Below are positions 1 through 64,000 of a stretch of 64,000 nt of DNA, one piece after another (positions within the stretch are counted from its first letter, which is position 1; every line of letters begins with the position of its first letter). Location of the stretch: the NCBI RefSeq assembly GCF_003201815.1, contig NZ_QJKB01000001.1:1054001-1118000 (forward strand), in the 5' to 3' direction. Below the pieces are notes generated by a model. That model had not been told where the DNA came from and did not search any database. It saw only the letters and a list, made by a program, of their open reading frames with translations. The DNA is from Undibacterium pigrum. Its GTDB lineage: Bacteria > Pseudomonadota > Gammaproteobacteria > Burkholderiales > Burkholderiaceae_D. The translations under genes were made by a program, and so were the position numbers.

Positions 1-170
1 GGCGTGCCCGTGCACTGGCAATGACTGCTGGCTACACGCCATTTGGCAAGGTCATCAAGGGTATGGAAGTGGTTGAAAAAATTAAAGTGGTAGAAACTGG
101 CGAGGCAAAAATGATGCAAAATGTGCCTGTCAAACCAGTTATCATTCAATCCGCTACCTTGTTAAAATAA
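1..170 (+). CDS. Peptidyl-prolyl cis-trans isomerase, PpiA-like (3' end only)
   Basis: Only the last 55 codons lie in the window; the 5' part is cut off by the window edge. The visible reading frame (third base onward) contains the cyclophilin C-terminal pattern: GYTPFGKV, then GMEVVEKI, then the strand NVPVKPVII, and it stops at a TAA. It is followed after 35 bases by ppiB, which has the same motifs. In betaproteobacteria a periplasmic PpiA next to a cytosolic PpiB is common, so a secreted rotamase that helps fold exported proteins is likely. The signal peptide that would prove this is outside the window. Confidence 0.85.
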
Positions 171-205
171 ACAAATCTCTAAACTTTTTGAAACGAAAGA
201 CTATC

Positions 206-694
206 ATGGCCGTTATTCTGACCACCAACTTCGGTAACATCAAGATCGAACTGAACGAAGAAAAAGCACCAAAAACTGTTGCCAATTTCCTGGCCTATGT
301 TGAATCTGGTCACTATAACGGCACGATTTTCCATCGCGTCATCGATGGTTTCATGATACAAGGCGGTGGTTTCGAGCCAGGCATGAATCAAAAATCCACT
401 AATGCACCTATCGAAAATGAAGCCAAAAACGGCTTGAAGAATGAGCGTTATGCATTGGCCATGGCCCGCACTGGTGATCCGCACTCTGCTTCTGCACAGT
501 TTTTCATCAACACGAAAAGGAATGACTTCCTTGACTACCCAGGCCAGGATGGTTGGGGTTACTGCGTATTTGGCAAAGTAGTTGAAGGCATGGATGTGGT
601 CGACAAAATCACGGCTGTAAAAACTACCCGTACTGGCATGTTCCAGGATGTACCGGTAGAAAACGTCCTGATCGAAAAAGCAGAAATCGTTTAA
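206..694 (+). CDS. ppiB: Peptidyl-prolyl cis-trans isomerase B (cyclophilin)
   Basis: A 162-residue single-domain cyclophilin, the usual length for cytosolic PpiB. It catalyses cis-trans isomerisation of Xaa-Pro bonds during protein folding. Visible family motifs are [14 protein letters not shown] (catalytic Arg of FHR near residue 38), the active-site QFFIN segment and the [15 protein letters not shown] segment. There is no signal peptide, so it should be cytoplasmic. The ATG chosen here begins [10 protein letters not shown], the normal PpiB N-terminus; an in-frame TTG 18 bases earlier would add six non-conserved residues. It lies in tandem behind the PpiA-type gene and ahead of lpxH. Confidence 0.95.
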
Positions 695-724
695 TACTTA
701 TCAGCATATTTATCAGTACAGTCC

Positions 725-1510
725 ATGATCGCAGACCACAACGCGAATCAGACAAAAGCGCAACCTGAACTGGTTGCGCTTTTTGTTTCTGACACGCATT
801 TAAATCCCGGCCTCCCGCTTACCACCGAGGCTTTTTTGCGCTTTCTTGAAAAGCAGGCCATTTCAGCAAAGGCACTTTATTTGCTGGGGGATTTATTTGA
901 ATACTGGGTGGGTGATGACAATATCAACGATGCCTATAATTTACGCATCGTCCAGGCCTTGCGCAAAGTCCATGATCATGGTGTGCAGCTTTACTGGATA
1001 GCAGGTAATCGTGATTTTTTAATTGGCACTGATTTTGCGGCAGCAACTGGCGCAGTCTTGTTGCATGACCCCAGTGTGATCGAACTGGCTGGAAAAAAAG
1101 TGATCATCAGTCATGGTGACGCACAGTGCACCGATGACCATGCCTACATGAAATTCAGGGAGCAAGTCAGGCAGGCAGAATGGCAAAACAACTTCCTGGC
1201 CATGCCACTTGATCAGCGTAAAAAGATTATTGAAGGCTTGCGGACAGAAAGCAAGATGGAACAAAAACAAAAATCCGTCGCCATCATGGATGTCAATGCA
1301 GATGCCATTGCTGCATTATTCTCGCAAACTGGCACCAGCACCATGATACACGGCCACACCCACAGGCCCGCCATCCATGTCAGTAATGACCAGACCAGAT
1401 ATGTATTACCCGACTGGGATTGCGAAGACCCCGATAAGCGTGGCGGCTGGCTGGCCGCCTATAGCGATGGCAGCATTCAGACTTACGACTGGGACGGAAG
1501 CCTGAAATAA
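725..1510 (+). CDS. lpxH: UDP-2,3-diacylglucosamine diphosphatase
   Basis: Lipid A pathway enzyme at the inner membrane that hydrolyses UDP-2,3-diacylglucosamine to lipid X and UMP. It has the calcineurin-like metallophosphoesterase motifs in order: SDTHL (D23, H25), GDLFEYWVGDD (D56), GNRDFL (N95, R96, D97), SHGDAQCTDD and GHTHRP. The 261-residue length is slightly above the family norm because about 16 residues precede the first conserved strand. The ATG used is the only ordinary start in frame before the SDTHL motif. The codons of this N-terminal extension are also a perfect terminator-type hairpin (separate entry), which is odd. Confidence 0.94.
   Translation: MIADHNANQTKAQPELVALFVSDTHLNPGLPLTTEAFLRFLEKQAISAKALYLLGDLFEYWVGDDNINDAYNLRIVQALRKVHDHGVQLYWIAGNRDFLIGTDFAAATGAVLLHDPSVIELAGKKVIISHGDAQCTDDHAYMKFREQVRQAEWQNNFLAMPLDQRKKIIEGLRTESKMEQKQKSVAIMDVNADAIAALFSQTGTSTMIHGHTHRPAIHVSNDQTRYVLPDWDCEDPDKRGGWLAAYSDGSIQTYDWDGSLK
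754..784 (+). terminator. Terminator-type hairpin overlapping the lpxH start
   Basis: A perfect 12-bp stem (AAAAGCGCAACC pairing with GGTTGCGCTTTT) with a 6-base loop TGAACT, and T residues running to base 784. It has every mark of an intrinsic terminator for ppiB, yet it lies inside codons 10-20 of lpxH. It may act as an attenuator that translating ribosomes override. Confidence 0.75.
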
Positions 1511-1530
1511 ATTATTACATCAGTCGCAAT

Positions 1531-2223
1531 TTAAGCATTCACCGTATCTGAACGCAAATGTCCGGCACTGATCGTCAGCACCCGACCACATCGCGCTGCT
1601 ATCGACAAATCATGCGTCACAAGAACCAAGGTAGACCCACGCTCACGGTTCAAAGTGAACATCAGATTGATAATCGCCTCGCCCGTAGCAGCATCCAGGC
1701 TACCAGTAGGTTCATCGGCAAACAACAGTGGCGGCTCAGTGACAAAAGCCCTGGCCAGCGCCACCCTTTGCTGCTCGCCGCCAGATAAGAACTTGGGATA
1801 ATGTCTGAGTCTTGAGCCCAGGCCGACGTGCTCAAGCATTTTTTCTGCTTTCGCACGTGCCTGTTTATCACCACGCAACTCCAGCGGCAGCATGACATTT
1901 TCCAGCGCATTCAAATGCATCAGCAACTGAAAAGACTGGAACACAAAGCCCAGCTTTTCTTTACGGAATTGCGCCCTGCCATCCTCTGTCAAATCGAAAA
2001 TGTCCACTCCATCAAGCAAGACCTTGCCTTCAGTTGGCGTATCCAGGCCAGCCAGTATGCCCAGCAAGGTGGACTTGCCAGAACCAGAGGCACCAACAAT
2101 TGCAAGCGTCTGCCCGGCTTGCGCGGTAAAATCTATGCCATTCAGTATGCTCAACTCGCCCGTTGCATCCGCTACGCGCTTGGTCAGATGCTTTACTTCG
2201 ATTGCCGCTTTATTTGATTCCAT
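1531..2223 (-). CDS. ybbA: ABC transporter ATP-binding protein, YbbA/LolD type
   Basis: A 230-residue ATPase subunit of a MacB/LolCDE-type exporter. Visible motifs: Walker A GASGSGKST (residues 44-52), Q-loop VFQSFQLL (Q96), signature LSGGEQQR (from 146), Walker B LLFADEPTGSLD (166-177) and the switch His in VTHDLS. It is divergent from tesA, as in Escherichia coli, where ybbA is followed by the permease gene ybbP. Here no permease follows; a YbbP-family permease sits about 26 kb away. The start MESNKAAIEV is chosen because the longer version would overlap the tesA start. Confidence 0.88.
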   Translation of the reverse strand: MESNKAAIEVKHLTKRVADATGELSILNGIDFTAQAGQTLAIVGASGSGKSTLLGILAGLDTPTEGKVLLDGVDIFDLTEDGRAQFRKEKLGFVFQSFQLLMHLNALENVMLPLELRGDKQARAKAEKMLEHVGLGSRLRHYPKFLSGGEQQRVALARAFVTEPPLLFADEPTGSLDAATGEAIINLMFTLNRERGSTLVLVTHDLSIAARCGRVLTISAGHLRSDTVNA

Positions 2224-2236
2224 AAGGTCTTTACGT

Positions 2237-2896
2237 ATGCTTTTCACTCAATTGTCAGGTCACGTCAGCAGGCTATCAAAACAAGCCCTGATGTTTGTGA
2301 TGTTTGCTGCATCCATTTTCACTACTTTACCTGCTCATTCTGCATCAAAAACCATCCTTGTGCTCGGTGACAGTTTATCAGCAGAATATGGCCTCGTACG
2401 CGGCAAAGGCTGGGTTGCCTTGCTGGAGCAGAGATTACAGCAAAAAAATATCGCTGCCACGGTCATCAATGCCAGCATCAGTGGCGACACTACCAGTGGC
2501 GGCAAAGCCAGGCTGGCAACCCTGCTGGAAAAACATCATCCAGACGTGCTGATCATAGAACTGGGGGGTAACGATGCCTTGCGTGGTTTACCACTTAAGG
2601 CTTCCGAGGATAATTTCAAGGCCATGATAGAAATGGCAAAGGCACAGCGCAGCAAAGTACTGCTTGCGGGTATGCGCATCCCGCCCAATTATGGCCCCGA
2701 TTATTCTGAACGCTTCTTTTCGCTTTACGAAAAACTGGCCAAGGCAAACAAGACTGCTCTCGTGCCTTTTCTTTTGGAAGGCGTAGCAGAGAAAGATACC
2801 CTGTTTCAGGCTGACCGCATCCACCCGCTTGCAGAGGCCCACCCTGCCATACTCAATAATGTCTGGCCACATTTATTGCCATTATTAGGCAAATAA
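2237..2896 (+). CDS. tesA: Multifunctional acyl-CoA thioesterase I / protease I / lysophospholipase L1
   Basis: A periplasmic SGNH hydrolase of 219 residues. The first 36 residues form a signal peptide ending near AHSA. SGNH blocks are visible: GDSLS (nucleophile Ser46), ISGDTTSGG (block II Gly), GGNDALRG (block III Asn) and DRIHP (block V Asp and His). The family hydrolyses fatty acyl thioesters and lysophospholipids. The ATG chosen lies only 13 bases from the divergent ybbA start, the same tight arrangement as in E. coli. The frame stays open upstream into ybbA, but that part has no signal peptide and is antisense to a good ABC ATPase. Confidence 0.92.
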   Translation: MLFTQLSGHVSRLSKQALMFVMFAASIFTTLPAHSASKTILVLGDSLSAEYGLVRGKGWVALLEQRLQQKNIAATVINASISGDTTSGGKARLATLLEKHHPDVLIIELGGNDALRGLPLKASEDNFKAMIEMAKAQRSKVLLAGMRIPPNYGPDYSERFFSLYEKLAKANKTALVPFLLEGVAEKDTLFQADRIHPLAEAHPAILNNVWPHLLPLLGK

Positions 2897-2924
2897 AATA
2901 CGCACAAAAAAAGAGTAATAAACC

Positions 2925-3995
2925 ATGAAATATCCAGAACTACTCGACTTCCCGGAGGCTTTCAAAAGACGCGCAAAATTTGATGCCATCATCGATGTGC
3001 GCAGCCCGGCAGAATTTGCTGAAGACCATATTGCCCATGCCATCAATTGCCCGGTGCTGGATAATGAAGAACGCATTATCGTAGGCACCATGTACAAGCA
3101 AGTTGGCGCATTTGAAGCCAAGCGCCTGGGCGCAGCCCTGGTAGCAAAGAATATAGGGCGACACATAGAAAACCTGTTCCAGGATAAGCCGCATGACTGG
3201 CGCCCCTTGGTTTATTGCTGGCGTGGCGGCAACCGCAGTGGCGCCATGGCGCATATCATGGCAAAAATAGGCTGGCCGGTAGCGCAATTGAATGGTGGAT
3301 ACAAGGCCTACCGTCATTACGTCAATCAAAGCCTGAGTTCTGAAGCTCAGCAATTTCAATGGCAGGTATTATGTGGCCCAACCGGTAGTGGTAAAAGTCG
3401 CAGCTTGCAGACCCTTGCAAATTTGGGCGCACAAGTCCTGGACCTGGAACAACTGGCGGCCCATAGAGGTTCGGTTTTTGGCGGCATACCTGAATATACG
3501 CAACCATCTCAAAAGCAGTTTGAAAGTCGCATTTTCGAGAAATTGCAAGAATTCAATGCGCAGAAAATTATTTACGTAGAAGCAGAAAGCAAAAAAATTG
3601 GCAGCCTGCGCATACCGGAGAGTCTCATGCATGCCATGCGCGCCTCAGCTTGCCTGCGGCTCACACTTCCAATGGAGAAAAGAGTAGCTTTGCTGACTGA
3701 AGAATATGCTCACTTCATGCGTGATACAGAAAGCCTGAACAGGCAATTGCATTTTTTGACTGCATTGCATGGTAAAGAAAAGATATCACACTGGAGGCAA
3801 CTGGCAGAAGGTGGGGAACTACAGCGTCTGGTACAGGAGTTACTGGAACAACATTACGACCCTGCCTATGACAAATCTATCATAAGAAACTTTGCTGCGT
3901 ATCCCCATGCCGAAACAATAGAGCAAAATGATATTGATGAATCTGACTTCAGGCAAACAGCAAATCGTATATTAAGTCTTACTGAGCGCAAATAA
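2925..3995 (+). CDS. mnmH: tRNA 2-selenouridine/geranyl-2-thiouridine synthase
   Basis: A 356-residue protein with an N-terminal rhodanese domain (residues about 10-135; catalytic Cys98 in YCWRGGNRSG) and a C-terminal P-loop domain (GPTGSGKS, residues 151-158). This order and length match MnmH (SelU/YbbB), which first geranylates and then selenates 2-thiouridine at the wobble position of Lys, Glu and Gln tRNAs using selenophosphate. The start ATG follows 'aagagtaataaacc', a weak ribosome site. No selD or selenocysteine genes are in the window. It converges on ccoS. Identity is confident; whether selenation occurs in this cell depends on selD elsewhere. Confidence 0.94.
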   Translation: MKYPELLDFPEAFKRRAKFDAIIDVRSPAEFAEDHIAHAINCPVLDNEERIIVGTMYKQVGAFEAKRLGAALVAKNIGRHIENLFQDKPHDWRPLVYCWRGGNRSGAMAHIMAKIGWPVAQLNGGYKAYRHYVNQSLSSEAQQFQWQVLCGPTGSGKSRSLQTLANLGAQVLDLEQLAAHRGSVFGGIPEYTQPSQKQFESRIFEKLQEFNAQKIIYVEAESKKIGSLRIPESLMHAMRASACLRLTLPMEKRVALLTEEYAHFMRDTESLNRQLHFLTALHGKEKISHWRQLAEGGELQRLVQELLEQHYDPAYDKSIIRNFAAYPHAETIEQNDIDESDFRQTANRILSLTERK

Positions 3996-4018
3996 GCGAA
4001 CGCGTAAAAAAGAACACC

Positions 4019-4162
4019 TCAACCATCAAGGTCATCAACTATCCTTTGCCCCTGGTCTTCCAGATCATCGAATTGTTTGTGATTGACTGCCCACCAGAAT
4101 ACGGCACCAATGGCAAACACCAGCACCAGACTTAGAGGTATCAATAAATAAAGGATGTCCAT
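4019..4162 (-). CDS. ccoS: cbb3-type cytochrome oxidase assembly protein CcoS
   Basis: A 47-residue membrane protein. It starts MDILYLLIPLSLVLVFAIG, giving one transmembrane helix (about residues 4-24), and continues VFWWAVNHKQFDDLE and DQGQRIVDDL. The FWWA(V)xxxQFDDLExxxxRIL pattern is typical of CcoS, the small partner needed for cofactor insertion into cbb3 oxidase. It begins 16 bases downstream of the ccoI stop, on the same strand, so the two are probably cotranscribed. The oxidase structural genes ccoNOQP do not follow; mnmH converges on it instead. Confidence 0.93.
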   Translation of the reverse strand: MDILYLLIPLSLVLVFAIGAVFWWAVNHKQFDDLEDQGQRIVDDLDG

Positions 4163-4178
4163 AATTTTCTTGTTACCC

Positions 4179-6458
4179 CTATCTCAATCCTGCATCAGAT
4201 TCCGGTATCAGATACGCAGGCTGCTCCAGCAAATATAATCGCAGCGCATTAAGGACCACAATCAACGAACTCAATGACATCCCCAGAGCAGCATGCCAGG
4301 GTTCCAGCAAACCACTCATGGCAGCCGGTATCGCAAATAAATTATATAGTACTGCCCAGGCCAGATTTTCGCGTATCAGCCGGTAAGCTTTGCTGGCAAC
4401 TGTCATTCCAAAGTCCAGATCAAGCAAGCGATTTGACATCAGCAATACATCGCTGCGCGACTGTGAAATGGGAGCGCCCTGCCCCATCGCAACCGACACA
4501 TCAGCCAGTGCCAATACCGGTCCGTCATTCATGCCATCACCAACCATGACCACCGTCGCACCATCTGCCTGCAGCTTTTGCACTATGGCGTATTTACCTG
4601 CGGGACTAAGGCCAGCGTGCGCCGCCTGAATATCACATTGTGCAGCGACTTTATTAACCACATCCTGCCTGTCGCCCGACAGCAGCAATATTTGCTTACC
4701 CTTGTTTTTTAAATTGCTGATAGCGGCAATCGCATCGTCACGCAATACATCATCGAGTGCAAACCAGATCAGGTTGCCATGTTCACTGGCGAGTACGCTC
4801 AGCGTCTGACCTGCAAAATTTGGTGGAATGGGTAAGTCCTGCGCATGCAAGTCACTGGCAAATTCCACGCTACCCAAACGATAGGTTTTACCTTCACATT
4901 CAGCCTCAATGCCACCACCCGGCACTTCCCTGACTTTGCTCAAGCCAGCCACATCTGCCAGCTCATGATTCGATTTTTTTTGCGCCAGATAATCACCAAT
5001 TGCCCTGGCTACCGGATGCGAAGACTGGCAGGCCAGTGCCATGGCAATTGCTTCGCTGGCAGATGCACCTTCACCATGCAGCATTTCCCTGACCTGCAAT
5101 TTACCCATGGTCAGCGTGCCAGTTTTGTCAAAGACTATATGTGTTGCCATTGCCATGGCTTGTATGGCTTTTGATTTTGCCAGCAACACCCCATTTTTAG
5201 CCAGCATGCCTATGGCTGCAGACATGACACCCGGCGTTGCCAGAGACAAGGCACATGGGCAGGTTACGACGATGATACTGATAGCTATCCACAAGGAACG
5301 ACCAGGATCAATTTGCCACCAGACTATGCCGCTGATAAAAGCCAGCACAAGAATAATGATCAGAAAACGGCTGGCATGTTTATCTGCAAGCAAAACCAGA
5401 GGTGGTTTTTCCAGTGATGCAGACTCCATCATGGCTATCAGTGCTGACAGCTGAGTTGCACCGCCCACCTCTTTGGCCTGCATCACCAAAGCACCCTGAA
5501 GATTCACAGCACCCGCCAGCACATTACTGCCCTTGGATTTATTGACAGGTAAAGATTCACCGGTCATCAATGCCTCATCGCAACTGCTATCGCCAGTAAT
5601 GACCACACCATCAGCAGGAATATGCTCACCCGCAGCAACAAGCAAATAATCTCCAGCTTGCAAGCTGGCCACATCTACCGTTTCAGTCGCCACTTGCGGA
5701 TATGCAAGAAAACGTTGCGCCATTGCCGGCGACAATTGCGTCAATATTCTCAATGCAGCGGTCGTGCGTTTTTGTACCCTGGATTCAATCAGCCGCGCAC
5801 CAAGCAACAAGAATACAAACATGATGGCTGAGTCAAAATACACAGCACCACCATGAAACGTTGCCCAGACGCTGGCGAAAAAAGTCAGCAATATGCCGAG
5901 AGAAACTGGCACATCCATGCCTATGTGGCGATTTTTCAAATCACGCCAGGCAGAAGAGAAGAAAGGTGATGCTGAAAAACCGATGACAGGCACGGCAATA
6001 ATCATGCTGGCCAGCTTGAGCAGCTTATCCACATCTGGTGTCAGGTCTCCATCAATTTGCGGTACAGGAACCAGATAAGCAGGAAAGGCATACATCATGA
6101 CTTGCATCATGGCAAAACCAGCCACAAACAAACGCCATAAGGCGCGCTTGTTTTCTTTTTGCTCTAGCTCATCAAGCGATTGACTGGCTGGCAAGGCACC
6201 ATAACCAAGATCAGTAATGGCTGCGAGAATACGCTTGAATGTCAGTGACTGAGTATCCCAGGTGATATCGGCACGATGACTTGCAGGATGGATTTTGAAT
6301 GAAGTAACGCCCGGCAACTGCCTGATACGAAATTCAATTAATTGCACACAGGCGGCGCAGCGCATGCCAGACAAATTCAGTTTTTCAGAAACAAGCTGCT
6401 GATCTATAGAACCAGGGGCAGGCAATGCGTAATGGGGATCCATATCATTAACCGACAA
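4179..6458 (-). CDS. ccoI: Copper-translocating P-type ATPase CcoI/FixI, main part
   Basis: A P1B-type ATPase that supplies copper for assembly of cbb3 cytochrome oxidase. Visible in order: an HMA-type domain with GMRCAAC (C34, C37), about eight transmembrane helices, the actuator loop TGES (about 299-302), the ion-binding CPC motif (400-402), the phosphorylation site DKTGT (444-448), the hinge GDGMNDGP and C-terminal helices. The frame begins at a TTG that overlaps the end of the upstream fragment; the first ATG is five codons later. Full-length CcoI normally carries an extra N-terminal Cys-rich domain in the same chain. Here that domain is encoded just upstream in another frame, so the gene appears to be split by a one-base shift. 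Confidence 0.9.
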   Translation of the reverse strand: MSVNDMDPHYALPAPGSIDQQLVSEKLNLSGMRCAACVQLIEFRIRQLPGVTSFKIHPASHRADITWDTQSLTFKRILAAITDLGYGALPASQSLDELEQKENKRALWRLFVAGFAMMQVMMYAFPAYLVPVPQIDGDLTPDVDKLLKLASMIIAVPVIGFSASPFFSSAWRDLKNRHIGMDVPVSLGILLTFFASVWATFHGGAVYFDSAIMFVFLLLGARLIESRVQKRTTAALRILTQLSPAMAQRFLAYPQVATETVDVASLQAGDYLLVAAGEHIPADGVVITGDSSCDEALMTGESLPVNKSKGSNVLAGAVNLQGALVMQAKEVGGATQLSALIAMMESASLEKPPLVLLADKHASRFLIIILVLAFISGIVWWQIDPGRSLWIAISIIVVTCPCALSLATPGVMSAAIGMLAKNGVLLAKSKAIQAMAMATHIVFDKTGTLTMGKLQVREMLHGEGASASEAIAMALACQSSHPVARAIGDYLAQKKSNHELADVAGLSKVREVPGGGIEAECEGKTYRLGSVEFASDLHAQDLPIPPNFAGQTLSVLASEHGNLIWFALDDVLRDDAIAAISNLKNKGKQILLLSGDRQDVVNKVAAQCDIQAAHAGLSPAGKYAIVQKLQADGATVVMVGDGMNDGPVLALADVSVAMGQGAPISQSRSDVLLMSNRLLDLDFGMTVASKAYRLIRENLAWAVLYNLFAIPAAMSGLLEPWHAALGMSLSSLIVVLNALRLYLLEQPAYLIPESDAGLR

Positions 6459-6690
6459 CAGACTGGCTGGCTTTATTTTTCATATAGTCATTTACCAGAT
6501 TATTTTGCTCAACTGTACGCAGGATGGCGAGACATCCATGACAACAAACTGGCTGTAGCTGACCATTGAACCGGGCTGCCAGTGCATTGCTTTTGCGCAT
6601 TTTTTCACCACAATGAAAACAGTCTGTCTTCTCTCCTGTTTTAAAAGAAAAGAGAACAGATTCAAGAAGTGATGAAAATGCAGAAGCCAT
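6448..6690 (-). CDS. ccoI: N-terminal metal-binding part of CcoI, out of frame with the rest
   Basis: A fragment of about 80 residues with CFHCG (C28, C31 counted from a TTG four codons upstream) and CCHGC (53-57). This is the Cys-rich N-terminal domain found at the front of CcoI/FixI ATPases. It stops 11 bases inside the main ccoI frame. Deleting one A from the A5 run on the minus strand (bases 6476-6480) would join the two frames without a stop and give a protein of about 830 residues, the usual CcoI size. Possible causes are a sequencing indel, a real mutation, slippage, or two separately translated coupled chains. The ATG at 6690 is preferred over the TTG at 6702 only because ATG is more usual. 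Confidence 0.75.
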   Translation of the reverse strand: MASAFSSLLESVLFSFKTGEKTDCFHCGEKMRKSNALAARFNGQLQPVCCHGCLAILRTVEQNNLVNDYMKNKASQSVVG

Positions 6691-6721
6691 GTACTCAAGC
6701 AAGAAGCATATGAAAGAAGTT

Positions 6722-6769
6722 GATTTTGATATTACAGGAAGGAAAATGAAGATACTTGATGCACATCAA
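6722..6769 (-). promoter_or_regulatory. FNR/Anr-type promoter of ccoI
   Basis: A perfect FNR half-site pair, TTGAT-GCAC-ATCAA (bases 6756-6769), reads into ccoI. A TAATAT hexamer on the same strand (6734-6729) lies where the -10 box of a class II FNR promoter should be, with the FNR site centred about 41 bases before the inferred start near 6722. The ccoI start codon is 32 bases (ATG) or 20 bases (TTG) further on. Low-oxygen induction of cbb3 oxidase maturation genes by FNR/Anr is well established. Confidence 0.85.
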
Positions 6770-6792
6770 GTATGACTACAGAAATTCAGACA

Positions 6793-6820
6793 TAAAAAAA
6801 CGGTAGCATTGCACTACCGT
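6793..6820 (-). terminator. Intrinsic terminator of the rluC-sppA operon
   Basis: Read leftward, ACGGTAG pairs with CTACCGT around a 7-base loop and is followed by a run of seven T. The left A-run and right T-rich side make it weakly bidirectional. It ends any transcript from sppA before it can enter the ccoI promoter. Confidence 0.85.
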
Positions 6821-7151
6821 TTCTTTTACTTCATGGATGCTTAAGACTACATTACTGCTACCACTGTTGCTAACTTAGCGAGGAATCCAAGACACCTCAG
6901 ATCCGTAAACCAAACGGATGGGCACTGCACAAATTGTAGATCTATCCACTTCATTAATAACCGGCACACAAGACATTACCGGAGCTCAAATTCAATCCGC
7001 CTAGGATACAAAAAACAATTTTGTATATCGACCTCCTTCTTTTGAACCAGTTACGCCCCTAATATATGCCAACTCATTAACGAGTGAAAGAAAAAAATAA
7101 CTATGTAAGCAGCCAACCAGATTAAGAAAATCAACCAAACAAAATAGCTAA
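6821..7151 (-). other. Long 3' untranslated region after sppA, possible small RNA
   Basis: About 330 bases with no convincing coding frame lie between the sppA stop and its terminator. Two further hairpins are visible: ATACAAAA with TTTTGTAT (7006-7026) and ATCCGT with ACGGAT (6901-6919). On the minus strand a perfect AAGGAGGT occurs at 7038-7031 but leads only to a five-codon TTG frame. The region could be a 3'-UTR-derived RNA. No known RNA family was recognised. Confidence 0.4.
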
Positions 7152-8135
7152 TTAGCGCATGCTGGGAGTATTTCCCTTCAACAAGGTAGTTGCAGCACCG
7201 GCACCGACGGAAGCACCAAATTTCTTCAAGACGCGCTCTGGCAAGCCTTCTTTCTGGGTGTAATCAACAATGTTTTCGACCTTGATGACATCTCGCGCCA
7301 CCGAATCCACAGATCCAAAATCATCTGCCAGCCCCATTTGGACAGCCTTGCTGCCTATCCAGAAAAGACCAGAAAACATATCTGGAGTTTCTTTCAAACG
7401 CTGACCGCGGCCAGCACGCACCGTATCAATGAATTGCTGATGAATTTCATTGAGCATGGCTTGAGAAAATGCCTTTTGTTTTTCTGTTTGCGGCGAGAAC
7501 GGGTCCATAAAACCTTTGTTTTCACCTGCAGTCATGAGGCGACGTTCAACACCCAGTTTGTCCATCAAACCGGTAAAGCCGAATCCATCCATAAGTACGC
7601 CTATAGAACCAACAACACTGGCTTTATTGACGAAAATTTTATCTGCTGCAACGGCAATGTAATAACCGCCAGATGCGCAAATTTCATCAACGACGACATA
7701 CAGTTTTTTATCTGGATATTCTTTGCGCAACCTGCCCATTTCATCATTGATCATGCCTGCCTGCACGGGGCTGCCGCCAGGGCTATTGATACGTACGACA
7801 ACGGCAACAGAGCCAGGGTCAGCAAAGGCCCGGTTCAAGGCTGGTATAACAGCGTGGGCGCTGCCAGTGCCTTCAGATTCGATAGTGCCATCAATTTCTA
7901 TCAAGGCAGTGTGATGCCCCAGGTTTTCCATCTCACCGGTTGCATAATCGCTGAAATAGTAAAACGCGAAAATAATGACCGACAACAATGCAAATCTGAA
8001 AAAGATACTCCAGCGTCTGCGCAAGCGTTGCTCACGCAAGGAATCGGTCGCCAGTTTTTCCAGCAGTTGACGTTCCCAGCCAGTTTCTTTTTTATCGATT
8101 TCGCTCACTGGCGAACTCGGAAATTGCTCATTCAT
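7152..8135 (-). CDS. S49 family peptidase, SppA-like
   Basis: A 327-residue inner-membrane serine protease of the signal peptide peptidase A family. It has one transmembrane helix (about residues 45-64) after a cytoplasmic N-terminus. The catalytic Ser is S155 in DEICASGGYYIA, and the general-base Lys is probably K207 in AGENKG. These form the Ser/Lys dyad of SppA, which degrades cleaved signal peptides and some membrane proteins. The length matches the short single-domain form rather than the 600-residue E. coli protein. It starts 15 bases after the Rieske gene stop, at the end of an apparent rluC-HAD-Rieske-S49 operon. Confidence 0.92.
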   Translation of the reverse strand: MNEQFPSSPVSEIDKKETGWERQLLEKLATDSLREQRLRRRWSIFFRFALLSVIIFAFYYFSDYATGEMENLGHHTALIEIDGTIESEGTGSAHAVIPALNRAFADPGSVAVVVRINSPGGSPVQAGMINDEMGRLRKEYPDKKLYVVVDEICASGGYYIAVAADKIFVNKASVVGSIGVLMDGFGFTGLMDKLGVERRLMTAGENKGFMDPFSPQTEKQKAFSQAMLNEIHQQFIDTVRAGRGQRLKETPDMFSGLFWIGSKAVQMGLADDFGSVDSVARDVIKVENIVDYTQKEGLPERVLKKFGASVGAGAATTLLKGNTPSMR

Positions 8136-8150
8136 AATTTTTTCCAGAAA

Positions 8151-8516
8151 TCAGGCAATGACAGCTTGTATGTAATCATCGGGATGCCAGTAAATTTGCC
8201 CGTCTTCTTCACTGACATTAATTTTTCGCAGACGACCGCCACGGCAAGGACCACCCGTGCAATAGCCAGTATCTGGCTGGTAAATTGCGCCATGGGTGGC
8301 GCACATGATGTAAAGACCGCTGGACTCCAGGAATTCACCCGGGTTCCAGTCCAGCTCTACGGGGACATGGGCGCAGCGGTTCAAATAACCATGGACTGCA
8401 CCGTCATAGCGAATGACAAAGCCTACGGCATCATCACTGCCAGCGGTAACAGGAAAGCGCACGCCCTTGCCGCCTTCTATCAAATCATCTGATTTACATA
8501 CTGAAATTGCCGTCAT
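8151..8516 (-). CDS. Rieske [2Fe-2S] domain protein
   Basis: A 121-residue soluble protein with a complete Rieske cluster site: C48-x-H50 in NRCAHVPVEL and C72-x2-H75 in MCATHGAIY. The two Cys and two His bind a [2Fe-2S] cluster. It has no oxygenase catalytic domain or signal peptide, so it is probably a small cytoplasmic ferredoxin-like electron carrier or redox sensor. The gene sits between a HAD phosphatase and sppA on the same strand with gaps of 15-26 bases. The electron partner is not evident from the sequence. Confidence 0.9.
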   Translation of the reverse strand: MTAISVCKSDDLIEGGKGVRFPVTAGSDDAVGFVIRYDGAVHGYLNRCAHVPVELDWNPGEFLESSGLYIMCATHGAIYQPDTGYCTGGPCRGGRLRKINVSEEDGQIYWHPDDYIQAVIA

Positions 8517-8542
8517 CTCTACCTCTAATCTACCTCTATGGT

Positions 8543-9202
8543 TCAGGCGTTTTCACGCAGCCACTCATGCAGTTGTGCTACATCCTTTGCAGAAAACAGG
8601 GGTTGCATGTTTTGCAAAGCCAACACATCATGTGCACCATACTCAACCGCAATTGCGGCGGCACCTGCATTATTGGCCATCTGCAAGTCATGGGTGGTGT
8701 CACCTATCATGACAGTGCGGCGCATATCCTGCCCCAGCTCACGCGTCAATTCTTGCAACATGGCAGGGTGAGGCTTGGAAAATGTCTCGTCGGAACAACG
8801 GGTTGCATCGAACACTGAGGTCAGCCTGGCAGTATGCAAAGCGCGGCTCAGGCCTACCCGGCTAGCACCTGTAGCCACTGCGAGGAAGTAACCCTCTTGC
8901 GCCAGCTCGGCCAACATTTCCCTTACACCGTTAAACAGGGGCAACTCATGGTCCCTGGTCAGGAAGTGATGACGGAAGCGGTCAACTACCTTGGGATACA
9001 GCTTGGGGTCTATGCCCGGCATGGCCACCTGAATCGCTTCGGGCAAGGCCAAACCGATGACATACGAAGCGATATCTTCTTTGGGGACCGGCAAACCAAG
9101 GTCTTTCGCTGCGGACTGTATGCATTTGACGATGGCAGCAGTGCTGTCCATCAAGGTACCATCCCAGTCAAATACAATTAAATCGAATTGCTTTTTTGCC
9201 AT
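8543..9202 (-). CDS. HAD-IA family hydrolase, phosphoglycolate-phosphatase-like
   Basis: A 219-residue HAD hydrolase. Motif I is FDWDGTLMDS (nucleophile D12, acid D14), motif II is AVATGASR, motif III includes the Lys of SKPHPAM, and motif IV is MIGDTTHD. An alpha-helical cap lies between motifs I and II, as in Gph and related phosphatases. Substrates in this subfamily vary (phosphoglycolate, pyrophosphate, sugar phosphates), so no specific gene name is given. It lies about 100 bases downstream of rluC, a neighbourhood usual for Burkholderiales, and may act as a housekeeping metabolite-repair phosphatase. Confidence 0.87.
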   Translation of the reverse strand: MAKKQFDLIVFDWDGTLMDSTAAIVKCIQSAAKDLGLPVPKEDIASYVIGLALPEAIQVAMPGIDPKLYPKVVDRFRHHFLTRDHELPLFNGVREMLAELAQEGYFLAVATGASRVGLSRALHTARLTSVFDATRCSDETFSKPHPAMLQELTRELGQDMRRTVMIGDTTHDLQMANNAGAAAIAVEYGAHDVLALQNMQPLFSAKDVAQLHEWLRENA

Positions 9203-9303
9203 ATATTCATTAAACGCACATACATCAGCATGTGCGACATGTTTCTCATCAATAACGGCATCATACCATTACTAAACCATTAAGACTTTTCCTGACCAGA
9301 CCA

Positions 9304-10311
9304 CTAAGCCAGGCTTTTCAGGAAATCTTCACATTCTTTAGGCAAGGCCGCATTCACCGTCACGGTCTTGCCTGTTTCTGGATGAACAAAGCTGATCTGG
9401 TGCGCATGCAGGAACATGCGTTTCAGTGCACCGCGATCTTCTGTCGCCTTCAGCAAAGCACGGTTCAGAGAAAAATCGCCATATTTGTCATCGCCAGCAA
9501 TTGCAAAGCCACTGGCCGAGAGATGCACACGGATTTGATGGGTACGACCGGTTTTCAACTCCGCTTCGAGCAGTGCAAAGTCATGATATTTTTTCTGCAA
9601 GGTAAATACCGTATGCGAAGCCATGCCGTCGGCCTGTACCCGTACGCGGCGCTCACCTTCAGCCGTTGTGTATTTATGCAGGGCCAGCTTGACATGCTGA
9701 CGGGCATTTTTCCAGTCGCCATGCACCAGTGTCAGGTAACGTTTGTCCGTGACACCATCACGCATTTGTTCATGGAGATTTGTCAATGCACTGCGCTTTT
9801 TTGCCAATAAGAGTATCCCGGAAGTTTCCCGGTCCAGCCTGTGCACCAGTTCCAGGAACTTGGCATCCGGCCGGGATGCGCGCAATTGCTCGATGACGCC
9901 ATAACTGATACCGGAGCCGCCATGCACTGCCACGCCGGCCGGTTTGTTAATTATCAATAAATGATTATCTTCAAACAGAATGGGAAATTCATGCTTGGGT
10001 GCAGTCTGTTCTGTGGGTTCTGCCATGCGTATCGGCGGGATACGCACAACATCGCCCTCCACCAGGCGATACAACTGGTCTATGCGCCCTTTGTTGACTC
10101 GCACTTCACCAGAGCGTAACACCCGGTAAACGTGACTTTTTGGTACGCCTTTACAGATGCGCAGCAAAAAATTATCGATGCGCTGCCCAGCCTCTTCTTC
10201 CGAGATTGTAAGCATCTGAACTTTGGGTTGTGAGGCCGAAGGCTGCTGAGGGGAAGTCTTTTCCATCTGAATTTGATGTGCTCCCCTATTAATTGTCGCT
10301 AAGTCCTTCAT
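9304..10311 (-). CDS. rluC: 23S rRNA pseudouridine synthase RluC
   Basis: A 335-residue RluA-family enzyme. The N-terminal S4 RNA-binding domain spans about residues 40-100 (GQRIDNFLLR, then SGEVRVNKGRI). The catalytic domain carries HRLDRETSGI with catalytic Asp160, followed by KRYLTLVHG and GRTHQIRVH. RluC makes pseudouridines 955, 2504 and 2580 in E. coli 23S rRNA; that specificity is transferred here by similarity. The gene is divergent from rne across a long leader, as in E. coli, which supports the name. About 35 low-complexity residues precede the S4 domain, and a later Met (residue 16 or 33) could be the true start. Confidence 0.92.
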   Translation of the reverse strand: MKDLATINRGAHQIQMEKTSPQQPSASQPKVQMLTISEEEAGQRIDNFLLRICKGVPKSHVYRVLRSGEVRVNKGRIDQLYRLVEGDVVRIPPIRMAEPTEQTAPKHEFPILFEDNHLLIINKPAGVAVHGGSGISYGVIEQLRASRPDAKFLELVHRLDRETSGILLLAKKRSALTNLHEQMRDGVTDKRYLTLVHGDWKNARQHVKLALHKYTTAEGERRVRVQADGMASHTVFTLQKKYHDFALLEAELKTGRTHQIRVHLSASGFAIAGDDKYGDFSLNRALLKATEDRGALKRMFLHAHQISFVHPETGKTVTVNAALPKECEDFLKSLA

Positions 10312-10939
10312 TTTGAATATATAATCATTTTCGCTTCAGCATTTTGCGCTTTAGCAGTGTAAGAGGAATAAACGCCTATTTTACACAGGGGCATGTCCAT
10401 AAGCCTCGCCTGTTTGCAAATTTGATGGAAAAGATGTGTATGCAGCGTCATTTGCAGGTCAAGGTAGCAGCCAATTGTTGTTATCGGGCGTAGACAAATG
10501 AAGTTGGATCAGAGAGTTTGAATTGTAAGGATATTAGTCTGGCAAGAGGCGCGGGTTTAAATATGAACCAGCGAGCTTGCCGGTTGATGGTTGAAGTAAC
10601 AGGGTCGATTCCGCCAGACACAACACAATAAGATGGTCTGGCACCAAAGTTGCGCATCGCCTGGCGTTGTACTTGCTTGTTCAATCAATAAGCAGGTCAG
10701 ACAACGCGGGGGACATGTGCACTCGAACTTTTTTACCTTGACCGTCCGCGCCCAACGCAAAACAGATGGCCGTTTTACCAACTCTACCTGGCTTTTTATG
10801 CCATATAGACTTCGCCCTGCTTTGCCTCAGGCATTTCCCTCCCCCTCAAACACTCCGCTCCCGCATACATCCCGTATCAGCACAGTTGCCTCTTTGAAAG
10901 AAGGCAACACAAGATGACCACCAGGTCACGGAGTAAAAC
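10312..10939 (+). promoter_or_regulatory. rluC-rne divergent region and structured rne 5' leader
   Basis: A 628-base region without a convincing gene. It holds a long hairpin (10664-10707): GCGTTGT plus ACTTGCTT pairs with AAGCAGGT and ACAACGC, interrupted by a 3-base bulge. It also has GTCTGGC at 10537-10543 and 10636-10642, both able to pair with the single GCCAGAC at 10613-10619. A small TGACC/GGTCA hairpin lies just before the ribosome site of rne. In E. coli the rne leader is long and its hairpins are targets of RNase E autoregulation; a similar role here is inferred. Confidence 0.6.
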
Positions 10940-13939
10940 ATGAAACGTATGCTGTTCAACGCGACGCAGCAAGAAGAGTTGCGCGTTGCCATTGTCAATG
11001 GGCAAAAGCTGATTGACATTGATATCGAGACTGCCGGTCGCGAACTGCGCAAGTCCAATATCTACAAAGGCGTGATCACTCGTATCGAGCCTTCCCTTGA
11101 AGCCTGTTTCGTCAACTACGGCGAAGAACGTCACGGTTTCCTCCCCTTCAAAGAAGTTGCACGCACCTATTTCAAAGAAGGTGTGGACGTACGCAATGCT
11201 TCCATCAAAGAAGCGCTGCGCGAAGGCCAGGAAATCATGGTCCAGGTAGAAAAAGAAGAACGTGGCAACAAGGGCGCTGCCCTGACCTCGTTCATTTCCC
11301 TGGCCGGCCGCTATTTGGTCTTGATGCCTAACAATCCGCGTGGTGGTGGTGTTTCCCGCCGTGTTGAAGGTGAAGACCGTCAGGAATTGCGCGAAACCAT
11401 GGACAAACTGGACTTGCCTAGCGGCATGTCTGTGATTGCCCGCACTGCTGGCATAGGCCGCAATGTTGATGAATTGCAATGGGATTTAAACTACCTGATG
11501 CAACTCTGGCGTGCAATTGAAGGCGCTGGCAAGTCCTCCCCGGGTGCCTTCCTGATTTATCAAGAGTCTTCCCTGGTGATCCGCGCCATCCGCGACTATT
11601 TCCAGCCTGACATTGGTGAAATCCTCATCGATACCGATGAAATCTACGAACAGGCTCAACAGTTCATGAGCCACGTGATGCCAGACATGGTGCATCGCGT
11701 TAAACGTTACAGTGATGATGTACCGCTGTTCTCACGTTTCCAGATCGAACACCAGATCGAAACAGCCTATTCCCGTACAGTACCCCTGCCATCTGGCGGC
11801 GCGATCGTTATCGATCATACTGAAGCCCTGGTATCTGTAGACGTCAACTCTGCCCGCTCCACCCGTGGTGGCGATATCGAAACGACGGCCTTCAATACCA
11901 ACCTGGAAGCCGCTGAAGAAGTTGCCCGTCAATTGCGCTTGCGTGACCTGGGTGGTTTGATCGTGATCGATTTTATCGACATGGAAAACGCCAAGAACCA
12001 GCGCGAAGTTGAAACCCGCCTCAAAGATGCACTGCGCTATGACCGTGCACGTGTACAAATGGGCAAGATTTCCCGCTTCGGCCTGATGGAATTATCCCGT
12101 CAGCGCCTGCGCCCTTCGCTGTCCGAAGGCAGCCATGTGACTTGCCCACGTTGCAACGGCACTGGCCATATCCGCGATACTGAATCTTCTGCCCTGCAAG
12201 TCCTGCGCATTATCCAGGAAGAGGCCATGAAGGAAAACTCAGCAGCGATCCACGTCCAGGTACCTGTCGACGTTGCCGCTTTCCTGCTGAATGAAAAACG
12301 TGGCGAGATCCTGAAGATAGAAACGCGTCACCGCGTCACTGTCATCCTGATCCCGAACAAACATCTGGAAACCCCACATTACAAACTGGATCGTCTGAAA
12401 ACAGATGATCCGCGCCTCGAAGACCACCACGCCAGTTACGCCATGGCTGAGCAGGCTGACACCGACATTGGCTATAGCAAACGTCAGAAAGAAGACGTCA
12501 AGCCACGCCAGGAAGCCATGGTCAAGAGCATCACGCCTGAGACAGCACCTATCGTTGAACGCAAGGAAGTCGTTCCAGTGGTCGTTGCACCAGTTGCAGC
12601 CCCGGCAGAACCTGGCTTTTTCGGCAAGCTGTTTGGTTTCTTGTTTGGCAAGTCTGAACCAGCCAAGGTAGAAGCACCGAAACCAGCAGAAGAAAAAGCT
12701 GGCGAGCGCGACCGCAGCGCCCGTGGCCCCCGCAATGGAAACGGCAGTGGCAATGGCCAGCGCAACCGCAATCGCCGCAACCGTGACCGTGATGAGCGCG
12801 AAGACCGTCCGGCGAAGGCAGATAAGGCAGAAAAAGCTGAAAAGCCAGAGCAGGAAACAGCCAAGCCGGTAGCCGCGGAAAATCCACGTCCACCAAAAGC
12901 ACCCAAGCCACCACGTGAAGAACGTGAATCCCAGGAAACCCGCCGCGAACGCCAACAGCGTCAACGCGACGAGCGCAAGGAAAACCAGGCTCAGGAAAGC
13001 AAGGAAGAACCCATCCACAAGCACGCAGATCCAGTGCCTGTCGATGTCATGCCAGCAACACCACAACTGGAAGCACTGGAATCCGGTGCAGAAAACGACA
13101 ATAGCGAGCAAGGCGAAGAGCGCCGTCGCCGTCGCCGTCGTGGCGGCCGTAACCGTAATCGCCGCGACCGCGATGGTAACGAGCAAGTCAATGAGCAAGG
13201 TGAATTGCCAATTGACGGTAGCGAGGCGGTTAATGCTGATGCAAGCAGCAATGATGCACCTGCACATGCACAAGCAAGTACTGCAATAGCTGCAGCTCCT
13301 GAAACGACTAACACGGCCAATACCGTGGCCGAAGTCAGTCAGCCTGTGACTTTTGCAGCACCTGACGCAGTTGCAGCGTCTGAGGCTGCGCCAGTAGTCG
13401 CAAGCCCTGTCGTCACTGCTCCTGAAGCAGTTGTAGAGACAATTGCTGCGCCTGTCGTGGTTGCCGCTGCTCCACAAGAAGTTATCAGCGCTCCAGTCGC
13501 TATTGAAGCGCCTGCTGTAGCAACTGAAACGGCGCCAGTGGCTGCTGAAGTCGTAGCACCTGTAGCAGCGCCTGCCGTCGTTGAAACTGCTGCCGCACCT
13601 GCTCCTGAAGTGATTGTTTCTGCTCCTGCAGAAGTGGTAACTCAGGCTGCTGCTGTTGAAGTGACGCCAGTCGTTGCAACTCCAGTACCTGCAACTCCTG
13701 CGCCAACAGTCAGCGCTCCTGCAGCAACACCGCAGGATGCCACCATGCCTTTGGAAACCTTGCATAGCATGCTGAAAGAAGCTGGACTGGAATTGGCCAG
13801 CACCGACCCTGTCAAGCTGCAAGCCGCCAAAGCGGATGCAGAAAAACTGGTAGCACCGGCACGTGTTCCACGCGAACGCAAACCAGTACCAGTGACAGCT
13901 GATGAACCATTAGTCATGGTGGAAACACGTCGTCCATGA
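10940..13939 (+). CDS. rne: Ribonuclease E
   Basis: A 999-residue endoribonuclease central to mRNA decay and rRNA/tRNA processing. The N-terminal catalytic half (about 1-510) shows the S1 domain ([20 protein letters not shown]), catalytic Asp301 in [14 protein letters not shown], Asp344 in [10 protein letters not shown], and the Zn-link CPRC (402-405) that joins dimers. The C-terminal half is low complexity. A short hydrophobic helix ([12 protein letters not shown]) is a probable membrane anchor, two Arg-rich blocks probably bind RNA, and a long Ala/Pro/Val repeat region precedes a conserved-looking tail. Such a disordered scaffold usually recruits degradosome partners. The start follows GGAG at suitable spacing. 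Confidence 0.97.
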
Positions 13940-13986
13940 TGGTGATGAACGGCCTGTAGACAGTCTTCTATGCGGGCTTTAGAAAA

Positions 13987-14018
13987 AACCGGCTTTCGTC
14001 ATGATTGCCGGTTTTTTT
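13987..14018 (+). terminator. rne terminator
   Basis: The stem AACCGGC pairs with GCCGGTT around a 13-base loop and is followed by a run of T residues. It lies about 47 bases past the rne stop, with an A-run on the left side. Confidence 0.85.
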
Positions 14019-14090
14019 GTTTCTCATCTGGCAAACAGAGATATGCTGTCGAAACATCCTTAACGAAACTTTAGAAAGCCTGCCTTGCGT

Positions 14091-15392
14091 ATGCATGAGA
14101 TAAGCTTGAGAGCAGCATTTCTTTACTGGCTCAAACTGGGCTTTATCAGCTTTGGAGGTCCCGCAGGGCAAATTGCGCTGATGCATACAGAACTGGTAGA
14201 AAAACGTCGCTGGATATCTGAGGCACGCTTCTTACACGCGCTGAATTACTGCATGCTTTTACCTGGGCCTGAAGCGACGCAACTCGCCATTTATATAGGC
14301 TGGCTCATGCACAAAACCAGAGGCGGCATCATGGCGGGTTTGTTATTTGTTTTGCCCGGGCTTCTGATTTTGATCTTGCTGTCCTGGATTTACATGGCTT
14401 TTGGCGACAATACTGTGATCAAGGCACTCATGAGTGGCATCAAGCCGGCAGTGGTGGCCATCGTGCTGGCTGCAGCCTGGCGCATCGCAAAACGCACCTT
14501 AAAAACAGGTGTGCTGATTGCTGTAGCAGTTGCTGCCTTTGTTGCCATTGCATGGCTGCACCTCCCTTTCCCCCTGCTTATCATCGCTGCCGCCTGCACA
14601 GGCTTAGTCTTTCGCAAATCCTGCACCACGACAAAATCTGCCCACCAACAAACCACACGTCAACATTTGCCCGCGATTATTAACGACGACACACCCACGC
14701 CAGAACATGCGCGCTTTTCCTGGCTAAAAGTACTTATCACCTCAAGCGTGGGTATCTTGCTGGCAATTACCGTGTGGCTATTACTTGCACTCAGTTTTGG
14801 TCTGCCTCACCCGTTAACTGATATGGCCAGCTTTTTCACCAAGGCAGCCTTACTCAGTTTTGGCGGTGCATATGCGGTGCTGCCATATATGATGCAAGCA
14901 GCAGTGGAGCAATACCACTGGTTAAACACCGCGCAAATGATGGACGGTCTGGCACTGGGCGAAACCACACCCGGCCCATTAATCATGATCGTTGCTTTTG
15001 TTGGTTTCATTGGCGGCTGGAGCCGTGCCTTTTTAGGAGCAGATCACTTATTGCTGGCAGCAAGCCTAGGGGCCAGCGTTGCCTGTTTTTTTACTTTTTT
15101 GCCTTCATTTGTTTTCATTCTGGCAGGTGGCCCCTTAGTTGAATCCAGTAGGGACAATTTGCATTTGAATGCACCTCTGAATGCCATTTCAGCGGCTGTA
15201 GTTGGCGTCATCGTCAGTCTGGCATGCTTGTTTGCCAGTCATGTCTTTTTTAAAGATGCGGCAACTTTAGATATTCAGGCCATCTTGCTCACAATCCTGG
15301 CCAGCATCGCTGTTTTCAAGTTCAAGCTCTCTACTGCCAAGCTGCTGGCAATCTGCTCCCTTGCTGGCTATATGCTGTCACTATTAACTTAA
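14091..15392 (+). CDS. Chromate transporter, ChrA family (two CHR domains)
   Basis: A 433-residue inner-membrane protein of about ten to twelve helices. It has two copies of the CHR domain: the first has FISFGGPAGQIALMH near residue 20, and the second has LLSFGGAYAVLPYM near residue 260. This is the long-chain ChrA form, which exports chromate by a proton antiport mechanism. Many homologues in environmental bacteria have no proven substrate, so chromate export is not certain. It stands alone on the plus strand between the rne terminator and the molybdenum cofactor genes. The ATG is preferred over a TTG two codons upstream. Confidence 0.87.
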   Translation: MHEISLRAAFLYWLKLGFISFGGPAGQIALMHTELVEKRRWISEARFLHALNYCMLLPGPEATQLAIYIGWLMHKTRGGIMAGLLFVLPGLLILILLSWIYMAFGDNTVIKALMSGIKPAVVAIVLAAAWRIAKRTLKTGVLIAVAVAAFVAIAWLHLPFPLLIIAAACTGLVFRKSCTTTKSAHQQTTRQHLPAIINDDTPTPEHARFSWLKVLITSSVGILLAITVWLLLALSFGLPHPLTDMASFFTKAALLSFGGAYAVLPYMMQAAVEQYHWLNTAQMMDGLALGETTPGPLIMIVAFVGFIGGWSRAFLGADHLLLAASLGASVACFFTFLPSFVFILAGGPLVESSRDNLHLNAPLNAISAAVVGVIVSLACLFASHVFFKDAATLDIQAILLTILASIAVFKFKLSTAKLLAICSLAGYMLSLLT

Positions 15393-15476
15393 ATTCAATA
15401 AAAGTCTATGCAATCGCATGAAATTTCAAGTCGTGCTATTGTTCATCATTAAGCTCAAAAATTACCCACCCCAGCT

Positions 15477-16595
15477 ATGACGGAAAAATTTATTCCGCTA
15501 TCAGAATTAAAACGATTTCGTCCTGCATTGTCTGTTCCAGATGTATTGAAAACACCCGATGGTCAATTGCAGGATGTCTTGTCACGTCCGCTGCATGACT
15601 TGCGCATATCGGTAACTGACCGTTGCAACTTTCGCTGCGTGTACTGCATGCCCAAAGAGGTTTTTGATAAAGACTATCAATACCTGCCGCATAAGTCCCT
15701 GCTCAGCTTTGAAGAAATCACGCGTATTGCCAGCATATTCGTGGCGCATGGCGTCAGAAAAATACGCCTGACTGGTGGGGAACCACTGTTACGCAAACAT
15801 CTGGAACGCCTGATAGAAATGCTGGCCAAGCTCAGAACTGTCGATGGCAAACCGCTGGACCTGACATTAACCACAAATGGCTCACTGCTGGCCCGCAAGG
15901 CACAGAGCCTGAAAGATGCAGGCCTGACCCGCGTCACAGTCTCACTGGATGCATTGGACGATGCGATTTTCAAGCGCATGAATGATGTCGATTTTTCTGT
16001 CAATGAAGTGCTGGAAGGCATAGCTGCGGCTGAGGCCGCCGGACTGGGACCTGTGAAGGTGAACATGGTCGTCAAAGCTGGTTTGAACGATCATGAAATC
16101 ATACCCATGACCCGTTATTTCAAAGGCAAACCACATATACTCAGATTTATAGAATATATGGACGTAGGCGCTTCGAATGGCTGGAAACTGGATGAAGTCA
16201 TCCCGTCATCACAAGTGGTGCAACGCATACAGGATGCAGGCATGCCGCTAATTGCTCTGGATGCCAATTACACGGGAGAAACCGCAGCACGCTGGCAGCA
16301 TGCAGACGGCAGCGGCGAACTGGGGTTTATCTCCAGCGTTACCCAGACTTTTTGCCATGACTGCAGCAGAGCCAGACTGTCAACAGAAGGGAAACTTTAC
16401 ACCTGCCTGTTTGCCAGCCGCGGCCATGATTTACGCGCCCTGATACGTGACACAGAACTACATTCAGACCTGGCAATTGCCAATGTCATCGCCCAAATCT
16501 GGCAGCATCGTGACGACCGCTATTCTGAAATGCGCAGCCAGAACACACCGGGCCAGCAGCAAAAGAAGATTGAAATGTCTTACATTGGCGGCTGA
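15477..16595 (+). CDS. moaA: GTP 3',8-cyclase MoaA
   Basis: A 372-residue radical SAM enzyme that starts molybdopterin synthesis by converting GTP to 3',8-cyclo-GTP. The N-terminal cluster site is C50-x3-C54-x2-C57 (RCNFRCVYC). The SAM-binding GGEPL is near residue 102. The C-terminal second cluster uses C293, C296 and about C310 ([16 protein letters not shown]). The chain ends in the GG dipeptide that the enzyme needs for activity. It is slightly longer at the N-terminus (about 35 extra residues) than E. coli MoaA. It is the first gene of a moaA-mobA-moeA cluster. Confidence 0.96.
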
Positions 16596-16638
16596 TGACA
16601 GTATCATAAGCACTTTAGGTATCAGCAAGTCAATTTCC

Positions 16639-17262
16639 GTGTCTATTTCCAGCTCAGCCCCAGACAAATCCCTCATCACTGGCCTGCTACTCGCAGGTGG
16701 TCGGGGTACACGCATGGGCGAAACTGATAAGGGCTTGCAGTCACTACATGGTGAAGCCTTGGCTTTGCATGTCTTGCAAAGACTGACAGCACAAACAGCC
16801 ACTGTCATGATCAGCGCCAACCAGAACATTGATGTGTACAAAGAATTTGGCTTTCCAGTATGGCCAGATCACATGCAAGGTTTTGCCGGTCCTTTGGCAG
16901 GCATACAAACCGGCTTGCTGCATTGCCAGACCCCTTACCTGCTTTGTGTACCCTGCGACTCACCATTTTTGCCACCTGATCTGGCCGAGCGACTATTGTC
17001 TGCACTTATGCAACGCGATGCAGACCTCGCAGTCGCAGTGACACTGGAAAAGCGGGACGGCATACAACAAAAACAAAACCACCCGGTATTTGCCCTGATG
17101 AAAACCAGCGTGCTGGCGGGACTGACGACTTATCTGGAAGATGGTGGACGCAAAATGCAGGCATGGCATGCAAGCCTGCAAACTTGCGAAGTCATGTTTT
17201 CGGACAATACTGCGTTTCGGAATATCAATACACTGGAAGAATTGCGCAAAATAGAAAACTGA
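16639..17262 (+). CDS. mobA: Molybdenum cofactor guanylyltransferase MobA
   Basis: A protein of about 207 residues that links GMP to molybdopterin to form the guanine dinucleotide cofactor. It has the nucleotidyltransferase loop LLLAGGRGTRMGETDKGL near the N-terminus and the PCDSPFLPPDLAERLL segment with its metal-binding Asp. The start is uncertain. A GTG giving MSISSSAPDKS fits the usual length (E. coli 194 residues). The frame is open further upstream through the end of moaA, and a TTG overlapping the moaA stop is another option. It ends one base before the moeA ATG, so translational coupling is likely. Confidence 0.9.
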   Translation: MSISSSAPDKSLITGLLLAGGRGTRMGETDKGLQSLHGEALALHVLQRLTAQTATVMISANQNIDVYKEFGFPVWPDHMQGFAGPLAGIQTGLLHCQTPYLLCVPCDSPFLPPDLAERLLSALMQRDADLAVAVTLEKRDGIQQKQNHPVFALMKTSVLAGLTTYLEDGGRKMQAWHASLQTCEVMFSDNTAFRNINTLEELRKIEN

Positions 17263-17263
17263 T

Positions 17264-18565
17264 ATGAATACATCCCCATCATCTGCAAGGAACTTGCAGG
17301 ACATCACCTCGCGCCTGCCTGATTACAAGCCAGAAGCACTGACAGTCCAGCAGGCGCAAGACATCATGCGCGAATATATCCAGCCAATTTGCAGCTTCGA
17401 AAAACTCACCCTGCGCCAGGCTCTGGGACGCGTTCTGGCTGCCGACATTGTGTCTCCCATTGACGTGCCTGCACATGACAATTCTGCCATGGATGGCTAT
17501 GCCTTACGAAGTGAGGATTTATCAGCAGACCAGGAGCTGCATCTGGAAATCGTGGGCACAGCAATGGCCGGTACAGCGTTTACAGGCGAAGTCGGGCGCA
17601 AACAATGTGTACGCATCATGACTGGCGCAGTCCTGCCCGATGCTTGTGACACTGTAGTACCACAGGAATTCACGACTAAAGTCAGCGACAGTGAGATCAC
17701 ATTAAGTGCGGGCAATTTGCACGCTGGAGATAACCGTCGCCTGAAAGGTGAAGATCTGGCGATGGGTAAGGTCGCCATACGCAAAGGGAAAATACTGACA
17801 CCGGCTGATCTGGGTTTATTGGCCTCACTGGGTATCCCCGAAGTCAGCGTACAACGACGCTTGCGTGTCGCCATTTTCTCTACCGGAAACGAATTGCGCT
17901 CGGTCGGCGAGGTACTGGAAGCTGGTTGCGTCTATGACAGCAATCGCTATACCCTGCACGGCATGCTGACACGCATGGGTTGCGATGTGCTCGACATGGG
18001 CGTGGTTCAGGATAATCCAGATGCACTGGAAGCCACCATGCGCAGCGCCTGCGAAAATGCCGATGCGATTATCACTTCAGGCGGCGTCTCGGTGGGCGAT
18101 GCGGACCATACGCGTCAAATGATGGAGCGTCTGGGTGATGTAGCTTTCTGGAGCATCGCCATGCGCCCCGGCCGTCCCATGGCCTTTGGCAAAATCACGT
18201 CTTCTGGCAAAAGCGCCTATTTATTTGGCCTGCCAGGCAACCCCGTCGCTGTCATGGTGTCTTTTTATTTTTTTGCAAAACAAGCCTTGCAGCAATTGAT
18301 GGGGGCCACGAGCTCACCTCCGCCGCTACTCAGCGTCAGGTCAAACGACGCCATACGCAAACGCCCTGGGCGCACAGAATATCAACGCGGCATACTTTCT
18401 GTGGGTGAAGATGGGGAACCCTGCGTCAGCATCACCGGCGCTCAGGGCTCAGGCATCTTACGCTCCATGTCAGAAGCCAATTGCATGATCGTCCTGCTTC
18501 ATGATCAAGGCCCGGTTTCAGCAGGCGACAAAGTCCGTATTCTGCTATTTGATGGCCTGATTTGA
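17264..18565 (+). CDS. moeA: Molybdopterin molybdenumtransferase MoeA
   Basis: A 433-residue enzyme that inserts molybdate into adenylylated molybdopterin. Visible motifs: SAMDGYAL in the N-terminal domain; the MoCF-biosynthesis fold with STGNELRSVGE, ITSGGVSVGDADH and MRPGRPMAFG; and LPGNPVAVMVSF before the C-terminal beta-barrel. Its ATG follows the mobA stop by one base, so the two are probably translated together. With moaA and mobA it forms a partial cofactor pathway; moaBCDE and mogA are not in the window. Cofactor production implies molybdoenzymes elsewhere in the genome. Confidence 0.95.
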   Translation: MNTSPSSARNLQDITSRLPDYKPEALTVQQAQDIMREYIQPICSFEKLTLRQALGRVLAADIVSPIDVPAHDNSAMDGYALRSEDLSADQELHLEIVGTAMAGTAFTGEVGRKQCVRIMTGAVLPDACDTVVPQEFTTKVSDSEITLSAGNLHAGDNRRLKGEDLAMGKVAIRKGKILTPADLGLLASLGIPEVSVQRRLRVAIFSTGNELRSVGEVLEAGCVYDSNRYTLHGMLTRMGCDVLDMGVVQDNPDALEATMRSACENADAIITSGGVSVGDADHTRQMMERLGDVAFWSIAMRPGRPMAFGKITSSGKSAYLFGLPGNPVAVMVSFYFFAKQALQQLMGATSSPPPLLSVRSNDAIRKRPGRTEYQRGILSVGEDGEPCVSITGAQGSGILRSMSEANCMIVLLHDQGPVSAGDKVRILLFDGLI

Positions 18566-18674
18566 CAAAAAAATCTTCACAATTGTATAGAAATCGTAAC
18601 AGCTACAGGCTTGATGATAAAAATACGGATAAGCAAAGTAAAATACTCACATTTATTTACTTTTGGAGAACAGT

Positions 18675-19517
18675 TTGAAAGCGACAACATGGATTTTGGG
18701 TGCCTGCGCATCTCTCGTATTACTTAGTGGCTGCGGCGGTTCAAAATCTGACACGCCTGCTGTCATCCCTTCCGTGACAAAAGTTACTACTGATCAAGTG
18801 GTTTATCGTAAAGTCACCAATTTTACGATTACTGGCCAGAATCTGGATAAAGGCTATAACGCCAGCATTCCTGCCTGCCTGAGCATTACTGAACTGGCTG
18901 GAGGCTCGGCCACACAAAGAGTATTGTCCTGCAAACTGGTCGGCGTTGGTTCCACCACTTATTCCATCACTGCTGCAAACGGTACCACCCTGTATTCAGG
19001 CATAGTGGATCTGACTTTAAAAGCGCAGCCACAAGTGACGATGACGACCAGTATGGGCACTATCGTACTGGAACTTAATCCAGCGAGAGCACCACTCACA
19101 GTCGACAATTTCCTGAACTATGTGGAAAGTGGATTTTATGTAAATAAAATTTTCCACCGTGTTATCAAGAGCTCCATCGTCCAGGGCGGTGGTTTCACTG
19201 CCGATTTGCAGCAACCTGCAACACAAACGCCAATCAAGCTGGAAACACCTAATGGCCTGAGCAATCTGCGCGGCACTATCGCCATGGCACGTACCAGTGA
19301 TCCGAACTCGGCGACAGCACAGTTTTACCTGAATGCGGCTGACAACACAGGCTTTGATGGCGTGGCAGCAGGTACTGGTTATGCTGTCTTTGGCAAAATT
19401 GTTACCGGGCTGGACATCATGGACAAGATCAATGTCGTGCCAACTACAACAGCTTTGGGCATGGCTGATGTGCCTGTGACACCAGTCTTAATTAATTCAA
19501 TGGTACAAACACAATAA
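18675..19517 (+). CDS. Lipoprotein cyclophilin with an N-terminal Ig-like domain
   Basis: A 280-residue predicted lipoprotein. The start is a TTG five bases after GGAGA. The signal peptide ends in the lipobox LLSGC. Residues about 30-120 look like an IPT/TIG-type beta-sandwich (TITGQNLDKGY and two Cys that could form a disulfide). Residues about 122-280 are a cyclophilin domain with FHRVIKSSIVQGGGF, AQFYLN and GYAVFGKIVTGLDIMDKI. It should act as a membrane-tethered rotamase in the periplasm. The extra N-terminal domain is unusual for bacterial cyclophilins. It is followed by a terminator and so is probably monocistronic. Confidence 0.88.
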   Translation: MKATTWILGACASLVLLSGCGGSKSDTPAVIPSVTKVTTDQVVYRKVTNFTITGQNLDKGYNASIPACLSITELAGGSATQRVLSCKLVGVGSTTYSITAANGTTLYSGIVDLTLKAQPQVTMTTSMGTIVLELNPARAPLTVDNFLNYVESGFYVNKIFHRVIKSSIVQGGGFTADLQQPATQTPIKLETPNGLSNLRGTIAMARTSDPNSATAQFYLNAADNTGFDGVAAGTGYAVFGKIVTGLDIMDKINVVPTTTALGMADVPVTPVLINSMVQTQ

Positions 19518-19558
19518 CATGTTATGCTGCTCTGGCAGCGCTCATGATTGTTGTTAAA

Positions 19559-19586
19559 AACAGGAGCCTCGTGCTCCTGTTTTACT
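19559..19586 (+). terminator. Terminator of the lipoprotein cyclophilin gene
   Basis: A 9-bp perfect stem AACAGGAGC / GCTCCTGTT with loop CTCGT, flanked by A residues on the left and TTACTTTTT on the right. Confidence 0.8.
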
Positions 19587-19604
19587 TTTTGGGATGGGGT
19601 AAAG

Positions 19605-19979
19605 ATGAAAAAACAATGGCAAACAATTTTGTTGTCGGCAGTGCTGACAACAATGGCTGCAGGCACTGCACTTGCTGCCGATGCTTCCAAAAAAGCATCC
19701 GCCTCAGCGAGCGCGTCTGCTTCTGCTTCAGCTTCAGCTTCTGCTTCTGCCTCCACATCTGCATCAGCCAAGGCAGAACTGTTGGACTTGAACAGCGCCA
19801 GCAAAAAAGAACTGGCGACCCTGCCTAAAATCGGTGACGTACGCTCAGACGCCATCATCAAAGGCCGCCCATACAAAGGCAAGGATGAATTGCTCAGCAA
19901 AAAAATATTGCCTGAAGATGTGTATAACGGTATAAAAGACCTGGTGATCGCCAAACAAAAACCGGCAGAAAAAAAATAG
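19605..19979 (+). CDS. Exported helix-hairpin-helix protein with Ala-Ser repeat
   Basis: A 124-residue protein with a clear signal peptide (MKKQWQTILLSAVL, cleavage after ALA at residue 24). An Ala-Ser repeat follows (residues about 31-55), then a ComEA-like helix-hairpin-helix domain: LLDLNSASKKELATLPKIG, then a hydrophobic tail helix. ComEA-type domains bind DNA during uptake, and many small exported HhH proteins of this kind are annotated competence-related. The Ala-Ser linker is coded by near-identical 6-base units. No other competence genes are nearby. The ATG is preceded by GGGGT at good spacing. Confidence 0.82.
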   Translation: MKKQWQTILLSAVLTTMAAGTALAADASKKASASASASASASASASASASTSASAKAELLDLNSASKKELATLPKIGDVRSDAIIKGRPYKGKDELLSKKILPEDVYNGIKDLVIAKQKPAEKK

Positions 19980-19990
19980 TGGTCTGCACT

Positions 19991-20024
19991 TGCAGTGTTT
20001 GTAAAATTTGTTTCAAACACTGCA
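19991..20024 (+). other. Perfect hairpin between the HhH gene and the porin gene
   Basis: An 11-bp perfect stem, TGCAGTGTTTG with CAAACACTGCA, around a 12-base loop. There is no T-run on the right, so it may be a weak terminator or a transcript-stabilising hairpin. Confidence 0.5.
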
Positions 20025-20077
20025 CAACAATAGCTTGCCTTTGATTTTGTAGCACTTTGCCGTAGCAGTGAGGTTCT

Positions 20078-21322
20078 ATGTCAAGCAGGTTTTTACATCT
20101 ATTTGTATGCGTCAGCATGCTAAGCCTGGCGGCGCAAGGGCGTGCTGCTGATGACAAACCCTTTAGCATCAGCGGCTTTGGCACGCTGGGCGTAGTCCAC
20201 AGCGATAATCGCAATGTCGATATAGTTCGCGACCTCACGCAAAACGATGGTGTTGGCTTTACCAGACAAACAGATTTTGGCATGGATTCCAATTTTGGCA
20301 TCCAGATCAACAAGCGCATCAACGACAATCTCGATACTGCGCTGCAAATCGTCAGCCGCAGGTCTGCCAATAATTTTCAACCTGAAATCACCTGGGCCTA
20401 TGGCCGTTACCTGCCCAGCGATCACCTGCAACTGCGTGCAGGTCGCCTGGGGTTTGATGTCTACCTGCTGGCTGATTCGCGCAATGTGGGTTATTCCTAT
20501 CAATGGGTACGGCCACCGATAGACTTTTTTGGCAGCCTCATCATTTCTTATTTTGATGGCGCAGACATGGTGGTTTCCAAACCACTGGCTGGCGGTATTT
20601 TGCGGGCCAAGGTTTTCGCCGGGGTGGCGCGGGAAAAAACTTTTACTGGCAATTCAGATGATTTTCTGTCGCTAAACCGTTCCCGACTGATGGGTGGTCA
20701 TATTGAATACCAGACTCAAAACTGGATATATAGACTGGGTTATACCCAGTTAAAATTCAGGAATGACTTCCCTGCCCTGCAACCCTTGCTGGATGGTCTG
20801 CGCTCACCTTATCTGAATGCCCTGATCCCCAGTGCGGCAAGTGCGGCAAATGACCTATCCCTGGAAGGCAAGAAGTTCAAATACCTGTCGGCAGGCATTG
20901 CTTACGACCAGGGACCTTTGCAAGCACAGTTGATGCTCAATCAGCTCAGTTCAGAATCCCTGATTTTCCCCACCAATAGAGCGGCCTATCTGACGGTGGG
21001 TTACCGCATAGATCAATGGACGCCTTACTTTACCTATTCGGCATCCCGTCCAGTCGACCGAAAAATCGCCAACCCCTTGCCCGCAGGCCTCAGTCCCGAT
21101 ATTGATATGCTGTCTGCGGGTTTTAATGATGCCATTGAAAACCAGTTCAATCATCAAACCACGATATCCCTGGGCTTGCGTTACGACCTGACGGAGAAAT
21201 CAAATATAAAATTACAATATGACAGCATAAAAACCAGGGATTATCTGCTGGTGCGCAGTAATCAGCCGGGGTGGGATGGCAGGGCCAATTTGATCAGTGT
21301 TGCCTACAATTTCATATTCTAG
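20078..21322 (+). CDS. Outer-membrane porin-like beta-barrel
   Basis: A 414-residue protein with a signal peptide ending near GRA and then SISGFGTLGVVHSD, a typical first strand of a proteobacterial porin. Alternating hydrophobic strands continue to the C-terminus, which ends SVAYNFIF with the terminal Phe recognised by the BAM machinery. The closest style is the family of uncharacterised porins that accompany periplasmic binding proteins. The substrate cannot be read from the sequence. It is separated from the next gene by nine bases, so porin, binding protein and diguanylate cyclase form one likely operon. Confidence 0.8.
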   Translation: MSSRFLHLFVCVSMLSLAAQGRAADDKPFSISGFGTLGVVHSDNRNVDIVRDLTQNDGVGFTRQTDFGMDSNFGIQINKRINDNLDTALQIVSRRSANNFQPEITWAYGRYLPSDHLQLRAGRLGFDVYLLADSRNVGYSYQWVRPPIDFFGSLIISYFDGADMVVSKPLAGGILRAKVFAGVAREKTFTGNSDDFLSLNRSRLMGGHIEYQTQNWIYRLGYTQLKFRNDFPALQPLLDGLRSPYLNALIPSAASAANDLSLEGKKFKYLSAGIAYDQGPLQAQLMLNQLSSESLIFPTNRAAYLTVGYRIDQWTPYFTYSASRPVDRKIANPLPAGLSPDIDMLSAGFNDAIENQFNHQTTISLGLRYDLTEKSNIKLQYDSIKTRDYLLVRSNQPGWDGRANLISVAYNFIF

Positions 21323-21331
21323 GAAAGCCTG

Positions 21332-21760
21332 ATGAAAGCCTTATATCATCTTCTTCTATATGTCGGCTTCTGGAGTTGTTGCCAGGCGGCGCAGGCTGAC
21401 CTGGTCGTGATTGCCAATTCACAAAGCGGCATAGAAAAACTGAGCAAGGATGAAGTGATCAACCTGTACATGGGAAGAAATCGCAAGCTGCCCACAGGTG
21501 TAAATGCCATGCCGCTTGATCTGGCAGCTGTCAATGCAGAAAAAGCCAAATTCTATGCAATGCTGGTGAATAAAAATTTACCAGAAATTAATTCCTACTG
21601 GGCCAGATTGATGTTTTCGGGGCAAGGCTCACCGCCTTTACAAGTGGAGACAAGCGATGAAGTATTGGATATAGTAGGTAGTAACAAAGCTGCCATCGGG
21701 TATATAGAGCGAAAGAAACTAGATAAACGGGTAAAACTGATTTATGACCCTACACAGTAA
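21332..21760 (+). CDS. Small periplasmic phosphate-binding-like protein
   Basis: A 142-residue secreted protein with a signal peptide of about 22 residues ending AAQA. The body resembles one lobe of a PstS-type substrate-binding protein: ANSQSGIEKLSKDEVINLYMGR, then a YWARLMFSGQG segment, then VLDIVGSNKAAIGYI. It is half the size of a true PstS and no ABC transporter genes are present. The position between a porin and a membrane diguanylate cyclase suggests a sensory role rather than transport, perhaps presenting a ligand to the cyclase's periplasmic domain. That role is inference. Confidence 0.75.
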   Translation: MKALYHLLLYVGFWSCCQAAQADLVVIANSQSGIEKLSKDEVINLYMGRNRKLPTGVNAMPLDLAAVNAEKAKFYAMLVNKNLPEINSYWARLMFSGQGSPPLQVETSDEVLDIVGSNKAAIGYIERKKLDKRVKLIYDPTQ

Positions 21761-21770
21761 GTGATTTTGC

Positions 21771-23423
21771 ATGTTAAGACTGCTACGCACCAGTATCGTC
21801 TATCGCAGCGCATTTATTGTGCTTGGCATTGCCCTGCTTGTAGGCATTTTCTTTGCCCTGCTCAGCTATCACTTCTCAGCACAATCCGAACAGGCACAGG
21901 CACGCCAGCGCATGCAGGCCTCATTGAGTACAGTCGAAAACACAGCCAGCATCGCCTGCTTCGTGCTGGACCAGAACCTGGCTGCAGAGCTGGTGCGCGG
22001 CTTATTAAAAAATGGCGATATCAGTCGCGTACAAATTATCTCGGACGGCAAAGTCCTTGCTGAAGCCGACAAGCAAAGCACACAAAAATCAGAAACCTCA
22101 GCACTTGCCATACTGCCTGGCATCAATGCTTCAAACCAGCTGGTGCATGAAGTCTATTCTCCTTTCAATCCCAACGAAAAAGTCTGCGAAATCCACCTGG
22201 ACCCAAATCTGGATTTCATACGTGAGCAAAGCACATCCAAGGCACGCTTTATCGTCTATCTGCTGTTATTGCAGGCTTTGGCCATGGCTTCAGCAGTGGT
22301 GTATGTGGTGTTGAACATGATTACCAGACCGATCAAGAACATTTCGGATAGATTGCATACGCTTGCCCCAGAATCAGGAGACAAACTCGGCCTGCCCGAT
22401 GGCAATGAAAAAGATGAAATAGGCCAACTGGTGCGTGACGTTAATACCCTGGTTGCCAGCCTGTTAAAAACCCTGAACGAAGAACGCACTTTGCGCATCA
22501 AGCATGCAATCGGCGAAGCTAAATTCCAGACCATTTTTGAAAATGCAGAGACAGGGATATTCCAGCTCAATTTTGCAGGTGAGCTACTTTCCTATAACCC
22601 CGCTTTCCTGCGCATGTTCAATCTCGATGCCAATAGTGGCAGCACCAATATTGCAAACGCCCTGACCTCCTTACTGGAAGGCCAGGAATTACGCCTGCAT
22701 TTGATGATAGACACGGCCATCAATGAGGCCAGAGTCATGTCTGACGATTTTTATATACAACTCACGTCGACAGCGCACAAGAAGTGGGTGCATCTGGTTA
22801 TCAGCCCGGCCGAAGACGGTATCTTGCAGGGGCTGGTCAATGACATTACCGAGCGCAAGTCGCAAGAAGAAAGCGCCAACCAGCTCGCGGTCACTGACCA
22901 TTTGACCGGCCTCAATAATCGACTGGGATTTGAAAAGGAGATCAGCCGTCTATCCAAAGAACATGCGAATGGCAATGCCGCGGGCTTCTTCCTGTTAATG
23001 ATAGACCTGGATAAATTCAAGCAAGTCAATGACAGCCATGGCCACACGGTGGGTGACCAGGTATTGATCCACTTTTCTCAGCTTGTCAGCAACACTGTCA
23101 GAAGATCCGATTTTGTCGCCAGACTGGGTGGTGATGAATTCATCATCTTGCTCAAAGATTTGACGCATCTGGCAAAAGCCGAAGAGATAGCGCAGAAAAT
23201 AATCACCCAGGTCAGTATTCCTATCAGCATCAATGACAAACTAGCAGTACAAATTGGGGCCAGCATAGGCATCAGCTATACCGGCCCGACAGAATTCATT
23301 GCTGACGACTTGTTAACGCAGGCGGATGCAGCCATGTATGAAGTCAAGCGCAGCGGCAGGAATGCCTATCGCGTGGTGCATCTGGGTGGCCATCAAAGCC
23401 CTCAGGATGCGGAGACCGTGTAA
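21771..23423 (+). CDS. Membrane diguanylate cyclase: periplasmic sensor, HAMP, PAS and GGDEF
   Basis: A 550-residue signalling enzyme. There is a transmembrane helix near residues 12-34, a periplasmic segment of about 120 residues (CHASE8-like), a second helix near 155-180, HAMP (about 180-235), a PAS domain (about 245-360) and a GGDEF domain. The active site is intact (G453-G454-D455-E456-F457), and the inhibitory site RxxD (R444-D447) is present five residues before it. It should make cyclic di-GMP from GTP and be feedback inhibited. No EAL domain is present. It starts ten bases after the binding protein gene. Its 3' end overlaps the convergent questin-oxidase-like gene by 22 bases. Confidence 0.9.
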   Translation: MLRLLRTSIVYRSAFIVLGIALLVGIFFALLSYHFSAQSEQAQARQRMQASLSTVENTASIACFVLDQNLAAELVRGLLKNGDISRVQIISDGKVLAEADKQSTQKSETSALAILPGINASNQLVHEVYSPFNPNEKVCEIHLDPNLDFIREQSTSKARFIVYLLLLQALAMASAVVYVVLNMITRPIKNISDRLHTLAPESGDKLGLPDGNEKDEIGQLVRDVNTLVASLLKTLNEERTLRIKHAIGEAKFQTIFENAETGIFQLNFAGELLSYNPAFLRMFNLDANSGSTNIANALTSLLEGQELRLHLMIDTAINEARVMSDDFYIQLTSTAHKKWVHLVISPAEDGILQGLVNDITERKSQEESANQLAVTDHLTGLNNRLGFEKEISRLSKEHANGNAAGFFLLMIDLDKFKQVNDSHGHTVGDQVLIHFSQLVSNTVRRSDFVARLGGDEFIILLKDLTHLAKAEEIAQKIITQVSIPISINDKLAVQIGASIGISYTGPTEFIADDLLTQADAAMYEVKRSGRNAYRVVHLGGHQSPQDAETV

Positions 23424-24469
23424 GCCTCCAGCATCTCCATGACCACCAGTTGATACAGGATATTGGGATGCAAACTGATTTCCAGAGCACAAGTATACGT
23501 AAATTTAATGACATGATCGTCATTGCTATTTATCGCTTCTGCAAATAACTCAGTCCAAGTACTTATTTGCCCGTGTTTCGCACGCATCCCGCTCTCATAT
23601 CGGGCCGCGTCAATTAAGACTGGCGCACCAACAGACACATAGGCTGCGCATAGTGCAATCCATAAATCCTGCAACCTGCTGGTTAGCACGTTTTTATCCA
23701 GATACGGCAACAATTCCCGGGTAGCATTGATACCCGTCACTATATGCAAAATCGTAAAGTCTCTGGTCTGCCCGTAGGCAGAGATTGCCCAGAGTGCCAG
23801 CTCATCCAGTAATTTATCAATAGAATGAACAACAGGCATGCCCGGCAGGCTTTGCAGGAATTCTTCGTCATTGACTACCGCCCGCATTTTTTCAACGATC
23901 ATCCTGCCAGGATAGGTTTTTCCTTTCATGTTTTGCGACAGCTGATAAAAACCTGTAGCAACCGAACTTGCCGCTTGCCGCCCGCGCATATCGATAGTGA
24001 TATCAAAATTGGTGGCTACCAGAGCTGCCAGGCCGGCGGCTATTTCCCCCTCATGCTCAGCCTGTACGCCATAGGCAAGCCGTATTAATGCATGAAATGC
24101 GGTCGTCGCAGGAGCGAATGGAACCAGGGTAAATACCTCTCTGATGACCTCACTCTTCCCGCGCTCGGCAATACGAATGGCAAAGCAGGTTTGCAGGTCA
24201 GCAAAATTTTCTCTCTTGCCAAGATAAGCCTGAAACTCTTCATACCTGATAGTTATAGCGGGAGGCAAGGCTGGCAAGGCATAAGTATCGCGCCAATGTG
24301 CAAAGAATTCCTGCAAACGTCCGTCACTCGCCCCCATGCAAGCAAGTGCACACAAGGCCATGGGGCAATGGTTGGTGGTTCCCTTGCCATTCAGGGCGAA
24401 TTCCCGGTTCTTGTCCAGCAAGTTCTTAAGAATCACATTGCTGCACATCGCTGTTGTTGAAGCCATCAT
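23402..24469 (-). CDS. Questin oxidase-like protein (DUF4243 family)
   Basis: A protein of about 355 residues with the alpha-helical pattern of the questin oxidase family: NHCPMALCALACMGAS near the N-terminus, the FHALIRLAYGV segment and ILHIVTGINATRELLPYL. The fungal founding member carries out a Baeyer-Villiger-type ring cleavage of questin; bacterial members are uncharacterised. The start ATG is chosen because GGAGG lies six bases upstream. The gene is divergent from soxR, and its promoter contains a perfect SoxR operator in a 19-bp spacer, so induction by redox-cycling compounds is expected. A role in removing quinone-like toxins is inference. Confidence 0.75.
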   Translation of the reverse strand: MMASTTAMCSNVILKNLLDKNREFALNGKGTTNHCPMALCALACMGASDGRLQEFFAHWRDTYALPALPPAITIRYEEFQAYLGKRENFADLQTCFAIRIAERGKSEVIREVFTLVPFAPATTAFHALIRLAYGVQAEHEGEIAAGLAALVATNFDITIDMRGRQAASSVATGFYQLSQNMKGKTYPGRMIVEKMRAVVNDEEFLQSLPGMPVVHSIDKLLDELALWAISAYGQTRDFTILHIVTGINATRELLPYLDKNVLTSRLQDLWIALCAAYVSVGAPVLIDAARYESGMRAKHGQISTWTELFAEAINSNDDHVIKFTYTCALEISLHPNILYQLVVMEMLEAYTVSAS

Positions 24470-24500
24470 TTGCATCCTCCATCGTTGATTGATGTGCTGT

Positions 24501-24531
24501 AGTATGCAAGTTCAAGTTAACTTGAAGTCAA
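24501..24531 (-). promoter_or_regulatory. SoxR-type promoter and operator
   Basis: The 16-bp palindrome TTCAAGTTAACTTGAA (24511-24526) matches the core of the E. coli soxS SoxR box. On the minus strand it sits between -35 TTGACT (24531-24526) and -10 CATACT (24506-24501), exactly 19 bp apart. This overlong spacer is the hallmark of promoters activated by MerR-family proteins. The transcript reads into the questin-oxidase-like gene. Confidence 0.92.
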
Positions 24532-24559
24532 ACACTTTTTTATGCAATGGGGTGAAACG

Positions 24560-25030
24560 ATGGCTGATGCAAACAATACAAATCTGATCAGCATAGGCGA
24601 ACTTGCCAAACGCTCAGGCATTGCAGCCAGTGCTTTGCGATTTTATGAAAGCCGTGGTTTGATTACCAGCGTACGCAGCCCCGCGCAACGCCGTCAATTT
24701 GCGCGTGAAGTATTGCGTCGCGTTGCTTTTATCAAGGCTGCGCAAACTGCCGGACTAACACTGGAAGAAATAGAAAACAGTCTGGCGACACTGCCCGGCC
24801 AGCGGACACCGACAAAGCAAGATTGGGAAAAGCTATCAAGATCATGGCATACCCTGATAGAAGAACGCATCAGGGCATTGACAGCCTTGCGTGACCAGCT
24901 AAGTTCCTGCATAGGCTGCGGCTGCCTGTCGCTCAAATCCTGCGCGCTATACAATCCGCAAGACATTGCCAATACCAGAGGTACTGGGCCGCGTTATTTG
25001 ATGGGGGATAAATCTTCAGACCTGATTTGA
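24560..25030 (+). CDS. soxR: Redox-sensitive MerR-family activator SoxR
   Basis: A 156-residue regulator with the N-terminal MerR winged helix (ISIGELAKRSGIAASALRFYESRGLI), a dimerisation helix and the SoxR-specific [2Fe-2S] cluster motif CIGCGCLSLKSC (C117, C120, C122, C128). Oxidation of the cluster by redox-cycling drugs or superoxide switches on the target promoter. The second ATG is chosen because GGGGTG lies just upstream and it gives the usual SoxR length. No soxS is present, as is normal outside enterics, where SoxR directly controls small detoxification regulons. The divergent questin-oxidase-like gene is its obvious target. Confidence 0.95.
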   Translation: MADANNTNLISIGELAKRSGIAASALRFYESRGLITSVRSPAQRRQFAREVLRRVAFIKAAQTAGLTLEEIENSLATLPGQRTPTKQDWEKLSRSWHTLIEERIRALTALRDQLSSCIGCGCLSLKSCALYNPQDIANTRGTGPRYLMGDKSSDLI

Positions 25031-25046
25031 CCAGATTGAAGCATAT

Positions 25047-26516
25047 TTATTCAGTATCTGCATCACCAGTATCAAGACTGGTTCCCAGCAGGCTTTGTGC
25101 AGCATCGGCAGGCAAGGCTTCGACGCTTTTGAGTTTACGTGTCATTTGCCGCGTCCTGACTTCTGCCTGATCGATATTTTTTGCCGCTTTTTCCAGCGCG
25201 ACTTTGGTGGCTGTCAATACATCAGCAAATTTGCCAAACTCTGTCTTGACTGCACCCAGCACCTGCCAGACTTCCGATGAACGCTGCTCCAGCACCAGGC
25301 TGCGGAAGCCCATTTGCAGGCTGTTCAGCAAGGCTGACAAGGTAGATGGACCAGAGATGGAGACGCGGCAAGTACGTTGCAATTCATCAGCCAGACCCGG
25401 TCTGCGCATGACTTCTGCATACAGGCCCTCAGTCGGCAGGAACAGAATGGCGAAATCTGTTGTCAGTGGTGGTGACAGGTATTTCTCGGAAATGGTTTTG
25501 GCTTCGAGACGTATTGCTCTCTCCAACTCTTTGCCAGCCTGCGCGACCCCTTCTGCATCGGCGCGCTCTGCGGCATCGATCAGGCGCTCATACTGCTCTT
25601 TAGGGAACTTTGCGTCGATGGGCATCCATACCGGGGCCCTGTTTTCTTCCTTGCCTGGCAGCTTGATGGCGAATTCCACCCGCTCACCTGAGCCGGGTAT
25701 TGTTTCTACATTCTTGGCATACTGGTCTGGCGTCAGCATTTGTTCCAGCACCATTTCCAGTTGCACTTCGCCCCAGGTGCCACGGGTTTTGACATTCGTC
25801 AGCACTCGCTTGAGGTCACCAACACCTATCGCAAGTTGTTGCATCTCACCCAGACCCTGATGCACTTTTTCCAGACGGTCAGAGACCAGCTTGAACGATT
25901 CACCAAGACGCTGCTCCAGCGTCGCATGCAGCTTTTCATCGACGGTCTTGCGCATTTCTTCTAGCTTACCTGCATTGTCAGCCTGCAATTGCTGAATTTT
26001 TTGTTCCAGCGTTGCGCGTATTTCATTCATGCGCTGGGCATTTGATTCTGTCAGTGCCAACAGAGTTTGATTCAGGCTATCACCAAAGCGCTTCAGGCTC
26101 TGGCCTTGCTCGTCACGGGCGACCTGTCCTTGCAAAATGAAAGCCTGCCTGAATTGCTCCAGTTGCTGGGCATTGGTTTCATTGAGTTTCACCAGTTGCT
26201 GGGAGAATGCATCGATCTGGTTATTTTGCAGCGTCGCTACGCTGGTCAGCTGGGCGGCCAGGTTTTGCTGTAGCTGGCCGAAGCTACCAGAAAGTTCCTG
26301 GCGGCCAGTCTGGGCGGTCAATTGCACCTGTTCTCTCAACGCACGCTCACTACGCTCCTGTGACATCTGCGATTGCTGCTGGGTCTGGCGCAGTTGTTCC
26401 TGTATGGCCGCTATGCCACCGGCATCCTGCGTGCCAGACTTGCGCAGCAAAAGCATAATATTCAGGACGACGGCCAGCGCAGCCAGCAAAAGTATCAATA
26501 CCTCAAACAGGCTCAT
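25047..26516 (-). CDS. rmuC: DNA recombination protein RmuC
   Basis: A protein of about 489 residues with an N-terminal transmembrane helix (LFEVLILLLAALAVVLNIML), a long Gln-rich coiled coil (about residues 35-220) and the RmuC core with TRGTWGEVQLEMVLEQ, MPIDAKFP and LFLPTEGLYAEV. RmuC limits inversions at short inverted repeats and is thought to be a nuclease-related membrane-anchored protein. The start at MSLFEV puts the helix at the very N-terminus; a TTG 13 codons upstream is the alternative. It converges on soxR with a 16-base gap and no visible terminator. Confidence 0.93.
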   Translation of the reverse strand: MSLFEVLILLLAALAVVLNIMLLLRKSGTQDAGGIAAIQEQLRQTQQQSQMSQERSERALREQVQLTAQTGRQELSGSFGQLQQNLAAQLTSVATLQNNQIDAFSQQLVKLNETNAQQLEQFRQAFILQGQVARDEQGQSLKRFGDSLNQTLLALTESNAQRMNEIRATLEQKIQQLQADNAGKLEEMRKTVDEKLHATLEQRLGESFKLVSDRLEKVHQGLGEMQQLAIGVGDLKRVLTNVKTRGTWGEVQLEMVLEQMLTPDQYAKNVETIPGSGERVEFAIKLPGKEENRAPVWMPIDAKFPKEQYERLIDAAERADAEGVAQAGKELERAIRLEAKTISEKYLSPPLTTDFAILFLPTEGLYAEVMRRPGLADELQRTCRVSISGPSTLSALLNSLQMGFRSLVLEQRSSEVWQVLGAVKTEFGKFADVLTATKVALEKAAKNIDQAEVRTRQMTRKLKSVEALPADAAQSLLGTSLDTGDADTE

Positions 26517-26566
26517 AGAAAAATATTCAGGTGAAAAGGGGATTTCAAATTGCAAAACCTGGAAAC

Positions 26567-26980
26567 TCAGCCAGGACGGTTACGCATCCAGTCAGCCGTC
26601 TGATAAAACGATTGCATCAAATGCTGCTGCAAATCTTCACTGACGCCGACATCCTGCATGGCCCAGGCCATACAGCGCAACCATTGATCACGTTCGCTAC
26701 TGGCGATGGCATAAGGCAGATGACGCGCTCGCAGGCGTGGATGACCAAACTGCTCTATATACAAATCCGGGCCGCCCATCCAGCCGGACAAAAACCAGAA
26801 CAGCTTGTCGCGTGATCCATCCATGGGAGTGGGATGCAATGCACGTATACCAGCAAATTCTGGCTCCAGCTCCATCAAGTCATAAAAACGGTCAACCATC
26901 TCACGCAGTTTTTCTGCACCACCCAGCAATTCATATAAATTGACCTGGGCTTCTTCATTATTTTCAACTTCAGTATTCAT
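26567..26980 (-). CDS. Group II truncated haemoglobin
   Basis: A 137-residue haem protein of the 2-on-2 globin type. Visible are LYELLGGAEKLREMVDRFYDLM (helices A-B), the proximal His in GHPRLRARHLPYAI, and the group II Trp in DQWLRCMAWAM. Group II globins bind oxygen and NO and may take part in peroxide or NO chemistry. It lies between yfcF and rmuC on the same strand. No FNR or NO-regulator box was recognised directly upstream. Confidence 0.92.
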   Translation of the reverse strand: MNTEVENNEEAQVNLYELLGGAEKLREMVDRFYDLMELEPEFAGIRALHPTPMDGSRDKLFWFLSGWMGGPDLYIEQFGHPRLRARHLPYAIASSERDQWLRCMAWAMQDVGVSEDLQQHLMQSFYQTADWMRNRPG

Positions 26981-27014
26981 GTCATCGCTAATTTAAAGCC
27001 GTTCTTAAAACCGT

Positions 27015-27647
27015 TCAGAGTGCTGGCCTTGCCTGATTAACCCACAATTGCACAGCGGGTCTTTGCCATTGCTGAGCTGCGAACCGGGCTAGTTTTTCAG
27101 GCACCTGATCGCCATGCAAGACCAGGCGATTAATCATCAAGGCGAGATCAAGGTCAGCGACAGACCAGTCACCGAAGAGGTTTTCAGCATTATCTGGTAT
27201 CAATGATTCACCCACCAGGAATAATTGCGCCGCTGCTGCTTTGGCAGCGTCAGACAGAGGTGCCAGCTTCTTGCCATAGAAGATGACCTGGGTATTGCGC
27301 TCCACCCGTATAGGCATCAGGGCACTGCGTATCCAGGCCTGTACCTGCCTTGCCCTGGCGCGGGCATGCGTGTCTTTGGGATAAACTGCCTGTTGTGGGA
27401 ATACTTCTTCCAGATACTCGGTAATCGCTGAAGATTCAGATAATGCAAAACCATTGTGCACCAGGGTAGGCACACGCTGCGTCAGGGACGTGGCTGCATA
27501 GTCGGGCGCATGCTGGGCATCGGCTTCCAGGTCTACCGTCAGCAAATCAAAGTCCAGGCCTTTTTCATGCAGGGTGACGAATACTGACATCGCATAAGGG
27601 CTGGTAAATTGCGAGTCCACATAGAGTTTGATGTCTTGTTTTTGCAA
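27015..27647 (-). CDS. yfcF: Glutathione S-transferase, YfcF type
   Basis: A 210-residue glutathione transferase. The N-terminal thioredoxin-like domain has FTSPYAMSVFVTLHEKGL and the cis-Pro plus glutathione-binding segment RVPTLVHNGFALSESSAITEYLE. The C-terminal helical domain has ARARQVQAWIRSALMPIR and DLDLALMINRLVLHGD, which are close to E. coli YfcF. YfcF has glutathione transferase and peroxidase activity and contributes to oxidative stress defence. It is on the same strand as the truncated haemoglobin with a 34-base gap, so the two may be cotranscribed. Confidence 0.88.
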   Translation of the reverse strand: MQKQDIKLYVDSQFTSPYAMSVFVTLHEKGLDFDLLTVDLEADAQHAPDYAATSLTQRVPTLVHNGFALSESSAITEYLEEVFPQQAVYPKDTHARARARQVQAWIRSALMPIRVERNTQVIFYGKKLAPLSDAAKAAAAQLFLVGESLIPDNAENLFGDWSVADLDLALMINRLVLHGDQVPEKLARFAAQQWQRPAVQLWVNQARPAL

Positions 27648-27686
27648 GATATATCCTTTTAAATTAATTCACTAGTACGCTTGCTA

Positions 27687-30185
27687 TCAAGCTTCGCGCA
27701 GGCTTTGCAGAGGCGGCTGATTCAATACATTGCGCAAACCCAGCCAGCCACCGACTACGGCGCAAGTAGCACCAACAATCAGACCCGCCAACCAGACCAA
27801 GGGGGAGAAAGTCCATTCAAAGTTGAAGCTGAAACGTGCCAGTGCCCAGCCTATGGCTGATGCCCCCGAAGCTGCCAATACACCAGACAAGCCACCTATC
27901 AGCAAGAATTCTATCCACTGCGCCTGCGAAAGTTGCTTACGAGTTGCACCCAGTGCACGCAAGAGTGCTGCTTCTCGCATACGTACATCTTGAGAGCCAG
28001 CCAGCGCGGCATATAACACCAGGACGCCAGAAGCCAGGGTGAACAGGAACAGGAATTCAACGGCCGTAATCACCTGGTCCAGCACATCCTGCATTTGCTT
28101 GATCATGGCACCGACATCCACCACGGTCAGGTTAGGAAAATCACGCATGAAGCGATTGACAAAATTTTTATCTGTTTCAGGTAAACGGAAAGCCGTAATC
28201 CAGGTTTGCGGCATATCGACCATGGCTTTGGGATTAATAATGACAAAGAAGTTCACCCGCATAGAACCCCAGTCCAGCTTGCGCAGGCTGGTGATGGTTG
28301 ATGTCACCTGCTGACCTGCGACATCAAAAGTCATCTTGTCACCCAGCTTGAGCTTCAGGGTCTTGGCGATACCCTCTTCCACTGAAGCCTCGGCCTCGGT
28401 GGCCTTGCTATCGTCATACCAGCGACCGGCAGTGATTTTGTTCAAGGCAGGCATGTCGGGCATGGTAGACAGATTGAATTCGCGGTCCACCATGCGCTTG
28501 GCCTGGTCCTCTACATAGCTTTCGCCAGTAACAGGCTTGTCATTCAGGGCGATCAGACGCCCGCGTATCATGGGGTACAGCAGTGGCTTGCCAAAGGCAT
28601 CAAGTTGTTTAGCGATATCTGCTTTTTGATCTGGCTGTATATTGATGACAAACTGATTTGGCGCATCTGCTGGCGTGGCTTTTTTCCACGCAGTGATCAG
28701 GTCACCACGCACGACAGTTAACAATAACAAGGCCATCAGCCCCAGAGCCAGTGAAACGACTTGGACGATAGTCGCGCCAGGTCGTCTTTGCAAAGCAGTA
28801 ATGGCAAAACGCCAGGCAGAATGCGCAAATAAAGTACGCATGCGCTTGAGCGAAAACATGCCCAGCCATGCCACCAGCGCAAACACCAGCAAACCAAGCA
28901 AAAAACCCGCAGCAGTCATCAAGCCCAGTTTGATATCAGCCGTTTGCCACAGCAACAAAGTCACGAACATGCCCAGGCCGCAGGCATAAGTCACCAATGT
29001 CATGGCCTTGGGTGCATCTTGTTCGCGTCGTATGACACGATTATGCGGCACATTACGCAATTGCAAAATCGGTGGCAAGGCAAAGCCAACCAGCAGCAAT
29101 AAACCTGTGGCAATGCCCTGCACGGCAGGCAAGAAATTCGCATCTGGCAGATCCTTGGCGACCAGCTTACCCAACCATTCAAGCAAGACATAATGGCCTG
29201 CATAACCCAGCAGCACACCAGCGATACTGCCCAGCAAACCCAGGATCAGGAATTCAATCAGATACATGGACATGACCTGATTTTGTGTCAGCCCCAGGCA
29301 GCGCAACATGGCGCAGGCATCCAGATGGCGCAGCATGAAGCGGCGCGCTGCCATGGCAATCGCAACTGCAGCCAGCATGGCTGACAACAGGCTCACCAGT
29401 GACAGGAACTGATCTGCTCTGTCCAGGGTAGCGCGCATTTCTGGCCGGCCTGCCTCCAGTGATTCCAGGCGTACGCCTTTGAGTTTTTCGCTATTTATTT
29501 TTTCTTGCAACTCTTTTTGAAAGGCAGCGATCAACTTGGTATCGCCCGCCATAAGCAACCGATAAGTCACTCGAGAGCCGTTTTGTATCAGCTTGCTGGC
29601 GGGAATGTCCGTCAGCGATATCATGGCACGTGGAGCAAAATTCATGAAACCTGCGCCACGGTCCGGCTCCGTGCCTATGGTCTGGGTCACCGTCAGTTGC
29701 AGTTCGCCCAATTTGATTTTTTGGCCTACAGTCAAATTCAGGGCCGATAGCAAAGCCGGATCTACCCACACAGTTCCTGATTGAGGGACGATATCGGTAG
29801 CGACTTCTGTTTCGCCCTTGTTCAGCTTCAACTTGCCACGCAAGGGGTAATCAGCACTCACAGCCTTTAAAGAGACCAGGCGGGATATCGCTTCATCACC
29901 CTCGCCCGCCAACGCCATACTTGGGAAGACTACCGTCTCTGCAGTCTTGAAGCCGCGCTTTTCTGCTTCTTGTCGCCACTCTGGCTTGATAGGCTGATCA
30001 GCCGCGACCAGCAAGTCAGCGCCTAGCAACTGGTGCGCATCGCGGTTGAGACCACTGCGCATCCTGTCAGTAAAAAAACCGACCGAGGCCAGGGAGGCCA
30101 CGGCGATCATCAAGGCAATCAGTAAAAAGCGCAGCTCACCAGCACGCCAGTCACGCATCGTCATACTGAGAGAGAGTTTGAACAT
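27687..30185 (-). CDS. ybbP: ABC transporter permease, YbbP/FtsX family
   Basis: An 832-residue inner-membrane permease with the MacB/FtsX layout. A first helix near residues 20-42 is followed by a large periplasmic domain (to about 260), a block of helices, a second periplasmic domain (about 500-690) and three C-terminal helices carrying the FtsX signature (VREAALLRALGATRKQL-like). The length is near E. coli YbbP (804). The cognate ATPase in E. coli is YbbA, encoded next door; here the YbbA-type ATPase gene is about 26 kb away beside tesA. The pair probably exports or extracts a lipophilic envelope molecule; the substrate is unknown. Confidence 0.85.
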   Translation of the reverse strand: MFKLSLSMTMRDWRAGELRFLLIALMIAVASLASVGFFTDRMRSGLNRDAHQLLGADLLVAADQPIKPEWRQEAEKRGFKTAETVVFPSMALAGEGDEAISRLVSLKAVSADYPLRGKLKLNKGETEVATDIVPQSGTVWVDPALLSALNLTVGQKIKLGELQLTVTQTIGTEPDRGAGFMNFAPRAMISLTDIPASKLIQNGSRVTYRLLMAGDTKLIAAFQKELQEKINSEKLKGVRLESLEAGRPEMRATLDRADQFLSLVSLLSAMLAAVAIAMAARRFMLRHLDACAMLRCLGLTQNQVMSMYLIEFLILGLLGSIAGVLLGYAGHYVLLEWLGKLVAKDLPDANFLPAVQGIATGLLLLVGFALPPILQLRNVPHNRVIRREQDAPKAMTLVTYACGLGMFVTLLLWQTADIKLGLMTAAGFLLGLLVFALVAWLGMFSLKRMRTLFAHSAWRFAITALQRRPGATIVQVVSLALGLMALLLLTVVRGDLITAWKKATPADAPNQFVINIQPDQKADIAKQLDAFGKPLLYPMIRGRLIALNDKPVTGESYVEDQAKRMVDREFNLSTMPDMPALNKITAGRWYDDSKATEAEASVEEGIAKTLKLKLGDKMTFDVAGQQVTSTITSLRKLDWGSMRVNFFVIINPKAMVDMPQTWITAFRLPETDKNFVNRFMRDFPNLTVVDVGAMIKQMQDVLDQVITAVEFLFLFTLASGVLVLYAALAGSQDVRMREAALLRALGATRKQLSQAQWIEFLLIGGLSGVLAASGASAIGWALARFSFNFEWTFSPLVWLAGLIVGATCAVVGGWLGLRNVLNQPPLQSLREA

Positions 30186-30302
30186 AGTTAGCTTGCCAAT
30201 ACAGAAATAAAATAATCAAAGCACATGCAAAACACAGCACCACTCTTACCAACATACAGTAGTGCTGCAAATCAGTCTTTAGTTCAAACTTGCGCTATCT
30301 TT

Positions 30303-31556
30303 TTACTCAGATGCCAGCGCATTCGCAAAATCAGCCAGCAAATCCTGGGTATCTTCTATGCCCACAGATACGCGTATCAAGGAATCCGCTATCCCCATCT
30401 CGGCACGGCGCTCTGCCCCCATCTCAAAGAAAATGGTGTGTGCAACCGGAATAACAAGGGTGCGGGTATCACCAAGATGGGTTGCATTGATCGCCAGCTT
30501 CAGGCGGTTCAGGTAATCAAAACAATCAATCTCGGGTTTTAACTCAAAACTGAACAAGGCACCGTAGGCAGTAAACAACTCTGTGGCCAGGACATGTTGG
30601 GGATGGTCTGGCAGGCCAGGATAATGAACTGCTGCTACACGCGGGTCGGCAGCCAGCATTTTTGCCAGCGCCAGGGCGTTCGCACATTCCCTATCCATGC
30701 GCAGAGCGATGGTTTCTGCACCTACAGCAACCTGGTGTGCTGCTTCTGGCGACAGCGAGGCACCAAAATCACGCAAAGCCTTGGCCCTGATTTGTGCCAG
30801 ACCCTGCATCTTTGCAGGCTGCTTGCGGAAGTTGGCGGCAATATTTGGAAATGCGCTCCAGTCAAACAAGCCAGTGTCCGTCAAGGCACCACCCAGCACA
30901 TTGCCATGACCGGCGATGGATTTAGTAAGCGAATTGATCACCAAGCCTGCATGCACAACTTTGGGCTGGAACAGATAAGGCGAAGTCATGGTGTTATCGA
31001 CCACAAACAGGATGCCTTTTTCACGGCACAGCTCACCTATTTTTTTCAAATCAGCGATTTGCGTGCGTGGATTGGCGATGGTTTCTACAAACACCATGCG
31101 GGTTGCTGGCGTCAGTGCGGCTGCGACGTGACTTGCATCAGTGGCATCCACCAATGACACATCGACACCCTGCCCGGCCACGGTTTGCCACAGGCTATTG
31201 GTATTGCCAAACAAGAATGAAGAAGACACCAGATGATCACCCTGGCGCAATAATGCCTGGAACACTGCGCCTATGGCAGCCATGCCGGTTGCAAATGCGA
31301 TGGTAGCCAGCCCGCCTTCCATCTTGCTGATTTTTTCTTCCAGCGCAGAGACGGTAGGATTACCCTGGCGGCCATAGCGGTAGCCAGATTGTTTATTCTG
31401 GAACACCGCTGCCAGATCCCGCGCGTCGCCGTAGCCATACATGACTGAGGTATGGATGGGTTTATGAACAGAGCCATGCTCTATCTCTTTTTGTCTGTCG
31501 CTATGCAGGATGGTGGTGGTGAAACCGTATTTGGGTGATTGAGATGTCGTGCTCAT
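30303..31556 (-). CDS. PLP-dependent homoserine sulfhydrylase / cystathionine gamma-synthase family enzyme
   Basis: A 417-residue fold-type I PLP enzyme of Cys/Met metabolism. Visible are SGYRYGRQGNPT (phosphate and cofactor contacts), the VDNTMTSPYLFQP segment with the PLP-binding Asp, and the Schiff-base Lys212 in SLTKSIAGHG. The overall pattern fits O-succinyl- or O-acetylhomoserine sulfhydrylase more than cystathionine beta-lyase, but substrate choice cannot be settled from sequence. It would make homocysteine for methionine synthesis. It stands alone between ybbP and a hydrolase, with the terminator of the hydrolase just upstream. Confidence 0.85.
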   Translation of the reverse strand: MSTTSQSPKYGFTTTILHSDRQKEIEHGSVHKPIHTSVMYGYGDARDLAAVFQNKQSGYRYGRQGNPTVSALEEKISKMEGGLATIAFATGMAAIGAVFQALLRQGDHLVSSSFLFGNTNSLWQTVAGQGVDVSLVDATDASHVAAALTPATRMVFVETIANPRTQIADLKKIGELCREKGILFVVDNTMTSPYLFQPKVVHAGLVINSLTKSIAGHGNVLGGALTDTGLFDWSAFPNIAANFRKQPAKMQGLAQIRAKALRDFGASLSPEAAHQVAVGAETIALRMDRECANALALAKMLAADPRVAAVHYPGLPDHPQHVLATELFTAYGALFSFELKPEIDCFDYLNRLKLAINATHLGDTRTLVIPVAHTIFFEMGAERRAEMGIADSLIRVSVGIEDTQDLLADFANALASE

Positions 31557-31581
31557 AATGCCGGGAAATGAATGAGAAAAT

Positions 31582-31620
31582 AAAAAGCGAGTTTTGGGAG
31601 TTTAACCCAGAACTCGCTTT
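31582..31620 (-). terminator. Terminator of the alpha/beta hydrolase gene
   Basis: Read leftward, a 14- to 15-bp stem with one wobble pair (AAAGCGAGTT... with ...AACTCGCTTT) is followed by TTTTTA. It lies in the gap between the hydrolase and the sulfhydrylase gene. Confidence 0.82.
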
Positions 31621-31655
31621 CTCATTCTTGTACAGAGGTAGGCTGAGCAGCTAAA

Positions 31656-32549
31656 TCAATCTTTCAGCAAGAATGCCTCTATCAATTCTGCCAATTTCTC
31701 AGGCTGGTCATGGTGCAGCATGTGCCCGGCATCGAAAATCATCTCTTTTTGTAGCTGCGGTATATGCTCCAGGCGCCTGTCTATTTCTACACGTGCTTCT
31801 TCTTTTGGCCCCATCCAGTGCCAGACATTGGTGTCATCTGCCTCCATCCACAATACTGGAGCAGTGATTTTTTGCCAGCAAGCCATGACCTCTTCAACCC
31901 GGTATAGGAGCGGACTGGTTTGCTTGTGGGCAGGGTCACCCAAAATTTCCCAGCAACCGGGGCTGGTTTCCTTGGCCCAATGTGCAGAAAGAAATGCCGC
32001 TCTTTCGTCTGACAAGCGTGGATTGGTTTTTTGCAAACGGGTGGCTACTTCTGCTTGCGAAGCATAAGTGCGCAGGCCAGCCTGGTTTTCCAGCTCATCT
32101 AGCCATTTCCTGTAACGCCCGGGTGCCTGCTTGGGATGGGTCACTGGCATGCCAAAGCCTTCAAGATTGATGAACTTGCGCACTCGCTCAGGGCGTACAC
32201 CTGCATACAGGCCAGCGACATTCGCGCCCATGCTGTGTCCCAGCAAATTCACGGGCTCATCCGGCGAGATATGCCTTAGCAGCGCATCGAGGTCACCCAG
32301 ATAATCCGGGAACCAGTAAGTATCGACATTGGGCGATTCAGTCAATCCAAAGCCGCGCCAGTCAGGTGCAAGCACTTGCCAGTCTTGCTTGAGGCAATCG
32401 ACGACGAACTGGAAAGACGCAGACACATCCATCCAGCCATGCAGCATGATGATTTTGGGCGCATCTTCCCGCCCCCAACTGCGCACGTGGTATTGCAGGC
32501 CACGGATATCAAGAAAGGATGTGCGTGAAGGCTTGAATAGAGTATTCAT
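31656..32549 (-). CDS. Alpha/beta-fold hydrolase
   Basis: A 297-residue hydrolase. Motifs are the oxyanion loop HGWMDVSASF, the nucleophile elbow GHSMG (Ser106), and the catalytic His in DAGHMLHHDQPEKL near residue 275. No signal peptide is seen. The family covers lipases, esterases and dehalogenases, so the substrate is open. It is divergent from a fatty-acyl-CoA synthetase, which suggests a possible role in lipid or ester breakdown, but this is only context. Confidence 0.85.
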   Translation of the reverse strand: MNTLFKPSRTSFLDIRGLQYHVRSWGREDAPKIIMLHGWMDVSASFQFVVDCLKQDWQVLAPDWRGFGLTESPNVDTYWFPDYLGDLDALLRHISPDEPVNLLGHSMGANVAGLYAGVRPERVRKFINLEGFGMPVTHPKQAPGRYRKWLDELENQAGLRTYASQAEVATRLQKTNPRLSDERAAFLSAHWAKETSPGCWEILGDPAHKQTSPLLYRVEEVMACWQKITAPVLWMEADDTNVWHWMGPKEEARVEIDRRLEHIPQLQKEMIFDAGHMLHHDQPEKLAELIEAFLLKD

Positions 32550-32694
32550 AAGAATTTAATATTTTTCATCTGGAAATACAGGCAAACGCCAGCCTGCAAA
32601 GCACATAATCAAGTAGCATGATACTAATGCCTCAGGGCACTTGCAGCACGAACATGCAATAGCACGACCGTTCGATTATTATAACGGAGACAGG

Positions 32695-34419
32695 ATGAAG
32701 CAGTTGAACAAACTCAAAGACAAGACAGAAAACGATACAAAAGCTGATCAAGTTACCCATGTTGACCATTATGATCAGCTTTATCACAAGTTCAGATGGG
32801 ATGTACCCAGCAATTTCAATATCGCAGAAGCCTGTTGTCACCGGTGGGCGGTAAAGCATAAACATGCAAAGAAGACTGCCATTCTTTATGAAGACAGCGA
32901 AGGCAATAGCCGTCGCCTGACTTATCAGCAATTGCACGAACAAGCCAACCAGCTTGCCAATCTATTCTTGCAGGAAGGCATACAGCGTGGCGACGTGATT
33001 GCCTGCATCTTGCCGCAAAGGCCAGAAACCGCGATTACTATCATGGCTTGCCTGCAAATTGGCGCCATCGTCATGCCCCTCTCCTTTTTGTTCGGACCTG
33101 AAGCGCTGGAATACCGGCTGCAGCACAGCCAGTCCATCGCCATCGTTCTGGATGGCAGTGGGATCAAGGCATTTGAAGAAATACGCAGCCGCTGTCCCGA
33201 CCTGAAAACCGTGATTACCGTCGACTGCGACACCAATAACGACATGCCGCCCTGCATAGACTGGGAAACGCATGTGCCCAACATGCCTGTTACTGCCCGC
33301 ATTGCCGACACCCGTTCCAGTGACCCGGCGATCCTGATTTACACCAGCGGCACTACTGGTGCGCCCAAGGGAGCGCTGCTACCGCATTCTGCCATTATCG
33401 GTAACCTCACTGGCTTTGTGGCTTCGCAAAACTGGTTCCCGCAAGATGAAGATGTCTTCTGGTCACCGGCTGACTGGGCCTGGACTGGCGGCTTAATGGA
33501 TGCCTTATTGCCTACCTTGTATTTTGGCAAACCCATCGTTGGCTACCAGGGTCGATTCACTGCAGAGACTGCTTACTATCTGCTGGAAAAATACCAGGTC
33601 ACAAATACCTTCCTGTTCCCTACTGCCTTGAAGATGATGATGAAGGCAGAGCCCAAGCCCAGGAAAAAATACAATCTCGCCTTGCGCGCCATCATGACTG
33701 CGGGTGAAGCTGTCGGTGACGCCGTTTTCAACTGGTGTGAAAAGGCTTTGCACATCACACCAAATGAAATGTTCGGCCAGACTGAAATGAACTACATCGT
33801 CGGCAACAGCCATCAATTGTGGCCAGCCAAACCCGGTAGTATGGGACGGCCTTATCCTGGACACAGGGTGGCAGTTATTGACGATGATGGCAATGAAGTG
33901 GCAGATGGTGAAACAGGTGAAGTTGCCATGAGCCGTTATGATGCCTACGGCCATCTTGACCCTGTATTCTTTCTGGGTTACTGGAAAAACGACACGGCAA
34001 CCCGCAATAAATTCACTGGCGACTGGTGCAGAACGGGCGACCTGGCTACCCGCGATGCCGATGGCTACCTGTGGTATCAGGGTCGCGCAGATGATATGTT
34101 CAAGGCTGCGGGTTACCGCATAGGCCCATCCGAAATCGAGAATTGCCTGGTCAAACATGCGGCAGTGGCAAATGTCGCAGTCGTGCCTAAACCAGACAAA
34201 GAACGAGGCAACCTGGTCAAGGCCTATGTGGTGTTAAGCCAGGGGTTTCAGGGTGGCGATGCACTGATCAAGGAATTGCAAGATCATGTGCGGGGCAAAC
34301 TCGCACCCTATGAGTATCCGAAAGAGATAGAATTTATCGATGCCTTGCCGATGACCACTACAGGCAAAATACAGCGACGCATATTACGTCTGCGTGAAGA
34401 AGAGCGCGCAGCAAAATAA
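32695..34419 (+). CDS. AMP-dependent acyl-CoA synthetase (medium-chain type)
   Basis: A 574-residue adenylate-forming enzyme. Core motifs are YTSGTTGAPKGALLPH (P-loop A3), MFGQTEMNYIVGN (A5), WCRTGDLATRDADGY (A7/A8) and TTTGKIQRR with the catalytic Lys (A10). The order and length resemble medium-chain acyl-CoA synthetases rather than acetyl-CoA synthetase. It activates a carboxylic acid with ATP and CoA through an acyl-adenylate. The ATG chosen follows GGAG at five-base spacing. It is divergent from the hydrolase and converges on the next gene. Confidence 0.87.
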   Translation: MKQLNKLKDKTENDTKADQVTHVDHYDQLYHKFRWDVPSNFNIAEACCHRWAVKHKHAKKTAILYEDSEGNSRRLTYQQLHEQANQLANLFLQEGIQRGDVIACILPQRPETAITIMACLQIGAIVMPLSFLFGPEALEYRLQHSQSIAIVLDGSGIKAFEEIRSRCPDLKTVITVDCDTNNDMPPCIDWETHVPNMPVTARIADTRSSDPAILIYTSGTTGAPKGALLPHSAIIGNLTGFVASQNWFPQDEDVFWSPADWAWTGGLMDALLPTLYFGKPIVGYQGRFTAETAYYLLEKYQVTNTFLFPTALKMMMKAEPKPRKKYNLALRAIMTAGEAVGDAVFNWCEKALHITPNEMFGQTEMNYIVGNSHQLWPAKPGSMGRPYPGHRVAVIDDDGNEVADGETGEVAMSRYDAYGHLDPVFFLGYWKNDTATRNKFTGDWCRTGDLATRDADGYLWYQGRADDMFKAAGYRIGPSEIENCLVKHAAVANVAVVPKPDKERGNLVKAYVVLSQGFQGGDALIKELQDHVRGKLAPYEYPKEIEFIDALPMTTTGKIQRRILRLREEERAAK

Positions 34420-34442
34420 TTCAAACTACAATTCAAACCCGC

Positions 34443-35078
34443 TCAGTGCTGCGCCATCACCGTGGCACTGACCAGGCTGGCAACCTGGTCCAGCATATCG
34501 CTGATAGTCTTGCCATACAGAGTGCTATTGAAAGCCGCTCCATCAAAGACATGTTCACGCCCTACGCTTACATTTCCCGCAACCGTATTTGAAAATTCCT
34601 GCTGCGCTAGCAGTTGACCAGTGCGCGCATCATAGATACGTACATCCAGTTCTATGGCACGGGTTCTTTTTTGCGTCAGGCCAAACAGATTACTATCTAT
34701 CTTGGTGCCTGCATTGCGAATTTCTCCTGAGACGATGTAGCGGCTGGCATAAGTCTGGCCCAGTTGCTGCAAGAGTTTCAGTGGCGGAACATCCTGTTGC
34801 CAGTCAAACGACAATAGATCAGGCGACGTGCGCACCTGCACTTGCCGCTCACGCATGAGCCTGCGGGCAATCGCTTTGGGAAAGCCTTGGGCCGCATCAT
34901 CAATATCGAGTACCTGCACGGGCTTATTGACGGCGAAACCTGTCAACACCAGAGCCTTATTGGATGGCAAATTAGGCGGCAAACCGGGATCGGTCATTTG
35001 TGCAATGGAGTGCGCAGAAAAGAATACGCCGAGTAAAATTAACGCAATCCGGTTTACCATTGATCTTAAGCCTGTCAT
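34443..35078 (-). CDS. Exported FlgT/CsgG-like protein
   Basis: A protein of about 212 residues with a signal peptide (MVNRIALILLGVFFSAHSIAQ). It has a mixed alpha/beta body with ASRYIVSGEIRNAG, LDVRIYDARTGQLLAQQEF and a C-terminal helix GKTISDMLDQVASLV. These patterns recall the middle domain of FlgT and the CsgG/LpoB-like fold of periplasmic assembly proteins. No flagellar or curli genes are in the window, so the function is uncertain. Two Met codons six residues apart could start the gene. Confidence 0.45.
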   Translation of the reverse strand: MTGLRSMVNRIALILLGVFFSAHSIAQMTDPGLPPNLPSNKALVLTGFAVNKPVQVLDIDDAAQGFPKAIARRLMRERQVQVRTSPDLLSFDWQQDVPPLKLLQQLGQTYASRYIVSGEIRNAGTKIDSNLFGLTQKRTRAIELDVRIYDARTGQLLAQQEFSNTVAGNVSVGREHVFDGAAFNSTLYGKTISDMLDQVASLVSATVMAQH

Positions 35079-35181
35079 TTTGTTCTTTTCAGGAATCATT
35101 GCTTTTATTACGACCGCATCAGCAACAACTTTAAGCATCTATTACAATCAATAAATCGCCAACCTTCATAGCCTAAGCAGA

Positions 35182-35718
35182 ATGATCACTCCAAGCCTGA
35201 AAATTTCTCTGGTCAAAGCCGATGATGCAGCCGCCGTATTAGCATTTGAACAGGAAAATCGCCAGCATTTTGAAGAATGGATAGCCAGCCGTGGTGATGA
35301 TTTTTATTATTTGCAAGAGGTCCGCTCCAGCCTGGAACAGGCACAATACCTGGCCAATGCCAAACGTGAATATCACTACCTGGCCTGGGTAGAAAATGAA
35401 GTTGTCGGCCGCATCACCTTGCGTGGCGTAGAACAGGACCAATACCACAAGGCATTTCTCGGTTACCGTTTCAGCCAGCGCCATGGCGGTCACGGTTATG
35501 CTACGGCAGCTGTCAATGCCGTGGTGAACCAGGCATTTGATGAATTCAGGCTAAATCGTATAGAAGCCGTCGTCATCATTGACAATCTGCCTTCACAAGC
35601 CATCATGCGCAAATGCGGCTTCAATGAATATGGCCATTCTCACGCATCCGTGCTGAGAAACGGCATATGGATGGATATGCTGCACTATGAAAAGCTGAAC
35701 ACAGTGCGCCCAGCCTGA
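35182..35718 (+). CDS. GNAT-family N-acetyltransferase (RimJ/RimL type)
   Basis: A 178-residue acetyltransferase. Visible are the acetyl-CoA motif A with GYRFSQRHGGHGYATAAV, and the motif B tail RIEAVVIIDNLPSQAIMRKCGFNEYG, typical of the RimJ/RimL group that acetylates protein N-termini or small amines. The substrate is unknown. It is divergent from the FlgT-like gene and stands alone. Confidence 0.85.
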   Translation: MITPSLKISLVKADDAAAVLAFEQENRQHFEEWIASRGDDFYYLQEVRSSLEQAQYLANAKREYHYLAWVENEVVGRITLRGVEQDQYHKAFLGYRFSQRHGGHGYATAAVNAVVNQAFDEFRLNRIEAVVIIDNLPSQAIMRKCGFNEYGHSHASVLRNGIWMDMLHYEKLNTVRPA

Positions 35719-35826
35719 ATTACGGCTCATCCCCAGAATTTTGCAGTTCATCGCAAAGCGGGAGCAAGTGGAAATAAAATTGGCAATACTAGGACCAGTG
35801 CTACAAACTTACCACTGGAGAAAACC

Positions 35827-36456
35827 ATGCGCCATATGTTGTTGATATCTGCCCTGCTCATCTGCTCTATCAGCTCCGTCGCATTCGCTGACGAGCAAAC
35901 CCGTAATTTGCCTGCGTTTAAATCTATCAAGACCCGCAGTGCTTTCAGCCTGGTGGTTGAAGTTGGTAAGTCTCAGTCAGTACAAGTCAAGGGTAATGAA
36001 AAGTTTGTCAACAATATCATTACCGAAGTCATTGGTGAAGAACTGGTCATTTCCTATAAAGAAAAGAATACAGTCAAAATCAATGACAATTCTCAGGTCA
36101 TCATCAGCATCCCTGAATTAAGCAGGTTCAAGATGGAAGGTGCTGGCAAAACCACGCTGAACAATCTGTCTGGCCCTCACTTTGCCTTGTCTTATGAAGG
36201 TGCAGGCATGCTGGTCGCCAACGGCAAGGTCAAATCTTTTACCTTACGTGCAGAAGGCGTGGGGCTGGTAGAAACCAAAAACCTGATTGCTGAGCAGGTG
36301 GATGCGCGCATAGAAGGCATAGGCTCAGTATCTGTGAATGCCAGCGACAGTCTGAATGCATCGGTACAAGGCATAGGCAGCCTGACTTATTATGGCCGCC
36401 CACGCAATGTCAGTAAATCTGTCGATGGTATAGGCTCGGTACGTGCCGGGGATTAA
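35827..36456 (+). CDS. Secreted DUF2807 (head GIN domain) protein
   Basis: A 209-residue exported protein with a signal peptide ending AFA. The rest is a right-handed beta-solenoid-like repeat of the head GIN domain (DUF2807): FKSIKTRSAFSLVVEVGKSQSV at the front, VIISIPELSRFKMEGAGKTTL in the middle, and a repeating G-x-G pattern with VEGIGS-like turns to the C-terminus. The family is widespread and its function is unknown; it is sometimes called a putative autotransporter adhesin head, but there is no translocator here. It overlaps the convergent ferritin-like gene by four bases. Confidence 0.85.
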   Translation: MRHMLLISALLICSISSVAFADEQTRNLPAFKSIKTRSAFSLVVEVGKSQSVQVKGNEKFVNNIITEVIGEELVISYKEKNTVKINDNSQVIISIPELSRFKMEGAGKTTLNNLSGPHFALSYEGAGMLVANGKVKSFTLRAEGVGLVETKNLIAEQVDARIEGIGSVSVNASDSLNASVQGIGSLTYYGRPRNVSKSVDGIGSVRAGD

Positions 36457-37265
36457 ATATTTGCCGCTGCCTGCAGGGCACGCAGCTCATCCTCATCAAA
36501 CCCTGCTGCCCTCCGGCCTTCCAGGTTAAAAGGCCCCCGCACTGGTGGGGCCTTGTATTTACGGGTCATCTCGGCATATGTTGAAATGATATCCAGGCTC
36601 TGCTCCGCACACATTTTTTTGTACCAAAAATTGCCGATGGCGACATGGCCAATTTCATCATGGAGGATAATCGCCAGAATATCGGCAGCAGCATGGTCAC
36701 CTGCCTGTGCCAGCTTGGCCATGACGGCAGGCGTCGCATCCAGGCCGCGTGCTTCCAGCGTGCGCGGCACCAGGGCGAGACGGGCCAATAGATCACCCCT
36801 GGTTTTCTCTGCCATTTCCCACATGCTGTTATGCGCGGGGAAGTCGCCATAAGCAAAACCCTGGGTACGCAGATGCCCAACCAGCAATTGAAAGTGATAA
36901 GCCTCTTCCTTGGCCACTTTCAACCAGTCCAGGTAAAACTGCGCAGGCATGCCGGCAAAACGCCAGATGATGTCTGCCGCCAGATTGACTGCATTCAATT
37001 CTATATGCGCCAGTGCATGAATCAGCACCGCCCTGCCTTCTACCGTATTCATGGCACGACGGCCTACTTTACCCGGTGGCACCAGTTCAGGCTTACTCAG
37101 GCGACCAGGTATGCCCTCAGGCTCAGCAAAAACTGTGGCGACATCCAGCAGCGGCTCCTTGAGAATTGCATGGATAGCCTCACATTTACGTTGAGGATCT
37201 GGTTCCAGTACCGCAGCCAATGCGCATGCTCTTAACTCATTAATAACTTTATCTTTCATATACAT
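36453..37265 (-). CDS. Ferritin-like domain protein (DUF455)
   Basis: A 270-residue helical protein with conserved iron-ligand-like residues: HALAHIELNAV (E89), KVAKEEAYHF (E121, H124) and LHDEIGHVAIGNFWY (Glu and His). This E...ExxH...ExxH pattern marks a di-iron ferritin-like bundle. The family (DUF455) is found next to gamma carbonic anhydrase and other housekeeping genes in many betaproteobacteria, but the reaction is unknown. It is divergent from the gamma carbonic anhydrase gene. The start could also be two codons later. Confidence 0.82.
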   Translation of the reverse strand: MYMKDKVINELRACALAAVLEPDPQRKCEAIHAILKEPLLDVATVFAEPEGIPGRLSKPELVPPGKVGRRAMNTVEGRAVLIHALAHIELNAVNLAADIIWRFAGMPAQFYLDWLKVAKEEAYHFQLLVGHLRTQGFAYGDFPAHNSMWEMAEKTRGDLLARLALVPRTLEARGLDATPAVMAKLAQAGDHAAADILAIILHDEIGHVAIGNFWYKKMCAEQSLDIISTYAEMTRKYKAPPVRGPFNLEGRRAAGFDEDELRALQAAANI

Positions 37266-37354
37266 GTGAAGCCAGGCAAGTAAGCCCGCAGGGGTTTACA
37301 ATACTGCTTTAGCCAATAGGTTTAACCAATATTGCGTCATTTTACGGAACAACC

Positions 37355-37879
37355 ATGCCCATTTACCAATTCGGTGACTTAAGCCCTGAAACTGATGCAT
37401 CTGCCTATATTGCCGACAGCGCCAATATCATAGGCAAAGTCAAAATAGAAGCCAATGCCAGCATCTGGTTTGACGTCACCATACGCGGTGACAATGAATT
37501 GATTACCATCAGTGAAAACAGCAATGTGCAGGAAGGCAGCATTTTACACACTGATCCTGGTTACCCCATGGTGATAGGCAAAAATGTGACTGTCGGCCAT
37601 CAGGCCATGCTGCACGGCTGCACCGTTGGCGATGGCTCATTGATAGGCATACAGGCTGTAGTGCTGAATGGCGCGAAGATAGGCAAGAACTGTCTGGTTG
37701 GCGCTGGTGCACTGGTCACGGAAGGCAAAGAATTCCCGGATAACTCTCTCATCATAGGCTCGCCTGCCAAGGTAGTCAGAACCCTGGGCGAAGCAGACAT
37801 TGCCGGCCTGCAGCGCAATGCCGACACTTATGTGAAGCGCGGGCAAGCCTTTAAAACACAACTCAAACGCATAGACTGA
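37355..37879 (+). CDS. Gamma carbonic anhydrase family protein
   Basis: A 174-residue left-handed beta-helix protein of hexapeptide repeats with a C-terminal helix. The three metal-ligand His residues are present: H65 (SILHTD), H82 and H87 (VGHQAMLHG). This is the YrdA/CaiE/PaaY group. Carbonic anhydrase activity is proven for some members and absent in others. It starts a two-gene set with hslO (13-base gap). Confidence 0.88.
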   Translation: MPIYQFGDLSPETDASAYIADSANIIGKVKIEANASIWFDVTIRGDNELITISENSNVQEGSILHTDPGYPMVIGKNVTVGHQAMLHGCTVGDGSLIGIQAVVLNGAKIGKNCLVGAGALVTEGKEFPDNSLIIGSPAKVVRTLGEADIAGLQRNADTYVKRGQAFKTQLKRID

Positions 37880-37892
37880 TTTAGCGATAACA

Positions 37893-38819
37893 ATGACTGA
37901 TACCTTACAAAAATTCATGTTCGAACATGCCGGTGTACGCGGCGAAATGGTCGAACTGACCCACACCTGGCAACAAACCCTGGCACGCAAGACTTATCCT
38001 GCTGCAGTACAAACCATACTCGGTGAATTGATGGCCGCATCTGCCCTGCTATCAGCCAACCTGAAGTTTGATGGCACCATGATCATGCAAATCCATGGTG
38101 ATGGTCCGGTCAAGCTGCTGGTCGTTGAATGCGATGCTGAACTGAAAATGCGTGCCACTGCCAAACTCAGCGAGCATGCCAATATTGCGGAAGATGCCAG
38201 CCTGAGTGACCTGATCCATTCCCATGGTAAAGGTCGTTTTGTGATCACCCTGGACCCGAACAATAAATTGCCAGGCCAGCAGGCCTACCAGGGCATCGTG
38301 CCACTGGATGGGGACAGTATTGCAACGGTCATTGAAAACTATATGCAGCGTTCAGAACAGCTTGACACCAAGCTGTGGCTGGCGGCGGACGATCAGGTCG
38401 CACGCGGCATGTTGCTGCAAAAACTGCCTAAAACCGGTGGTGCTGAAGCCCAGGTAGAAGATGAAACCGAAGCCTGGAACCATGCCGTCATGCTGGGCGA
38501 TACGCTGAAGCGCCCAGAATTACTGAGCACAGGTATAGACATACTCTTGCACCGTCTGTTCTGGGAAGAAACCATACGCGTCTTCGACCCTCTGCATCCG
38601 CAATTCCAGTGCAACTGTACGCGTGAAAAAGTCGGCGACATGCTGAGAATGCTGGGTGAAGAAGAAATACAGTCTGCCATTGCTGATCTGGGCACGCTGG
38701 ATATCAATTGTGATTTCTGTGGCAAGCACTACGGCTTCGACAAGGTGGATTGCGCACAGTTGTTCGTTGCCAGCACGCTGACTGAAGGTACGCTGACCGC
38801 ACCTGAAATCAAACATTAA
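37893..38819 (+). CDS. hslO: 33 kDa redox-regulated chaperone Hsp33
   Basis: A 308-residue chaperone that holds unfolding proteins during oxidative heat stress. The C-terminal zinc switch has both Cys pairs: C240-x-C242 (FQCNCTREK) and C273-x2-C276 (CDFCGKHYGF). In the reduced state these bind Zn and keep the chaperone off; oxidation to disulfides turns it on. The N-terminal part has EHAGVRGEMVEL and LMAASALLSANLKFDG, typical for the family. It follows the gamma carbonic anhydrase gene with a 13-base gap and ends in a strong hairpin. Confidence 0.96.
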   Translation: MTDTLQKFMFEHAGVRGEMVELTHTWQQTLARKTYPAAVQTILGELMAASALLSANLKFDGTMIMQIHGDGPVKLLVVECDAELKMRATAKLSEHANIAEDASLSDLIHSHGKGRFVITLDPNNKLPGQQAYQGIVPLDGDSIATVIENYMQRSEQLDTKLWLAADDQVARGMLLQKLPKTGGAEAQVEDETEAWNHAVMLGDTLKRPELLSTGIDILLHRLFWEETIRVFDPLHPQFQCNCTREKVGDMLRMLGEEEIQSAIADLGTLDINCDFCGKHYGFDKVDCAQLFVASTLTEGTLTAPEIKH

Positions 38820-38826
38820 TTTCTGC

Positions 38827-38853
38827 TGGTCTGGTGATGCTGTCACCAGACCA
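38827..38853 (+). terminator. Hairpin after hslO
   Basis: A perfect 11-bp stem TGGTCTGGTGA / TCACCAGACCA around a 5-base loop, only seven bases past the hslO stop. The T-tail is poor (TTCCCGC), so it is a terminator candidate only. Confidence 0.6.
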
Positions 38854-38876
38854 TTCCCGCAACAAGTCTTGCGAAA

Positions 38877-38906
38877 TTCGTCACTCACCAATACAGTTTC
38901 GTCACT
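38877..38906 (+). repeat. 9-bp direct repeat pair upstream of the DoxX-like gene
   Basis: TTCGTCACT occurs at 38877-38885 and again at 38898-38906, exactly 21 bp apart, about two helical turns. Such spacing suits a dimeric regulator binding one face of the DNA. It lies about 60 bases before the DoxX-like start codon. Confidence 0.5.
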
Positions 38907-38968
38907 TGCTCTGATTTCCACTCCCGCATTCTGTCATTCTCGAAAGCTCATTATTCCGGAGACTTTCC

Positions 38969-39382
38969 ATGATTCAGCAATGGTATAAAACGAACCCAGC
39001 CAACCTGCACCGAGGTATGGATATCGTACGCATCGGTGTCGCATTGATTATTTTGATGCACCCTCTGCATGGATACACCCACCTGGCAAATATCCCAAAA
39101 TTTGGCGAGTTCCTGACCGAACTTGGCTACCCCTTTGGCACTGCTCTGGCATGGCTGGTCTTGCTGGTGCAAACCTCAAGTAGCCTGGCATTACTTGCTA
39201 ACCGCTTTGTCGTCCCTGCCTGCTTAGGCCATATCGTTGTTGTCTGCTTTGGACTAATCCATGTTCACTCCCACTATGGCTGGTATGTTGTCGGCCCCGG
39301 TCAGGGCGGCATGGAATGGGGCTTTATCCTGCTGACCAGTTTGCTGGGCGTCATGTGGGCTTATTGGCCAGAAAAAAGATAA
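38969..39382 (+). CDS. DoxX-like inner-membrane protein
   Basis: A 137-residue protein with about four transmembrane helices (residues about 22-40, 50-75, 80-100 and 112-132), matching the DoxX-like family. It opens with a short polar N-terminus and RGMDIVRIGVALIILMHPLHGY. DoxX-type proteins are often linked to oxidative stress and membrane redox, but most are uncharacterised. The gene stands alone, preceded by a direct-repeat operator candidate and GGAG at good distance from the ATG. Confidence 0.78.
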   Translation: MIQQWYKTNPANLHRGMDIVRIGVALIILMHPLHGYTHLANIPKFGEFLTELGYPFGTALAWLVLLVQTSSSLALLANRFVVPACLGHIVVVCFGLIHVHSHYGWYVVGPGQGGMEWGFILLTSLLGVMWAYWPEKR

Positions 39383-39426
39383 AAAAGACAAATACGTCGA
39401 TTAGCAAAATTATTTTCAAAAAACCT

Positions 39427-39457
39427 TTGACCCTGACATTAGGTGAGGCTTTATAGT
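39427..39457 (+). promoter_or_regulatory. MerR-type promoter with a 19-bp spacer
   Basis: -35 TTGACC and -10 TATAGT are separated by 19 bp, and the spacer region contains an imperfect inverted repeat (ACCCTGAC with GTGAGGCT, 6 of 8 matches). This is the architecture activated by MerR-family regulators. It drives the merR-type gene and the downstream MFS gene, so autoregulation is likely. Confidence 0.85.
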
Positions 39458-39481
39458 CTCTCTCATTGGAGGAGATCAGGT

Positions 39482-40522
39482 ATGTTATTGAAAATCGGTG
39501 AACTGGCCAGCCGCACTGGCCTGACCATACGCACACTGCATCATTACGACAAAATTGGCTTGCTCAAGCCATCTGCGCGCTCAGAGGCTGGGTATCGCCT
39601 CTACGACAGGTCGGATATCAAACGCCTGCATCATATCCAGGCCCTGCGCCGCCTCGATTTATCTCTGGCCGAGGTGGGCGATCTCATCAATGGTGCAAGT
39701 GGCGACTTACACAGTGTCATAGACGAACAGATTTCTGGCCTGGATCAACAGATAGCCCAGAGCATGGAGTTACGCGACAGGCTACAACAATTGTCTGGCG
39801 TGTTGAAAGCTAAAAGCGAACCCAATCTGGAATATTGGCTTTCAACGCTGGAAATGATGAGTTTGATAGGCAAGTACTTCAGCCGCGATGAGATTTTGCA
39901 TATGCGTGAACTGGAGCTACAGGCGAAAAGCAAGCTTGAAACGCATATGTCGCCCCTTATCCAGGCAGCCAGGAGCTTGCTGGATCAAAAAACCTCACCA
40001 CATGATCATGCTGCCAAGCAATTGGCCAAAGAATGGGTGCTAGCCATGAGCAAGATCATGCCTGATCCCAGATTGCTCAGCAAATTCACCTTGATGCACA
40101 GAAAAGAACCTTCACTGCAGTCATTAAGCGGTGTGGATGATGAAATGATGGATTTCATCACCCAGGCATCAGTTGAGGTCAGGTACGACATTTACAGAAA
40201 ACACCTGAGTGAAGAAGAGCTGAAGTATTTTCGTCACTCCTTTTTTAAAAATGCCGAATCCTGGACGCGGGTCTTTTCTGAGGTAAGGCAAAAAATGGCC
40301 CTGAACCTGCCACCTGAACACCCTGACGTACAAGCCATTTTAATCAAGTGGCGTACCCTGTTCATGGATGCCTGGGGTAACCATCTGCCGACCATGCTCA
40401 AGGTAAGGAGCATCCATGAAAAAGAGCCAGAGCTAAGCATAGGAGGCGGATTGACGCCATCCATCATTTCCTACGCTCGCCAGGGATTGGCAACTCTCGA
40501 AAAGAATTACCCCTTGAAATGA
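39482..40522 (+). CDS. MerR-family regulator with a TipAS-like C-terminal domain
   Basis: A 346-residue protein. The N-terminal MerR helix-turn-helix has LLKIGELASRTGLTIRTLHHYDKIGLL, and a coiled-coil linker follows. The long C-terminal helical region includes LPPEHPDVQAILIKWRTLFMDAWG, a pattern seen in TipAS-type ligand domains that bind drugs. MerR-TipAS proteins sense antibiotics and induce defence genes. The start is set by GGAGGAG seven bases upstream. The gene lies 22 bases before an MFS transporter, the presumed output of the system. Confidence 0.87.
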   Translation: MLLKIGELASRTGLTIRTLHHYDKIGLLKPSARSEAGYRLYDRSDIKRLHHIQALRRLDLSLAEVGDLINGASGDLHSVIDEQISGLDQQIAQSMELRDRLQQLSGVLKAKSEPNLEYWLSTLEMMSLIGKYFSRDEILHMRELELQAKSKLETHMSPLIQAARSLLDQKTSPHDHAAKQLAKEWVLAMSKIMPDPRLLSKFTLMHRKEPSLQSLSGVDDEMMDFITQASVEVRYDIYRKHLSEEELKYFRHSFFKNAESWTRVFSEVRQKMALNLPPEHPDVQAILIKWRTLFMDAWGNHLPTMLKVRSIHEKEPELSIGGGLTPSIISYARQGLATLEKNYPLK

Positions 40523-40543
40523 AATAGAATTTAAGGAAATAGA

Positions 40544-41857
40544 ATGAACGAAATAAACAAGAATACAGTCGACAGCAAGCCCAAAGGCATGTTCAAGGAC
40601 AGTAATTTTCTCTGGATGATAGGCGGCGGCGCGATCTCCATGCTGGGTGACCAGTTCACTTTAATTGCCCTGCCCTGGCTTGTCCTGAAAATGACCGGTG
40701 ATACTCTGATACTGGGTATCGTACTGGCACTGATCAGCGTACCGCGCGCACTGTTGATCTTGCTGGGTGGCGCAGTGGTCGATCGTTATTCACCCAAGAC
40801 AGTGATGATGCAAACCAAGTACATCAATACGCTGCTGTTGGGCATATTGAGCGCCCTGATTTTTTACGGCAAGCTGGAATTATGGATGGTGTACGCTCTG
40901 GCGCTAGGCCTGGGTATATCAACCGCATTCAGCATACCGTCAGGTACGTCAATGTTGCCGCGTGTCGTGCAGCCATCCCAATTGCAATCTGCGAATGGCA
41001 TCATGCTGGGTATGCGCCAGTTGACCATGTTCATAGGGCCGGTGCTGGCAGGCTTGTTGATTGCCATGTTTGGTACGCAGGGAAGCGGCATGGTTCATGA
41101 TGCGCAAGGCCTGGCAGCAGCATTTTTCTTTGACTGCTTTACCTACGCTTTCTCAGCCTGGACACTGAACAAGGTCAGGATGAATGATGGCGTACCAGCC
41201 CCCGTTAGCACAGCACCTGCGTCACAAAAACCGGCATTGCTACAGTCACTTGCGGAAGGTTTGCGTTACTGCTGGAATGAAAAACAGTTGCGTAGTTGCT
41301 TTATCTACTGGGCGGCAATCGCTTTCTTCATCATGGGGCCGATACAGATTGCCCTGCCGGTGATGGCAAACCAGCTTAGCAATAGTGCCAGCGCACTTGG
41401 CTTGCTGGCAGGTTCTCACGGTGCAGGCACTTTATTGGGTATGGCGCTGGCAGGCATGAAACCCAATCTGCGCTTTGGTAACCTGGGGCGTACTATCCTG
41501 CTGGTCGATTTTATTGTGGGCATATTGTTCGTCCCCATGGGCTTGATCAGCTCCAGCTGGCAAGGTGCAGGCATACTGTTAAGTGTGGGTATCCTGGGTG
41601 GTTTCTTGCATGTGGCCGTGTTTACCTGGGTGCAAAAACAGGTGCCACCAAATATGATAGGCCGCGCCATGAGTATGTTCATGTTTATCTTCATGGGCAT
41701 AGGTCCGGTCTCTGCAGCATTCACCGGCTGGCTGCTGCGCGGTATCACTATCCCGCAATTATTCATGGGTAGTGGCAGTTTGTTGATTTTGATCGTCATT
41801 ATGGCGACGCAAATCAGCCCTATTGCCAGGGTGACAGATAAACGCGTCACTGCATAA
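40544..41857 (+). CDS. MFS transporter (drug efflux type)
   Basis: A 437-residue major facilitator with about twelve helices. The first loop has GDQFTLIALPWLVLKMTGD and the family motif A region VVDRYSPKTVMM. This style resembles EntS/MefA-type exporters. It is translated right after the MerR-type regulator, so it is probably the efflux pump induced by that regulator's ligand. The substrate cannot be named from sequence. Confidence 0.87.
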   Translation: MNEINKNTVDSKPKGMFKDSNFLWMIGGGAISMLGDQFTLIALPWLVLKMTGDTLILGIVLALISVPRALLILLGGAVVDRYSPKTVMMQTKYINTLLLGILSALIFYGKLELWMVYALALGLGISTAFSIPSGTSMLPRVVQPSQLQSANGIMLGMRQLTMFIGPVLAGLLIAMFGTQGSGMVHDAQGLAAAFFFDCFTYAFSAWTLNKVRMNDGVPAPVSTAPASQKPALLQSLAEGLRYCWNEKQLRSCFIYWAAIAFFIMGPIQIALPVMANQLSNSASALGLLAGSHGAGTLLGMALAGMKPNLRFGNLGRTILLVDFIVGILFVPMGLISSSWQGAGILLSVGILGGFLHVAVFTWVQKQVPPNMIGRAMSMFMFIFMGIGPVSAAFTGWLLRGITIPQLFMGSGSLLILIVIMATQISPIARVTDKRVTA

Positions 41858-42222
41858 AACCTGCATTAAACAGGCTCAGGCTGATCTCAGGCGGATAACC
41901 TCTTCTGCCTCAATGACGCCTGAGTCACATCGATACACATCCTCTCGCCAGTCAGTTTCCAAAAAACAACAAATCCCATGTTAAATCGGGTTAATTTGGA
42001 TAGCAATTCATTTCCATTCAACTTAACTTTCCAGGGTTTCGCTCTATGATGTAAACACCAGGTAATTAAATCGAATCATTGTGGCTGCTAACAAAACGTC
42101 ATTGGGTTACGTGCCTGCCCGTTATTTGATTTGCCTGGGATTTGTCATTCTGCTGCTTCAAGGTACGAAAGTAGTTTTAGTTCATCAACCAGCATAAGTC
42201 AGCACAAATCAGGGAGACATCC
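41858..42222 (+). other. 365-base gap with one doubtful small frame
   Basis: No strong terminator or promoter is evident. A GTG-started frame at 42081-42197 would encode 38 residues with one hydrophobic stretch (ICLGFVILLL), but no ribosome site precedes it at a proper distance. It is reported only as a candidate small membrane protein. Confidence 0.25.
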
Positions 42223-42708
42223 ATGAGAAAAACTTGCCTTGCATTCGCTTTGGGATTTATTGTTGCTGCATCACCACTCTACGTATCAGCTACTGAAAGA
42301 AGTACAGAAGCCGAAGCTCTGGCTTTAATACAAAAGGCTCAGGAATACATCAAAAAAAATGGTGTCGAAAAATCAATCGTTGAATTCAATAAACTGGATA
42401 GTCCTTTCAACACCACCAGCGACATCAATAAAAAAGGGGACCTCTATCTTTATACGGTGGACCAAAAAGGTTATCAGGCAGTTCATGGGAAAAATCCTAA
42501 AATCGTAGGGAAAACCATGCTGGACATGCGTGATCAGGACGGTGTTTATCTGATCAAGGAATTAGTCGAGAAGTGTTTTGCCAATGGCAAGGCATGGGTA
42601 GCCTATCGCTGGCCAAACCCGATAAGTAAAGAACTGGAAAGGAAGAAAGGTTATGTTGAAAGAGTTCCGGGACAAGATTTCTGCCTGGGAACAGGGATAT
42701 ACTATTAA
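42223..42708 (+). CDS. Secreted single-cache domain protein
   Basis: A 161-residue periplasmic protein. A signal peptide ends near YVSA. The rest resembles a single cache domain: AEALALIQKAQEYIKKNG, GDLYLYTVDQKGYQAVHGKNPKIVGKT, and VAYRWPNP before a C-terminal GTGIYY. Cache domains bind small molecules outside the cell. It lies 73 bases before a cache-type histidine kinase and is probably its ligand-binding partner or a decoy. The ATG follows GGGAGA. Confidence 0.83.
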   Translation: MRKTCLAFALGFIVAASPLYVSATERSTEAEALALIQKAQEYIKKNGVEKSIVEFNKLDSPFNTTSDINKKGDLYLYTVDQKGYQAVHGKNPKIVGKTMLDMRDQDGVYLIKELVEKCFANGKAWVAYRWPNPISKELERKKGYVERVPGQDFCLGTGIYY

Positions 42709-42781
42709 TACATTTTCTTGTTGTTTGAAAGAGGAAGCGGAAAACTTCCTCTTGATGAAATAATTACAGGAAGGAATTTGC

Positions 42782-45055
42782 ATGGCAGGACCGGCTGAAC
42801 GGCCAAAAATTGCTGGTGTAATTTTCCTGTTGCTTGCAGGTGTGGCCATTGCCGCCATTATTTTGCAAACCTGGTGGGCTATTTCACAAGACCGCAGCCT
42901 CACCTTCAAATCAGAGTATGAAAATGGCCTGGTTACAGTTCGCCTGCTGGAAGAACACGCAACCCAGACGCTAAGAGAGGCCGATGGCAATTTAAGCACC
43001 GTCATTAACGCCATACAGTCCATCAGCAGGGAAAGAGAGCTGAATGACGATATCATTCGCGAACTGATCACCCAGGCACAGCCTTTTAACAAAGTATTAA
43101 AGGCTCTGCAGTATGTAAATACCACTGGAAAAGCATTTGTCAGCACTATCGATTATCCTGCATATCAAGTTGATGCGGATGAAAGAACCTACATTCCCTA
43201 TCTGCTAAAGCACCCTGAAATCAAACACGCCATCATAGGACATCCATTTGAACGCTTTTATGATACTGAACTGGTCGTTCCTCTGGCGCGTAATTTATTT
43301 GCAGATAATGGCACCCATCTGGGTATCATCAGCACCGATATCAGTGTCGCTTACTTCAGTTCTGTATATGCGCGGGTAGCCAAGGACAGCAAGGCGATAG
43401 TCTCTTTATTCACCGACGAAGGTACGGTTATCGTTCGTTTTCCCTTTGATAAAAAATATGTTGGCAAAGAGTTTAAACAATCTCCTGTCATCAAGAATCT
43501 AGTACTCAAGGAAGTTGAAGGCAACTTCAGGGACAAGCAGTTTCTTGATGAAAAAAACCAGATAGAACGTCTATATACCTATAGAAAAATTACTGGTTTT
43601 CCTATCGTCTCAGTTTTTGCCCGGGACAATGACTCTATCCTTTCACCCTGGCGTGAACGCACGCGTGATCGGGTGATATTTTCCGGGGTAACAATACTAC
43701 TCTTATGCATACTGACATTTTCGCTCTGGATACATATACACCGTTTGCATAGCTCTGAGGATTCCTTGAGAAAATCAGAGATGTCGCTACGCATCAGTGA
43801 AAGCAAGTTCGTCAATCTGTTTAAATTTTCCCCTGTTCCTTTGGCCTTGATCAGTCTGGCAGATGATAAATTGGTTGAAGTAAATGACAGCCTGCTCAGG
43901 CAAACCGGCTTTCAAGTCCAGGAAATGATGGGTAAATCACCGCAGGAGCTGCATCTTTGGGAAGATATTAATTTACGAAAAAATTACCTGACTCTACTTA
44001 AAGAGCAAGGTTTTGTTGATCAGTTTGAAATGCGCTTCCGCTACAAAAACGGCAACATTGCCACCTGCTTATTATCTGCCAGGCTTTTTGAATCTGACGG
44101 CGACAAGATGGTTATCTTTACGCCCATCGATATCAGCCAGATACGCGCGATAGAAAATGAGATTAGGCAGTTAAATACAGACCTGGAAGAGCGCGTCAGG
44201 CAAAGGACGCAGAGCCTCGAAGAAACCAATAAAGAACTGGGCAATGCGCTAGACAGTCTCACTACCATGCAGGTTGAATTGATACGCTCTGAAAAAATGG
44301 CCGCACTGGGGTCCCTGGTTGCTGGTATTGCACATGAATTAAATACTCCCATAGGTAATAGCGTCACTGTTGCTTCGACCCTGCAAGATCATGCTGAATC
44401 CATGGAAAATGAATTATCAACCAATCAACCCCGTCGCTCTATCCTCGCAAAGCTGACCCGTGAAACCAGCAAAGGGGCCAACATACTTGTGCGCAGTCTG
44501 GACAGAGCAGCCCAGCTGATACTCAGTTTCAAACAAGTTGCAGTAGACCAGTCCAGCAATCACCGACGCAATTTCGACTTGAGTACTACGCTCAATGAAA
44601 TCCTAGCCACTCTGGAACCCATGTATAGCAGGACCGCTCATCGTCTGCACACAGACTTCGCTTCTGACATAAGCATGGAAAGTTATCCCGGGGCGCTGGC
44701 ACAAATCATCACGAATTCAGTGAATAACAGTCTGACACATGCATTTGAACAGATGGAGCACGGTAATATGTACCTGAAAACCAGACTTTTTGGTCAACAT
44801 CAGGTAGAAATTATCTTTAGTGATGATGGATCAGGCATTTCACCTGAACATCTTGCCCGTGTATTTGACCCCTTCTTTACGACTAAGCTTGGCAAGGGCG
44901 GCTCAGGACTGGGGATGCATATAGTCTACAACCTGGTGACGGATGTGTTAGGTGGCAAGATTGAGCTGGAGAGTGAACCCGGCAAAGGAACCACCATCAG
45001 CTTGTTATTGCCTTTAATTGCACCAGTCAAACAAACCGACAGGTTTGCCGCATAG
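42782..45055 (+). CDS. Membrane sensor histidine kinase: cache, PAS, HisKA-like and HATPase
   Basis: A 757-residue sensor. The layout is transmembrane helix 1 (about 13-33), a large periplasmic double-cache region, helix 2 (about 296-318), a PAS domain (about 340-450), a coiled coil, the phospho-acceptor H518 in AGIAHELNTPIGNS, and an HATPase with DDGSGISPEHLARVFDPFFTTK and GGSGLGMHIVYNL. No response regulator gene is adjacent, so the partner lies elsewhere. The secreted cache protein just upstream suggests a two-part sensor. Confidence 0.9.
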   Translation: MAGPAERPKIAGVIFLLLAGVAIAAIILQTWWAISQDRSLTFKSEYENGLVTVRLLEEHATQTLREADGNLSTVINAIQSISRERELNDDIIRELITQAQPFNKVLKALQYVNTTGKAFVSTIDYPAYQVDADERTYIPYLLKHPEIKHAIIGHPFERFYDTELVVPLARNLFADNGTHLGIISTDISVAYFSSVYARVAKDSKAIVSLFTDEGTVIVRFPFDKKYVGKEFKQSPVIKNLVLKEVEGNFRDKQFLDEKNQIERLYTYRKITGFPIVSVFARDNDSILSPWRERTRDRVIFSGVTILLLCILTFSLWIHIHRLHSSEDSLRKSEMSLRISESKFVNLFKFSPVPLALISLADDKLVEVNDSLLRQTGFQVQEMMGKSPQELHLWEDINLRKNYLTLLKEQGFVDQFEMRFRYKNGNIATCLLSARLFESDGDKMVIFTPIDISQIRAIENEIRQLNTDLEERVRQRTQSLEETNKELGNALDSLTTMQVELIRSEKMAALGSLVAGIAHELNTPIGNSVTVASTLQDHAESMENELSTNQPRRSILAKLTRETSKGANILVRSLDRAAQLILSFKQVAVDQSSNHRRNFDLSTTLNEILATLEPMYSRTAHRLHTDFASDISMESYPGALAQIITNSVNNSLTHAFEQMEHGNMYLKTRLFGQHQVEIIFSDDGSGISPEHLARVFDPFFTTKLGKGGSGLGMHIVYNLVTDVLGGKIELESEPGKGTTISLLLPLIAPVKQTDRFAA

Positions 45056-45124
45056 ACTGGCGCAACACCAAAGAAATGGTGAAACACGTCACGATAATTA
45101 AATTGGGGAATTTGAAAGAGGAAG

Positions 45125-45224
45125 TTGGCGAGCCTGATCTGCGGCACTTGTGGTAAGTGACTGTGGCTGCTTCGTTCCCGACCTGACCAGATTGGCCACG
45201 CCGCAATGCGCAGGGGCCCGCCAA
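45125..45224 (-). ncRNA. ffs: Signal recognition particle RNA (4.5S)
   Basis: On the minus strand the conserved SRP core is clear: GGTCAGGTC, then GGGAACGAAGCAGCCACAG, forming the apical tetraloop and Ffh-binding internal loops. The ends TTGGCGGGCC and GGCTCGCCAA pair to close the long hairpin of about 100 bases. It guides co-translational membrane targeting with Ffh and FtsY. The ends are set by pairing and are approximate. Confidence 0.93.
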
Positions 45225-45229
45225 GCCGC

Positions 45230-45258
45230 ATTATATCGCATCAGACATAAACTTGCAG
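45230..45258 (-). promoter_or_regulatory. ffs promoter
   Basis: On the minus strand a consensus -10 TATAAT (45235-45230) lies 17 bp after a -35 of CTGCAA (45258-45253). The predicted start falls about six bases after the -10 box, at the 5' end of the SRP hairpin. The -35 matches consensus in four of six bases. Confidence 0.75.
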
Positions 45259-45452
45259 CACTTTGACCAGAATAAGCCTGACAGTGCTTTGGCACTACTC
45301 CAGCCAAACAAGTTCAATCCGCAATTTCCTGCTTCCATCCCCGTCTGTGGCCGTTTCATCGCATCTTTCCATTTGCACATTCCATTTGCATAAGATATAT
45401 CTGCCAGCGCCACATCGCGCAGGGAATAGTTCAATTACAAAAAGGAAAAAGC

Positions 45453-46361
45453 ATGGAACTTCGCATACAGCAGCTATCAAAACAATATAGTAATGGCGTG
45501 CAAGCGCTGGACAATATCAACCTGACCATACCTGCTGGCATGTTTGGCTTGCTCGGGCCAAATGGCGCGGGCAAATCCACCCTCATGCGTACTCTGGCGA
45601 CTCTGCAAGACGCTGATTCTGGCACGGCGCTGCTGGATAATATGAATATCCGCGAACAAAAAGATCAGATACGCCGTTTGCTCGGCTATCTGCCACAGGA
45701 TTTTGGCCTCTACCCCAAGGTCAGTGCCTATGATTTACTCGATCACTTCGCGGTCCTGAAGGGCCTGGACAACCGCAAGCAGCGTAAAGAAGTGGTGGAG
45801 GCTTTGCTGCATCAAACCAATCTCTACAATGTTAAAAGCAAGCATCTGGGTGGATTTTCCGGCGGCATGCGCCAGCGTTTTGGTATTGCGCAGGCGCTCC
45901 TGGGCGACCCGAAACTGATCATCGTTGATGAACCAACTGCCGGCCTGGACCCCGAAGAACGGGTGCGCTTCCATAATTTGCTGGCGGACATAGGTTCAGA
46001 AAAAATCGTCATCCTGTCCACCCATATCGTGGAAGACGTGGCTGACCTGTGCAATAACATGGCGGTCATCAACAAAGGCCAGGTCATCCTGACCGGCCAA
46101 CCGCTTTCTTTAATTGCGCAAATACAGGGCAAAATCTGGAAACGATTTATAGAAAAATCTGAACTCGCTGCCTGCCAGCAAAAGTATCAACTCATCTCCA
46201 GCCGTCTGACCTCGGGCCGCACACTCATACACGTGTATGCAGATGCACAGCCAGATAGCAACTTTGAAGCCACTCAAGGTAATCTGGAAGATGTGTATTT
46301 TTCTGCGATGGCAGGCTTGCTGTCTGGCCCCGCTGCATTGCCAGTTCAACGCGCAGCCTGA
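45453..46361 (+). CDS. ABC transporter ATP-binding protein
   Basis: A 302-residue ATPase subunit with Walker A GPNGAGKST, Q-loop LPQDFGLYP, signature FSGGMRQRFGIAQAL and Walker B LIIVDEPTAGLDPEE. The last 80 residues form a C-terminal extension typical of ABC-2 exporters. It lies ten bases before a fused permease/peptidase gene and is surely its energising partner. The ribosome site is weak (AAAAAGG). Confidence 0.92.
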   Translation: MELRIQQLSKQYSNGVQALDNINLTIPAGMFGLLGPNGAGKSTLMRTLATLQDADSGTALLDNMNIREQKDQIRRLLGYLPQDFGLYPKVSAYDLLDHFAVLKGLDNRKQRKEVVEALLHQTNLYNVKSKHLGGFSGGMRQRFGIAQALLGDPKLIIVDEPTAGLDPEERVRFHNLLADIGSEKIVILSTHIVEDVADLCNNMAVINKGQVILTGQPLSLIAQIQGKIWKRFIEKSELAACQQKYQLISSRLTSGRTLIHVYADAQPDSNFEATQGNLEDVYFSAMAGLLSGPAALPVQRAA

Positions 46362-46370
46362 GGAGTCGTC

Positions 46371-49300
46371 ATGTTAGCAATACTCAAGTTTGAGCTGCGT
46401 CAAAAGGCACGCAGCATGTCCAGTTACATCTATTTTCTGGTTTTCTTCAGCCTGGCCTTGTTATGGATGGCAGCTGCAGGCGGCTTATTCACTGGCGCAT
46501 CCATCGGTTTTGGCGGCAAGGTAAATATCAATGCGCCGGTAGCAATTTTCCAAAGCATTACTTTTCTTGGTTATCTGGGTATCAGCACTGTCGCGGCATT
46601 GATGGGGCAAGCGACACACCAGGATATAGAACACCACACCTGGCATTTTTTCTATAGTGCACCCATCAGTAAATTCCAGTATCTTGCTGGCCGGTTTTCA
46701 GGCGCCCTGCTGACTTCCATCATTATCTTTTCCGGTCTCGGCCTGGGTGCATGGCTGGGCTGTTATTTGCCTGGCATAGAAGCAGTGAGACTGGGCGCTG
46801 TACAGCCCATGTCCTACGTCATGCCTTATCTGTATGCGATCTTGCCAAACTTTATTATTTTTGGCGGCATCTTCTTCACTCTTGGCGCACTCACCCGTCG
46901 CATGTTGCCGGTGTATGTGGCCAGCGTGCTCTTGATTATCGGCTACCTGGTTGCTCGTTCATTGCGAGCTGATCTGGATAACAAGACCCTGGCTGCCCTG
47001 CTCGATCCCTTCGGTTCTTCTGCCATCAGCATGATGACGGAATACTGGAGCATCGCCGACAAGAATACCCGCCAGATTGCCCTGGATGGTGTATTCCTCA
47101 TTAACCGCCTGATATGGCTGAGCCTTGGCCTTATCAGCCTGGCGTTGTGCTACTGGCGCTTTCAATTCTCCACAATCAATACGACGGGCAAACAGAAGAA
47201 AGAAAAGGCTGTAGCTGCCCCAATCGCAGTACAACTGCAAAAAGTCACGCCCAATTTCTCCGGTAACAGAATTTTGAAGTTGCTGTATGCAGAAAGCATG
47301 CTGAATTTGCGGGAATCAGTAAAAAACGTGTATTTCATCGTCATGCTGCTGGCGGGTGTTTTGTTCATGTTTGCGATTTCCAGCTCCATCACCAAAATGT
47401 TTGGCACACCCACTTATCCTGTGACTTATGCGGTGCTGGAAATTCTCGGCGGCAGCTTTAGTATCTTCATGCTTGCGATTACCACCTTTTACGCTGGTGA
47501 ACTGGTGTGGCGTGAACGGGATGCCCGCATCGCGCAATTACTTGATGCTCTGCCCGTCCCCAATTACCTGCCATTCACTGCAAAACTGATCGCACTGATT
47601 GCCTTGCAGGGCATCATGCTTTTCGTGCTGATGTTATGCGGCATTTTGCTGCAAACCATCAAGGGCTATACCAATTATGAGTTAGCCCAGTATGTGCAAC
47701 AGCTGTTTTTGATGCAATGGCCAGATTATGCCTTGCTGGCAGTCCTGGCGATTTCCTTGCAGGTTATCGTCAACCACAAGTATCTGGGCTATTTTTTAAT
47801 CATCCTGTATTACGCTGCCACGATAGCTTTGCCTGCCATGGGTATCGAGCACCCCATGTTCCGCTACGCAGTAACACCACATATCACTTACTCGGATATG
47901 AATGCTTATGGTCACATGCTGGCAACATCGCGCTGGTATCTGAGTTACTGGACTGGTGCAGCTTTGGTATTGGTCAGCTTGTCCTTGATGATGTGGGTAC
48001 GCGGCACGACTACCGATTTCCGTCTGCGCTTACGACTGGCAAAGCAGGCTTTCGCGGGTGGCAATTCAATCTTGCTGCTGGGTGGCACCAGTATTTTCGT
48101 GCTGACCGGCGCTGCCATCTTTTACTTTACAAATATCCTCAATCCCTACCAAAACCAGTTTGCAGAACAGGCTGACAATGCCAGCTATGAAAAACTGTAT
48201 AAACAATATGCCATCCAGGCACAACCACGTATCAGCGATGTCAAATTGAATGTAGATATCTATCCTGAAACGCGCTGTGCGAACATCAAAGGAAGCTATC
48301 AACTGGTCAATCGCAGCAAGCAGGCTATCCAAGAGATTTTTATTACGCAGAAAGAAGATATAGACATCGTCAAGATGGAATTTGATTTTGCCACAGAAAA
48401 AAATATTGCTGATAAGAAGCTGGGCTTTCATAGCTATAAGCTAAAAAAGCCTTTGGCAGCAGGTGAAAAATTGACTCTCAATTTTGAACTCAGGATCGCA
48501 CCCAAAAACTTTCTGGGCATGAGCCAGGGTAGCCCTCTTTACTACAACGGCAGTTTCTTTAACAGCATGTTGATGCCACATATAGGCTATCAACCGGCAC
48601 TGGAACTCAGGGAAGACAAGACCAGGCGCGAACATGGCTTACCTGAAAAGGAGAGAATGGCAGAAAGAGATGATTCCAAGGCATTGGAAAACAGCTATAT
48701 CGCCAATGATGCTGACTGGATTAATTTTGATGCAGTAGTGTCGACCTCGGCAGACCAGATGGCTGTCGCACCTGGCACCTTAAAGCGTCAGTGGCAAGAG
48801 CATGGCCGTAATTATTATCATTACGTGCCTGAACTGCCCATCTTGAATTTTTATGCCTTCCTGTCTGGACGCTATGAAGTGAAACAGGCGCAATGGCAAA
48901 ACATTCCCATAGAAATCGATTATCACAAGGGACATGAATATAACGTAGACCGCATGGTGAAAGGCGTGCAAAAGTCACTGGATCACTACACTAAAAACTT
49001 TGGCCCGTATCAGCACAAACTGGTTCGTATCATTGAGTTTCCACGTTATGCCAGATTTGCCCAGGCTTTCCCTAACACCATACCGTTTTCAGAAAGCATA
49101 GGTTTCATTGCCCGCGTTGATGACAATAACCCCAAGGAAGTTGATTATCCATTCTATGTAACGGCACATGAAGTTGCTCATCAGTGGTGGGCACATCAAG
49201 TAATTTCGGGCAATAGCAAGGGGGGCACAGTGCTGGTAGAAACCCTGGCGCAGTACTCTGCCCTGATGGTCATGAAGCATACTTATGGTGATGCAACCAT

Positions 49301-49940
49301 GCGCCGCTTCCTGCAATTTGAGCTGGACAGATATCTGCAAGGCCGTAGCCAGGAAAGGAAAAAAGAATTGCCGCTGGCACAGAATGAAAATCAAGACTAT
49401 ATCCACTATGCCAAAGGTAGCCTGGCCATGTACTTGCTGCAAGACCAGATAGGCGAAGACAAAGTCAACCAGGCCCTGCGCGAAGTCATCGCCCGTCATG
49501 CCAATAAGGGCGCTCCCTACCCTAGCAGCAAGGCACTGACCCAGGCATTACGCGAAGTGACGCCAGTGGAGCAACAATATGTGATTGATGATCTGTTTGA
49601 CTCCATCACCTTGTATGAAAACCGTGCTATTTCAGCAAACGCCACGGCCTTGCCAGACGGACAGTACGAAGTAATGCTCAAAGTCACCAGCAATAAACTC
49701 AAGGCAGATGAACTGGGTGCGGAAAAAGAAGTTGCCTTGAAAGACTGGATGGACATAGGCATAGACGACAAGGATGGCAAGCCCTTGCTGCGTCAACGCC
49801 ATCTTATCAATCAAAAAGAGATGGCATTCAAACTCGTCGTCAAGGGTCTCCCCTACAAAGCGGGTATAGATCCTGACATCAAATACATAGACCGCAAGCC
49901 TGATGATAATTTGATTAAAGTCGAATTGAGTAATAAGTAA
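46371..49940 (+). CDS. ABC-2 permease fused to an M1-family aminopeptidase domain
   Basis: A 1189-residue protein. The first half has about twelve transmembrane helices in two ABC-2 blocks (about residues 15-260 and 310-600). The second half is a soluble M1 metallopeptidase with H933-E-V-A-H937 in TAHEVAHQWWAHQ and the third Zn ligand Glu near 957 in LVETLAQYSALMV. The catalytic Glu934 is kept, so the peptidase is likely active. Proteins of this fused type are annotated as ABC permease/M1 aminopeptidase, and their transported substrate is unknown. The peptidase half probably faces the periplasm. It heads a run of three peptidase genes. Confidence 0.92.
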   Translation: MLAILKFELRQKARSMSSYIYFLVFFSLALLWMAAAGGLFTGASIGFGGKVNINAPVAIFQSITFLGYLGISTVAALMGQATHQDIEHHTWHFFYSAPISKFQYLAGRFSGALLTSIIIFSGLGLGAWLGCYLPGIEAVRLGAVQPMSYVMPYLYAILPNFIIFGGIFFTLGALTRRMLPVYVASVLLIIGYLVARSLRADLDNKTLAALLDPFGSSAISMMTEYWSIADKNTRQIALDGVFLINRLIWLSLGLISLALCYWRFQFSTINTTGKQKKEKAVAAPIAVQLQKVTPNFSGNRILKLLYAESMLNLRESVKNVYFIVMLLAGVLFMFAISSSITKMFGTPTYPVTYAVLEILGGSFSIFMLAITTFYAGELVWRERDARIAQLLDALPVPNYLPFTAKLIALIALQGIMLFVLMLCGILLQTIKGYTNYELAQYVQQLFLMQWPDYALLAVLAISLQVIVNHKYLGYFLIILYYAATIALPAMGIEHPMFRYAVTPHITYSDMNAYGHMLATSRWYLSYWTGAALVLVSLSLMMWVRGTTTDFRLRLRLAKQAFAGGNSILLLGGTSIFVLTGAAIFYFTNILNPYQNQFAEQADNASYEKLYKQYAIQAQPRISDVKLNVDIYPETRCANIKGSYQLVNRSKQAIQEIFITQKEDIDIVKMEFDFATEKNIADKKLGFHSYKLKKPLAAGEKLTLNFELRIAPKNFLGMSQGSPLYYNGSFFNSMLMPHIGYQPALELREDKTRREHGLPEKERMAERDDSKALENSYIANDADWINFDAVVSTSADQMAVAPGTLKRQWQEHGRNYYHYVPELPILNFYAFLSGRYEVKQAQWQNIPIEIDYHKGHEYNVDRMVKGVQKSLDHYTKNFGPYQHKLVRIIEFPRYARFAQAFPNTIPFSESIGFIARVDDNNPKEVDYPFYVTAHEVAHQWWAHQVISGNSKGGTVLVETLAQYSALMVMKHTYGDATMRRFLQFELDRYLQGRSQERKKELPLAQNENQDYIHYAKGSLAMYLLQDQIGEDKVNQALREVIARHANKGAPYPSSKALTQALREVTPVEQQYVIDDLFDSITLYENRAISANATALPDGQYEVMLKVTSNKLKADELGAEKEVALKDWMDIGIDDKDGKPLLRQRHLINQKEMAFKLVVKGLPYKAGIDPDIKYIDRKPDDNLIKVELSNK

Positions 49941-49964
49941 GCTCTTACCAGAGAAACAAAAACC

Positions 49965-49996
49965 AGGAAAGGCGAACCATGTTCGCCTTCCTTTTT
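49965..49996 (+). terminator. Terminator after the ABC/M1 gene
   Basis: A stem of about 10 bp with one bulge (GGAAAGGCGAA with TTCGCCTTCC), then a T-run. Confidence 0.85.
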
Positions 49997-50264
49997 AATT
50001 TCTCAGTAGCAGAATCAAACCAGCTATTAAATTAGCCATTTAATATTCAATCAGATGAATTATTAATAATTCCCTTGAAATCGATCAATCTGCCGGGAAA
50101 ATGCGAAAAACAGGAAATATATTTCCAAAATTGCTTTTCAATTGAGAACTTTCAGAACAGAATAATGCCCAAATACGGGGATGTAATTTCTAAATATATT
50201 AAATAAACAAAACATCATTCCCGCATTTGCTGCACATCCATTAATCCAAACTGGACCACTCACC
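49997..50264 (+). other. AT-rich gap before the M3 peptidase gene
   Basis: Noncoding, AT-rich sequence probably holding the promoter of the M3 peptidase gene. No convincing -35/-10 pair or operator was recognised. Confidence 0.4.
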
Positions 50265-52127
50265 ATGCATAAACATCTTGTTCGCAACTTGTTCGCTGTT
50301 GCATTGACACTACCAAGCTTCGCTTTTGCTGCCCATCCCAATGAAACGGAAGCAGACCGCTGGAATTTAAATGACATGTATCAGACAAAGGCAGACTGGG
50401 ACAAGGATGCTGTCATGCTGGAGGTACAGTTAAAGCAATTTCAAACTTGCAGCGGCCATCTTGGCGACAATATCGCGCGCTTCAAGACTTGCCTGGATCT
50501 GAATGCTGACTTGTGGAAGCGCTATGCCCGCCTCTCCAGCTATGCATTCCAGTTCCGCGACCAGGATACTGGTGACAATGCCGGCGCAGACCTGGGCCAG
50601 CGTTCGGACATTTTGGGCAGTAAAGTGGAAGAAGCGACTTCCTTCCTCAGGCCTGAGATTTTGAGTATAGGTGCTAAGAAGATACAGGCTTTCCAGGCCA
50701 AAGAAAAAGGCTTGAAAATATATGCCCATCAACTTGATGACATCTTGCGCTCTGGCAAACATACCCTGGACAAAAAAGGCGAAGAAATTGTCGCTACTTT
50801 TGGCATGGCAACCAATACGGCCAGCGCAGTGTATTCCACACTTTCCAATGCTGACATGCCATGGCCCAAGGTCAAATTATCGACAGGTGAAGAAGTACGC
50901 ATAGACCAGTCTGCCTACACCAAATACCGCGCAGCGCCCAACCGCGCTGACCGCCAACTGGTATTTGATACATTCTGGGGCAAGTGGAAAGAATTTGAAC
51001 GCAGCTACGGTGTCACTTTTTATGAACAGTTAAAACGCGATTCCGCCTATGCCAAGATACGCAACTACCCTGACTCATTGACGCAGGCACTGGATAACAA
51101 CAAGTTGCCGCGTGAAGTGTATGACACACTGGTCACGCAAACCCGCGCCAACCTGCCTACCCTGCACCGCTACTTCAAACTGCGTGCCAAACTGCTGGGC
51201 GTCAAGGACCTGCGCTATTTCGACATCTACCCGCCGCTGGTATCTGGCGATTTCAAATATCCTATCAAGGATGGCGTCAAACTAGTCGTTGAATCAGTCA
51301 AGCCGCTGGGTGATGATTATGTCAAAGCCATGGCCAAAGCCACGACAGAACGCTGGATGGATGTATACCCTCGCCCACGCAAACGTTCTGGTGCCTATAT
51401 GAATGGCGCAGCCTATGACGTGCACCCATACCTGCTGTTGAATTACAACGACGACTATGAGTCTGTCTCGACACTGGGGCATGAGTGGGGCCATGCCATG
51501 CATTCCTACCTGGCCAATAAACATCAGCCTTTCATCAGCGCTGACTACCCTACTTTCACGGCAGAAATTGCTTCAACTACCAACGAAGTCTTCCTGCTCG
51601 ACCATATGCTGAAAATCGCCAAGAGCGATGATGAACGCCTGTTGTACCTGGGTTCAGCACTGGAAAACCTGCGCGGCACTTTCTTCCGCCAGGCCATGTT
51701 TGCCGACTTTGAGCGCGAGGTACATGCCAAGGTCGACAAGGGTGAATCCCTGACTGGTGAAGCACTGTCGAAAATCTATGGCGACATCCTGAAAAGCTAT
51801 CATGGTGACAAAGAAGGCGTCATGAAGATAGATGATACTTACGCTGTTGAATGGGCATATATCCCTCATTTCTATAACCGTTTCTACGTATTCCAGTATG
51901 CCACCTCCATCGCTGCGGGCTCCATGTTTGCTGATGAAATCCTCAAAGGCCAGACTGGTGCCAGGGATAAATACCTGAATATCCTGAAAGCTGGCGGTTC
52001 TGCTTACCCTTATGAACTGGTCAAGAGCGCAGGTGTTGATCTGGCCTCGCCTGCTCCTTACCAGGCAGTGTTCGTGCGCATGAACAAGATCATGGATCAA
52101 ATTGAAGCGATACGGGCAAAACGTTAA
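50265..52127 (+). CDS. Secreted M3-family oligoendopeptidase (PepF-like)
   Basis: A 620-residue zinc peptidase. The HExxH site is H406-E-W-G-H410 in TLGHEWGHAMHSYLA, with a downstream Glu ligand expected about 25 residues later (FTAEIASTTNEV). The N-terminus is a signal peptide (HLVRNLFAVALTLPSFAFA), unlike the usual cytosolic PepF of Gram-positives. M3B enzymes cut oligopeptides of about 7-17 residues. The gene follows the ABC/M1 terminator and precedes an S46 peptidase. Confidence 0.92.
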   Translation: MHKHLVRNLFAVALTLPSFAFAAHPNETEADRWNLNDMYQTKADWDKDAVMLEVQLKQFQTCSGHLGDNIARFKTCLDLNADLWKRYARLSSYAFQFRDQDTGDNAGADLGQRSDILGSKVEEATSFLRPEILSIGAKKIQAFQAKEKGLKIYAHQLDDILRSGKHTLDKKGEEIVATFGMATNTASAVYSTLSNADMPWPKVKLSTGEEVRIDQSAYTKYRAAPNRADRQLVFDTFWGKWKEFERSYGVTFYEQLKRDSAYAKIRNYPDSLTQALDNNKLPREVYDTLVTQTRANLPTLHRYFKLRAKLLGVKDLRYFDIYPPLVSGDFKYPIKDGVKLVVESVKPLGDDYVKAMAKATTERWMDVYPRPRKRSGAYMNGAAYDVHPYLLLNYNDDYESVSTLGHEWGHAMHSYLANKHQPFISADYPTFTAEIASTTNEVFLLDHMLKIAKSDDERLLYLGSALENLRGTFFRQAMFADFEREVHAKVDKGESLTGEALSKIYGDILKSYHGDKEGVMKIDDTYAVEWAYIPHFYNRFYVFQYATSIAAGSMFADEILKGQTGARDKYLNILKAGGSAYPYELVKSAGVDLASPAPYQAVFVRMNKIMDQIEAIRAKR

Positions 52128-52140
52128 TGCCTCATGTGTA

Positions 52141-52204
52141 GGCAGGAAGCTATCAGCTTCCTGCCGATGAATACCTCTGCCTCTCGCCAGCACTGACGAG
52201 AGGC
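52141..52204 (+). terminator. Tandem hairpins between the M3 and S46 genes
   Basis: A perfect 11-bp stem GGCAGGAAGCT / AGCTTCCTGCC with a 3-base loop is followed by GCCTCTCG / CGAGAGGC. The second is followed by AATTTATTTT, so termination is possible but partial read-through into the S46 gene is likely. Confidence 0.65.
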
Positions 52205-52232
52205 AATTTATTTTCAAAGTAATGGAAAAACA

Positions 52233-54305
52233 ATGCAAAAGAAATTCTTATTTCTGAGTCTGGCGAGTCTGGCGAGTCTGTCGACTCCCGCGATGTCCTT
52301 CGCGGCGGAAGGCATGTGGACCCTGGACAATCTGCCCATCACCAGACTGCAGGCAGAATATGGTTTCAAGCCCTCAGCAGAATGGATTAAAAACACCATG
52401 TTAAGCTCGGTCAAGCTACCGGGCTGCTCTGGCTCTTTTGTCTCCAGGGATGGTCTGGTCATGACCAACCATCATTGCGCCTCCAACTGTATAGAGCAGT
52501 TGTCGACCGCCAAACAAAATTATGTAGAAAACGGCTTTCTGGCAAAGAAACGTGAAGAAGAACAAGTTTGCCCAGCACTGGAATTAAACCGTCTGGAAGA
52601 TATCAGCGATGTGACAGATGAGATCAAGAAAGCCACCGCAGGCCTCGAAGGCAAAGAATTCAAGCAGGCACAAAATGCCATTAACGCCAAACTTACCTCA
52701 GCCTGTGTAGGCGAAGACAAAGAAAAAACCCGCTGCGATATAGTCGATCTTTATCATGGTGGCCGCTACCATCTGTACAAATATCACCGCTATGCCGATA
52801 CCCGTCTGGTATGGGCGCCGGAGAAGTCCATCGCTTTTTTTGGTGGCGACCCGGATAACTTCAACTTCCCCCGCTATGATCTGGACATCACCATGTTGCG
52901 CGTCTATGAAAATGGCAAACCGGCAGAAATCAGGAATTTCTTCCCTTTCAGTAAAGCCGGGCCACAAGAAGGTGAAATGACGTTCATCACAGGCCACCCT
53001 GGTTCCACTCAGCGCCAATTGACCATGGCACAATTGACAAGCTTGCGTGACATCGGTCTCATAGACAACTTGCAACACCTGGCTGAATTACGCGGTGTGC
53101 TCACACAATATAGCAAGACCAGTGCCGAAGCAGCACGTACTGCAGATCATCTCTTGTTCAGTACAGAAAACAGTTATAAAGCACGTACAGGCAGGTTAAA
53201 AACCTTGCTGGATCCGGAATTCATCGCCCGCAAGCAAGCAGAAGAAGCTGCTTTACGCTCGTTTGTCGATAGCAATCCTGAGCTCAGGTCAAAAATTAGT
53301 GGTGCATGGGACGCCATTACCAGGGCCCAGGAAAATTATCGCCAGTTGCACAGGATAAGCAGTATGGCAGAAGGTGCTGCGGCTTTTTCCAGCGAGTATT
53401 TTCACATAGCCCGTAATCTGGTTCGCGCTGCAGATGAAAAATTGAAAAGCAATGCCGATCGCCTGCCTGAATTTACCGATGCACGTCTCCCGGCCGTGCA
53501 ACAAACAGTATTTTCAAAAGCACCAATTTACCCTGAGTTTGAAAAAGTCAAACTGTCGCACTCCCTGTCCAAGATGCGAGAAGATCTCGGCACCAATCAC
53601 GCATTTGTCAAACAAGTCCTGGGCAAACTCTCACCTGAGCAATTGACGGACAAGCTCGTCGGCAAAACCCGCCTGGCAGATATTGAATACCGCAAAAACT
53701 TGTGGAATGGCGGCAAGGAAGCCATCATTCAGTCTGACGATCCCTTCATCAAACTGGCCCTGGCTGTCGATGCTGAGTCGCGAAATATACGCAAGCGCAT
53801 GGAACAGGAAGTACAGTCAGTGGTGCAAAAGAACTCTGAGTTGATTGCACAAGCACGCTTTTTGCAAACTGGCACTGGCGCATATCCTGATGCCACCGGC
53901 ACCCTGCGCCTGTCTTATGGTGAGGTCAAAGGCTGGGAGTCAGGTGGGAGCATGGTCAACCCGTTTACCAATTTTGCTGGCGCATTTGAACATGAAACCG
54001 GTGCCTATCCTTTTGCCCTGCCTGCATCATGGCATGCTGCGAAAAGCAAGCTGAACCTGCAACAAGCCTATAATTTCGTGACCAACAACGACATCATAGG
54101 CGGCAATTCTGGCAGCCCGCTCATTAACAGGAATGGTGAAATTGTCGGCCTGGTCTTTGATGGCAATATTCATTCTTTAGGTGGCGCATTCTGGTTTGAT
54201 GAACGCAGCAACCGCGGCGTTGCCATCCATAGCGGCGGCATACTGGAAGCCATGGATAAAATTTATCATGCCAAGGAATTACTGAAGGAATTGAGCAGCA
54301 AGTAA
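52233..54305 (+). CDS. S46-family dipeptidyl peptidase
   Basis: A 690-residue serine peptidase of the DPP7/DPP11 family, secreted by a signal peptide ending near SFAA. Catalytic motifs are MTNHHCASN (His80/81), an Asp in the N-terminal domain, and S626 in GGNSGSPLINRNGE. S46 enzymes remove dipeptides from the N-terminus of oligopeptides in the periplasm. The residue that sets DPP7 or DPP11 specificity could not be assigned with confidence. It lies with the M3 and ABC/M1 genes in a peptide-breakdown cluster. Confidence 0.92.
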   Translation: MQKKFLFLSLASLASLSTPAMSFAAEGMWTLDNLPITRLQAEYGFKPSAEWIKNTMLSSVKLPGCSGSFVSRDGLVMTNHHCASNCIEQLSTAKQNYVENGFLAKKREEEQVCPALELNRLEDISDVTDEIKKATAGLEGKEFKQAQNAINAKLTSACVGEDKEKTRCDIVDLYHGGRYHLYKYHRYADTRLVWAPEKSIAFFGGDPDNFNFPRYDLDITMLRVYENGKPAEIRNFFPFSKAGPQEGEMTFITGHPGSTQRQLTMAQLTSLRDIGLIDNLQHLAELRGVLTQYSKTSAEAARTADHLLFSTENSYKARTGRLKTLLDPEFIARKQAEEAALRSFVDSNPELRSKISGAWDAITRAQENYRQLHRISSMAEGAAAFSSEYFHIARNLVRAADEKLKSNADRLPEFTDARLPAVQQTVFSKAPIYPEFEKVKLSHSLSKMREDLGTNHAFVKQVLGKLSPEQLTDKLVGKTRLADIEYRKNLWNGGKEAIIQSDDPFIKLALAVDAESRNIRKRMEQEVQSVVQKNSELIAQARFLQTGTGAYPDATGTLRLSYGEVKGWESGGSMVNPFTNFAGAFEHETGAYPFALPASWHAAKSKLNLQQAYNFVTNNDIIGGNSGSPLINRNGEIVGLVFDGNIHSLGGAFWFDERSNRGVAIHSGGILEAMDKIYHAKELLKELSSK

Positions 54306-54330
54306 TACTCCTTATATACAAAAATATGAT

Positions 54331-54363
54331 AGCCACGCAAGCCAAGCTTGAGTGGCTTTTTTT
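54331..54363 (+). terminator. Terminator of the S46 peptidase gene
   Basis: AGCCAC pairs with GTGGCT around a loop that itself can pair (CAAGCC region), followed by seven T residues. Confidence 0.82.
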
Positions 54364-54392
54364 ACCATTAATTCCATGACAGGCAAACACCT

Positions 54393-54434
54393 TTGATCCT
54401 GATCAACAGCAGCCTCCTGCGGCCAAAGTAAAGT
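54393..54434 (+). promoter_or_regulatory. FNR/Anr class II promoter of the haemerythrin gene
   Basis: A perfect TTGAT-CCTG-ATCAA box (54393-54406) is centred 41.5 bases before an inferred start near 54441. TAAAGT at 54429-54434 falls exactly at the -10 position. This is textbook class II FNR spacing and predicts induction when oxygen is low. Confidence 0.85.
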
Positions 54435-54462
54435 AGCAAAAAGAATAGCAAGGAGGCCCACC

Positions 54463-55062
54463 ATGTCCATCAGAAATATTTACCCTGCTTCGCTACGCGT
54501 CATACAGGATGAACACGAACATTTGTCTTCAGTCATACAAGGCATGCGTTATTTCGTCCGGCAAATTGAGAGTGGCGGCAATGCACCCGATTTGAAGGTG
54601 TTCCGTGCCATGCTTTACTACATCATGGAATATCCCGAAAAAATCCATCATCCCAAGGAAGATCTGTATCTGTTCGCCAAAATCAAGGAAAGAACACATC
54701 AACTCGATAGTGAGCTGGATGCCTTAAGCGCGCAACATAGCATGGGTGAATTAATGGTGCATGGCCTGTTCCAGGCCTTGCTGGATTATGAATTTGGTGG
54801 CAAACCTGCTTTTACACGCTTCCACGATCTGGTAGAACAATACGCACTTTTTTATTTCGCCCATATGCGTGCGGAAGAGGAGCGCATCATGCCTGTGGCC
54901 AGACAAGTACTCAATGAGCAAGACTGGAAAGAAGTCGACGCCGCCTTCCTCGAAAATCGCAAAATGCTGGATGATGCTGGAGAACGTTACAAATACGAGC
55001 AATTATTCTCACTCATCGTCAATATTTCACCCGCACCTATCGGCGTCGGTGACCCTATATAG
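54463..55062 (+). CDS. Haemerythrin domain protein
   Basis: A 199-residue all-helical protein with di-iron ligands in order: His in IQDEHEHLSSV, His/Glu in PEKIHHPKEDLYLF, His in AQHSMGELMVHGLF, and FAHMRAEEERIMP. Bacterial haemerythrins of this size bind oxygen or NO and often protect iron-sulfur proteins or act in repair of di-iron centres. The ribosome site AGGAGG precedes the ATG. An FNR-type promoter lies directly upstream. The 3' end faces the EamA gene with five bases between. Confidence 0.92.
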   Translation: MSIRNIYPASLRVIQDEHEHLSSVIQGMRYFVRQIESGGNAPDLKVFRAMLYYIMEYPEKIHHPKEDLYLFAKIKERTHQLDSELDALSAQHSMGELMVHGLFQALLDYEFGGKPAFTRFHDLVEQYALFYFAHMRAEEERIMPVARQVLNEQDWKEVDAAFLENRKMLDDAGERYKYEQLFSLIVNISPAPIGVGDPI

Positions 55063-55067
55063 ATAGA

Positions 55068-55961
55068 CTAGCGACGTGATGAAAGAATAATACCGCCAAC
55101 AATGCACATGAAAGCCAGCCCATGAAACACATGCGGTGTCTCACCCAGGAATGCCGATGACAAGAGCGCCGCAAACAAGGGCGTCAGATTACTAAAAAAA
55201 GCAGCAATATTTGGCCCTACTCTTTGCACACCCAGACCCCAGCAACGAAAAGCAATGACTGCCGGGCCTATGGCAACAAAAGCCAGGGCAGCAAACAAGA
55301 TCGGGCTCCAGTGTATCGCCGGTCCGGTAATAGCCCATTCTGCCGCAGAAAACAGCCCTGACCACAATACGCCAAAGCTGACTTGCGCCAGCAAGAAATC
55401 GGCCCAGTGCTTGCGTAACTCTCCGTCATTGCCACGCGTCAGCAACCAGCTGTAAATTGACCATGTAATGGTGGCGATAATCATGAAGATATCGCCAGGC
55501 ACCAGGCGCAAAGCCAGCAATTGCGCTATCTCACCACGGCTCAGGACAATCAGTACGCCAGCGATAGACAGCAGCGCCCCAGCCAATTGCCAGCGCGATA
55601 CTCTGGCCTGAAAGAACAGTCGCCCTACAATCAACATCCATACCGGCATACTGGCCGCAACCAGAGTGACATTGATCGGGGTAGAACTTTGTAAGGCCAG
55701 GTATTGCAAGGCATTGTACAAACCCACGCCCAGCAAACCTAATACGGCATAACGTCGCCAGTTACGCCATAACATACTGTCGCGACGAAAAATATGCCAG
55801 GCCAGAGGCAAGAGTATTAAGAAGGCCAGTACCCAGCGTATGAAGTTCAGGGTAATCGGTGGCACCATCTCATGTATCATGCGCCCGACAACAGCATTGC
55901 CTGCCCATAGCAATGGCGGTATGACTAGCAGGAAGATCGTTGCAGGATTGAGTTTGTGATT
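55068..55961 (-). CDS. EamA/DMT-family transporter
   Basis: A protein of about 297 residues with ten transmembrane helices in two EamA repeats. The first repeat has PPLLWAGNAVVGRMI; the second ends ALLSSAFLGETPHVFHGLAF. The substrate of this subfamily is usually an amino acid or related metabolite but is not known here. The start MNHKLNPATIF is preferred over one 17 codons earlier, which overlaps the hrpA terminator region. Confidence 0.87.
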   Translation of the reverse strand, partial: NHKLNPATIFLLVIPPLLWAGNAVVGRMIHEMVPPITLNFIRWVLAFLILLPLAWHIFRRDSMLWRNWRRYAVLGLLGVGLYNALQYLALQSSTPINVTLVAASMPVWMLIVGRLFFQARVSRWQLAGALLSIAGVLIVLSRGEIAQLLALRLVPGDIFMIIATITWSIYSWLLTRGNDGELRKHWADFLLAQVSFGVLWSGLFSAAEWAITGPAIHWSPILFAALAFVAIGPAVIAFRCWGLGVQRVGPNIAAFFSNLTPLFAALLSSAFLGETPHVFHGLAFMCIVGGIILSSRR

Positions 55962-55982
55962 CATGGATTTTTGCTCGCCTAT

Positions 55983-56025
55983 AAAAAAAGCAGGCAGTAT
56001 CAGGTTGATCAACCTGTCTGCCTGC
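55983..56025 (-). terminator. Strong terminator of hrpA
   Basis: Nested pairing: GCAGGCAG (55990-55997) pairs with CTGCCTGC (56018-56025), with CAGGTTGATCAACCTG (56001-56016) as a second perfect hairpin inside. Leftward reading ends in seven T residues. Confidence 0.87.
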
Positions 56026-56088
56026 CATCAGCATACAACAAGCAAACAAGCTTTGCCTGCGGCCATGCGAATCCAACTCAAATAGCAC

Positions 56089-59000
56089 CTATCGCTGGAA
56101 ACTCTCCCACACTTTTTGCAAACGCTTGACTGACACAGGCATGGGGGTACGCAGCTCCTGGGCAAACAAGGAAACCCTGAGTTCTTCCAGCAACCAGCGG
56201 AATTCCAGCAATTTTGGATCAGCATCCGGTCCTGTCTTGCGTGGGTGACGTTGCCAGGCCTGGGCCACACTATTCCATTCAGCCAGCAACTTCTGGTCAC
56301 GCGCAGGGTCTGCACGCAACTTGTCCATACGTACTGTAATCGCCTTCAGGTAACGCGGGAAATGCGACAACTGAGTGAACTCATTTTCTGCAATAAAGTG
56401 CTTGGTTACCAGCATCTGCAATTGCGTCTGCATGTCGGCAGTTGCTTGCGCATGGGCCTTGATGCCTTGCAGCTTTTTGGGCAAGCCATGGTATTCAGCA
56501 AGTATTTGCGCCGCTGTACGGGCAATTTCATTGGCCAGCAAATTCAACCTTGCCTTACCTTCATCTCGTCGCTTATTGAATTCACCTGAATTAGCAGGCA
56601 ATGGGTTTTGCAGGAAAGCGCTTTCTATGGCGACCTGAATGATCTGGTCACGCAATTCTTCCTGCGAACCCAGAGCCATGAATTGCATGCCCATTTGCTG
56701 CAAGCCAGGGATATTTTTTTCCAGGAACTTGATCTGTTCTTTCAACTGCAAGGCAAACAGGCGTCGCATGCCTATGCGATGTATGCGCGCTGCCTCATCC
56801 GGATCATCAAACACTTCAATATGACAATGCGTGAGTTTGTCGACCAGTGCTGGATAACCAATCAGAGTTTGCTTGCCTTGCTGGACTTCCAGCAATTCTG
56901 GCAAACTGTCGAATGTCCATGCTGTCAGGTTTTCCTGCTTGAATGCCGGTACGACAGAAGCAGTCTGAACATTCGCAGTTGCAGGTTTTCCATTATTACG
57001 GACCGACTTGTCTTCTACTACAACAGCCGGTTTGGAGGCAACTGGGTTGGTATCCAGCAGCGCCAGTTTTTCGGCACTGGCAATACGCTGAAAACTCTCG
57101 CGTGCCTGACCACCAAATTCTGCCCGCAGGCTGGCCAGGTTACGCCCCATTTCCAGTTGACGACCATGCTCATCAACGACTTTGAAATTCATCGTCAAAT
57201 GCACAGGCACGGTCTCGAATTTGAAATCCGTAGTCTTGCACAGCAAGCCTTTTTGTTCGCGTATATCGGCAATCACGGCGTCAAGGAAATTGCCCTTACC
57301 GAAATCATTGCGCTCGCAAAAGCCTGCTGCATATTCCGGGATAGGCACGCAATGACGGCGTATCTTTTGCGGCAGAGACTTGATCAGCAAATGCACTTTT
57401 TCTTTGAGCATGCCAGGCACCAGCCATTCGCAGCGGTCTGCCGACACCTGATTCAGTGAAAACAAGGGTACGGTCAGGGTCACGCCATCGCGTGGACTGC
57501 CAGGCTCAAAGTGATAGCTGAGCTGCAAGGCCACACCCGAAACTTGCATGGTCTTGGGGAACAGTTCTGTGGTGACGCCAGCCGCCTCATGGCGCATCAG
57601 CTCGTCCTTGTTCAAGTACAAGAGCTTGGGGTTGGCCTTGGTCACTTCTTTATGCCATTGCTCAAACAGGACTGCATTCCACACATCGGCTGGCAAGTGC
57701 TGATCATAAAAAGCCACGATCAGTTCTTCATCGACCAATACATCTAGACGGCGTGATTTGTGTTCGAGGTTTTCTATCTCGCGCACCAGTTTTTGGTTAT
57801 ACGCAAAGAAAGGTGCGCGGGTATCAAACTCACCTTCTACCAGCGCATCGCGGATAAACATCTCGCGTGCCTCTACCGGGTGGGTTAAACCATACTGGGT
57901 GCGACGCTGGCTATATACGACCAGGCCATACAGCGTGGCGCGTTCAAAGGCAGATACCTGGCCTGCACGTTTCTCCCAGCGCGGTTCGCCATAAGATTTC
58001 TTGAGCAGATGCCCGCCTATCTTCTCCAGCCATTCTGGATTAATCTGCGCAATACAACGACCGTACAGACGTGTGGTATCAACCAGTTCAGCCGACATGA
58101 TCCAGCGCCCGGCTTTTTTGGCCAGAGTGGAACCTGGCCAGATATAAAATTTGATACCACGCGCACCCAGATAATGTGCTTCTTCATCTGACTTATAGCC
58201 GATATTGCCCAGCAAACCCGTTAGCAGAGACAGGTGCAATTGCTCGTAGGTGGCAGGTGCCTCATTCAAGCGCCAACCCTGCTCTTTTACTATCGTCAGC
58301 AATTGCGAATGCACTTCACGCCATTCACGCAAACGCATCTGGCTCAGGAAATTGGAGCGGCAATTATCTTGCAACTGACGATTGGTTTTCTTATGCTCGA
58401 TTGCATCTTCGAACCACGCCCAGATTTTCAGGTAAGACTGAAATTCAGACTTTTCATCGGCAAATTTCTTGTGCGCCATGTCGGCTGCGGCTTGCGCATC
58501 CATAGGACGGTCACGCGGGTCTTGCACTGACAAGGCAGCAGCGATAATCAACACTTCCTGCAAAGCCTGGTTGTCACGCGCTGCTAAAATCATGCGGCCT
58601 ACACGCGGGTCCAGCGGGAGTTTGGCGAGCTGCCTGCCCACCGGCGTCAACTGATTGACTTCATCCATTGCCCCCAGTTCCTGCAAGAGCTGATAACCAT
58701 CAGCAATCGCCCTGCCTGGTGGGGGTTCTATGAAGGGAAAAGTTTCTACATCCGTCAGACGCAGAGATTTCATGCGCAAGATGACGGCAGCCAGTGACGA
58801 ACGCAAAATTTCTGGTTCAGTAAATTTTGGCCTTTGCAGGTAATCCTGTTCATCGTACAAACGTATGCAGACACCAGCAGCAACGCGACCACAACGACCG
58901 GCGCGCTGATTGGCAGCAGACTGGGCCACCGCCTCTATCTGCAATTGCTCGACTTTATTGCGGTAGCTGTAGCGCTTGACGCGTGCCAGACCAGCATCAA

Positions 59001-60216
59001 CGACATAGCGTATGCCAGGCACAGTCAGCGAGGTTTCGGCAACATTGGTTGCCAGGACAATACGACGCGCATTCGAGGTCTTGAATACCCGCTCCTGCTC
59101 TTGTGCTGACAGGCGGGCAAACAGTGGCAAAATTTCTACATGCGGTGGATGGTGTTTACGCAAGGCCTCGGCAGCATCGCGAATTTCACGTTCACCTGGC
59201 AAAAACACCAGTACGTCACCAGACCCGACTCTACACAATTCATCAACGGCATCAGTAATCGCCGTCATCAAATCACGCTCTTTATCTTTTTCTGTATCTT
59301 GTATCGGGCGATAGCGTACTTCTACCGGATACAGACGGCCCGACACTTCGATGACAGGTGCAGGCTTGGGCTCGCCACCACGCGTATCAGCAAAATGATT
59401 GGCAAAGCGCTGCGCATCTATTGTGGCTGAGGTGATGATGATCTTCAGGTCACGACGCTTGGGCAGTAATTGCTTCAGGTAACCGAGCAGGAAATCAATA
59501 TTCAGGCTGCGTTCGTGCGCCTCATCGATGATGATGGTGTCATATTGCTTTAACAGCGGGTCTGTCTGGGTTTCTGCCAGCAAGATACCGTCCGTCATCA
59601 ACTTTACCGATGCGCCCTTGCTCAGGGTGTCGGTAAAACGGACTTTAAAACCTACATTTTCGCCCAGCGGCGAATTCAATTCCTGTGCAATACGCTTGGC
59701 AGTAGACGAAGCAGCAATACGGCGCGGCTGGGTATGGCCTATCAGGCCTTTTTGCCCGCGCCCCAGCTCCAGGCAGATTTTGGGTAATTGCGTGGTCTTG
59801 CCTGAACCGGTTTCGCCGCAGACAATAATGACTTGATGTTTTTGCAGAGCCTCGGCAATTTCTGCCCGCTTGCCGGATACCGGCAACTCTTCGGGGTAAC
59901 TGATTTCTGGCAAGGGATTACGAAAAGGCAGTGGGGCTTCTTCTTTGGCAGGCCCGGCCATTTTTTTCGCAGCGCCTGGACGCTTACTTTCAGTTGCCGT
60001 CGTTTTACTGCGATTCGGCTGCGGCCTTGCACTTTGCACTTTGGGAGTGCGCAGAGGCTCAGCACTGTTTTCCTTTGGCCGTTTGTTGTCAGGCGACTCA
60101 GACTTGGCAGCTGTTTCGCGCAATTGTTGTCGAAGTTCTCGCAATCCCGATAAACCATCTATCGCACTGGGCATTGCTTTTGGGGGGGAGTTTTTTGGTG
60201 TTTGATTTGAAGACAT
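56089..60216 (-). CDS. hrpA: ATP-dependent RNA helicase HrpA
   Basis: A DEAH-box helicase of about 1375 residues (E. coli HrpA is 1300). Motifs: GETGSGKTTQLPKI (Walker A), TDGILLAE, IIIDEAHERSLN (DEAH), ITSATID, and QRAGRCGR (motif VI). The long C-terminal half has OB-fold and DUF3418-type regions. HrpA unwinds RNA and is involved in ribosome rescue and fimbrial mRNA processing. The second Met is preferred as start. The first about 100 residues are low complexity. Confidence 0.95.
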   Translation of the reverse strand: MSSNQTPKNSPPKAMPSAIDGLSGLRELRQQLRETAAKSESPDNKRPKENSAEPLRTPKVQSARPQPNRSKTTATESKRPGAAKKMAGPAKEEAPLPFRNPLPEISYPEELPVSGKRAEIAEALQKHQVIIVCGETGSGKTTQLPKICLELGRGQKGLIGHTQPRRIAASSTAKRIAQELNSPLGENVGFKVRFTDTLSKGASVKLMTDGILLAETQTDPLLKQYDTIIIDEAHERSLNIDFLLGYLKQLLPKRRDLKIIITSATIDAQRFANHFADTRGGEPKPAPVIEVSGRLYPVEVRYRPIQDTEKDKERDLMTAITDAVDELCRVGSGDVLVFLPGEREIRDAAEALRKHHPPHVEILPLFARLSAQEQERVFKTSNARRIVLATNVAETSLTVPGIRYVVDAGLARVKRYSYRNKVEQLQIEAVAQSAANQRAGRCGRVAAGVCIRLYDEQDYLQRPKFTEPEILRSSLAAVILRMKSLRLTDVETFPFIEPPPGRAIADGYQLLQELGAMDEVNQLTPVGRQLAKLPLDPRVGRMILAARDNQALQEVLIIAAALSVQDPRDRPMDAQAAADMAHKKFADEKSEFQSYLKIWAWFEDAIEHKKTNRQLQDNCRSNFLSQMRLREWREVHSQLLTIVKEQGWRLNEAPATYEQLHLSLLTGLLGNIGYKSDEEAHYLGARGIKFYIWPGSTLAKKAGRWIMSAELVDTTRLYGRCIAQINPEWLEKIGGHLLKKSYGEPRWEKRAGQVSAFERATLYGLVVYSQRRTQYGLTHPVEAREMFIRDALVEGEFDTRAPFFAYNQKLVREIENLEHKSRRLDVLVDEELIVAFYDQHLPADVWNAVLFEQWHKEVTKANPKLLYLNKDELMRHEAAGVTTELFPKTMQVSGVALQLSYHFEPGSPRDGVTLTVPLFSLNQVSADRCEWLVPGMLKEKVHLLIKSLPQKIRRHCVPIPEYAAGFCERNDFGKGNFLDAVIADIREQKGLLCKTTDFKFETVPVHLTMNFKVVDEHGRQLEMGRNLASLRAEFGGQARESFQRIASAEKLALLDTNPVASKPAVVVEDKSVRNNGKPATANVQTASVVPAFKQENLTAWTFDSLPELLEVQQGKQTLIGYPALVDKLTHCHIEVFDDPDEAARIHRIGMRRLFALQLKEQIKFLEKNIPGLQQMGMQFMALGSQEELRDQIIQVAIESAFLQNPLPANSGEFNKRRDEGKARLNLLANEIARTAAQILAEYHGLPKKLQGIKAHAQATADMQTQLQMLVTKHFIAENEFTQLSHFPRYLKAITVRMDKLRADPARDQKLLAEWNSVAQAWQRHPRKTGPDADPKLLEFRWLLEELRVSLFAQELRTPMPVSVKRLQKVWESFQR

Positions 60217-60429
60217 AGCGCTGCGCATTATCCCAGATTTTTAGCTGTGCTGCGCAATGTTGTTTTTTGGCTATTTTCAAGCAAGCTACAGAGACAATTC
60301 TTTTTTTATTCTGCAAGGCAGATAAATAGTGAAATTAAATTCCCCGGAAATTTAATCTATACTGAATAAATCAAAGCTGAGATGAACTGAGCATCAATTT
60401 ACTATCCTGATACTTGCGGGGAGATTGAG

Positions 60430-61581
60430 ATGAAAACCTTGATTATTCTGTTTTTCACATGCCTGGTAACAGCTTGCGCCACACAGACAACACAAAAAGT
60501 GAGTGCGCTTCAGTTTCATGATCAAGGGTTTTCCCCAAGCAGCACACCTATAGACAGAGAAAATGTACTAACACTTAGTAAGGAAATGAAATCCTACTTG
60601 CTCGAGGAAATCATGCCGCAGCTAAGTAGACGTGGTCCACAAAGAGCTTTGTTTGAAGCCCTCTCAAGTAAACGCCAGATCAAACTGGAATATGATGCAG
60701 AAATGACACGCAATGCCGCGCAGGCCTTTGCTGCGCGCTCCGGCAACTGCCTGTCACTGGTACTCATGACTGCTGCCTTTGCAAAACAATTAGGTCTGGA
60801 TGTGCAATTTCAAAATGTCATCATCAATGAGGCATGGAGCCGCAACAATGATTTGTACTTTGCCGCTGGCCACGTCAATATCGTTCTGGGCAGGAGACCA
60901 AATTTTTTGCGCAACACGGATGAATACCATCAAAGCATGGTGATTGATTTCTTGCCACCAAGTGAAATCCTTGGACAAAAAACAGTATTGATCAGTGAAG
61001 CGACAGTAATCGCCATGTACATGAATAACCGTGCGGCAGAATTGCTGGCACAGCACAATGTCAATGATGCCTATTGGTTTGCCCGTGAGGCATTGCGTGC
61101 TGACCCCGATTTCCTGACAGCCTACAATACCCTGGGTGTTATTTATCGGCAGCATGGCGACTTCCAATTGGCAGAAAATGTATTCAAACAAATATTGGAA
61201 AAAGAACCCAATAACACTCTGACCTTAAGTAATCTGGCTGAAGTCTTACGCAAATCCGGGCAAGCACAAGAGGCACAGGTGTACATCAGTCGCCTGGAGC
61301 AATTACAACCTTATCCGCCCTTCTATTTTTTCAATCGCGGCCTGGCGGCGATGCAGCGTGGCGAGTTTACGGAAGCCAAGGTTTTATTCAAACGCGAGAT
61401 AAAACGTGACGCAAACTATGATGAATTTCATTTATGGCTGGCGCTGGCCCATTTGAAACTAGGTGAAATACCTAACGCCACTGAAGAGCTACTGTTGGCA
61501 AAGGCTAATAGCACGACCCGCAAAGCCCATGATCTGTATGCCGGAAAACTGGAACGTATCAAAGCAACTTACACACATTGA
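60430..61581 (+). CDS. Lipoprotein with transglutaminase-like and TPR domains
   Basis: A 383-residue predicted lipoprotein with lipobox LVTAC (Cys16). An intact transglutaminase-like triad is visible: C107 in RSGNCLSLVLMT, H148 in AGHVNIVL and D173 in VIDFLP. TPR repeats (about 205-370) begin at DAYWFAREALRADPDFLTAYNTLG. Membrane-anchored transglutaminase-like/TPR proteins are poorly known; peptide cross-linking or proteolysis in the periplasm is possible. It is divergent from hrpA. Confidence 0.83.
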   Translation: MKTLIILFFTCLVTACATQTTQKVSALQFHDQGFSPSSTPIDRENVLTLSKEMKSYLLEEIMPQLSRRGPQRALFEALSSKRQIKLEYDAEMTRNAAQAFAARSGNCLSLVLMTAAFAKQLGLDVQFQNVIINEAWSRNNDLYFAAGHVNIVLGRRPNFLRNTDEYHQSMVIDFLPPSEILGQKTVLISEATVIAMYMNNRAAELLAQHNVNDAYWFAREALRADPDFLTAYNTLGVIYRQHGDFQLAENVFKQILEKEPNNTLTLSNLAEVLRKSGQAQEAQVYISRLEQLQPYPPFYFFNRGLAAMQRGEFTEAKVLFKREIKRDANYDEFHLWLALAHLKLGEIPNATEELLLAKANSTTRKAHDLYAGKLERIKATYTH

Positions 61582-61693
61582 AAACGATGTGAATATTGCC
61601 AGGGATCGCAGGCAAAAAGTGAAAGCCATCAATGTGGAAAATCGACCACGTTGATTCATGATCTGTTTTCGCGTCTCAGATTATAATTGGCGG

Positions 61694-63004
61694 ATGGAAA
61701 ATCCCGTTCAATTCGTTCAATGGCTGCGTTCGGTCGCGCCCTATATTCACGCCTTCCGTGGCAAGACCTTCGTGGTCGCATTCCCGGGGGAACTGGTCAT
61801 GGCAGGAGCCCTGCCAGTTCTGGCGCAAGATTTATCACTTTTGCATGCCCTGGGCATCAAGATCGTTATCGTTCATGGCTCACGACCCCAGGTGGCCGAG
61901 CAACTGGCACTGCGCAGCGTAGAAGGTCGTTTTCATAATGGCATACGCATTACCGATACAGCAGCACTGGAATGCTCAAAAGAAGCTGCTGGCGAATTGC
62001 GCCTGGACATAGAAGCCGCATTCAGCCAGGGCTTGCCAAATACGCCTATGGCACATTCTGCGATCCGTATCATTTCAGGCAATTTTGTCACAGCCAAGCC
62101 TATAGGCATCGTTGGCGGTGTGGACTTCCAACTGACCGGTATCGCCCGTAAAGTCGCTTATGACACCATACACCGCATTCTTGATGCAGGTAATCTGGTC
62201 TTGCTTGGGCCTCTGGGCTTCTCCCCCACAGGCGAAGCATTCAATCTGACGATGGAAGACGTTGCCGTATCTGCGGCCACCGCCTTACGGGCCGACAAAC
62301 TGATTTTCATTTCCGAAACACCGATGATGGTGGACCAGGATAATGATGAAATCCGCGAACTGTCTTTCATGCAGGCAGAACTGGAATTAAAAGCAGGCTA
62401 TCTGCCCCTGGATTCAGCGTTTTATCTGGAGCATGCCATCAAGGCCTCACGCGGTGGTGTGCCGCGTATCCATATCGTCCCCTACAAGATGGACGGTTCT
62501 GCGCTACTGGAATTGTTTACCCATGACGGCGTGGGTACCATGGTGTCTTCAGAAAACCTGGAAAGCCTGCGCGAAGCCACGATTGAAGATGTAGGCGGCA
62601 TTATCAAACTGATAGAACCACTGGAAGCCGACGGCACCCTGGTCAAACGTGGCCGCGAACTGATAGAGCGCGAAATCAATTACTTCTCAGTCATTGAGCA
62701 TGATGGTGTGATTTTCGGCTGTGCTGCGCTATATCCCTTCCCGTTCGAAAAAATGGCAGAGATGGCTTGCCTGACCGTCAACCCGGACGTGCAAAGCCAG
62801 GGCGATGGCGAACGCATACTCAAACATATGGAAAAACGCGCACGTCGCGCTGGTTTCCATAGCCTGTTTGTATTAACAACACGTACGGCACACTGGTTCC
62901 TGAAACGTGGTTTTGTCAGCGCATCAGTCGATGATTTGCCGAAAGACAGGCAAAAAATGTATAACTGGCAACGCAAGTCTTTAGTCCTGATCAAGCAACT
63001 CTGA
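61694..63004 (+). CDS. argA: Amino-acid N-acetyltransferase (N-acetylglutamate synthase)
   Basis: A 436-residue two-domain enzyme for the first step of arginine synthesis. The N-terminal amino-acid kinase-like domain has IVIVHGSRPQV and LVLLGPLGFSPTGE; the C-terminal GNAT domain has ACLTVNPDVQSQGDGERIL and HSLFVLTTRTAHWFLKRGF. It acetylates glutamate with acetyl-CoA and is normally feedback-inhibited by arginine through the kinase-like domain. ATG at MENPVQFVQWLR is the start fitting the family. It precedes the YggX-type gene. Confidence 0.95.
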   Translation: MENPVQFVQWLRSVAPYIHAFRGKTFVVAFPGELVMAGALPVLAQDLSLLHALGIKIVIVHGSRPQVAEQLALRSVEGRFHNGIRITDTAALECSKEAAGELRLDIEAAFSQGLPNTPMAHSAIRIISGNFVTAKPIGIVGGVDFQLTGIARKVAYDTIHRILDAGNLVLLGPLGFSPTGEAFNLTMEDVAVSAATALRADKLIFISETPMMVDQDNDEIRELSFMQAELELKAGYLPLDSAFYLEHAIKASRGGVPRIHIVPYKMDGSALLELFTHDGVGTMVSSENLESLREATIEDVGGIIKLIEPLEADGTLVKRGRELIEREINYFSVIEHDGVIFGCAALYPFPFEKMAEMACLTVNPDVQSQGDGERILKHMEKRARRAGFHSLFVLTTRTAHWFLKRGFVSASVDDLPKDRQKMYNWQRKSLVLIKQL

Positions 63005-63059
63005 GCCACTGGTCGTATAATTCAGCCTGTTTTCAAGATTTAATATTAAGGAGCACCAC

Positions 63060-63332
63060 ATGGCCCGTACGGTCCACTGCATTAAATTAGACAAAGAAGC
63101 CGAAGGCTTGGACTTTCCACCATATCCAGGTGAATTGGGCAAACGCATTTATGAAAGTGTTTCCAAAGAAGCCTGGGCTGCCTGGCTCAAGCACCAGACC
63201 ATGCTGGTGAACGAGAATCGCCTGAATCTGGCAGACACACGCGCCCGTAAATATCTGGCAACGCAAATGGAAAAGCATTTCTTTGGCGATGGCGCAGATG
63301 CTGCTACTGGCTATGTCCCGCCAACAGAATAA
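63060..63332 (+). CDS. Probable Fe(2+)-trafficking protein YggX
   Basis: A 90-residue protein of the YggX family: [10 protein letters not shown] with the conserved Cys7, [24 protein letters not shown], and MEKHFFGDG. It is thought to carry or buffer Fe(II) and to protect iron-sulfur clusters from oxidation. The ribosome site AGGAG precedes the start at normal spacing. It has its own terminator and follows argA by 55 bases. Confidence 0.94.
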
Positions 63333-63376
63333 TGAGTGCGCATTAACGCTTCATTAACTGCATACCAGCTACATAA

Positions 63377-63408
63377 ACAATAAAGCCCGCATCTGCGGGC
63401 TTTATTGT
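63377..63408 (+). terminator. Bidirectional terminator
   Basis: A perfect palindromic stem, ACAATAAAGCCCGC and its complement, around a 4-base loop ATCT. It serves both the YggX-type gene and the convergent carbonic anhydrase gene. Confidence 0.9.
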
Positions 63409-63424
63409 CAGGAAACAGACTAGC

Positions 63425-64000
63425 TCAATAAAAATCGATCTTGCCAGTTTCTACATCCAGCATGGCACCGACGATTTTGATCTGGCCCTTATCTGCCATT
63501 TCTTTCAGCACCACACTTTTTTCTGTCACTGCCTTGACCGTCATTTTGACATTCATCTCTGCCACTGCATCAACAAAATGGTGATTCTTCGATGAACGGT
63601 CACTACCATGATTATCTGGTGTCGCCTTCACAGCCGGCATGATCTTGGCCACCAGTTGCGTCAGGTTTCCCAGATTGGCATTATCACAAGCACCTTTCAC
63701 AGCACCACAGTGAGAATGACCAAGGATGATGATGACTTTGGAGCCCGCGACCTTGGCCGCATATTCAAGACTGCCGAGTATGTCTTCATTAACGATATTG
63801 CCTGCCACCCTGGCTGTAAACAAATCGCCTATACCCTGGTCAAATACCAGCGCCGGATCAGAACGTGAGTCTATGCAACTGACGATGCTGGCAAACGGGA
63901 ACTGACCATCTCTGCCACTGGTTTTCACTTGCGCAGGCAAATCGCGCTTGAGCATGCTGCCAGAAATAAAGCGCTGGTTCCCCTCTTTCAGCATCGTGAT
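63425..64000 (-). CDS. Beta-class carbonic anhydrase (5' end outside the window)
   Basis: The frame runs off the window edge; about 191 residues are visible. Zinc-site motifs are SCIDSR (Cys and the catalytic Asp/Arg dyad) and LGHSHCGAVKG (H93, C96 in visible numbering). It interconverts CO2 and bicarbonate. The segment MLKEGNQRFISG is typical of the start of the mature beta-CA fold, and a signal peptide may lie beyond the edge. With the gamma carbonic anhydrase family protein at 37 kb, the window holds two carbonic anhydrase family genes. Confidence 0.92.
   Translation of the reverse strand: MTMLKEGNQRFISGSMLKRDLPAQVKTSGRDGQFPFASIVSCIDSRSDPALVFDQGIGDLFTARVAGNIVNEDILGSLEYAAKVAGSKVIIILGHSHCGAVKGACDNANLGNLTQLVAKIMPAVKATPDNHGSDRSSKNHHFVDAVAEMNVKMTVKAVTEKSVVLKEMADKGQIKIVGAMLDVETGKIDFY

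Follow-up and report, generated by a model that had tools for sequence, protein, structure and literature searches.

Separate, adjacent genes for the N-terminal metal-binding domain and the ATPase core of CcoI in Undibacterium and its relatives

The ccoI locus of Undibacterium pigrum

The window analysed here, a stretch of 64,000 nucleotides from the genome of Undibacterium pigrum, carries on its minus strand the genes ccoI-N, ccoI core and ccoS in that order, with a gap of 4 bases between the first two when both are started at their ATG codons. The first, ccoI-N (6448..6690, ATG at 6690), encodes a stand-alone Cys-rich metal-binding domain of 80 residues (CFHCGE...CCHGC) that matches PF12156 (E 2.4e-12, 47.9 bits against a cut-off of 27), and this is the single PF12156 match in the whole genome. 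The second, the ccoI core (4179..6443, ATG at 6443), encodes 754 residues without PF12156 and has the features of a CcoI/FixI P1B ATPase, namely an HMA domain, a membrane CPC motif and a DKTGT phosphorylation motif; it matches the Pfam families HMA (PF00403), E1-E2 ATPase (PF00122) and hydrolase (PF00702), and both TIGR01525 and TIGR01511 above their cut-offs. In most of the CcoI proteins sampled the PF12156 and HMA domains belong to one chain; here PF12156 has an ORF of its own. Directly downstream of the core, also on the minus strand, lies a gene for 47 residues (4019..4162) that we take to be ccoS from the sequence pattern of its translation. In trees rooted on one CopA-type sequence of the same genome (L003), with other P1B subfamilies outside the tree, the core groups with CcoI and not with CopA. 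The other P-type ATPases of the genome that the core query found (L002-L007) have no N domain by profile.

The initial annotation had placed the Cys-rich N-terminal domain and the ATPase core in different frames, as both the ORFs and the Pfam matches bear out. It had also described an 11-base overlap, which holds for the minus-strand ORFs at 6448-6702 and 4179-6458 because these are counted from TTG codons; the ATG starts give the 4-base gap instead. The N stop, the 4 bases and the core start together form the junction TAATGATATG (6441..6450, minus strand). A run of five A residues on the coding strand (6476..6480, T5 on the forward strand) is present as described, and removal of one base would indeed yield a protein of normal length, 836 residues by coordinates alone.

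Upstream, on the same strand, the window has an exact TTGATN4ATCAA box, TTGATGTGCATCAA (6756..6769), 79 bases before the ccoI-N ATG, and we take its consensus to be that of FNR/ANR. Such a box was found in exact form at 4 of 50 split loci and by a relaxed pattern at 8 of 50, the window included. A hairpin (ACGGTAG-TGCAATG-CTACCGT, followed by a T run; 6794-6820, minus strand) sits in the gap of about 460 bases between ccoI-N and a presumably sppA-like gene (7152-8135); it could terminate a transcript or form the end of a small RNA. An Rfam search of 3900-8000, the hairpin region included, gave no match.

Distribution of split and fused genes

The split was found in 23 of the 25 genomes of the genus sample (G000-G024), comprising the window genome, 21 loci and G007, with the core used to search the 24 further genomes; one locus (L029) is counted as split although the strict N motif missed it. 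Among these 23 are the single-contig genomes G005, G014 and G016. One of the two remaining genomes, G011, yielded neither ccoI nor FixO, and in the other, G015, ccoI (L137) is fused, belongs to another lineage and groups among the fused genes, which looks like a gene replacement. FixO and L137 are a few kb apart, and the matches listed for G015 include no split copy. A check proposed at the outset was that unbroken, fused genes throughout the close relatives would point to mutation or error; the result was the opposite, with G015 the one exception in the genus. Among the best 80 named loci (Undibacterium, Glaciimonas, Sapientia, other Oxalobacteraceae, Comamonadaceae and MAGs) 40 are split, 4 are fused, 35 are without the N domain and 1 is undecided at a contig end; many of these loci belong to the same species as genomes of the genus sample, and related loci are not independent observations. 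One of the MAG loci (L043) has an intact N gene, but its core gene is interrupted within or upstream of the ATPase part.

In the family sample, PF12156 was present in 100 of 145 genomes, and 20 of these 100, from six genera, have a short stand-alone PF12156 ORF away from a contig edge. Nineteen of the 20 cases were retrieved, the core was present in 17 of the pieces, and all 17 are split. In a second family, f3, each of the four genomes examined (G026, G473, G553 and G589) carries the split; G589 has a fused copy besides the split one, and a contamination of 6%.

Beyond these groups PF12156 is otherwise fused in the phylum-wide sample, judged by open-frame lengths: it occurs in 118 of 249 genomes, and above the cut-off the only frames shorter than 190 residues are those of the window genome and of G356. 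The latter is cut by its contig (the match spans 7197-7346 of 7352 bases) and was rejected as a split, as was G756 (L165), whose short PF12156 frame stands at a contig edge; G047 and G104 were set aside as edge matches by coordinates alone, and in G702 (L166) the gene looks fused, with a stop codon shortly downstream of the HMA motif. A fission wider than the split clade was accordingly rejected, short frames at contig edges not being counted as splits, and the extent given here also excludes other short or middling frames (G144, G130, G442, G400, G568, G455, G472 and others). In the order sample the N-chain profile matches 240 of 399 genomes, and the best stand-alone cases among the matches listed are three Undibacterium genomes, G793 and G026. 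The first 3000 bases of G793 are those of L064, a MAG labelled Gallionellales that itself falls within the split clade; this points to transfer or contamination. Together with L065 and L071, from MAGs labelled Nitrosomonadales and Proteobacteria, the L064 split unit forms one group within the Oxalobacteraceae split clade; either the two-gene unit was transferred or these are contaminant contigs.

The distance to the oxidase gene FixO, found in 40 of 43 genus genomes, varies among split loci. In the window genome FixO (G000:C1:173664) is 884 kb from the ccoI unit and in G005 about 110 kb; it is about 4 kb away in seven split genomes (G070, G102, G157, G116, G093, G124 and G026), 15 kb away in G041, more than 300 kb in G109, and on another contig in G082 and G049. 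All 12 fused family genes checked have FixO about 4-8 kb from the N domain, as do, equally close, two of three fused genes from outside the family, the third (G035) being about 20 kb off.

The junction and the two chains

Four explanations of the broken frame had been offered initially: an assembly error, a disabling mutation, slippage at the A5 run, and a true two-chain CcoI. Either of the first two, confined to this genome, would agree with the ease with which a single-base change restores one open frame of normal length, but the split is found in independently assembled relatives (G005, G014 and G016 among them) and in relatives that have no A5 run, and both parts appear to be under purifying selection. 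We leave these two explanations practically no weight.

The junctions themselves differ from species to species. Relative to the N frame, the core frame of split loci is shifted by +1 or +2, or is identical with an intervening stop codon; the open overlap ranges from none or 4-5 bases to more than 200; and the N stop may be TAA, TAG or TGA. The A5 is missing at the equivalent position of L038 and L043, whose split and frame relation match those of the window; L009 and L010 do carry it. The A5 run is incidental. A programmed frameshift or transcriptional slippage that yields a fused chain, or both forms, has a precedent in E. coli copA, where a -1 frameshift is described as giving a short metal-binding product (PMC5009743), and in the window an A5 run does lie beside the open-frame overlap. 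Since frame, stop and overlap vary between species, neither a programmed frameshift nor A5 slippage is tenable: no slippery site is common to the junctions listed, no fixed frame relation was found, the A5 run is not shared, the open overlap of some species is only 4-5 bases or none, and next to the N stop stands a start codon for the core itself. A fused chain made in this way, alone or together with the short form, is very improbable. Of the four options the two-chain CcoI is the sole survivor.

Common to the split loci is a core start codon close to the end of ccoI-N: 48 of 49 (L043, with its core broken in the MAG, is for that reason outside this count) have an in-frame ATG in the interval -20..+13 bases around the N stop, against 8 and 6 of 49 for the two other frames in the same interval and 915 of 2891 (32%) for equal-size in-frame windows inside the core. 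Many junctions are ATGA or TGATG overlaps, and a start codon at the preceding stop is the usual layout of translational coupling. We read the junction TAATGATATG as a putative site of termination-reinitiation. In most loci the Shine-Dalgarno match before the core is weak or missing, which fits reinitiation and proves nothing.

Both chains look functional and, from the substitution patterns, under purifying selection. For the N chain, dN/dS is defined in 15 of 19 pairs and takes values of 0-0.18; for the core it is 0.04-0.21 in 16 of 19 pairs. These values are rough, many dS being near or above 1, and give no sign of the relaxed selection of a pseudogene. Seven residues of the N chain (five Cys, one His and one Tyr) are invariant in all 33 aligned rows, the window included, and also in all of 24 N chains, a set that overlaps the 33. 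Distances in the N chain and in the core are correlated across 41 loci (r 0.85; none of 2000 permutations as high), a correlation also expected from shared descent alone.

The N chain is predicted to be folded, with block-mean pLDDT of 95-98 over residues 21-70 and lower values at both ends. Its structural matches are weak: Foldseek gave a best E of 0.22, its rows including a TRASH domain, ranked second, and chains of the large ribosomal subunit (one labelled L24E), and a structure comparison gave a best Z of 5.0. By sequence the chain matches the TRASH family PF24273 at 0.0062, short of that family's cut-off, has no solved structure below E 0.24 and falls in no NCBIfam family. A treble-clef fold of the TRASH/L24e kind is no more than a lead.

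Descent, proposed working and known systems

At the level of the genes, the comparison shows the PF12156 domain and the HMA-ATPase core to be separate, conserved and adjacent across a clade that takes in Undibacterium, Glaciimonas, Sapientia and other Oxalobacteraceae, and in a second family, f3. In a quick tree of the core only, the split rows form one group with an SH-aLRT of 90 when L030 is included and 100 when it is left out. A more careful core-only tree, with fewer rows and without L142 and L143, gives the split group values of 87/50 and recovers it in 86% of bootstrap trees, the bootstrap not having settled; it also joins split and domain-less rows into one clade (100/97), a join that the quick tree left open, and places the fused genes of family f1, whose position the quick tree likewise left open, outside that clade. 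On these values family f3 and the Oxalobacteraceae may share a single fission. Judged by these sequences, the split is an old and fixed fission of ccoI.

The domain-less rows come from Comamonadaceae and relatives and account for the 35 loci without PF12156 (L078, L081-L100, L102-L112, L114, L115 and L117). When the domain was sought elsewhere in nine Comamonadaceae-type genomes it was found in none, and the fused Microbulbifer control was found; the domain is therefore dispensable somewhere. With split and domain-less rows in one clade and a sister lineage without the domain, a passage from fused to detached to lost is a reasonable order, though not a proven one. The same sister group could suggest that the small chain is a vestige heading for loss, retained chiefly for the coupling of core translation to its own; dN/dS of about 0.1 and the seven invariant residues speak against this, and we think it quite improbable.

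A residue of the HMA domain changes along the same divisions. The residue two places beyond the second Cys of the HMA motif is Trp (CxxCxW) in 23 of the 26 fused rows that could be parsed, out of 28, Gln (CxxCxQ) in 38 of 39 split rows, and something else in all 13 domain-less rows. Gln is likewise found in the f3 rows L164, L173 and L174, and Trp in the fused L172; in L079, which in the careful tree is the fused row nearest to the split and domain-less clade, the Trp is already gone. In the core of the window the motif is read after CAAC. Because few independent events underlie it, the Trp/Gln mark is only a lead. It would fit a one-way path in which a fused front domain became a dissociable copper-sensing subunit acting in trans and was then lost, the HMA Trp marking the fused interface, a scheme that we put forward tentatively and consider rather doubtful.

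For the working of the two-chain CcoI we propose the following. In the window, a single mRNA would be made from an FNR/ANR-controlled promoter; a ribosome would translate ccoI-N, stop and restart at once on the core, so that both chains are made together. The 80-residue chain would fold into a small Cys/His metal-binding unit and act in trans on the cytosolic side of CcoI, either as a Cu(I)-dependent regulator or as a copper donor at the HMA domain, and the pump would then supply copper for the assembly of the cbb3 oxidase. The role of the N chain would be that of N-MBS1 within a one-chain CcoI; we infer that the N-MBS1 of Rhodobacter capsulatus corresponds to the PF12156 domain. Both N-terminal sites of R. 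capsulatus CcoI are described as mattering and neither as essential, N-MBS1 being important and its loss fully rescued by copper (PMC8475189). To the account as a whole (an old fission, both chains made together, and the small chain acting in trans on the pump) we assign a probability of about three in four.

Alternatively, the small chain might be expressed yet serve targets other than CcoI, for instance as a free chaperone for copper or zinc. This would agree with the prediction of a free-standing and folded N domain and has a parallel in the soluble front-end product of copA, described as a putative chaperone (PMC5009743). Yet the N gene directly precedes the core in the split loci examined, and this adjacency holds in Undibacterium, where the unit is far from FixO wherever the distance could be read; we regard such an independent role as unlikely.

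The two-chain CcoI appears to be real, with ordinary chemistry in an unusual arrangement. A domain that has been detached and is still under selection beside its pump, with a sister lineage that does without it, offers a natural test of what the front end does, since the N domain can be deleted, re-added, titrated or tagged and the pump left untouched. Annotators and assemblers should take care not to "repair" the apparent ccoI frameshift here. A literature search limited to open-licence papers, and hence weak evidence of absence, found no description of a split CcoI among the titles and opening lines of abstracts listed.

Among known systems the closest is CcoI/FixI itself, a P1B ATPase of the CopA2 type such as that described for R. 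capsulatus (PMC8475189), with which the unit shares identical domains in identical order, adjoining ccoS and with FixO/CcoO in the genome; several split relatives outside Undibacterium are also near FixO. It differs in that PF12156 is a separate protein and in the CxxCxQ of its HMA domain, against the CxxCxW of most fused rows. E. coli CopA, as described, resembles it in that a short metal-binding product of the N-terminal part is made separately from the copper ATPase, but there one gene and a frameshift are involved and the full-length pump keeps the domain (PMC5009743). Here there are two genes, the domain is PF12156, and the pump has no copy left. The domain of the E. coli frameshift product is of the HMA type, and CopZ is likewise an HMA-fold chaperone. 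The copA/copZ pair shares with the present unit a small metal-binding protein that has its own gene apart from the pump, but the small protein here is a PF12156 protein and derives from the pump itself.
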